Source of the DNA: a virus
Virus record (IMG/VR): IMGVR_UViG_3300025300_000110
Location: 1 to 22,096 of that record
DNA: 22,096 bases
Reading direction: 5' to 3' (one strand)
How positions within the stretch are numbered: the first letter of the stretch is position 1; the number at the start of each line of letters is the position of its first letter. Under the pieces are notes generated by a model, which saw nothing but the letters and a program-made list of their open reading frames with translations, did not search any database and was not told where the DNA came from. Shown here piece after piece: positions 1-22,096 of the stretch. The translations under genes were made by a program, and so were the position numbers.

Positions 1-17
1 AAATTGGGGCCTTCCCA

Positions 18-69
18 GGGGAATTCCCATGGGGAATTCCCATGGGGAATTCCCATGGGGAATTCCCCT
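18..69. repeat. Four tandem 13-bp palindromic repeats upstream of terS
   Basis: Four head-to-tail copies of GGGGAATTCCCAT start at 18, 31, 44 and 57; the last ends CCT instead of CAT. Each unit contains the 10-bp palindrome GGGAATTCCC, and each junction makes a second palindrome, CCCATGGG, so the tract is a chain of interleaved dyads. It ends 12 bp before the likely terS start. Its place next to the small terminase gene suggests a packaging recognition or regulatory site, but that is inference; an assembly artefact at the contig end cannot be excluded. Confidence 0.85.
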
Positions 70-81
70 GGAAAAAGACTA

Positions 82-549
82 ATGACCAGAGGCAGAAAAC
101 CGAAACCGACCGCGACCTTGAAGCTTGCTGGCACGTACCGGCCCGACCGCCACGCGGAGTCTGAGCCCGTGCCACCGGCAGAATCGAACCGGCCGGGGCT
201 GCGCCTGTCACCCAGGGCCGCGCGTCGGTTTGCGACCGTGGCGCCCATGCTGCGTCGCCAATGCGTGCTATCTGAGCTCGATAAGGGCGCCCTTGCAGCC
301 TATTGCGAGGCATACGCCAGGTGGTACGAAGCGAGGAACGCGATACACAAAGATGGCATGTGGTATACGGCCGCGTCGGGCAACATGATCAAGCACCCTG
401 CTGTCAGTGTCATGGAAGCGGCCGCCGCCGAAATGCACCGGTGGTCTGCGGAACTGGGCATGACGCCTTCGAGCCGCGCACGAATACCACGCAGCAAGAA
501 AAGCGAAACGCCAGCCGAAAAGCTGAAGGCCCTGGTCAATGGCGACTAG
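82..549 (+). CDS. terS: Phage terminase small subunit, P27 family
   Basis: This is the DNA-recognition subunit of the packaging motor. It binds the packaging site and hands DNA to the large subunit. The 155-aa product begins MTRGRKPKPT, the typical opening of P27-family small terminases (a GRKP box close to the N terminus), which is why I choose the ATG at 82 over the TTG at position 4, whose extension only translates the palindromic repeats. The middle (LSELDKGALAAYCEAYARW, then a WYTAASGNMIKHPAVSVM stretch) matches the family layout of helical regions. Its last 11 bases overlap the large terminase gene, as expected for a co-translated pair. The Shine-Dalgarno is weak (GGAAAAAG). Confidence 0.88.
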   Translation: MTRGRKPKPTATLKLAGTYRPDRHAESEPVPPAESNRPGLRLSPRAARRFATVAPMLRRQCVLSELDKGALAAYCEAYARWYEARNAIHKDGMWYTAASGNMIKHPAVSVMEAAAAEMHRWSAELGMTPSSRARIPRSKKSETPAEKLKALVNGD

Positions 550-2104
550 CAAAAACAACGCCGGTTCGGCGGTGGTGCAGTTCTGCGAACGCGCCCTGGT
601 GCATGTCCAGGGCGACCGTGCGGGCCAGGCGTTCACCCTGGAACCCTGGCAACGTCGCATTGTGCGCGACCTGTTCGGCACGGTCGACGCCGACGGCCGC
701 CGACGATACCGGGAAGCGCTCATTGCGGTGCCACGCAAGAACGGCAAATCGACCCTGGGTGCCGCCCTGGCCCTGGCCGCGTTGTGCCTCGATGGCGAGG
801 CAGGGGCCCAGATATTCAGCGCCGCCGCAGACAAGGACCAGGCCCGCCTGGTCTTCTCGATCGCCAAGGCGATGGTCGGGCGGTCGCAGCTGCTGTCGGA
901 AATGCTCCAGGTCTACGGCGATGCGATCGTGAACCCCGCACAAAACGCGGTGTATAAGCCGATCAGCGCCGACGCCTATACGAAGCACGGGTTGAACCCC
1001 CACCTGGTGATATTCGACGAACTGCACGCACAGAAAACGCCCGACCTGTACGACGTTCTCAGAACTGGCATGGGTGCCAGGTCGCAGCCGCTCATGGTTT
1101 CAATCACCACAGCGGGATTCGCCAGGGACAGCGTTTGCAGAAAAGTATGGGACTACGCCAGCGCCGTGTCGGAAGGGATGATCGACGACCCCGCGTTCTA
1201 CGCCGCCGTGTGGGAAACCGACCCCGACGCCGACTGGACTGACCCCACGCAATGGGCCGAAGCGAACCCCAACCTGGGCGTCTCGGTTTCGCATGAATTC
1301 CTGGCCAGGGAATGCGAAAAGGCGAAGCGAGACACGGCCTACGAGAACACATTTCGCCAGCTATACCTGAACCAATGGACCGAGCAAAGCGTTCGATATA
1401 TTCCCATGCGGGACTGGGACGCGACCGCGTCGATACCGGTGCCCGATATGTCGGGCGCCACGTGTTATATCGGGATCGACCTATCTAATACCGTCGACCT
1501 GACTGCCTGGGTGGCCGCCTTTCCGCTGGACCCAGAGCCAGGCGACGACGCCGCGCCGGTAGTCGCCTTGGTGCCGCGAATCTACATACCTGCCGATCGC
1601 ATGGAGGAACGCGAACGCCGCGACCGAGTGCCGTATCGGGCATGGGTTCAGGATGGCATCGTCACCGCGACCCCTGGAAATTCGGTTGATTACGACACGG
1701 TGGTGGCCGATCTACTGGCCGCCGCTGAAACCTACGACGTGCGGGGCGTTGGCATCGACCCATGGAATTCGACGCACATGCAGCAGCGTCTACTGGGCGA
1801 AGGCGTGCCCGTGGTCGCCTACCGTCAGGGATATAAAAGCTTCGCCGATCCCACCAAGCAGCTGCAACGCCTCACGCTCGAACAGAAGATTGTTCACGGC
1901 GGCCATGCACCGATGCGGTGGAACATGTCCAACCTGGTGGTGCGACGTGACGAGGCGGGCAACGTCAAACCCGACAAGGCGCGGGCCGCTGAGAAAATCG
2001 ACGTGGCCGTGGCGGCCATCATGGCGATCGGACTATGGCAGGCCGAAACCCTGGCCGCACGCAGTCATTACGAAACCAATGACCTGGTGGAATATCAATG
2101 GTAA
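539..2104 (+). CDS. terL: Phage terminase large subunit (ATPase-nuclease)
   Basis: This is the packaging motor: an N-terminal ATPase that pumps DNA into the prohead and a C-terminal RNase H-like nuclease that cuts concatemers. The 521-aa product is full length for the Terminase_1 family. Walker A is PRKNGKST at about residues 65-72, and Walker B is LVIFDE at 156-161, followed by LHA. Candidate nuclease acidic residues are D314 (IGIDLS), D407 (VGIDPWN) and D488 (EKIDVAVA), in the usual order and spacing. It overlaps terS by 11 bp and the portal gene by 7 bp (ATGGTAA), so the three genes probably share one transcript. No defect is seen. Confidence 0.96.
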   Translation: MATSKNNAGSAVVQFCERALVHVQGDRAGQAFTLEPWQRRIVRDLFGTVDADGRRRYREALIAVPRKNGKSTLGAALALAALCLDGEAGAQIFSAAADKDQARLVFSIAKAMVGRSQLLSEMLQVYGDAIVNPAQNAVYKPISADAYTKHGLNPHLVIFDELHAQKTPDLYDVLRTGMGARSQPLMVSITTAGFARDSVCRKVWDYASAVSEGMIDDPAFYAAVWETDPDADWTDPTQWAEANPNLGVSVSHEFLARECEKAKRDTAYENTFRQLYLNQWTEQSVRYIPMRDWDATASIPVPDMSGATCYIGIDLSNTVDLTAWVAAFPLDPEPGDDAAPVVALVPRIYIPADRMEERERRDRVPYRAWVQDGIVTATPGNSVDYDTVVADLLAAAETYDVRGVGIDPWNSTHMQQRLLGEGVPVVAYRQGYKSFADPTKQLQRLTLEQKIVHGGHAPMRWNMSNLVVRRDEAGNVKPDKARAAEKIDVAVAAIMAIGLWQAETLAARSHYETNDLVEYQW

Positions 2105-3780
2105 GCATACGCGACATCCTGCGGCGGTTTGAATTACGGAGGGCCTCGAAACCGGCGGCCGCTGGATCGGCCGACCCCGTATGGGTGCCACCCCTGGCGG
2201 GCGTGCACGTGGACGAGCAGACGGCGCTGCAATACAGCGCCGTATTTGCCTGCGTGCGAATCATCAGCGAAACGGTGGCCAGCCTTCCCTGGCGTCTCAT
2301 GCGCCGCCGCGACGATGGCGGGGCCGACGTGGATGACCGGTCGAACCTGCACTGGCTCATGTTCCAGGGCCCGAACAAGGAAACCAGCGCCTGGGATTTC
2401 AAGCGAACCCTGGAGGCTCACCGGCAGATTTACGGCAACGGGTACGCGGAAATTGTGCGAGACGGTGCGGGGCGGCCCCAGTCGTTGTGGATCGTGACGC
2501 CCGACCGCGTGACCCCGACACGTGACCGCGACGGCAGCGTGGCCTACCTGGTCGAGAACGGAACCACCGAACCGACGCGGCTACGCGGTCAGGACATGTT
2601 CCATTTGCGTGGCCTGGGGTTCGACGGCCTGGTGGGATATTCGCCGATCGCGCTGGCACGCCAGGCGATTGGCCTGGGCATCGCCACCGAGCAATTCGGC
2701 GCCGCCTGGTTCGGCAACGGTTCGCACGGTTCGGCGGTGCTGGAATCACCCACCCCGCTGGCACCCGACCGCTCGGCCGCCCTGGCCCAACAGTTCGAGC
2801 GCCGCAACCGAGGCCCGAAAAACGCTAGCCGTGTGCTCGTGCTCGAAGGCGGCCTGCAATACAAGCCGATCAGCGTGCCGCCCGACGACGCCCAGTTCCT
2901 ACAGACCCGCAAGTTCCAGGTCAGCGAAATCGCCAGGTGGTATAGAGTCCCACCGCACAAATTGGCCGACTTGGACCGCGCGACGTTCTCCAACATCGAG
3001 CACCAGGCCATCGAGTTCGTGACCGACGCCATTGTGCCGTGCGTCAATGGGTGGGAATCCGAGGCGCAGCGAAAGCTGATCGGCACGCCAGCCCGCAGAA
3101 CCCTGTTCACGAGGATGTCGGTGCAGGCGCTGCTGCGTGGCGACCAGGGGGCCCGTGCAGACTATTACGAGAAGCTATGGCGCATGGGTGTGCTGTCTGC
3201 CAACGAAATCAGACGGTTTGAGGATCTCAACCCGATCGACGACGGTGACCAGCACCTGGTGCAGATGAACCTCACGAACCTGGACGACGTGGGCGACGAA
3301 CCCGAACTGGAACCAGAGCCGGTGATCGAGCTACCCGACGACGACAGCGACGTGCGGGCCTATTCGGTCTATCTACTAGAGCCATTGTCGGAGTCACTGG
3401 GCCGTTGCGTGCGGAAGGAATCGCGCGCAATGGCCCAGGCAGCTGAGCGGGGCAAATTGGACGCGAAGCGAATAGCGTTCTACGAAACCTTCGACGATGA
3501 AGTGGCCGACGCGGTCGAACCCTGCGTGCGTGCCCTGGCGCGTTGTGTACGCGGCGACGCGTTCGGTGCGGCCGACGACGCCCTGGTGGCGACCATCGCC
3601 CGCGATTACGGCGCCGAGCACGTTGCCGAGAGCCTGGCCGACCTGGAGGCGGCCGCCGCCGCCGGTGACGTTGGCGGCCTGGCTGATCTATGGTCGATTG
3701 AGCGGGCACCACGCCACGCGGCCGCCATCATGGACAAGGCGACGAAAATGCTAGGAACCCAAAATGAAATCAGAACATGA
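2098..3780 (+). CDS. Portal protein, HK97 family
   Basis: The portal is the dodecameric ring at the head vertex through which DNA enters and leaves. The 560-aa product has the family opening (AALQYSAVFACVRIISETVASLPW around residues 40-65, typically S-x-V-x-A-C-v-x-i-i-a), then a DVFHLRGL-like segment (QDMFHLRGLGFDGLVGYSPI) and FLQTRKFQVSEIARWYRVPPHKL near 265-290, all hallmarks of phage_portal proteins. The C terminus past about residue 400 is unusually long and acidic (PELEPEPVIELPDDDSD), followed by an alpha-helical Ala/Asp-rich tail, longer than the roughly 400-430 aa common in this family. Start ATG 2098 overlaps the terL stop; the end overlaps the protease gene by 17 bp. Confidence 0.94.
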   Translation: MVSIRDILRRFELRRASKPAAAGSADPVWVPPLAGVHVDEQTALQYSAVFACVRIISETVASLPWRLMRRRDDGGADVDDRSNLHWLMFQGPNKETSAWDFKRTLEAHRQIYGNGYAEIVRDGAGRPQSLWIVTPDRVTPTRDRDGSVAYLVENGTTEPTRLRGQDMFHLRGLGFDGLVGYSPIALARQAIGLGIATEQFGAAWFGNGSHGSAVLESPTPLAPDRSAALAQQFERRNRGPKNASRVLVLEGGLQYKPISVPPDDAQFLQTRKFQVSEIARWYRVPPHKLADLDRATFSNIEHQAIEFVTDAIVPCVNGWESEAQRKLIGTPARRTLFTRMSVQALLRGDQGARADYYEKLWRMGVLSANEIRRFEDLNPIDDGDQHLVQMNLTNLDDVGDEPELEPEPVIELPDDDSDVRAYSVYLLEPLSESLGRCVRKESRAMAQAAERGKLDAKRIAFYETFDDEVADAVEPCVRALARCVRGDAFGAADDALVATIARDYGAEHVAESLADLEAAAAAGDVGGLADLWSIERAPRHAAAIMDKATKMLGTQNEIRT

Positions 3781-4369
3781 AATCAGGCACGCCAGCGTTC
3801 AGGAACTACGCGCCGGGGGCGGCGAATTGCCCACCCTGGAGGGATACGCGGCCGTCTTCGATGAACCGAGCGAACCGATAGGCGGCATGTTCCTGGAGTT
3901 TGTCGATCGGGGGGCGTTCACGCGGTCCCTGGCAAGCGGGCCCGATGTTCGGGCCCTGGTCGACCACGACCCGAGCAAGATACTTGGCAGGTCGACGGCT
4001 GGCACGCTTCGGCTTCGCGAGGATTCGCACGGGCTGCTGGCGTCTATCACCCCACCGGATACGACCGTGGGCCGCGATATTGCGGAATCGGTCAGGCGGG
4101 GCGACGTGTCGCAGATGTCGTTCGCGTTTAGCGTGGTCGGCCAGGCCTGGGAGGAGCCCGAGGGCGACCAGTTGCCCAGGCGGCACCTGGTCGACGTCGA
4201 TTTGCACGACGTCTCGGTTGTGACCTACCCGGCCTATACCGGCACCGAAATCAGCGCCCGAACCGTCAGCGAATACGAAGCCGCGATGCGGCAGCGGTCG
4301 GTGCTCGATCGCCAAGCGGCCCAGGCCGCCTACCTGGCACATTTGGAGGTTGGCCACCCTGGCATATAA
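3764..4369 (+). CDS. Prohead maturation protease, HK97 family (U35-like)
   Basis: This serine protease is packed in the prohead and trims the capsid protein's N-terminal scaffolding domain before expansion. The 201-aa product shows the family signatures: EGYAAVFDEPSE near residue 26, a catalytic-His region VDHDP (H68), the Ser region VSQMSFAF (S119), and the downstream LHDVSVVTYPAY block. Start ATG 3764 lies inside the portal gene (17-bp overlap). Its TAA stop is embedded in a perfect TATAAT hexamer (4365-4370), so the gene end doubles as a possible promoter. The order portal-protease-capsid is the standard HK97 order, which raises confidence. Confidence 0.95.
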   Translation: MKSEHEIRHASVQELRAGGGELPTLEGYAAVFDEPSEPIGGMFLEFVDRGAFTRSLASGPDVRALVDHDPSKILGRSTAGTLRLREDSHGLLASITPPDTTVGRDIAESVRRGDVSQMSFAFSVVGQAWEEPEGDQLPRRHLVDVDLHDVSVVTYPAYTGTEISARTVSEYEAAMRQRSVLDRQAAQAAYLAHLEVGHPGI

Positions 4370-4370
4370 T
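4343..4370 (+). promoter_or_regulatory. Candidate sigma70-type promoter before the capsid gene
   Basis: A perfect TATAAT sits at 4365-4370 over the protease stop codon. The best upstream partner is TTGGAG at 4343-4348 with a 16-bp spacer, matching only three of six TTGACA positions. A start near 4377 would read into the 4465-4508 terminator and give an RNA of about 130 nt, or the capsid mRNA if the terminator is bypassed. In G+C-rich DNA a perfect -10 hexamer is uncommon, but no experimental support is available here. Confidence 0.45.
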
Positions 4371-4376
4371 TAGGAA

Positions 4377-4508
4377 AACTTGCCCAAGCCACGCCACGCG
4401 TGCACCGGCCTAGACCGTTGCCCGCGTGACCGTGCGACGGCGAATCGTCCATGCTCAGCCATCGGCGCATCGTCAACCTTAAACCAGGTTGTCGGTGCGC
4501 TTTTTTTT
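4377..4508 (+). ncRNA. Candidate leader RNA or small RNA ahead of the major capsid gene
   Basis: The 176-bp gap between protease and capsid genes holds no convincing ORF. It lies between a TATAAT box (4365-4370) and a strong intrinsic terminator (4465-4508), defining a predicted transcript of roughly 130 nt. It also contains a short stem GACG/CGTC around 4436-4449. It may be an attenuator that sets capsid expression relative to upstream genes, or a stand-alone small RNA. Both readings are inference from the promoter-terminator arrangement. Confidence 0.4.
4465..4508 (+). terminator. Strong intrinsic terminator or attenuator upstream of the capsid gene
   Basis: The left arm 4465-4479 pairs with the right arm 4486-4500 over 15 positions with one T-T mismatch and one G-T wobble. 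The loop is the 6-nt TAAACC, and eight T residues (4501-4508) follow immediately. This is a textbook Rho-independent terminator. It sits 37 bp before the capsid ATG, so capsid mRNA must come from readthrough or conditional antitermination. Confidence 0.88.
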
Positions 4509-4545
4509 GGGCGAGCGTTACCGGCGATACACAAAGGTCGAAACC

Positions 4546-5910
4546 ATGACAATTCAAGAACTACGCGAGGCCCAATCGGCAGCGCATAACAACGGGGCGG
4601 CCATCGCCGCCGCCGCTGAGGCCGAGGGGCGGCAACTGACCGCTTCCGACGTCGAGCGGCTCGAAACGTACCAGGACGAATTTAGGCAGCTGAAAGTACA
4701 AATCGAGCAACTGAACGAACTGGCCGACCAGGCAGCGCAACTGAATGCCGTCGACGGTCGACGCACGGAACCGGCAGAACCGACGACCGAGCCACGCGGC
4801 GTATCGAAAATCACCGGGGGCACCTATCGCAACGACGACAAGGGCCTGTGGGGTTTCCGAGATATGGGCGAGTGGGCCAACGCCGTCGCCCGTGCGAATC
4901 GGCCAGGCAACCCGCAGATGGATGAGCGGCTACGCACAGAACTGCGTGCCGATCCCGACGGCGCCAATGAGGCAATCGACAGTGAAGGTGGCTTCGCAGT
5001 ACCGCCAGACGCCCGACGTGATATCAACGCCCTGATCCGGGGCGAAGATTCGTTGTTGGGTCGGTGCGATGAAATCACCACCGGCAGCAACCGTCTCACG
5101 GTCCCGACCGACGAAACGACGCCCTGGGGTTCTAGTGGCATCCAGGCATACTGGGATTCAGAACAGAGCCAGGCGACGCAGTCGAAGCCCAGTATTCAGG
5201 AAGTCGGCGTCACGCTTCACAAGCTGCGGGCCCTGGCACCTGTTACCGACGAACTGCTCGAAGACAACAGCGCAATGGCGGCCTATTTGAATCGCAAGGC
5301 CCCCGAAGTGCTCACGTACAAGATCAACGAAGCAATCGTACAGGGCACGGGTGCGGGCCAGCCCCTGGGAATCCTGAACAGTGGCGGCAAGGTCGAGGTT
5401 GCGAAGGTCGGTAGCCAGGTGGCCGACACGGTGGTCGGGGTCAATGTCATCAACATGTGGTCACGCCTGTATGCACCCTCGCGGCCGAACGCCGTGTGGC
5501 TGATCAACCAGGACGTGGAACCGGAACTGCTGACCCTTCAAAAGCAGGGCAAGCTGGATACCGGCGCATCGACTGCCGACTGGGGCGAAGCGCTTTACAT
5601 GCCAGCCGGTGGCCTAAGCGGCGCGCCTTACGGCACGCTTTTCGGGCGGCCTGTCATCCCGACCCAGGCGTGCGAAACCTTGGGCGATGCGGGTGACATC
5701 ATCCTGGCCGACCTGGGCCAGTACCTGGCACCGGTCAAGGGCGGCGGTATTCGCCAGTCGTCGAGCATCCACCTCTGGTTCGATTGGGACGTCACCGCGT
5801 TCAAATTCTCATTCCGTATGGGCGGCCAGCCGTGGCTGTCGGCCCCGATTTCGCCGCGTGATGGAAGCACCACGCTGTCACCCTTCGTCACCCTGGCCGC
5901 TAGGGCCTAA
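4546..5910 (+). CDS. Major capsid protein, HK97 family
   Basis: This is the shell subunit of the icosahedral head. The 454-aa product starts with a charged, coiled-coil N-terminal region (MTIQELREAQ to about residue 75) like the HK97 delta (scaffolding) domain removed by the protease. The shell domain follows, with SEGGFAVPPDARRDI near 145-160, a LAPVTDELLEDN segment in the central part, and a C-terminal GRPVIPTQACETLGDAGDIILADLGQY block, all typical of phage_capsid proteins. ATG 4546 is chosen because AAAGG (4533-4537) lies 8 bp upstream; the frame stays open to a TTG at 4489, but that extension would run through the terminator stem. Confidence 0.96.
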   Translation: MTIQELREAQSAAHNNGAAIAAAAEAEGRQLTASDVERLETYQDEFRQLKVQIEQLNELADQAAQLNAVDGRRTEPAEPTTEPRGVSKITGGTYRNDDKGLWGFRDMGEWANAVARANRPGNPQMDERLRTELRADPDGANEAIDSEGGFAVPPDARRDINALIRGEDSLLGRCDEITTGSNRLTVPTDETTPWGSSGIQAYWDSEQSQATQSKPSIQEVGVTLHKLRALAPVTDELLEDNSAMAAYLNRKAPEVLTYKINEAIVQGTGAGQPLGILNSGGKVEVAKVGSQVADTVVGVNVINMWSRLYAPSRPNAVWLINQDVEPELLTLQKQGKLDTGASTADWGEALYMPAGGLSGAPYGTLFGRPVIPTQACETLGDAGDIILADLGQYLAPVKGGGIRQSSSIHLWFDWDVTAFKFSFRMGGQPWLSAPISPRDGSTTLSPFVTLAARA

Positions 5911-5930
5911 TCAGTAGGAGCAACGATCTC

Positions 5931-6434
5931 ATGGGTTCTCCATTTACGCAAAATTCGCAAATCGTCAGCGGGTTCGTGCCCGTCGACATGCAAGCCGGTG
6001 CAAACACCGGCGACTGGGTCAGCGTTGAGAATTTCAACCACGTGGCGATTGTATTTTTCAAGGCAGCTGGCACGGCGGGCGATGATCCCACGATTACCGT
6101 TTCCCAGGCGACCGACGCCGCAGGTACATCGTCCAAGGCGTTGAATTTCACGCGCATTTATACGAAGCAGGGCACCCTTTCGAGCGTGGCAAATTTCACC
6201 CTTACCACGCAATCGGCGGCCAACACCTACACCGACGCGACGTCGGCCGAGGTCCAGGCTATCTGGGTGGTCGAATTCGACGCCGACGACCTTGACGTAT
6301 CGTCGGGGTTCACGCACGTTCAGGCGAGCGTGGCCGACGTGGGCAGCAACGCCCAGGTGGGTGCGTGCCTCTACCTGGCGACGGAGCCACGCTACGCGGC
6401 GGCAGTTGCCGACGCTACCAGCGCGATCAGCTGA
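5931..6434 (+). CDS. Unrecognised structural protein after the capsid gene; possible decoration protein
   Basis: The 167-aa product is Thr/Ala/Ser-rich and looks beta-rich, with no signal peptide and no membrane segment (for example TITVSQATDAAGTSSKAL and FTLTTQSAANTYTDATSAEV). I do not recognise the family. Its place directly after the capsid gene, 20 bp downstream with AGGAG at 5916-5920, is where head decoration or cement proteins often lie, so that role is plausible. It is the last gene before the UUCG-loop terminator, so capsid and this gene may form their own highly expressed transcription unit. Confidence 0.75.
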   Translation: MGSPFTQNSQIVSGFVPVDMQAGANTGDWVSVENFNHVAIVFFKAAGTAGDDPTITVSQATDAAGTSSKALNFTRIYTKQGTLSSVANFTLTTQSAANTYTDATSAEVQAIWVVEFDADDLDVSSGFTHVQASVADVGSNAQVGACLYLATEPRYAAAVADATSAIS

Positions 6435-6456
6435 CGGGTGGTCTTTCTCTTTTTCC

Positions 6457-6492
6457 GGTCTGGCGCGCCCTTCGGGGCGCGCTAGACTTTTT
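6457..6492 (+). terminator. Intrinsic terminator with UUCG tetraloop
   Basis: Arms 6457-6470 and 6475-6488 pair over 14 positions, including two G-T wobbles, around a C(TTCG)G tetraloop. Five T residues (6488-6492) follow, the first of them part of the last wobble pair. The core stem GCGCGCCC/GGGCGCGC is very stable. It lies 23 bp after the 5931-6434 stop codon and closes the capsid transcription unit. Confidence 0.92.
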
Positions 6493-6503
6493 CGAGGTTG
6501 GGC

Positions 6504-6737
6504 ATGCGAATCAAATTCACCGCGAAACCAAGCGCAAACGCTGGCGGCGAAGCGTTTGAAGTCGGCGAGGTCTACGACCTGGACGAACCGAGTGCCTGGC
6601 GTTGGGTTCGTCGCAAGGTGGCCGAAATAGTCGAGGTCGAAACGGCCGACGCAGCGCCTCGCAAGCGACGAGGCCGGGCGCGAAAAACCAAGGGAACAAC
6701 CGATGGGTCTGACGCAGACAACAAAACCGTCGGGTGA
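6504..6737 (+). CDS. Small hypothetical phage protein with basic tail
   Basis: The 77-aa product begins MRIKFTAKPS, followed by a GEVYDLDEPSAWRWVRRKVAEIVE segment. Many siphophages carry a similar small protein just before the head-tail connector, with a basic opening and then a glycine-valine-leucine turn leading to an arginine-rich helix, but I know no function for it. The C terminus is Lys/Arg-rich (RKRRGRARKTK), which could bind nucleic acid. ATG 6504 has GAGG at 6494-6497, six bases upstream; a TTG two codons earlier is possible. The last 35 bp overlap the next gene. Confidence 0.75.
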   Translation: MRIKFTAKPSANAGGEAFEVGEVYDLDEPSAWRWVRRKVAEIVEVETADAAPRKRRGRARKTKGTTDGSDADNKTVG

Positions 6738-7278
6738 ACCTGTCACCCTGGACGCGTTCAAGAACCACGCGAGGATCGACGGCGACCACGACAACGAAGC
6801 GGCGCAGCTGCTGCTGCGTTCGGCGACGCGGCATATCGAGCACCTGACCGCGCGACAGTTCATCAACGCGACCTGGCAATACACCTTCGACGCGTGGCCC
6901 GCTTCTGGCGTGGTCTGGATTCCAAAGGCGCCCCTTGTTTCGGTTACGTCTATCACCTACCTGGACGGCGACGGTGCCACGCAAACGGTATCAACCGACG
7001 TCTACCAGGCGGTGACGAACGAAGCGCCGGGTTCGATTCGCTTGAAGTATGGGCAATCCTGGCCGTCGGCCCGAGAGGATACCGACGCGGTAACGGTCAC
7101 ATTTGTCGCGGGCTACGGTGCCGACGCGGCAAACGTGCCCGAGGTGGCACGGTTCGCCATTCAGCGCCTGGGCACCTTCTGGTATTGGAACCCTGGCACC
7201 AGCGAAACGCCGCTGGACGTCGATAGCGTGGTTCAAAATCTCAAAGCTTTTCCCCGCGTGGAGGTGCTGAATGGCTGA
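6703..7278 (+). CDS. Head-tail connector protein, gp6-like
   Basis: This protein forms the ring below the portal that extends the DNA channel toward the tail. The 191-aa product has the family shape: PVTLDAFKNHARIDGDHDNE at the N terminus (the usual L-x-x-a-K-x-h-L-r-i-d-x-d-x-D-d element), helical residues through RHIEHLTARQF, a YTFDAWPASGVVWIPKAPL beta segment, SITYLDGDG, and a C-terminal ARFAIQRLGTFWYWNP helix. AGGGA at 6691-6695 precedes ATG 6703. It overlaps the preceding gene by 35 bp and the following gene by 8 bp. Confidence 0.88.
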   Translation: MGLTQTTKPSGEPVTLDAFKNHARIDGDHDNEAAQLLLRSATRHIEHLTARQFINATWQYTFDAWPASGVVWIPKAPLVSVTSITYLDGDGATQTVSTDVYQAVTNEAPGSIRLKYGQSWPSAREDTDAVTVTFVAGYGADAANVPEVARFAIQRLGTFWYWNPGTSETPLDVDSVVQNLKAFPRVEVLNG

Positions 7279-7693
7279 CGTGACCATCACGGCGGCCCAG
7301 GTGCAGCCGTCGACCACGGGGGGCTGGACATTGGGCCAGGGTATCGCCGGCGCCACCATTACCGCAGGGCAACCGATATACGCCGACGCAACTGACGGCG
7401 GCAAGCTCAAACCGGCTGACGCCGACGCCGAAGCGACAGCGGCCGCCAGGGGGATCGCAGTATCAAACGCAGCAGATGAGCAACCGGTGCGCTACCTGGT
7501 CGCGGGGCCCGTCATCCTGGGCAGCGGCAACCTGGTGCAGGGCCGCAGCTATTTCGTATCGAGTAATGCCGGCGGAATTTGCCGAGAGGCCGACGTGGCG
7601 TCAAGCAAATACACGACGGCACTGGGCCTGGCGACCACGACCAGTGAACTGACCGTGAATTTGCAATCGTCGGGCGTCACCAACAGCGCATGA
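7271..7693 (+). CDS. Hypothetical structural protein, decoration-like
   Basis: The 140-aa product is small, acidic and beta-rich, with ITAGQPIYADATDGGKLKPADADAEA-type turns and a central ARGIAVSNAADEQPVRYLVAGPV segment. This pattern (start-up value, additive phrase, then a predicted short beta barrel) recalls DUF2190-like capsid cement proteins, though I cannot assign the family firmly. Its position between the connector and the head-closure gene supports a virion role. Start ATG 7271 overlaps the connector gene; its stop overlaps the next ATG. Confidence 0.72.
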   Translation: MADVTITAAQVQPSTTGGWTLGQGIAGATITAGQPIYADATDGGKLKPADADAEATAAARGIAVSNAADEQPVRYLVAGPVILGSGNLVQGRSYFVSSNAGGICREADVASSKYTTALGLATTTSELTVNLQSSGVTNSA

Positions 7694-8043
7694 AACTACC
7701 AGCGGACAACATGCGGCACCGTGCCATTCTCCTGGCGTCTGACGAGGCGGGCGACCCGTACGGACAGCCGACGCGTGCGTGGCGTCAGCAGGGCCAGCCG
7801 CGATGGGTGAGCATCGAACCCCTGCGAGCCCACGACATCTTCGCCGCAGACCAGAACCAGACCACCGAGACGCACGTGGTGCGTATGGCCTGGACACCGA
7901 CACCACCCACGACTCAGCAGCGTTTGCAACTGCTCACCACCGGCCGCCTTTTTGAAATCTCACGCGTGACCGATCTGAAAGAGGAGCACCGCGTCACCGA
8001 ATTACTCGTGACCGAGCGGGCCGATGGAACCACCGATGGCTAA
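7690..8043 (+). CDS. Head-tail adaptor (head closure) protein
   Basis: The 117-aa product resembles the Phage_H_T_join / SPP1 gp16 group that plugs the connector after packaging. Features seen are NMRHRAILLASDEAGDPYGQPTRAWRQQGQPRWVSIEPLRA at the N terminus (the family's hR-x-x-h... W-a-x-v-p-l motif), then THVVRMAWTPTPPTTQQRL and a C-terminal LFEISRVTDLKEEHRVTELLVTE. Family size is about 100-120 aa, so it looks complete. It overlaps the preceding gene by ATGA and is overlapped by the gp10-like gene. Confidence 0.84.
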   Translation: MKLPADNMRHRAILLASDEAGDPYGQPTRAWRQQGQPRWVSIEPLRAHDIFAADQNQTTETHVVRMAWTPTPPTTQQRLQLLTTGRLFEISRVTDLKEEHRVTELLVTERADGTTDG

Positions 8044-8698
8044 ATCAGGACGAGTCGGCGCCGCGTTGGAATTGCGGGGTATCGAAAAGACCCTGGACGC
8101 TATGAATCTCCTTGAAGTCAAGGTCCAGGAACGCGTGTTGACGGGTGCGATCAAAAAGGCGGCCAAGCCATTCGTCAAAGCCGCGCGGCGAAGGGTGCCG
8201 TCGGAAACGGGGCTTCTCAAATTCGCCATGGGATCGGTCACGAAGAAATACAAAAAGGCGCACAGCGCCGTGGCGATCGAGGTGATGGGGCCACGCCGCA
8301 ACGTCGCCGGAAAAAAGGCCGAAACGATACGCGGCCAAGCTGGCAACGCATCACGCGAACCGGCGAATTATGCACACCTGGTCGAATTCGGGACCGGCGG
8401 CCACACGATCCAACCGAAACGGGGCGCCGCCCTGGCCACGCCTGACGGGCCGTTTGCGGTGGTCGACGTAGAGGGTGCACGGCCACAGCCATTTATGCGA
8501 AACGCCTGGTCGGCGACTCAGCGACGCATGGAGAGCATATTGCACGTGCAGCTGAGTAAGCGGGTCGCAAAGGCGGCAGAAGACGCGCGGCGCCAGTCGC
8601 GTGAACGGAAGACCCGCGCCGTGGTCAAGGGCACCCAGAAATTGACAGCGAAGGGCAGGCGGGGCGTTGGGTCGATCGTCCGAGTGGGGGCGCTATGA
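8036..8698 (+). CDS. HK97 gp10-like tail-head joining protein
   Basis: The 220-aa product is very basic at both ends, with a GIEKTLDAMNLLEVK helix, ALKKAAKPFVKAARRRVP-like lysine-rich helix, PSETGLLKFAMGSV, a YAHLVEFGTGGH segment and PQPFMRNAWSATQ, which is the characteristic ARPFLRPAW-type motif of HK97 gp10/tail-component proteins. It sits where such proteins lie, between head closure and tail terminator. An upstream in-frame ATG at 8024 adds four residues (MEPP); ATG 8036 gives the more usual opening, but neither has a strong ribosome-binding site. The C-terminal lysine/arginine tail of about 50 aa is longer than average. Confidence 0.84.
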   Translation: MAKSGRVGAALELRGIEKTLDAMNLLEVKVQERVLTGAIKKAAKPFVKAARRRVPSETGLLKFAMGSVTKKYKKAHSAVAIEVMGPRRNVAGKKAETIRGQAGNASREPANYAHLVEFGTGGHTIQPKRGAALATPDGPFAVVDVEGARPQPFMRNAWSATQRRMESILHVQLSKRVAKAAEDARRQSRERKTRAVVKGTQKLTAKGRRGVGSIVRVGAL

Positions 8699-9126
8699 CA
8701 CTTGCCACCGACCTGCACGGATACCTGACGCGACGCGTTGACCTGGCCGACCTGGTCGATGGTCGAATCTTCGTATCGAGCGTGCCCGCAGGCGTGTCTA
8801 TGCCGTACCTGGTCATCCAGCAGATCAGCCTGGCCAGCGACAGCAACATGGCCGCCGCGTCGGGTCTTTATACCGCCGGGTGGCAGTGCGACTGTTACGC
8901 CGAAAGCGTGGCAACGTGCGACGAAATGGCCGAAACCCTGCGCCAGTGCCTTGACGGCTACCAGACCGACGATTTCCCAACCGTCACCCTGGAGGCCATC
9001 ACCCTGGAGGGCGACAGGATGTCTGCGTCATACGATCGGCAGGGCGAACTGAACTATACGCAGCGGCGGTCTATAGACATCACCATTTGGTATCTAACCA
9101 GCGTGCCGACATTCCCGGCAGCGTAA
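8695..9126 (+). CDS. Tail terminator/completion protein, DUF3168-like
   Basis: The 143-aa product probably caps the tail tube where it meets the head. Visible features are the N-terminal LHGYLTRRVDLADLVDGRIFVSSVPAGVSMPYLVIQQIS, which matches the DUF3168 layout of a helix followed by R-i-f-v...P-y-v-v, and the SATEEL-type helix CDEMAETLRQCLDGY. It ends with YTQRRSIDITIWYL. Start ATG overlaps the gp10-like stop (ATGA) and a tail tube gene follows, as expected for the head-tail junction cluster. Confidence 0.84.
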   Translation: MTLATDLHGYLTRRVDLADLVDGRIFVSSVPAGVSMPYLVIQQISLASDSNMAAASGLYTAGWQCDCYAESVATCDEMAETLRQCLDGYQTDDFPTVTLEAITLEGDRMSASYDRQGELNYTQRRSIDITIWYLTSVPTFPAA

Positions 9127-9142
9127 ATAGGGGCTTTTTGAA

Positions 9143-9550
9143 ATGGCAACAAAAACAGGGCACGGCGCAGCGGTCACGATTTCAGGCATTACGCTGCGAG
9201 AAATCACCGATATTTCGTGGAGCGGCATAAGCCGAAACGCGGTCGAAACCACCAATATGGCAACCGGCGCCGCGACGTCGAGCCTCGGCGGCCGCAGCTA
9301 TGTCGCGGCATCGCCCACCGACGCCGGGGAAGTGACCGTCGAAGCCAATTTAGACACAAACGTGGCCGGTGATGGCTGGATTACCGCAATCGACGCGGCC
9401 GCCAGTGACGTGGTTCTTACGTTTCCAGACAGCGGTGGAACCTGGACCGCTAACGGATTCGTCACCAATTTATCGTATAGCGTGCCCCTGGAAGACAAGA
9501 TGTCGGCCAGTATTACCGTGAAACTGACCGGAAATATTGTGGTTGCGTAA
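9143..9550 (+). CDS. Major tail tube protein
   Basis: The 135-aa product is a small beta-rich protein with the profile of siphophage tail tube subunits: MATKTGHGAAVTISGITLREITDISWSG, a region around ETTNMATG, FPDSGGTWTANGFVTNLSYSVPLEDKMSASITVKLTG at the C terminus. The late SVPLEDKMSASITVKLTG phrase matches the usual tail tube ending that packs into the next subunit. Start ATG 9143 has AGGGG at 9130-9134, eight bases away. The gene is followed by the G/GT chaperone pair and the tape measure gene, the normal order. Confidence 0.9.
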   Translation: MATKTGHGAAVTISGITLREITDISWSGISRNAVETTNMATGAATSSLGGRSYVAASPTDAGEVTVEANLDTNVAGDGWITAIDAAASDVVLTFPDSGGTWTANGFVTNLSYSVPLEDKMSASITVKLTGNIVVA

Positions 9551-9565
9551 CAAAGGGAAAAACCG

Positions 9566-9919
9566 ATGGACGTGAAAAAGTGGCTTGAGGGCGACGGCGG
9601 CGAGCAGGTGCCCGTCGCGGGTTTGGGCGACGTGTTTATTCGACCGATCACCGTTTCGGAAATGTCGGGATGTAAGCAGCGGGCCGTGGCGGCGGCGGCC
9701 GCGTTGGACGTTGACGAGGAAACGGCGGCGACGCTGGCAATGTGCGCCGCGACGGTGCTTGACGTGGACGAGCGTAAACCGTTGTTCACGGCGGCAGACC
9801 TGGCGGGCTTGCCAATGGCGCGTCTCACTGGCCTGATTGAGGTGGTGGGCAGAATCAACGGATTCGACGCCGACCTAGAGGATCTGGCGGGAAAATTGCC
9901 GATGACGGAGAACGCCTAA
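9566..9919 (+). CDS. Tail assembly chaperone, G-like
   Basis: The 117-aa product is the unshifted member of the tail assembly chaperone pair, the equivalent of lambda gpG, which coats the tape measure protein while tail tube subunits assemble around it. It is acidic and helical with no membrane segments; the family is poorly conserved in sequence, so the call rests on size, on position between tail tube and tape measure, and on the slippery heptamer at 9889-9895. Its stop codon overlaps the next ATG by one base. Confidence 0.82.
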   Translation: MDVKKWLEGDGGEQVPVAGLGDVFIRPITVSEMSGCKQRAVAAAAALDVDEETAATLAMCAATVLDVDERKPLFTAADLAGLPMARLTGLIEVVGRINGFDADLEDLAGKLPMTENA

Positions 9920-10230
9920 TGTGGCTGCGGGTCGCGGAATTCCTGCGTTGCACGCCGAGCGAAGCGCGGCGGCGGTGTACCGTGCCCGATTTCCTGGAGA
10001 TCGCCGCGTATTGGCTGATCGACCCCTGGGGCCGTGAACGCAGCGACCTGCACGCGGGGATTATTGCCGCGACGGTCGCCAACGCCAGCGGCAGCAGACG
10101 CCAGTTCAAGCCGCGTGACTTCATGCCGAAGATATTCCAGCGCAAGAAATCAGCCCAGGAACTCGGGGCCTGGTTCGGCCAGTTCGCCAAGGTCCATAAC
10201 GCGATCGTAGGGGGCCAGGACAATGGCTAA
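9566..10230 (+). CDS. Tail assembly chaperone GT, made by programmed -1 frameshift
   Basis: If ribosomes slip back one base at the heptamer 9889-9895, translation continues into the downstream frame to the stop at 10228-10230, giving join(9566..9895, 9895..10230), about 221 aa. The downstream frame has no stop between 9895 and the ATG at 9919, so the fusion is open. Its C-terminal half (FLEIAAYWLIDPWGRERSDLHAGIIAATVANASG) matches the DUF4035/lambda T-like part of GT proteins. In lambda, the ratio of G to GT controls tail assembly. An ATG at 9919 could also start the T part alone, a TAATG overlap. Confidence 0.85.
9889..9895 (+). other. -1 ribosomal frameshift slippery site G GGA AAA
   Basis: The heptamer GGGAAAA is in the correct X XXY YYZ phase for the upstream frame: codons are GCG, GGA (9890-9892), AAA (9893-9895). 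After slipping, the ribosome reads GGG and AAA, then ATT at 9895. Lambda uses a related heptamer, GGGAAAG. It is about 24 bp before the upstream stop codon, the normal place for G/GT. Confidence 0.88.
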
Positions 10231-11344
10231 AAGAACTGTCATCGGCCGCCTTTCGGCCATTCTGAGCCTGAGCAATAAGGCGTTCAACGCGGGCCTGGCG
10301 AAGTCGGGCGGAAAGTTGCGCAAGTTCGGCAAGCTGGCAAAGGGCGTGGGCGCGGTGGTCGGTGCGTTGGGCGGCCTGGTGGTCGGGTCGGCGGTCGCGT
10401 TGGGAATGTTCGTAAAGGCGCACGTCAAGGCCCTGGAGGCCCAGGTCAAATTCGGCCAGCGCCTGGGGATTGCCATAGACCGATTGCAGGGCCTGCACGT
10501 CGCGGCCAAGCTGGCGGGCGTCGATATTCAGCAGCTGAACATCGGTATGCAGCGTATGGGGCGACGCGTGGCCGAAGCGGCCCAGGGCCTGGGCGAAGCG
10601 CAGGGGGCCCTGAAGGAACTGGGACTAGACGCCAAGGTGCTGTCCAGGCTGAGTATCGACCGCCAGTTCCTGGCGATCGCCGACGCCATGGGCGCCGTGA
10701 AAACACGCGGCGACCAGGTGCGGCTGACGTTTAAGCTGTTCGATTCCGAGGGCGTCAGCGTCATCAACATGCTCGATATGGGTGCCGAGCGACTCGGGCG
10801 AATCATGCAATTCGCCCAGAAGATCGGCGCCACCATTGACCAGGACACGGCGCGGGGCGTCTCACGCACGGCCGAGGCGTTGACCATGGCCCAGGTCGCG
10901 TGGGAGGGCATGAAAAACGTGATCGCGGTGGCGTTCATGCCGCACATCGAAAGCATTGCGCTGTCGTTCGCCAAGTGGGTGTCAGATTCAGACACCATGA
11001 AGGCAAATATCAAGGACATCGCGGGCGAATTATTAGATACCGCAAAGTCGATCGGCAACGTATTCGCCACGATTGACAAGCTTTTCGGCTGGTTCGCCGA
11101 AACGGGCAAGAATCTCAACTGGATGAAGTCGGTCATGCCGTCGGGCGGCAAATTGGCCGCCTTCGGGCCAGCCGCTTTTCTAATGGACAACGACAGCGCG
11201 ACCAGCAGAATCGAGGCCAAAACCCAATACATGGCCGACCTGGTGCCGCAGCTGCGACAGGGAATTCCCATGGCGCCCCACCAAATGGAACACCTGCGAA
11301 GCTTTGACAACATGACGCCCCAGGGCGCGGCGGTGAGTCGATAA
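10223..11344 (+). CDS. Tail tape measure protein (short)
   Basis: The product sets tail length and later helps DNA enter the cell. At 373 aa it is short for this family. Seen features are a basic helical N terminus with NKAFNAGLAKSGGKLRKFGKLAKG, a hydrophobic Ala/Gly/Val stretch at residues 41-64 that may cross a membrane, a long helical region with LQGLHVAAKLAGVDIQQLN (the L-q-g-l-x-x-A-a-x-l-x-G motif seen in tape measures), and further amphipathic helices. Its place after the G/GT pair, from which it is separated by an 8-bp overlap, supports the role. At about 0.15 nm per residue it would fit a tail of roughly 55 nm. Confidence 0.86.
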   Translation: MAKRTVIGRLSAILSLSNKAFNAGLAKSGGKLRKFGKLAKGVGAVVGALGGLVVGSAVALGMFVKAHVKALEAQVKFGQRLGIAIDRLQGLHVAAKLAGVDIQQLNIGMQRMGRRVAEAAQGLGEAQGALKELGLDAKVLSRLSIDRQFLAIADAMGAVKTRGDQVRLTFKLFDSEGVSVINMLDMGAERLGRIMQFAQKIGATIDQDTARGVSRTAEALTMAQVAWEGMKNVIAVAFMPHIESIALSFAKWVSDSDTMKANIKDIAGELLDTAKSIGNVFATIDKLFGWFAETGKNLNWMKSVMPSGGKLAAFGPAAFLMDNDSATSRIEAKTQYMADLVPQLRQGIPMAPHQMEHLRSFDNMTPQGAAVSR

Positions 11345-11345
11345 C

Positions 11346-12173
11346 ATGGCATTTACGTGCACCCCCAATCTGCTGACGCACGGACCCCTGGCAACCAACG
11401 AAGCCGGGGGCGTCACAAAAAGCCATACGTCGAGCTATTTGATAGAGGGCACGGCTTCCGACTTCGGCACCGAGGCCACGGCACCGCTCAAGCCATTACA
11501 TTCGATCATTTCAGGCCTACCGCAACCTGGCCAGGGTATGGACGTGCTCTACACCGGCGGCACGAGCAGGTTGTTTGTGGTAAATCGAACCTGTCGCATG
11601 GAAACGCCCACCCTGGCAATCGTGGACGTTACCTGGCAGCAATTCGAAACACGACTAAACACGCCCGACGGCATCGGAACATCGCACGACGTCGGCACCA
11701 AGACCGTGACCACGTCCACCGATCGAGCGGGCCAACCGATCGAGGTAGCTTTTGGCGCCAATAAACAGGTGGCCAGCATCACGGTGATGGACCCGGAGCC
11801 CGTGTATTCCGTTGAACTGGTCATCGACGTGGCCGCCGACACCGACCCGCACGTTGTGAGCGACTACTACGTTGGCAAGGTCAATTCATCGACCTGGCGG
11901 GGCTATATCGAAAATTCATGGCTATGCACCGCCGCCACGCCCCGCGTGCTGAACCCCTACCAGGTGCCGTGGGGCTTCAGGCGTTACGTGTATTCGTTTC
12001 GATTCGTCGCGTCGACCTACGGCCAGGGCTGGAACCCGAAGGTCGAGTGGATCGACGCCAATAGCAGGCGGCCACCCGACGGCCTGGAAGACGACGTCGG
12101 GCGAAAGCTTGTTACCTGGTACGAGGCGGTCGACTTCAACCAGGAACCACAAAACATTGCCGCAGGACTCTAA
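11346..12173 (+). CDS. Unrecognised protein, probable tail-tip component
   Basis: The 275-aa product is beta-rich with many Thr, Val and aromatic residues (for example SYLIEGTASDFGTEATAPL, SVELVIDVAADTDPHVVSDYYV, PWGFRRYVYSFRFVAST) and no membrane segment. No family is recognised. Its position directly after the tape measure is where distal tail and tail-tip proteins are encoded in siphophages, so a tail-tip role is likely. ATG 11346 begins one base after the tape measure stop, implying translational coupling. Confidence 0.72.
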   Translation: MAFTCTPNLLTHGPLATNEAGGVTKSHTSSYLIEGTASDFGTEATAPLKPLHSIISGLPQPGQGMDVLYTGGTSRLFVVNRTCRMETPTLAIVDVTWQQFETRLNTPDGIGTSHDVGTKTVTTSTDRAGQPIEVAFGANKQVASITVMDPEPVYSVELVIDVAADTDPHVVSDYYVGKVNSSTWRGYIENSWLCTAATPRVLNPYQVPWGFRRYVYSFRFVASTYGQGWNPKVEWIDANSRRPPDGLEDDVGRKLVTWYEAVDFNQEPQNIAAGL

Positions 12174-12188
12174 TAGGAACCACAACAA

Positions 12189-12698
12189 ATGGCCACGACA
12201 TTCAACGACGACGCATCGTTCAACGGTTCGGTGAACCTGGCAAACGCCACCACACTGACCATGAAATCTGGCAGCGTCACAAACGGCGCGATACAGGCGA
12301 GCGCTGGCATCGATTACGACAAAATCGACCACCTGGTGGAGATCCCCGTCAATTTCGGGTTCGACGATACGACCACGCCACCGACTACTAAATCGTTTAC
12401 GATCGGGATGCCGTGCGCCGCCGGCGTTATTCGTTACGTCAAAGCGTGGATGGTGGACACCGGCGGGTCGACGTCGATAACGTTTGATCTACACAAGGCG
12501 GGCAGTTCCTGCCTGTCGAGTGCAATAGCGTTCACAAATTCCGACGCCAACATCACGCCGAAATCGGGCACGATCAGCAGCAGCGCCCTTGCAGCTGATA
12601 CGGATTACCTCCAGGCAATCATGACGGTCACGAGCGGCACCGACGCGCACGGGCCCAACATGGTGATCGGATACAGCTACACGGCGACCCCGTCATGA
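12189..12698 (+). CDS. Unrecognised beta-rich virion protein, fibre-like
   Basis: The 169-aa product starts MATTFNDDASFNGSVNLANAT, a run of short polar repeats like those at the N terminus of phage fibres, and continues as a Ser/Thr/Ala-rich region (ITFDLHKAGSSCLSSAIAF, TISSSALAADTDYLQAIMTV) that could form a beta sandwich. No known family is claimed. AGGAA at 12175-12179 precedes ATG 12189. The stop overlaps the next gene by ATGA. A role as an appendage or receptor-binding component is inferred from neighbours. Confidence 0.7.
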   Translation: MATTFNDDASFNGSVNLANATTLTMKSGSVTNGAIQASAGIDYDKIDHLVEIPVNFGFDDTTTPPTTKSFTIGMPCAAGVIRYVKAWMVDTGGSTSITFDLHKAGSSCLSSAIAFTNSDANITPKSGTISSSALAADTDYLQAIMTVTSGTDAHGPNMVIGYSYTATPS

Positions 12699-13162
12699 TC
12701 CCAGACCAGGTTCGGCAAATCGGCGGTGGGGCCCTGGCGATCGTGATGGTGCAGGGGGCGGCGGCGGTGGCCGCGTCGGAGGATTCCAACGAAAACCCGA
12801 CACAGTGGGTCTATACCGGAAAGCCGGTGGCAAAGGTCGGGCGTGGCTATGGCACGGTGACGTCGAACCCAAACGACTGGTCGCCCAGCGATACATGGGT
12901 GACAGGCCCGAACGACGCCTGGCGTGCGGTGGGGGACAACGTCACCATCTACAACATGCGCGAAGCCAACAACGCGTATATCGACACCCTTGCCGCCGTT
13001 CGACTGGGCAATGGCGTCTCGCATGCTGGCGATTATCCAGCGGGATTTGAAATGCGACCCCTGGAAATCGGGGGAATTTACCCGGCCATTGCGTTGACCG
13101 TCGACGGCGCCCTGGAATACTGGGTGTGGCAGTCGAACGGTGAAGACGGCACCTGTACCTAA
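12695..13162 (+). CDS. Hypothetical protein in the tail-tip cluster
   Basis: The 155-aa product has an N-terminal hydrophobic stretch (ALAIVMVQGAAAVAAS near residues 13-28) without a clear signal-peptide charge pattern, and a tryptophan-rich body (WVYTGKPVAKVG, DWSPSDTWVTGPNDAWRAVGD, LEYWVWQSNGEDGTCT). I do not recognise it. It overlaps both flanking genes (ATGA upstream; TAATG downstream), so it is very likely expressed with them. A role in the tail tip or host recognition is only implied by location. Confidence 0.7.
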   Translation: MIPDQVRQIGGGALAIVMVQGAAAVAASEDSNENPTQWVYTGKPVAKVGRGYGTVTSNPNDWSPSDTWVTGPNDAWRAVGDNVTIYNMREANNAYIDTLAAVRLGNGVSHAGDYPAGFEMRPLEIGGIYPAIALTVDGALEYWVWQSNGEDGTCT

Positions 13163-13950
13163 TGGCGCACTTTATTGGTTGTTGTTGCGCGGCGTGTTCG
13201 GGCACCGCAGCCGGGTGCAGCGAGGCAAATAGCGGCGTCACCGGCGGCATTTGCGCCGCGTCAGGTGCGCTGGTGACTACCTGGGAACTAGAAATTGAGG
13301 GGCTAAAGGTAAATAACAATTGGTGCGACCAGTCTGCCGACTGCGACACGTGCTACAAGCCCGAGGGCAGCGGTTCGGGCGAAGGGTCGGCAAATTGTCT
13401 AGAACCGTGGGGCGGCCTACTACCTTATGCGCGCCCGTGCTACGCTCACTCGCTGGAGGATTTGAACGGTCTCTACTTGGTCACATTTCCCGCCACCCAC
13501 GGCGGTATTTCTGGTTGTTGCAATGGTGCCTCTATCGCCCTTCAACCACATACCAACGTCTACCAGTGCGCCTCATGTGCGGGTGGCCGTTCATCGACGT
13601 GCTTTTTTTCAGCTTACGTGTTCTTTCAACTTGACCTAACTGACCACAGCAGCAACGCAACATACCCAGGTCCAGTCGGTGCAAAAATGTTTCTATACAC
13701 CATCATCGTAGGTGGCGTCACGTGCGGCGGTCCATACGCCGCCAACACGTATTTTCTCAATGATACCTTCAAGGCCTGCAACGCCCCATCTGGTGACGTG
13801 CCGGCGCTAAATTGCACAAGTCGAAATGTATGGGAAAATGAAATAACGTCACCATCTCCCATTTCAATCACCACCGGCAGCCTGGCCCCAGGGGTTGTGA
13901 TTCCGAGGTACTACGGCGGCACCATCACAATGCGACCGATCTGCGAATGA
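13162..13950 (+). CDS. Cys-rich hypothetical virion-associated protein
   Basis: The 262-aa product has about 20 cysteines (7-8 percent), including an N-terminal GCCCAACSG cluster, WCDQSADCDTCY near residue 55, GCCNG and CASCAGGRSSTC in the middle. Such density suggests metal sites or, for a virion protein, many disulfides. No family recognised. Local base composition and codon use look less G+C-rich than neighbouring genes (for example the stretch 13440-13640), a possible sign of separate origin. It overlaps the upstream stop by one base and the next gene by ATGA. Confidence 0.75.
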   Translation: MAHFIGCCCAACSGTAAGCSEANSGVTGGICAASGALVTTWELEIEGLKVNNNWCDQSADCDTCYKPEGSGSGEGSANCLEPWGGLLPYARPCYAHSLEDLNGLYLVTFPATHGGISGCCNGASIALQPHTNVYQCASCAGGRSSTCFFSAYVFFQLDLTDHSSNATYPGPVGAKMFLYTIIVGGVTCGGPYAANTYFLNDTFKACNAPSGDVPALNCTSRNVWENEITSPSPISITTGSLAPGVVIPRYYGGTITMRPICE

Positions 13951-14228
13951 CCATCGACCTGAGCAAATACCGAAACGGGCACATGATCGCCGAGCGTCGC
14001 AAGCGACACGGGCGAACCTGTCGCCACCTGGGGCGCCGCCTTCGGTCGGTCGACGTGCCAGGCTGCTGCGGAACCAGCGTCACCGTGAGCCTGCACGCCT
14101 GCGGGATTCACCACCGCTGCTCGGTCGACGTGGCCGTGGGGGCCGACGGGGCCGCCGCCGCTGGCGTGCCGCCATTTGCCTGTTGCCAGGGGTGCGCCGA
14201 CTGGTCGCCGGGGGACCGTTCAAGTTGA
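13947..14228 (+). CDS. Small Cys/His-rich protein, putative metal-binding
   Basis: The 93-aa product has eight cysteines and several histidines in a regular plan: CRHLG, PGCCG, HACGIHHRC, then ACCQGCADW near the C terminus. I recall very similar small proteins (C-x-H-L-G, later C-A-x-H-x-x-C and CC-x-x-C-x-D-Y/W) from planctomycete genomes and their phages, with no known function; this is recollection, not a search. The spacing suggests zinc binding. The N terminus is Arg/Lys-rich. It is coupled to the Cys-rich gene upstream by an ATGA overlap. Confidence 0.72.
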   Translation: MTIDLSKYRNGHMIAERRKRHGRTCRHLGRRLRSVDVPGCCGTSVTVSLHACGIHHRCSVDVAVGADGAAAAGVPPFACCQGCADWSPGDRSS

Positions 14229-14250
14229 CGGGCCCAAATGGCCGACTTAG

Positions 14251-14338
14251 GGTTCTGACGTGCAGCCCAGAACCAGCAACCTGATACCGCGCGCCGCCGT
14301 TCACCTCTGGGGCTGCACACCTCTAGGCGGCGCGCGGT
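14251..14338 (+). other. Two hairpins with complementary loops (candidate structured RNA)
   Basis: Hairpin 1 pairs GGTTCTG (14251-14257) with CAGAACC (14268-14274). Hairpin 2 is a perfect 13-bp stem, 14286-14298 with 14326-14338, core CCGCGCGCCGCC/GGCGGCGCGCGG. The 10-nt loop of hairpin 1 holds GTGCAGCC (14260-14267), the exact reverse complement of GGCTGCAC (14311-14318) in the 27-nt loop of hairpin 2. That loop also holds CACCTCT twice. The region lies in the 133-bp gap before a micropeptide and the putative replication gene. No T tract follows, so it is not a standard terminator. Confidence 0.7.
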
Positions 14339-14361
14339 TACGGGTTGCGGGAGCATTTCAC

Positions 14362-14460
14362 ATGCTGACGCTATTCTGGTGCGTGGTCGCCGTGTACGGC
14401 CTGTTGGCCGTCTCGCCCTGGGTCTACGAACAGGGGAAGCGCGATGGCATCTGCAAATGA
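14362..14460 (+). CDS. Single-pass membrane micropeptide
   Basis: The 32-aa peptide begins MLTLFWCVVAVYGLLAVSP and ends with a charged tail, GKRDGICK: one hydrophobic segment of about 17 residues followed by a positively charged end. GGGAG (14349-14353) lies eight bases before ATG 14362, better than the upstream in-frame start at 14260, which would run through the hairpin region. It overlaps the putative replication gene by 17 bp. Function unknown; small membrane peptides of this kind can act in lysis or host interference, but nothing here decides that. Confidence 0.55.
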   Translation: MLTLFWCVVAVYGLLAVSPWVYEQGKRDGICK

Positions 14461-15298
14461 ACACCAGCAGCAATTTGGCAAGGTGCCCACGAGCGTGGTG
14501 CTGGCCGGTCGCCTAGCAGGTCAGACCCGCAGCGGGCTAGCGGTGTACCTGGTACTGGCCGCGACGGGCCAGGGGTGGGTGGCATCGCCTTCGGTTGCGA
14601 CCATCGCCGCCGCCACCGGTTGCAGCCGCCGCACGGTTCAGCTGGCCCTGCGTGCCCTGGAATCTGCGGGCCTGATACGGGCCACCGGCCGCCCTGGAGG
14701 GGGCGCAATTTCGTATGAAATCACCACCAGCGAGGCGCAACTGGGAGCGCCACGAGGCGCAACCGGGGGCGCCACGATGCGCAGCCCAGATTGCGCCCAT
14801 ACAGAGTTAACAGATTTAACAGAAGCAGCAGAGCCTGCTGCTGGGTTGATTTCTCTTCTGGAGGGGGCAGGTATCGGGGAACCGACGCGGGGCAAATTGG
14901 CCGACGATCTGGCCCGACGTGGCGTCACTCGTGGCGACGTCGCCACCACGATCAGCGACACAAAGGCCACCGGCGGTGGCCCAGGCTTGATCGTGGCCCG
15001 CCTGCGTGACCTGTCGCAGCGTCGGACGAGGGCAAGGGCGTCAGCGACGGCCGAAGCGTCGACGCGGTCAGACGGCCGCCAGCGGGATCAGGAGTACCGC
15101 CGCCGAGTGGACGAGGAACGCCGAAGCCGCGACGCGGTGCTGGCCGGTTATACCGATGCGGAATTGGGCGCCGTCGCGTCGACGGTCGCGGCCGCGTGCC
15201 CATTGTTCGCGGGTCGAAATTGGCGAACGAACCAGGGGTTCAGGTCGGCGATGGTGCGGCACCTGGCAACGGCGACCCGCCAGGCGGCGACCGCATGA
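14444..15298 (+). CDS. Winged-helix protein, putative phage replication initiator
   Basis: The 284-aa product has an N-terminal winged helix-turn-helix at about residues 25-90 (SPSVATIAAATGCSRRTVQL is the helix-turn-helix core, followed by ALRALESAGLI and a Gly-rich wing). A linker rich in Gly, Thr and Ala follows, and a C-terminal helical region includes GKLADDLARRGVTRGDVATT and GLIVARLRDL, reminiscent of replication proteins of phages that combine an HTH with a helicase-loader-interacting region. It may bind the origin; the assignment is inferred from architecture and from its place at the start of the DNA-metabolism module. It overlaps the following nuclease gene by ATGA. Confidence 0.7.
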   Translation: MASANEHQQQFGKVPTSVVLAGRLAGQTRSGLAVYLVLAATGQGWVASPSVATIAAATGCSRRTVQLALRALESAGLIRATGRPGGGAISYEITTSEAQLGAPRGATGGATMRSPDCAHTELTDLTEAAEPAAGLISLLEGAGIGEPTRGKLADDLARRGVTRGDVATTISDTKATGGGPGLIVARLRDLSQRRTRARASATAEASTRSDGRQRDQEYRRRVDEERRSRDAVLAGYTDAELGAVASTVAAACPLFAGRNWRTNQGFRSAMVRHLATATRQAATA

Positions 15299-15705
15299 GC
15301 GTGCCCGCCGCCATCGTGCTGGCGGGGATCGAGAGGGCGGGCCTACCTGCGCCGGTGGCAGAATTCAGGTTTCACCCGGTGCGGCGTTGGCGACTGGACT
15401 ATGCGTGGCCCGAAGGGTTCGTGGCCCTGGAGGTGGAGGGGGGCGTATGGTCGCGGGGCCGACATACACGGCCGACGGGATTTCTCAAGGACATAGAAAA
15501 ATACAACACCGCGACGGCCCTGGGGTGGGCCATCATCAGGTGCACGCCGCAGACAATCCTGGCCGACGACACGCTGTCCTGGTTGCACATGGCCCTGCTC
15601 GATGTCGAGGTGGTCGAACATACCCTGGGCGACGACAAAAGCGGCCCAAACGCAGTTCGCCACGGCGACGCGTGGCGGCAGATCACTAGGAAAATGCCCC
15701 TATGA
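15295..15705 (+). CDS. VSR-like / PD-(D/E)XK nuclease
   Basis: The 136-aa product shows the small-nuclease pattern: E23, RRWRLDYAWPE with D35, then ALEVEGG with E46 and E48, GRHTR, and EKYN with K69, followed by GWAIIRCTP. This is the arrangement of VSR/endonuclease-like proteins often found in phages and prophages (x-D-x-A-W ... v-E-i-E-G-G). Possible roles are Holliday-junction processing or cleavage of recombination intermediates; the substrate cannot be told from sequence. ATG 15295 overlaps the previous stop (ATGA), and its own stop overlaps the integrase start by ATGA, so all three genes are coupled. Confidence 0.78.
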   Translation: MSVPAAIVLAGIERAGLPAPVAEFRFHPVRRWRLDYAWPEGFVALEVEGGVWSRGRHTRPTGFLKDIEKYNTATALGWAIIRCTPQTILADDTLSWLHMALLDVEVVEHTLGDDKSGPNAVRHGDAWRQITRKMPL

Positions 15706-16790
15706 AAGAAAACCCGACGAAACCATGCGTCTGCGGCAATTATTGGCGAACCTTCTGGACCGACGGCGACGGCCGCCGCCGATCCCATAGCCTGGGGCCA
15801 GTCGCCACCCTGACCGAGCCCCAGGCGAGGCGGAAATGGCGGGCCTGGGCGAAAACGGATTACCTGTTGGCGTCGCGTGGCGTCACCCCCCAGACCGTCG
15901 CCGCCGCCGTGTCGCAATGGATCGAGCATTGCCGTGGCTATTACCGTCGACCCGACGGCAGCGATACCGGCGAAGCGTCGGCCTGTGCGTCGGCGCTGCG
16001 TTGGCTCGTTCGGCAGCACGGCGACCTGGCACCCGGCGACCTGCGACCCAGTCACCTGGAAGCGCTCCAGATCCACATGGCCGCCTGCAACGTCGCGCGG
16101 ACCACGATCAACAGCTATTCCAACCGGTGCAGGCGTTGGGCGAAATGGGCGGTACGCCGCGATCTGGCGCCGCCCGACCTGGCGACCGGCTGGCAGGCAG
16201 TGCCGAACCTTCGACGCGGCAGGACCGACGCCAGGGAAACCGACGGCCGGCCGCCGGTGGGTCGCGTGGTCTTCGCCGTGACGGTCGACCATCTGGGGCG
16301 AACCGAGTTCGCCGACCTGGTGCCGCTGGTTCATTTGCTCTGGCATACCGGGGCCAGGCCGTCGGAGCTATGCACCATGCGGGGCGAGGACATCGACCGA
16401 AGCACCACGCCCTGGGTCTACAGACCGACGCGGCACAAGACCGAACGAAGTTCTGGCCGCGTGATCCAGTTCGGGCCCCAGGCACGGGCCCACCTGGAAC
16501 CCCTGTCGGCCTTGGTGGATGGCGGTCCATGTTTCGAGGTCAGGGGGCAGCCGGTGACGCAGCGAATCCTACGCAACGCAATACGGCACGCCTGCGACCT
16601 GGCCGACGTCGAGGCGTGGACCCCTTACCAGTTGAGGCACGCAGCCCTGGAGCGTATCGAGGAGGCATACGGCCGAACCGGTGCCATGAGGGTGGCGGGC
16701 CACCAGGCGGCCGCGACGACCGACCACTATGTGCGGGTTCAGCGTGCGAACGAACAAGAAGCGGCGACGATTGCTGAGGCGATCGGCTGA
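15702..16790 (+). CDS. int: Tyrosine recombinase (phage integrase)
   Basis: The 362-aa product integrates or excises the phage genome. The N-terminal region contains a SAM-like core-binding segment (TVAAAVSQWIEHC to WAVRRDLAP). The C-terminal catalytic domain shows R219 (HTGARPSEL), K246 (RHKTERS), Y309-Q-L-R312-H, H334 (AGHQ) and the nucleophile Y343 (TTDHY). At the usual HxxR site the first histidine is replaced by tyrosine (YQLRH), a variant also seen in planctomycete integrases; the other key residues are present, so it is probably active. It overlaps the nuclease gene by ATGA. Adjacent attachment sites are not visible. Confidence 0.93.
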   Translation: MKENPTKPCVCGNYWRTFWTDGDGRRRSHSLGPVATLTEPQARRKWRAWAKTDYLLASRGVTPQTVAAAVSQWIEHCRGYYRRPDGSDTGEASACASALRWLVRQHGDLAPGDLRPSHLEALQIHMAACNVARTTINSYSNRCRRWAKWAVRRDLAPPDLATGWQAVPNLRRGRTDARETDGRPPVGRVVFAVTVDHLGRTEFADLVPLVHLLWHTGARPSELCTMRGEDIDRSTTPWVYRPTRHKTERSSGRVIQFGPQARAHLEPLSALVDGGPCFEVRGQPVTQRILRNAIRHACDLADVEAWTPYQLRHAALERIEEAYGRTGAMRVAGHQAAATTDHYVRVQRANEQEAATIAEAIG

Positions 16791-16834
16791 CGATCGGCGC
16801 TGCGTTGATTGTGCATCACGGGCAACATCAAGCC

Positions 16835-18037
16835 ATGGCGAAACAGCAGGGAAACAGGGCCGCGTCTTGTCAACCCCAACAAAAGCGGCTATCAGTTGGG
16901 AGCCTGTTCGCGGGGATCGGGGGCCTGGAACTGGGCCTGGAGCGCTGCGGCATGGGCGTGCGGTGGCAAGTGGAAATCGACCCGTGGTGCCGCAAGGTAT
17001 TGGCGAAACATTGGCCCGACGTGGAGCGACACGATGACATCAAAACATGGCCCAAACCCGACACCGAGCGCGTTGACGTCATCTGCGGGGGATTCCCCTG
17101 CCAGGACATCAGCACGGCAGGCAAGGGCGCAGGCCTGGCCGGTGCCCGATCTGGCCTGTTCTACGAGGCCATGCGGGTCGTTCGCGACCTGGAACCCCGA
17201 TACATCCTCCTGGAGAACGTCTCAGCGCTGCTTGTTCGGGGGATGGATTCCGTACTCGGAGAGCTGGCCCAGGTCGGGATGGATGCGGTCTGGCATTGCG
17301 TCACGGCTGCCAGTGTTGGTGCCCCTCACCGCCGCGACCGCGTGTTCATCATCGGATACAGGCCCGGCGATGTGGCCGACACCGAGGGCCACCGAGTACA
17401 AGAATCCGGGGATGTCGATAGCGAAACGGGAAAAGGGAATGCCCCCAGAGAATCTGACGGAAGCAGTGAAAATGTGGCCGACACCGAGAGCGTGCTCAAT
17501 AATGGCAAACCAGAAAATAACGCCGGAATTGGGGCAACGGGGCAACAGAAATCTAGAGGAAGAGGTCGCCAGACAAATGTGGCCGACACCAGGGGGCAAG
17601 GTGCACCCGAATGTGATCGACCCCGACGATCTGGTGAATCGACTGGGGGAACCCCTGAAACAAGGGGAAAAACCCCACGACCGTCGAACGGGGCGCCCTG
17701 TGCAGACATGTCTACCGGATGCGGTCAAGCTCTGGCCGACCCCGACAGCGTCGGCCCACAAGGGCAGCGGGCAAACAGGCACGATGCGCGACCGACTCGA
17801 TTATGCAGCGGAACGGCCCGAGGGGGAGCGCATTTCTGGGCAGCTGAACCCGCAGTGGGTCGAGTGGCTCATGGGATTCCCCGCCGGGTGGACCGACTTA
17901 GAGGGCTAGGAAACGCCGTGGTGCCCCAGGTGGCTCAGTTCGTAGGCGAAATGCTTCTGGATATTCACCGGGGACAAATCCCGGCGCCTGGAGTGTCGGT
18001 TTACCCCCTTCGCGAAACCGACATCAAACCGACATGA
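16835..18037 (+). CDS. DNA cytosine-C5 methyltransferase (Dcm-like)
   Basis: The product adds a methyl group to C5 of cytosine in a specific DNA sequence, often protecting phage DNA from host restriction. The 400-aa product shows motif I LFAGIGGLELG (24-34), motif IV CGGFPCQD with catalytic C89, motif VI ENVSAL (E127), motif VIII APHRRDRVFIIG, and motif X GLGNAVVPQ with N360. Between about residues 170 and 330 lies a low-complexity target-recognition stretch with repeated VADT. ATG 16835 is chosen because the upstream TTG (16805) adds nothing family-like. The same DNA is also open and family-like in the +1 frame (see 17370-17909). Ends 45 bp past the motif X region plus a short tail. Confidence 0.92.
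   Translation: MAKQQGNRAASCQPQQKRLSVGSLFAGIGGLELGLERCGMGVRWQVEIDPWCRKVLAKHWPDVERHDDIKTWPKPDTERVDVICGGFPCQDISTAGKGAGLAGARSGLFYEAMRVVRDLEPRYILLENVSALLVRGMDSVLGELAQVGMDAVWHCVTAASVGAPHRRDRVFIIGYRPGDVADTEGHRVQESGDVDSETGKGNAPRESDGSSENVADTESVLNNGKPENNAGIGATGQQKSRGRGRQTNVADTRGQGAPECDRPRRSGESTGGTPETRGKTPRPSNGAPCADMSTGCGQALADPDSVGPQGQRANRHDARPTRLCSGTARGGAHFWAAEPAVGRVAHGIPRRVDRLRGLGNAVVPQVAQFVGEMLLDIHRGQIPAPGVSVYPLRETDIKPT
17370..17909 (+). CDS. Overlapping frame: methyltransferase-type WPTP/LNPxWVEWLMGFP C-terminal domain
   Basis: In the +1 frame relative to the methyltransferase, from ATG 17370, the DNA encodes a 179-aa sequence with four WPTP motifs (MWPTPRAT, MWPTPRAC, MWPTPGGK, LWPTPTAS) and the ending SGQLNPQWVEWLMGFPAGWT. 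This pattern is typical of the C terminus of one class of phage cytosine methyltransferases (recollection of the family, not a search). It would require internal initiation or a +1 shift near 17358-17370. It lacks motif X, which lies only in the other frame downstream of this stop. It may be a real second product, an alternative C terminus, or a relic of an older frame. Confidence 0.55.
   Translation: MWPTPRATEYKNPGMSIAKREKGMPPENLTEAVKMWPTPRACSIMANQKITPELGQRGNRNLEEEVARQMWPTPGGKVHPNVIDPDDLVNRLGEPLKQGEKPHDRRTGRPVQTCLPDAVKLWPTPTASAHKGSGQTGTMRDRLDYAAERPEGERISGQLNPQWVEWLMGFPAGWTDLEG
17373..17743 (+). repeat. Four copies of TGGCCGACMCC in both-frame coding region
   Basis: TGGCCGACACC occurs at 17373, 17475 and 17580, and TGGCCGACCCC at 17733. 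Gaps are 102, 105 and 153 bp, all multiples of three, so the repeats keep phase in both frames, reading VADT (LADP in the last copy) in one and WPTP in the other. Confidence 0.8.
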
Positions 18038-18056
18038 AACAGACAAAACCGACAAA
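18015..18056 (+). repeat. AAACCGACA-type direct repeats
   Basis: AAACCGACA lies at 18015, 18026 and 18046, with one variant AAACAGACA at 18037. The first three have 11-bp spacing, the last 9 bp. They span the end of the methyltransferase gene and the following gap, so they could be coding-region accidents or iteron-like binding sites. Confidence 0.5.
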
Positions 18057-18057
18057 C

Positions 18058-18119
18058 GCGGGGAAAAACCCCCGCCGCCCCATTCTGGCACCGCGGGGGG
18101 GAATGTTTCCCCCCTGCGG
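18058..18119 (+). other. Two G+C-rich hairpins after the methyltransferase gene
   Basis: The first stem is GCGGGG (18058-18063) with CCCCGC (18070-18075) around a 6-nt A-rich loop. The second is an 11-bp stem (18091-18101 with 18109-18119, one G-T pair) around the 7-nt loop AATGTTT. Neither has a T tract after it. They lie in the 114-bp gap before the next gene and may be Rho-dependent terminator or regulatory structures. Confidence 0.5.
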
Positions 18120-18151
18120 GGGGCGCATTCGCCAGAAACGGAAAAAGACCG

Positions 18152-18574
18152 ATGGCAGGAAGACCACCAGCAAATGACGAGATAACGCGATCCTTGACGA
18201 TGGTCCGAATCGAATTCATGATCCCCGACCCCGAGCAGGGCGGCGACCTTCTCCGCGATCAAATCCAGGCGGTGCTGCTCGCCATGGAGGAGGCCCGCCC
18301 CCACCTGGGGGCCCATGTCACCGCCCGCATCATGGCCGTCGACCGAAGCGGCGACGTCTGGTGGAGCCCGTCATACGAACCCCTGGTCATGCTGTCGACC
18401 TGGGACACCTCGACCCTCGACGCGTGCCCAGAGTGCGGCGTCGACATCACGCAGCTGGAACCCCTCTGGCACTGGTGCAGACGTGACGGGGCACGATGTT
18501 ATTGTTCGCAGGAATGTCTTCGTCGGGCGATGGTCGCCGCCGCCGACCCGTGCCCGAGAGGGGGTGAAGCATGA
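18152..18574 (+). CDS. Hypothetical zinc-finger protein
   Basis: The 140-aa product has an N-terminal alpha/beta part (LTMVRIEFMIPDPEQGGDLLRDQIQAVLLAMEEARPHLG) and a C-terminal metal-binding segment with CPECG, then WHWC, GARCYC and CSQEC, enough ligands for one or two zinc sites. No family recognised; a protein-protein or nucleic-acid binding role is possible. It begins at ATG 18152 with GGAAAAAG a few bases upstream and overlaps the next gene by ATGA. Confidence 0.75.
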   Translation: MAGRPPANDEITRSLTMVRIEFMIPDPEQGGDLLRDQIQAVLLAMEEARPHLGAHVTARIMAVDRSGDVWWSPSYEPLVMLSTWDTSTLDACPECGVDITQLEPLWHWCRRDGARCYCSQECLRRAMVAAADPCPRGGEA

Positions 18575-18783
18575 AAATCAAACGCATATCGTGCGCCCAG
18601 CGGGTCTGGGTGCTGGACTACCTGGAGCGGTACAAGCACCTGACGCCCCTCCAGGCCCTGAAGGGCGGCGGGATCATGCGATTGTCCGCCAGGATCGGCG
18701 AATTGCGCAACCAGGGCCACAACATACGCACCGAGATGGCCGTCGAGCGTGGCCGCCGGTTCGCCCGCTATTGGCTGGAATGA
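18571..18783 (+). CDS. HTH_39-type helix-turn-helix protein
   Basis: The 70-aa product matches the small phage helix-turn-helix family HTH_39: VLDYLERYKHLTPLQALKGG, then GIMRLSARIGELRNQGHNI, then a C-terminal basic RRFARYWLE strand. Family members are common in phages and prophages and are usually of unknown role. Its DNA-binding character and its position right beside the repeat array that begins at 18784 make it a candidate for the protein that binds those repeats, but this is inference. It starts at the ATGA overlap with the previous gene. Confidence 0.85.
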   Translation: MKIKRISCAQRVWVLDYLERYKHLTPLQALKGGGIMRLSARIGELRNQGHNIRTEMAVERGRRFARYWLE

Positions 18784-18786
18784 CCT

Positions 18787-18867
18787 AGATCCGATCTAGA
18801 TCCGAATCGGCCAGGAAAGATCCGAAAAAGATCCGAATCGGCCAGGAAAGATCCGATCTAGACCCGA
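18787..18867. repeat. AGATCCGA iterons, phased 11/20 bp
   Basis: AGATCCGA occurs at 18787, 18798, 18818, 18829 and 18849, with AGACCCGA at 18860. The distances alternate 11, 20, 11, 20, 11 bp. Two identical 28-bp blocks (18798-18825 and 18829-18856) account for the pattern, period 31 bp, about three helical turns. Further AGATCC sites lie at 19021 and 19041. Confidence 0.9.
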
Positions 18868-18989
18868 TCATTTTAGTTTCACGGCGTCATTTTAGTTTCA
18901 TTTGGGTTTCATTTGGGTTTCATTTTAGCTTTAGAGCTTCATTTGACCTTCATTTGACCTTCATTTGACCTTCATTTTAGCTTCGCAAG
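18868..18989. repeat. AT-rich TCATTT array with 11-bp period
   Basis: TCATTT starts at 18868, 18887, 18898, 18909, 18920, 18939, 18950, 18961 and 18972. The gaps are 19, 11, 11, 11, 19, 11, 11 and 11 bp. Full units include TTTCATTTGGG twice and CTTCATTTGAC three times. By hand count the roughly 120-bp tract is about 35 percent G+C, far below the coding regions around it. It could act as a DNA unwinding element or a bent-DNA site. Confidence 0.9.
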
Positions 18990-19022
18990 ATGCAACCTAG
19001 ATGCAACCTAGATGCAACCTAG
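18990..19022. repeat. Three tandem ATGCAACCTAG 11-mers
   Basis: Three perfect copies of ATGCAACCTAG start at 18990, 19001 and 19012 and continue the 11-bp phase of the TCATTT array. The array is bounded on both sides by an ACCTAGATCC sequence (18783 and 19017). The following CCAAATGA (19025-19032) is an inverted copy of TCATTTGG. Confidence 0.92.
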
Positions 19023-19047
19023 ATCCAAATGAGCCCGAAAAGATCCA

Positions 19048-19139
19048 AATCGGCACATACCACGGATTTCTCAGGGTCGACCCTGAGAACAGGAATCGGC
19101 ACATACCACGAATTTCTCAGGGTCGACCCTGAGAACAGG
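19048..19139. repeat. 46-bp tandem direct repeat carrying 22-bp palindromes
   Basis: Copies 19048-19093 and 19094-19139 differ by one base (G19065 against A19111). Each contains a perfect 22-bp palindrome whose core is CTCAGGGTCGACCCTGAG (19068-19089 and 19114-19135). As DNA it suits a dimeric repressor; as RNA each makes a 9-bp hairpin with a 4-nt loop. It ends a few bases before the ribosome-binding site of the next gene. Confidence 0.92.
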
Positions 19140-19148
19140 AAATCCCCG

Positions 19149-19577
19149 ATGGAAACCATCCAAATCATTGAGAATTACAAGAGCGACAAGGCCCGCGACC
19201 TGGAGGTGGCCCAGGGCCATTCCAAGACCGCCGAAGCGAACCTGACGGCAGCAGAACGGGCCCTGGCCGACGCTACCATGCGCCAATTCGTTTGTCGGTT
19301 GCGGATGGCCCCCCATATAATGGTGCCAGGCGACGTTCTGGCACTAGGGGCTGTATGTATGCGTGTTCTTTTGTCGGTTCTGGCGGCCGCAATCCTGGCA
19401 GGATGCGTGCCCGCCGATCGTGCGTTTCGGGAGGTTGAGGGGCCCGCAAAGCTTGGCATCATGTCGCCCTGGGGCGTCTCTATGAGCGTCGACATAGAGG
19501 AGGGCGGCCGCTACTTCGCAGGCCCCGAGTTCGACAGCGTCGACCTGTATCACGCAGGAGACGCGACCGATGAGTGA
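19149..19577 (+). CDS. Hypothetical protein with internal lipoprotein start
   Basis: From ATG 19149 (AGGAAA just upstream, right after the palindromic repeats) the frame is open for 142 aa. The first part is a charged helix likely to form a coiled coil (METIQIIENYKSDKARDLE to LADATM). Residues from 71 are a lipoprotein signal (see 19359). Either this is one protein with an internal membrane segment, or the region is a nested pair in one frame where the second start gives a lipoprotein. No family recognised. It overlaps the next gene by eight bases. Confidence 0.55.
   Translation: METIQIIENYKSDKARDLEVAQGHSKTAEANLTAAERALADATMRQFVCRLRMAPHIMVPGDVLALGAVCMRVLLSVLAAAILAGCVPADRAFREVEGPAKLGIMSPWGVSMSVDIEEGGRYFAGPEFDSVDLYHAGDATDE
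19359..19577 (+). CDS. Small lipoprotein (candidate outer-spanin-like or surface lipoprotein)
   Basis: From the in-frame ATG 19359 the 72-aa product has a classic lipoprotein signal: MRVLL, a hydrophobic core SVLAAAILAG, and the lipobox LAGC with the cysteine at residue 16. AGGGG at 19346-19350 lies eight bases upstream. The mature part is about 57 aa with GIMSPWGVSMSVDIEEGGRY. Phages use such lipoproteins as outer spanins in lysis or for superinfection exclusion; nothing here separates these. It is followed directly by a small coiled-coil protein and a membrane micropeptide. Confidence 0.62.
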   Translation: MRVLLSVLAAAILAGCVPADRAFREVEGPAKLGIMSPWGVSMSVDIEEGGRYFAGPEFDSVDLYHAGDATDE

Positions 19578-19827
19578 GAACGCATATCGCCGAATCCAGC
19601 AGACGGCCATCGCCCTGGTGCTGGCCCTGGTCGGTGCCGACGCGGGCCAGGATCTACTGGGCGCCGGGGGCACCTACCCCACCGACCGAAAATTCATACT
19701 GGAGCAGCTGGCAGAAACCGACCAGCGCCTTGACCACGTCGCCACGCAACTGGCGACGGTGGCCGAGGCCCAGGCCAGCCTGGCCGCCACGCTTGAGACG
19801 TATATAAGAATGGATACGCCAGAATGA
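19570..19827 (+). CDS. Small protein with hydrophobic N terminus and coiled coil
   Basis: The 85-aa product has a weakly hydrophobic stretch near the N terminus (TAIALVLALVGADAGQ) and a C-terminal helix rich in heptad Leu/Ala (ILEQLAETDQRLDHVATQLATVAEAQASLAATLETYI), a probable coiled coil. No family recognised. The layout (short membrane-near segment plus periplasmic-type coiled coil, next to a lipoprotein) is reminiscent of inner-membrane partners in two-part spanins, but the hydrophobic segment is weak, so I only note it. The gene overlaps its neighbours (8 bp upstream, ATGA downstream). Confidence 0.68.
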   Translation: MSENAYRRIQQTAIALVLALVGADAGQDLLGAGGTYPTDRKFILEQLAETDQRLDHVATQLATVAEAQASLAATLETYIRMDTPE

Positions 19828-19904
19828 GCACCCGAGAACTGCTGATAGTCGTGGCCGCCGGTCTGGTGGTCGTTTGCCTCGCCCTCGCGTGTTGTTGGAG
19901 CTAA
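19824..19904 (+). CDS. 26-aa single-pass membrane peptide
   Basis: The peptide starts MSTRELLIVV and consists mostly of one hydrophobic helix (about residues 6-24), ending ACCWS with two cysteines. It begins at an ATGA overlap with the previous gene, and the next gene starts 5 bp after its stop, with GGAG (19897-19900) inside its end as that gene's ribosome-binding site. The tight packing supports that it is real. Function unknown; too short for a family call. Confidence 0.6.
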   Translation: MSTRELLIVVAAGLVVVCLALACCWS

Positions 19905-19908
19905 ACCC

Positions 19909-20400
19909 ATGCCAGGCGGCCCCATTTATCCATGCAGCGCCTACCCGGTCGACGCGGGCCTGGTATTTCAACGCGTACACGTCGGTGCTGGCGCCAATTC
20001 CAAGCAAGACGTCGGGTTGGGCGTCGCCGACGCCACCACACTGAACGCCAACGGCACCTGGCGACTGCGGTTCGGCGTGCCGCCCAAGTTGCCGACGGGC
20101 ACGTGCAAGCTGCGGCTATGGAGCCTGGCAAACGCGACTTCTGGCGTGCTCAAGTTCGGCGTCAACTGGGCCAGCATCGCCGCCGAGGAGAGCCCGAGCG
20201 GTGCCACGCTCCAGGCCGAGGGCACGCAGACGATCACCTGGGCAGCAAGCGACAACGACGTATATAAGGTTACTGACGTCACCCTTGACGGCGACACGGT
20301 CGTGGCGGGCGAAATGATCGCCCTGGACCTGACGTTCGAGGATACCGGGACCACGCTGGCCGTCGCATCTACGCATTACGCCACAATATTGTGGGAATGA
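19909..20400 (+). CDS. Unrecognised beta-rich protein, probable virion appendage
   Basis: The 163-aa product is rich in Thr, Ala, Gly and Val, with alternating patterns expected of beta strands (TWRLRFGVPPKLPTGTCKLRLW, TLQAEGTQTITWAAS, MIALDLTFEDTGTTLAVAS). No membrane segment. I do not recognise it. Its neighbours are other beta-rich and lectin-like genes, which suggests a fibre or baseplate component. GGAG at 19897-19900 precedes ATG 19909. It ends two bases before the next start codon. Confidence 0.7.
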   Translation: MPGGPIYPCSAYPVDAGLVFQRVHVGAGANSKQDVGLGVADATTLNANGTWRLRFGVPPKLPTGTCKLRLWSLANATSGVLKFGVNWASIAAEESPSGATLQAEGTQTITWAASDNDVYKVTDVTLDGDTVVAGEMIALDLTFEDTGTTLAVASTHYATILWE

Positions 20401-20401
20401 C

Positions 20402-20647
20402 ATGTTGAACGCCGACGAAATCACCGCAACGGTTCGCAAATTCGCACGCGTGGCATACGCCGACGCGCCAGCCAGCAGCGACGTGGAAACCATCGCCGCC
20501 GCCGTGGTCGCCGTCGACGCCCAGGTCGACCAGGCCAGCGCCGACTGGCTGGCAGCGATGCCTGGTCAGTTCGCCGAGGAGGCGACGACCGACCAAAAAC
20601 GCGCCTTGATTGCGTGCGTAGTCGCCGCGAGAAATGGCGTCGAATAA
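20402..20647 (+). CDS. Small helical hypothetical protein
   Basis: The 81-aa product is acidic and alanine-rich (MLNADEITATVRKFARVAYADAPASSDVETIAAAVVAVDAQVDQ), probably all-helical, with no signal or membrane segment. No family recognised. Its stop codon overlaps the ATG of the lectin-like gene by one base, and its start lies 2 bp after the previous stop, so it is part of the same operon. It might be a small partner of the appendage proteins. Confidence 0.68.
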   Translation: MLNADEITATVRKFARVAYADAPASSDVETIAAAVVAVDAQVDQASADWLAAMPGQFAEEATTDQKRALIACVVAARNGVE

Positions 20648-21459
20648 TGGCACGCCTGTTCAACGGCACGAGCGAATTGCTGTCGACCACGTCGATTCCT
20701 GACGGGTCTTTGCCTATGACGTTCGGGGCCTGGGTCTACATGTCAGACGTATCGAGCGTGCAGACCGTGTTCTGTCTGGCTGACGCGAGCACAAACAACG
20801 TATTCGAGCGTTTGCAGCTGTCCGGTGCCACCCTGCGATTACGAACCAACGACGGCGGCAGCGGTCGCAACGTGATTAGCAGCGGCACCATGTCAGCAGG
20901 CACCTGGCAGCATTGCGTCGCCGTGGTCACGTCGGCCGCGTCGCGGACGGTCTATATAGACGGCGCCAACGCCGTGACCGGCACTAATTCGTTCACGCCA
21001 GCCCTGGCCCGTATGGCGATCGGTGCCACGATTCGGTCATCGGCATCGCAACATTTCCTGGCTGGCCGCATTGCCGACGCCTTTTTCTACGACGTCGCCC
21101 TGGGCGCCGATGAGGTGGCCGCCCTGGCCGCCGGTGCGTCGCCCCTGCTGGTTCGTTCGGGGAACCTGTTGGGCTATTGGCCCCTTTGGGGCATCGCATC
21201 GCCTGAGACGGACTATATGGGCAACACGTCGATGGCCCTGACGGGTTCGCCGTCGGCAGCTGACGGGCCGCCCATGGCGTCGAATTTCGCCGCTTCTGCG
21301 TCGATGCCTCAATCGGTTGAGGACATCACCCTGGGCCCCTACAGCGTGGCCGCTTCCAACAGCTACCAGGCAGGGTCGCCGACGTCGGAGCGATGGCAGG
21401 GCGGCGGGGTCATGAACGACGAATACCAGGCGGGAGGTGTCACCAGTGGCAGCGTCTAA
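20647..21459 (+). CDS. LamG/concanavalin-like lectin domain protein
   Basis: The 270-aa product carries a laminin-G-like, concanavalin A-type jelly-roll domain over about residues 1-190: LFNGTSELLSTTSIPDGSLPMTFGAWVY, then a TWQHCVAVVTSAASRTVYIDG block (the W-x-h-v-a-v-v... v-Y-v-D-G motif) and FLAGRIADAFFYDVALGADEVAALAAG. Such domains bind carbohydrate or protein ligands; in a phage they commonly sit in receptor-binding proteins. The C terminus ends with a Ser/Gly region (EYQAGGVTSGSV) that overlaps the next gene by 14 bp. ATG 20647 is preferred to the in-frame upstream start inside the previous gene. Confidence 0.85.
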   Translation: MARLFNGTSELLSTTSIPDGSLPMTFGAWVYMSDVSSVQTVFCLADASTNNVFERLQLSGATLRLRTNDGGSGRNVISSGTMSAGTWQHCVAVVTSAASRTVYIDGANAVTGTNSFTPALARMAIGATIRSSASQHFLAGRIADAFFYDVALGADEVAALAAGASPLLVRSGNLLGYWPLWGIASPETDYMGNTSMALTGSPSAADGPPMASNFAASASMPQSVEDITLGPYSVAASNSYQAGSPTSERWQGGGVMNDEYQAGGVTSGSV

Positions 21460-21847
21460 CGTGGTCCAACGCATGCACCAGTTCAGCGTGCTGGAAGATT
21501 CGACGGTGTCGTTGATGTTTCGCGTATTGGGCGACGACGCCCAGGCGATTACCCAGGCGACCATCGCCAGCGTGACGTTCGCAGCGTTCGACCTGGACGC
21601 AACGACGCCCACCAGCGCCGTGTCAACGGCCACGCTGACGGTTGCCGACGTGGTGTTCGACACATACCAAACCGATGACCGCTGGCACGCGGACACCGTC
21701 GGCTACAACTTTCGGCACGATATCGCCGCCAGCGTGTTCGTGACCGGCGGTCACACTTACCAGGTCGAGTACAAATTCACGGCCGACGGCGGCGAGATAT
21801 TCCACATACTGGCCCGAGTGCAGGCGGCGCCCATCATGACCACGTGA
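21446..21847 (+). CDS. Hypothetical beta-rich protein with GTG start
   Basis: The 133-aa product begins at GTG 21446 because GGGAGG (21432-21437) is eight bases upstream; a GTG at 21437 would overlap that site. The body is Thr/Val-rich (STVSLMFRVLGDD, ATIASVTFAAFDLDATTPTSAV, HTYQVEYKFTADGGEIFHIL), suggesting a beta-sandwich. Phage proteins of this kind often assist receptor-binding or adhesin assembly. No family recognised. It overlaps the lectin gene at the start and the HNH gene by one base (TGATG) at the end. Confidence 0.7.
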   Translation: MAASNVVQRMHQFSVLEDSTVSLMFRVLGDDAQAITQATIASVTFAAFDLDATTPTSAVSTATLTVADVVFDTYQTDDRWHADTVGYNFRHDIAASVFVTGGHTYQVEYKFTADGGEIFHILARVQAAPIMTT

Positions 21848-22096
21848 TGCCCAACTGTGCGCCAACACTCGAAGCGAAGTATTGCCGACAGGCCCAACCG
21901 GTGGCCGTGTTGCGATCGCCCGAGCGTCGGCCATCGCCGTCGGCACGAGGCTATGACCATCACTGGGTGACGCGTATCAGGCCCACGCAGCTGGCGACGG
22001 AGCCCTGGTGCCGCCATTGCCTGGCGACTGGCCGAGCGGTCGCCGCCACCGACGTCGACCACGTGGTGCGGCTGAGCGATGGAGGCACCAACCACG
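21847..22096 (+). CDS. HNH endonuclease, 3' end cut by the window
   Basis: This gene is truncated by the window end; 83 codons are present. Visible are RGYDHHWVTRIR, then a zinc-ligand pair WCRHC, and the HNH core TDVDHVVRLSDGGTNH, which has the D-H and the H of the nuclease motif with DGG-x-N. The family is frequently encoded beside the small terminase gene and helps packaging cleavage. The expected C-terminal part (N-L...C-x-x-C-H) is missing, so the gene continues beyond 22096. Start ATG 21847 overlaps the previous stop by one base. Confidence 0.88.
   Translation, partial: MPNCAPTLEAKYCRQAQPVAVLRSPERRPSPSARGYDHHWVTRIRPTQLATEPWCRHCLATGRAVAATDVDHVVRLSDGGTNH

Follow-up and report, generated by a model that had tools for sequence, protein, structure and literature searches.

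We confirm that the same phage DNA encodes two proteins in different reading frames: the main part of a C5-cytosine DNA methyltransferase (alpha) and a nested second protein (beta) that carries a piece absent from the first. In our reading, to which we assign a probability of roughly 0.83, the locus specifies a two-subunit C5-cytosine DNA methyltransferase encoded in overlapping frames, with beta initiated from an internal Shine-Dalgarno (SD) sequence and ATG at position 17034 and the two chains assembled as in M.EcoHK31I. True dual coding had been raised as a possibility in a first-pass annotation of this DNA. It is supported here by constraint in both frames, by an open second frame in relatives and by independent protein families that match this frame.

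Two overlapping open frames in a phage methyltransferase locus

The window, i.e. the whole stretch of DNA that was analysed, is a viral record of 22,096 bases. It encodes terminase, portal, head and tape-measure proteins as well as an integrase, whose gene is followed by that of the methyltransferase. The features of the window described below lie on the plus strand. Reading of the open reading frames (ORFs) in the window shows frame A to be open over 16805..18037 (410 aa) and frame B, in +1 of frame A, over 16809..17909 (366 aa). Alpha is read in frame A, which is open from a TTG at 16805, and its likely start is the ATG at 16835 (16835..18037). It is a C5-cytosine methyltransferase by its matches to Pfam PF00145 (E = 6.6e-45), TIGR00675 (1.1e-35) and phrog_363 (8.5e-73). 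Motifs I-VIII and X, and with them the catalytic domain of the PF00145 class, are present in alpha. Motif IV, GGFPCQDI, contains the catalytic Cys (17087..17110); beta is coded here too, and the motif served as anchor for the survey of start codons. Motif VIII, GAPHRRDRVFIIG, overlaps beta as well (17318..17356) and is placed by sequence and by alignment to a one-chain homologue (L279), whose motif X end likewise aligns to alpha motif X, GLGNAVVPQ (17903..17929). Nothing resembling motif IX was seen in alpha, although motif X is present. Motifs IX and X therefore do not follow each other in one chain in the window: X is in alpha and IX is only in frame B.

Beta (17034..17909, 291 aa) is a +1-frame protein delimited by its match to PHROG 1008, by purifying selection on frame B and by a start codon with SD. 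Frame B has four [ML]WPTP repeats, reading MWPTP at 17370..17384, 17472..17486 and 17577..17591 and LWPTP at 17730..17744, and ends in LNPQWVEWLMGFPAGWTDLEG. Frame A reads VADTEG, VADTES, VADTRG and LADPDS, with VADT lying across the first repeat of beta, and ends in RVAHGIPRRVDRLRGLGNAVVPQ. Beta motif IX, LNPQWVEWLMGFPAGW, occupies 17844..17891, bases that alpha reads as RVAHGIPRRV, and the beta stop codon TAG (17907-17909) falls within alpha motif X. The strings and coordinates quoted for both frames in the first-pass annotation were recovered from the sequence, and the length over which both frames are open, also remarked upon there, is not due to chance by the codon-permutation null given below.

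Spread and annotation of the nested frame

Frame B was matched in 89 phage records by translated search, all below 60% identity, and in 6/6 annotated records inspected it is the +1 frame inside the annotated methyltransferase gene. To remove selection on frame B, loci were refetched by the alpha N-terminal domain only (blind loci). Beta was found in +1 inside alpha in 106/120 blind viral loci (29/40 and 77/80, the latter set consisting mostly of relatives of one query). Among loci fetched by frame B itself, the same arrangement occurs in 74/80 viral loci and in 72/80 bacterial loci from many phyla. Overall, the overlapping alpha/beta arrangement was found in hundreds of phages and bacteria.

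Annotation of such loci mostly keeps alpha alone; Paenibacillus phage Shelly annotates beta, as 'g55 internal gene'. PHROG 1008 matches frame B itself, with E = 8.2e-74 for the Shelly internal gene and 5.9e-27 for the window (residues from 17208). Together with PHROG 27243, 26627 and 31772, it represents the independent families matching frame B that the first-pass annotation had expected under dual coding. PHROG 1008 and 31772 carry the name 'DNA methyltransferase'; both match the nested beta frame and not the catalytic protein, so that PHROG 1008 is named methyltransferase yet is the nested partner. Gene callers apparently settle on one frame or the other.

The search in E. coli returned prophage copies. 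A frame-B profile match is present in 4/4 regions viewed, with alpha alone annotated; no restriction system was seen in these four regions, and none was identified as EcoHK31I. A plasmid search for an EcoHK31I-like system yielded six distant matches only. No significant match was obtained in a PDB sequence search with beta profiles, and beta has no Pfam match.

Purifying selection acts on both frames

Disjoint pairs of loci were compared, and each substitution was classified by its effect in both frames. Because the alignments were built on the A protein, they are biased against frame B. Among blind loci, with loci without beta excluded, pairs treated as independent and values uncorrected for saturation, dNN/dNS for frame B is 1.01 (0.90-1.12) upstream of beta, 0.66 in the overlap between motifs IV and VIII and 0.56 (95% 0.47-0.65) in the WPTP region; the corresponding dNS/dSN values are 0.26, 0.53 and 1.28. 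Upstream of beta, frame B thus looks neutral, and substitutions that alter A while being silent in B are rare. Within the overlap, synonymous sites of beta change faster than those of alpha, the opposite order to that of the non-overlapping part. By position, the frame-B constraint starts 75 to 0 nt before motif IV, and it is extreme at motif IX (dNN/dNS 0.35, dNS/dSN 1.90). Beta is under purifying selection. An earlier run on loci fetched by frame B agrees with the selection result of the blind set. Alpha is weakly constrained over the WPTP stretch (dNN/dSN 0.81-0.84), both frames are constrained over the motif IX/X stretch, and alpha motif X is kept across blind loci. Constraint, which according to the first-pass annotation might have been confined to one frame, is therefore present in both.

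As a null model, the synonymous codons of A were permuted, leaving the A protein and its codon usage unchanged. After permutation, the +1 frame had no stop between motifs IV and IX in 2.4% of trials. Over the same interval it is open in 81/88 real blind loci against 2.1 expected, a count that is to be read with the unconditional 106/120 since the 88 loci were pre-classed as beta-positive; an open +2 frame occurs in 0/88. Frame B is thus intact in relatives, as the first-pass annotation would have it. When scored with the beta profile against 20 permutations per locus, the real +1 frame exceeds all 20 of its own permutations in 88/88 loci, with a median of 179 bits for real and 51.6 bits for permuted frames. 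The 51.6 bits on permuted frames indicate that A accounts for part of the similarity in B, and similarity by itself would therefore not have been proof.

A probable start of the nested protein shortly before motif IV

A frame-B ATG with AGGAG or GGAG 7 nt ahead of it occurs upstream of motif IV in many distant loci. By a fixed rule, a start with SD is present in 63/102 blind loci against 5.7 expected (11x), some 40% being without one by these criteria, and the commonest form among blind loci is ATG with GGAG at 7 nt. The window has this form: an SD-like GGAG (17023..17026) stands 7 nt before an ATG (17034..17036) that lies within alpha just 5' of motif IV, where the frame-B constraint sets in (between IV-75 and IV). 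Beta most likely begins at this ATG 17034 behind GGAG, giving 291 residues. The first-pass annotation had suggested alternative C termini, produced by an internal start at 17370 or a +1 shift near 17358-17370. This does not hold, as frame-B selection and the conserved SD and start begin just 5' of motif IV (17034). With conserved B sequence and a start with SD lying further upstream, a start at 17370 is rejected and a C-terminal frameshift is disfavoured.

Motif IX and natural variants of the enzyme

The end of beta, LNPQWVEWLMGFPAGWT, is motif IX and aligns to ordinary C5 methyltransferase motif IX (LTPxECERLxGFPD). The alignment of beta to canonical motif IX is gap-free over 20-25 columns, with a pairwise E of about 2e-6 (hhalign). 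In L279, from a Pelosinus metagenome-assembled genome and the sole single-frame homologue found, motifs I-VIII, the WPTP region, motif IX and motif X all stand in one frame. Its residues 6-196 and 379-418 match alpha of the window, and residues 198-354 match beta (34%, E = 6e-18). A split form is seen in six other loci (L207, L221, L240, L266, L277 and L280), where many stops interrupt frame A beyond motif VIII, and WPTP, IX and X are encoded in frame B only. L279 and the six split loci together indicate that beta supplies the middle part that alpha lacks. The suggestion in the first-pass annotation that one protein family arose from the other by a frameshift is partly borne out as history by L279 and by the forms in which beta carries everything; it leaves unexplained that both frames are still selected today.

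In AlphaFold, beta alone is modelled poorly (mean pLDDT 58.6). For L279, the catalytic domain is well modelled and the C-terminal half is unresolved; the model matches M.HhaI over about 169 columns only (Foldseek).

A proposed two-subunit enzyme and known systems

In the proposed enzyme, alpha would supply the catalytic domain (motifs I-VIII) and motif X, bind the cofactor and hold the catalytic cysteine. Beta would initiate internally at the SD and ATG near motif IV (17034) and would contribute the interval between motifs VIII and IX of the one-chain homologue, including the W-P-T-P repeats, as well as motif IX. By their position, these repeats presumably serve target recognition. Alpha and beta would then assemble into one active heterodimer, with beta closing the enzyme through motif IX. 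The analysis establishes two conserved and selected frames, a conserved internal start, motif IX in beta and one-frame and split relatives; we infer that beta is translated, associates with alpha and determines specificity.

Methyltransferases of two polypeptides are already known, M.EaeI being named beside M.EcoHK31I as such a system. M.AquI is a two-subunit C5 methyltransferase split between motifs VIII and IX, with motif X in the small subunit. It resembles the class of the six split loci, in which alpha has I-VIII and beta has WPTP, IX and X. It differs from the window in that its small chain has both IX and X, whereas beta of the window ends before X, which lies in alpha. Lee, Kam and Shaw reportedly found in 1995 that the small gene of M.EcoHK31I lies inside the large gene in another frame; such nesting is shared by the window (beta 17034-17909, +1 of alpha). 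In M.EcoHK31I, motifs I-VIII and X belong to the large polypeptide and motif IX to the small one (PMC3404938), and the window, likened to it by description, shares this split. The two differ in origin, as M.EcoHK31I comes from enterobacterial restriction-modification systems whereas the gene of the window is in a phage in which no restriction gene was recognised. Moreover, the predicted recognition domain of M.EcoHK31I is placed in the large subunit (PMC3404938), whereas its positional equivalent in the window is in beta. Literature searches on overlapping methyltransferase genes found no report of the present case; what appears to be unreported in the literature searched is the spread of the arrangement, the constraint on it, its one-frame and split relatives and its annotation as alpha only.

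A second protein in another frame of a phage methylase gene, with the host frame kept open, is also produced by the ShiLan-type out-of-frame HNH element (PMC11855218). That element is a homing insertion, whereas beta belongs to the enzyme gene proper. One locus (L101) has, after the beta stop and inside the alpha ORF, a +1-frame ORF with an HNH endonuclease-like Cys/His pattern, alpha being open throughout; judged by these patterns, L101 appears to carry both beta and a ShiLan-type HNH-like element.

If the two-subunit reading is true, many annotated phage cytosine methyltransferases are half-enzymes. It would imply that the annotated enzymes are incomplete and that alpha cloned without a functional beta would be inactive. 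Claims of long nested genes on the same strand often meet doubt in prokaryotes; this one combines selection on both frames with a conserved internal start and a clear enzymatic reason, and the dual-coded case is seen across viruses and many bacterial phyla. The related one-frame, nested and split forms allow a direct test of how a dual-coded enzyme evolved.

Alternative explanations

A programmed +1 frameshift beyond motif VIII might instead carry ribosomes out of alpha into frame B, yielding a fused product of I-VIII, WPTP and IX. This order is viable in the one-frame homologue, and in the six split loci alpha stops just after VIII and beta continues in +1. We nevertheless consider such a shift unlikely, since frame B is not used only downstream of a shift site: its constraint begins just before motif IV, far upstream, where a shift near 17358-17370 would impose no selection, and it has a start codon with SD there at 11 times expectation. 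The shift product of the window would, moreover, be without motif X. It is also decidedly unlikely that beta is a real protein but no enzyme subunit, i.e. an independent nested gene for, e.g., a regulator or counter-defence factor. The lack of a Pfam match for beta would fit such a gene, as would a second nested +1 family inside complete methyltransferases (see below), which means that nested ORFs of this gene class need not be subunits. However, motif IX is absent from alpha and present in beta, L279 has beta sequence between motifs VIII and X of one chain, and motif X is solely in beta in the six split loci.

A frameshift fossil, with one frame ancestral and the other decaying, would agree with the weak constraint on alpha over the WPTP stretch and with its loss there in some loci. 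Against it, motif IX/X shows constraint in both frames, blind loci retain alpha motif X and decay would not leave beta open in 81/88 of them; the data lean towards both frames being intact over long branches. We regard a fossil as very improbable. Finally, frame B might be untranslated and its conservation a shadow of frame A or a DNA- or RNA-level constraint. The similarity that permuted-codon versions keep shows that some of it does come from A. The substitutions favour frame-B synonymous sites, which would follow neither from a shadow of A nor from constraint at the nucleotide level; B is kept while A is broken in the six split loci, and no permutation matched its real +1 frame in any locus scored. 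This explanation is strongly disfavoured and scarcely credible.

A second nested family and other layouts

Complete one-chain phage methyltransferases have another +1 ORF after motif VIII, LETGxIPxRFFLSxKACAGILRRAEKRGKKLP (131 phage records). It is present in 67/77 loci fetched by the methyltransferase N-terminus (L297, L298, L299, L301-L460) and has a dNS/dSN of 1.75 in its own stretch versus 0.23 and 0.30 in the flanks. Pfam gave no match to this second ORF, and PHROG a weak one only. We lean towards the view that nested +1 partners are old and general in phage C5 methyltransferases, not peculiar to one restriction system, and comprise at least two families, the WPTP/motif-IX beta and the LETGxIPxRFF-type protein in complete one-chain enzymes.

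Several loci depart from these layouts. In L121, L122 and L106, the alpha N-terminus and the frame-B part are in one frame and motif X is in another, which may reflect a deletion, a pseudogene or an assembly error. In an Escherichia phage and E. coli prophages (L003, L461-L464), YYNEIDPFAAQWLRNLI, which is motif II/III-like, stands before motif I, an order resembling a permutation of the N-terminal motifs; beta lies in +1 and alpha alone is annotated. One viral contig (L020) carries a tandem pair of alpha/beta pairs. Five beta matches of equal score and identity (L281-L285) lie at different places in one Roseovarius chromosome assembly. On an Embleya plasmid (L300), RefSeq has alpha together with a +1-overlapping 'hypothetical protein' that has motif IX and the motif X end (1963-2772 and 2738-3181).

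Follow-up and report, generated by a model that had tools for sequence, protein, structure and literature searches.

The window, as the whole stretch of DNA analysed here is called, comprises the 22,096 bases of the IMG/VR virus genome IMGVR_UViG_3300025300_000110, a record classed as linear, and all its main reading frames lie on the + strand. The window annotation places the genes coding the small terminase (position 1), the large terminase (539), the portal (2098), the protease (3764), the HK97-type capsid protein (4489) and the tape measure protein (10223) ahead of an early operon. This operon codes an O-like initiator (14444), which has an HTH_36 domain and matches phrog_1032 (E 4.5e-10) among others, a tyrosine integrase (int, 15702), a Dcm-type methylase (16805) and an HTH_39 protein (18571–18783). 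Further downstream are found genes for a laminin-G-like protein (20614) and for an HNH protein recognized by motif (21844), the latter cut by the end of the window. A homologue of this HNH gene sits upstream of the terminase in several relatives, and the window therefore probably represents an almost complete genome in circular arrangement. In L004 and L015 an additional gene, coding a DNA methyltransferase-like protein (DPPYG motif on reading; 9087–9742 in L015) and missing in the window, is inserted between int and the Dcm-type methylase gene.

Among bacterial genomes, the large terminase is best matched in three Phycisphaerae assemblies (47–48% identity), and the integrase is matched in 184 of 397 Phycisphaerae genomes, the best among the matches listed having 27–41% identity. 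These similarities point to a host that is probably a Planctomycete. Planctomycetes phages are poorly known and the control regions of uncultured phages are rarely identified. The deep-sea Planctomycetes phage Phage-ZRK32, whose genome has 21.9 kb, differs, when compared by description, in carrying an amidoligase and other metabolic genes (PMC10945688), none of which was seen in the window.

A short tandem array of 13-bp units (GGGGAATTCCCAT and the palindromic GGGAATTCCC) precedes the small terminase gene at positions 5–71. It is expanded in L018 (1811–1928), and a number of contigs of this phage start close to it; packaging-site or regulatory repeats are a possible identity. Note that L018 has the terminase and portal region in common with the window while its upstream positions 1–1800 are unrelated and contain, on reading, a ParB-like gene, which suggests a mosaic relative or a chimeric contig. 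A large inverted repeat (14273–14351) with 26-nt arms that are 85% complementary and no T-run lies after the tail genes and before the initiator gene; it is possibly a terminator or a regulatory hairpin.

The early operon is separated from the late operon by 365 bp, the largest gap between main reading frames when the start of the next one is taken at the ATG at 19149, which is preceded by an SD-like AGGA. Two elements fill this gap. The first is an array of short direct repeats at 18784–19047, and the second, directly 3' of it, is a 46-bp tandem duplication (19048–19093 and 19094–19139, 92 bp in total) whose copies are 98% identical. Each copy carries the perfect 22-bp palindrome TTCTCAGGGTCGACCCTGAGAA (19068–19089 and 19114–19135), a possible dimer operator or hairpin. 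The preliminary description of this DNA, made from the sequence alone, ended the element at 19047 and missed the duplication. It had correctly observed that the stretch is gene-free, as no ORF of at least 60 aa is found inside the array, and that it begins directly after an HTH_39-type gene (Pfam PF14090, E 2.7e-12), the end of which at 18783 immediately precedes the first base of the array.

The array is composed of 11-bp units. Its lag-11 self-match is 0.625, against a mean of 0.255 (sd 0.028, maximum 0.356) in 2,000 dinucleotide-preserving shuffles and 0.36 for the next best stretch elsewhere in the window; the direct spacing of 6- to 8-base cores by 11 bp is far beyond chance. Three blocks can be delimited. 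The left block (18784–18867) consists of AGATCCGA units in a 31-bp higher-order repeat (11+20 bp), with five full copies (18787, 18798, 18818, 18829 and 18849; steps of 11, 20, 11 and 20 bp) followed by AGACCCGA; the AGATCCGA sequence occurs nowhere else in the window. The middle block (18868–18984) has nine TCATTT copies over 18868–18972, spaced by 19, 11, 11, 11, 19, 11, 11 and 11 bp, which define a 52-bp higher-order repeat. The right block (18985–19047) contains AGATGCAACCT three times, AGATCCAAATGAGCCCGAAA and AGATCCA, or, by unit parse, AGATGCAACCT/AGATCCAAA units; ATGCAACCTAG recurs in it at 18990, 19001 and 19012, and an AGATCC pair at 19021 and 19041. All repeat counts and spacings given previously for 18784–19047 are thus correct. 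The four repeat families then distinguished are present and can be grouped into two kinds of unit, AGAT[CG]C.. and TCATTT.., arranged as 11-bp units with 8–9-bp inserts. That almost all steps are multiples of a helical turn holds for the 11-bp runs and not for the 19- and 20-bp steps, although the 31- and 52-bp higher-order units are nearly whole turns; outside the 11-bp runs, the indication that helical phase is maintained is no more than suggestive (p about 0.03–0.13).

The composition of the array is also particular. It has 42% G+C in a window of about 62%, and its middle 120 bp, at 35% G+C as previously stated, are the lowest of the window (next lowest, 44%). Positions 18919–18978 form the least stable 60-bp duplex of the window (-73.0 kcal/mol, compared to a mean of -94.3 and sd of 5.2 kcal/mol). 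GATC is dense in the left block, which holds 8 of the 10 GATC sites of the array while 99 are found in the whole window, a density of possible relevance to adenine methylation.

Iterons combined with an AT-rich unwinding region had led the preliminary description to consider a replication origin. In such a phage origin the repeats would bind the O-like initiator or another protein and the AT-rich middle block would unwind. The iteron-like direct repeats, the least stable DNA of the window, the O-like initiator encoded at 14444 and a cumulative GC skew that stops rising near 18 kb are consistent with this view. However, the change in skew is weak and not V-shaped, and a search of the array for consensus DnaA and IHF sites found none. 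Furthermore, the initiator gene has its own lambda-type iterons and AT-rich stretch. Directly 3' of the segment coding the winged-helix (residues 33–89), three 22-bp palindromic iterons (14732–14797; two GAGGCGCAACYGGGNGCGCCAC and one degenerate) are followed by the AT-rich ACAGAGTTAACAGATTTAACAG (14799–14824), and 14799–14858 ranks among the least stable 60-bp stretches of the window. The iteron motif GGCGCAACYGGGNGCGCC, a putative O site, has its only exact copies in the initiator gene (14734 and 14756), and allowing as many as 4 mismatches brings up no match in the array. Positions 14672–14831, a stretch of about 160 bp picked post hoc, differ by 1 substitution from L015 while the whole gene is 94% identical. 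The origin of lambdoid phages, which combines iterons with an AT-rich tract, is situated centrally within O (PMC7466680). The array resembles such origins in its direct repeats beside AT-rich DNA, but in this genome their anatomy is found inside the O-like gene and not in the array. Because of this lambda-type anatomy at 14732–14824, and of the missing iteron motif and DnaA box in the array, the origin reading of the array is weakened and we regard it as unlikely. The region 14732–14824 appears to be the better candidate for a lambda-O-type origin and, if this is right, the lambdoid plan would reach as far as a phage from a distant phylum. An O-dependent origin in the array is then not needed, though the array may melt easily.

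The region of the array is covered by two relatives, L003 (99.8% identical to the window) and L004 (mostly 91–95% identical), and the array is present in both, as the preliminary description had proposed to check in related phages. Its copy number changes in whole units between them. Compared with the window, L003 is two TCATTTGGGTT units shorter and carries an extra TCATTTGACCT. In L004 the right block is reshuffled, the 46-bp repeat is present as a single copy, and a 31-bp unit as well as an 11-bp unit are missing. As copy number differs between relatives, the exact unit counts may depend on the strain or on the assembly; a collapsed assembly is possible, given the variable copy number and the metagenomic source of the contigs. 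The left and middle blocks align with those of L004 over 159 bp (53 left, 106 middle) with 0 substitutions. The genes around them have diverged: int differs at 81 of 1089 positions (7.4%), of which third codon positions account for 57 of 363 (15.7%), the gene at 18152 at 29 of 419 (6.9%) and the HTH_39 gene at 11 of 213 (5.2%). At the int rate about 12 substitutions would be expected in 159 bp. The identity of the two blocks would reflect either constraint or a recent exchange or conversion between strains, which two genomes cannot discriminate.

These comparisons bear on the possibility that replication slippage in a spacer produced the array as a variable-number tandem repeat devoid of function. 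Like such repeats of phage spacers, it varies in unit copy number between near-identical genomes, even between the window and L003; other short-unit arrays exist in the same phage lineage, and many IMG/VR contigs carry 11-bp tandem arrays with arbitrary hexamers. Unlike plain variable-number repeats, it has no substitution across 159 bp while flanking genes diverge by 5–7%, the order and boundaries of its blocks are kept, and its AT-rich composition is maintained within a 62% G+C genome. No 11-bp-period array of at least 40 bp was found in a scan of 178 TerL- or integrase-related loci (2.36 Mb). Conservation thus argues against junk DNA, with the proviso that two genomes are little evidence, and a slippage product appears quite improbable. 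The TCATTT hexamer as a special shared phage motif was rejected, since at 11-bp spacing it occurs in 53 IMG/VR loci, many with homogeneous arrays, and the scrambled hexamer TTACTT in 107 with a similar share of identical spacers; the neighbouring genes share nothing obvious.

Since the window codes a tyrosine integrase, the attP region of a temperate phage, with integrase arm-type and excisionase sites, was also considered. At attP, the sites of RDFs are short direct repeats that follow each other at intervals of about one turn (PMC7498355), and several repeat families combined in one stretch would agree with such a region. The array lies 2.0 kb from int, with three genes in between, and attP usually adjoins the integrase gene, although this is not strictly defining. 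The window has no tRNA gene, and scans with the integrase over phages, plasmids and genome contigs gave no usable integrated relative for an attL/attR comparison. The 22-bp palindrome is symmetric, as opposed to a directional att core, and its 18-bp centre has 0 occurrences in the 397 Phycisphaerae genomes, even with one mismatch. We consider an attP function of the array doubtful on these grounds. No HTH_39 gene was found in the same genomes either.

A role at the RNA level, with the middle and right blocks pairing as a long hairpin in an untranslated leader and the palindromes forming further hairpins, was rejected as very improbable. The folding scores are good (z -8.2 for array and palindromes, -4.8 for the array alone) and the + strand pairing of middle and right blocks is, narrowly, the best of 64 block-wise base-swap/reversal variants. 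Nevertheless, several of these variants lie less than 1.2 kcal/mol away, folding of the minus strand is about as good, and the structure is not kept in the 99.8% identical L003, where unit changes weaken the predicted energy from -78 to -58 kcal/mol. The array has no Rfam family match, and good folding comes with inverted repeats inside any tandem array, whatever its function.

The array is probably a protein-bound control element. Lying where the early genes end and the late genes begin, it is well placed for a transcription switch, and late-gene control fits its anatomy better than a replication origin. Of the functions suggested in the preliminary description (origin, partition or late-gene control), the regulatory locus is thus backed by conservation and by the early/late position, the origin being the weaker reading. 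The statement that no described element has this composite of repeats was too strong, as tandem hexamers one turn apart have been described as operators of phage 186 Apl and of other recombination directionality factors (RDFs; PMC7498355). In phage 186, Apl recognizes six-base operators in direct repeats spaced by 10–11 bp, of which the pR–pL region has seven and attP has five. Highly cooperative head-to-tail binding with one protein per turn is common to Apl and to the Xis proteins of lambda, Gifsy-1 and Pukovnik; DNA bending has been reported for several proteins of this type (PMC7498355). The same head-to-tail mode is used at promoters by BldC, a winged-helix protein of 68 residues (PMC5859096), and a one-turn head-to-tail mode was proposed for RdfS (PMC11963761).

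The correspondence with the Apl/Cox/Xis operators includes cores of about 6 bp in direct repeats 10–11 bp apart (PMC7498355), the presence in the phage of a tyrosine integrase and a small winged-helix protein, and a site at a transcription junction. The array differs from them in being much longer, with about 20 units of two cores instead of 5–7 of one, and in adjoining two 22-bp palindromes. The BldC operators of Streptomyces (smeA-ssfA, whiI) are likewise cooperative direct repeats, with one turn per molecule at smeA-ssfA (PMC5859096), and BldC and the HTH_39 protein (70 aa) are both single-domain winged-helix proteins. BldC is, in contrast, MerR-like and chromosomal, and its reported units are fewer and less regular than those of the array. 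The array would be an unusually long form of an operator layout already known.

The explanation we place first, tentatively, is that the array serves as operator for a small winged-helix protein that would bind cooperatively, one monomer per turn. Direct repeats of 11 bp, one helical turn, would let such proteins assemble head to tail, with one monomer on each unit, coating and bending the DNA. The array and the two palindromic sites together would constitute the control gap between early and late operons, and the likeliest job of the array would be a transcription switch at this junction. It might have an additional job as accessory site in recombination, in the manner of the dual-purpose Apl/Cox/Xis operators. 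That a protein binds the array and forms filaments there, which protein this is, and what it does to regulation are all points that we infer from this arrangement. Two ligands, or two modes, are suggested by the presence of both AGATCC and TCATTT units. In an elaborate version, which we find improbable, AGATCC-type and TCATTT-type proteins (winged-helix or arm-binding, head-to-tail) would form adjoining filaments over the 264-bp AT-rich stretch as a composite one-turn operator, a nucleosome-like early/late switch whose copy number would be an evolvable set-point.

The first candidate ligand would be the HTH_39 protein encoded immediately upstream. Its AlphaFold2 model (mean pLDDT 90) has three helices and a wing. 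Comparison of the model with known structures gave many generic winged-helix matches with tied Z scores among which no RDF stands out; no RDF or Xis entry is among the structure matches listed, which was not weighed either way. HTH_39 is, unlike Apl/Cox/Xis, not an established RDF family, and it is presented as candidate ligand only. Other HTH_39 genes, from L006, L008, L009 and L010, have on reading no such array 3' of the gene. If the operator explanation is true, the locus would provide an unusually long and regular one-turn array that tests how filament-forming winged-helix proteins count sites, and a function would be assigned to an HTH_39 protein.

The first reading frame past the array (19149–19577) consists of a truncated 43-codon remnant that continues in frame into a lipoprotein-like gene (ATG at 19359). 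The fused remnant is also found in L003, while L004 codes a full protein of 210 aa; the deletion junction is at 19279/19280, where about 577 bp of L004 are missing from the window and from L003. Assignment by eye of a HARE-HTH carboxyl terminus to the L004 product was not retained, as Pfam gave no match and the fold is of low confidence there. A search within the array for a consensus sigma-70 promoter found none. A promoter-like TTGTCG-18-TATAAT precedes the lipoprotein-like gene (19292–19321, + strand; 10/12 match, 0.6 expected by chance), and the same hexamers are found in L004. A second phased array, made of 10-bp units (GTCGCAATAC GCTGCACCAC ...), is missing in the window and L003 because it was removed by the deletion at 19279/19280. 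It is present in L004 (6140–6208) and L015 (12362–12410), directly upstream of the promoter-like site that they have in common with the window.
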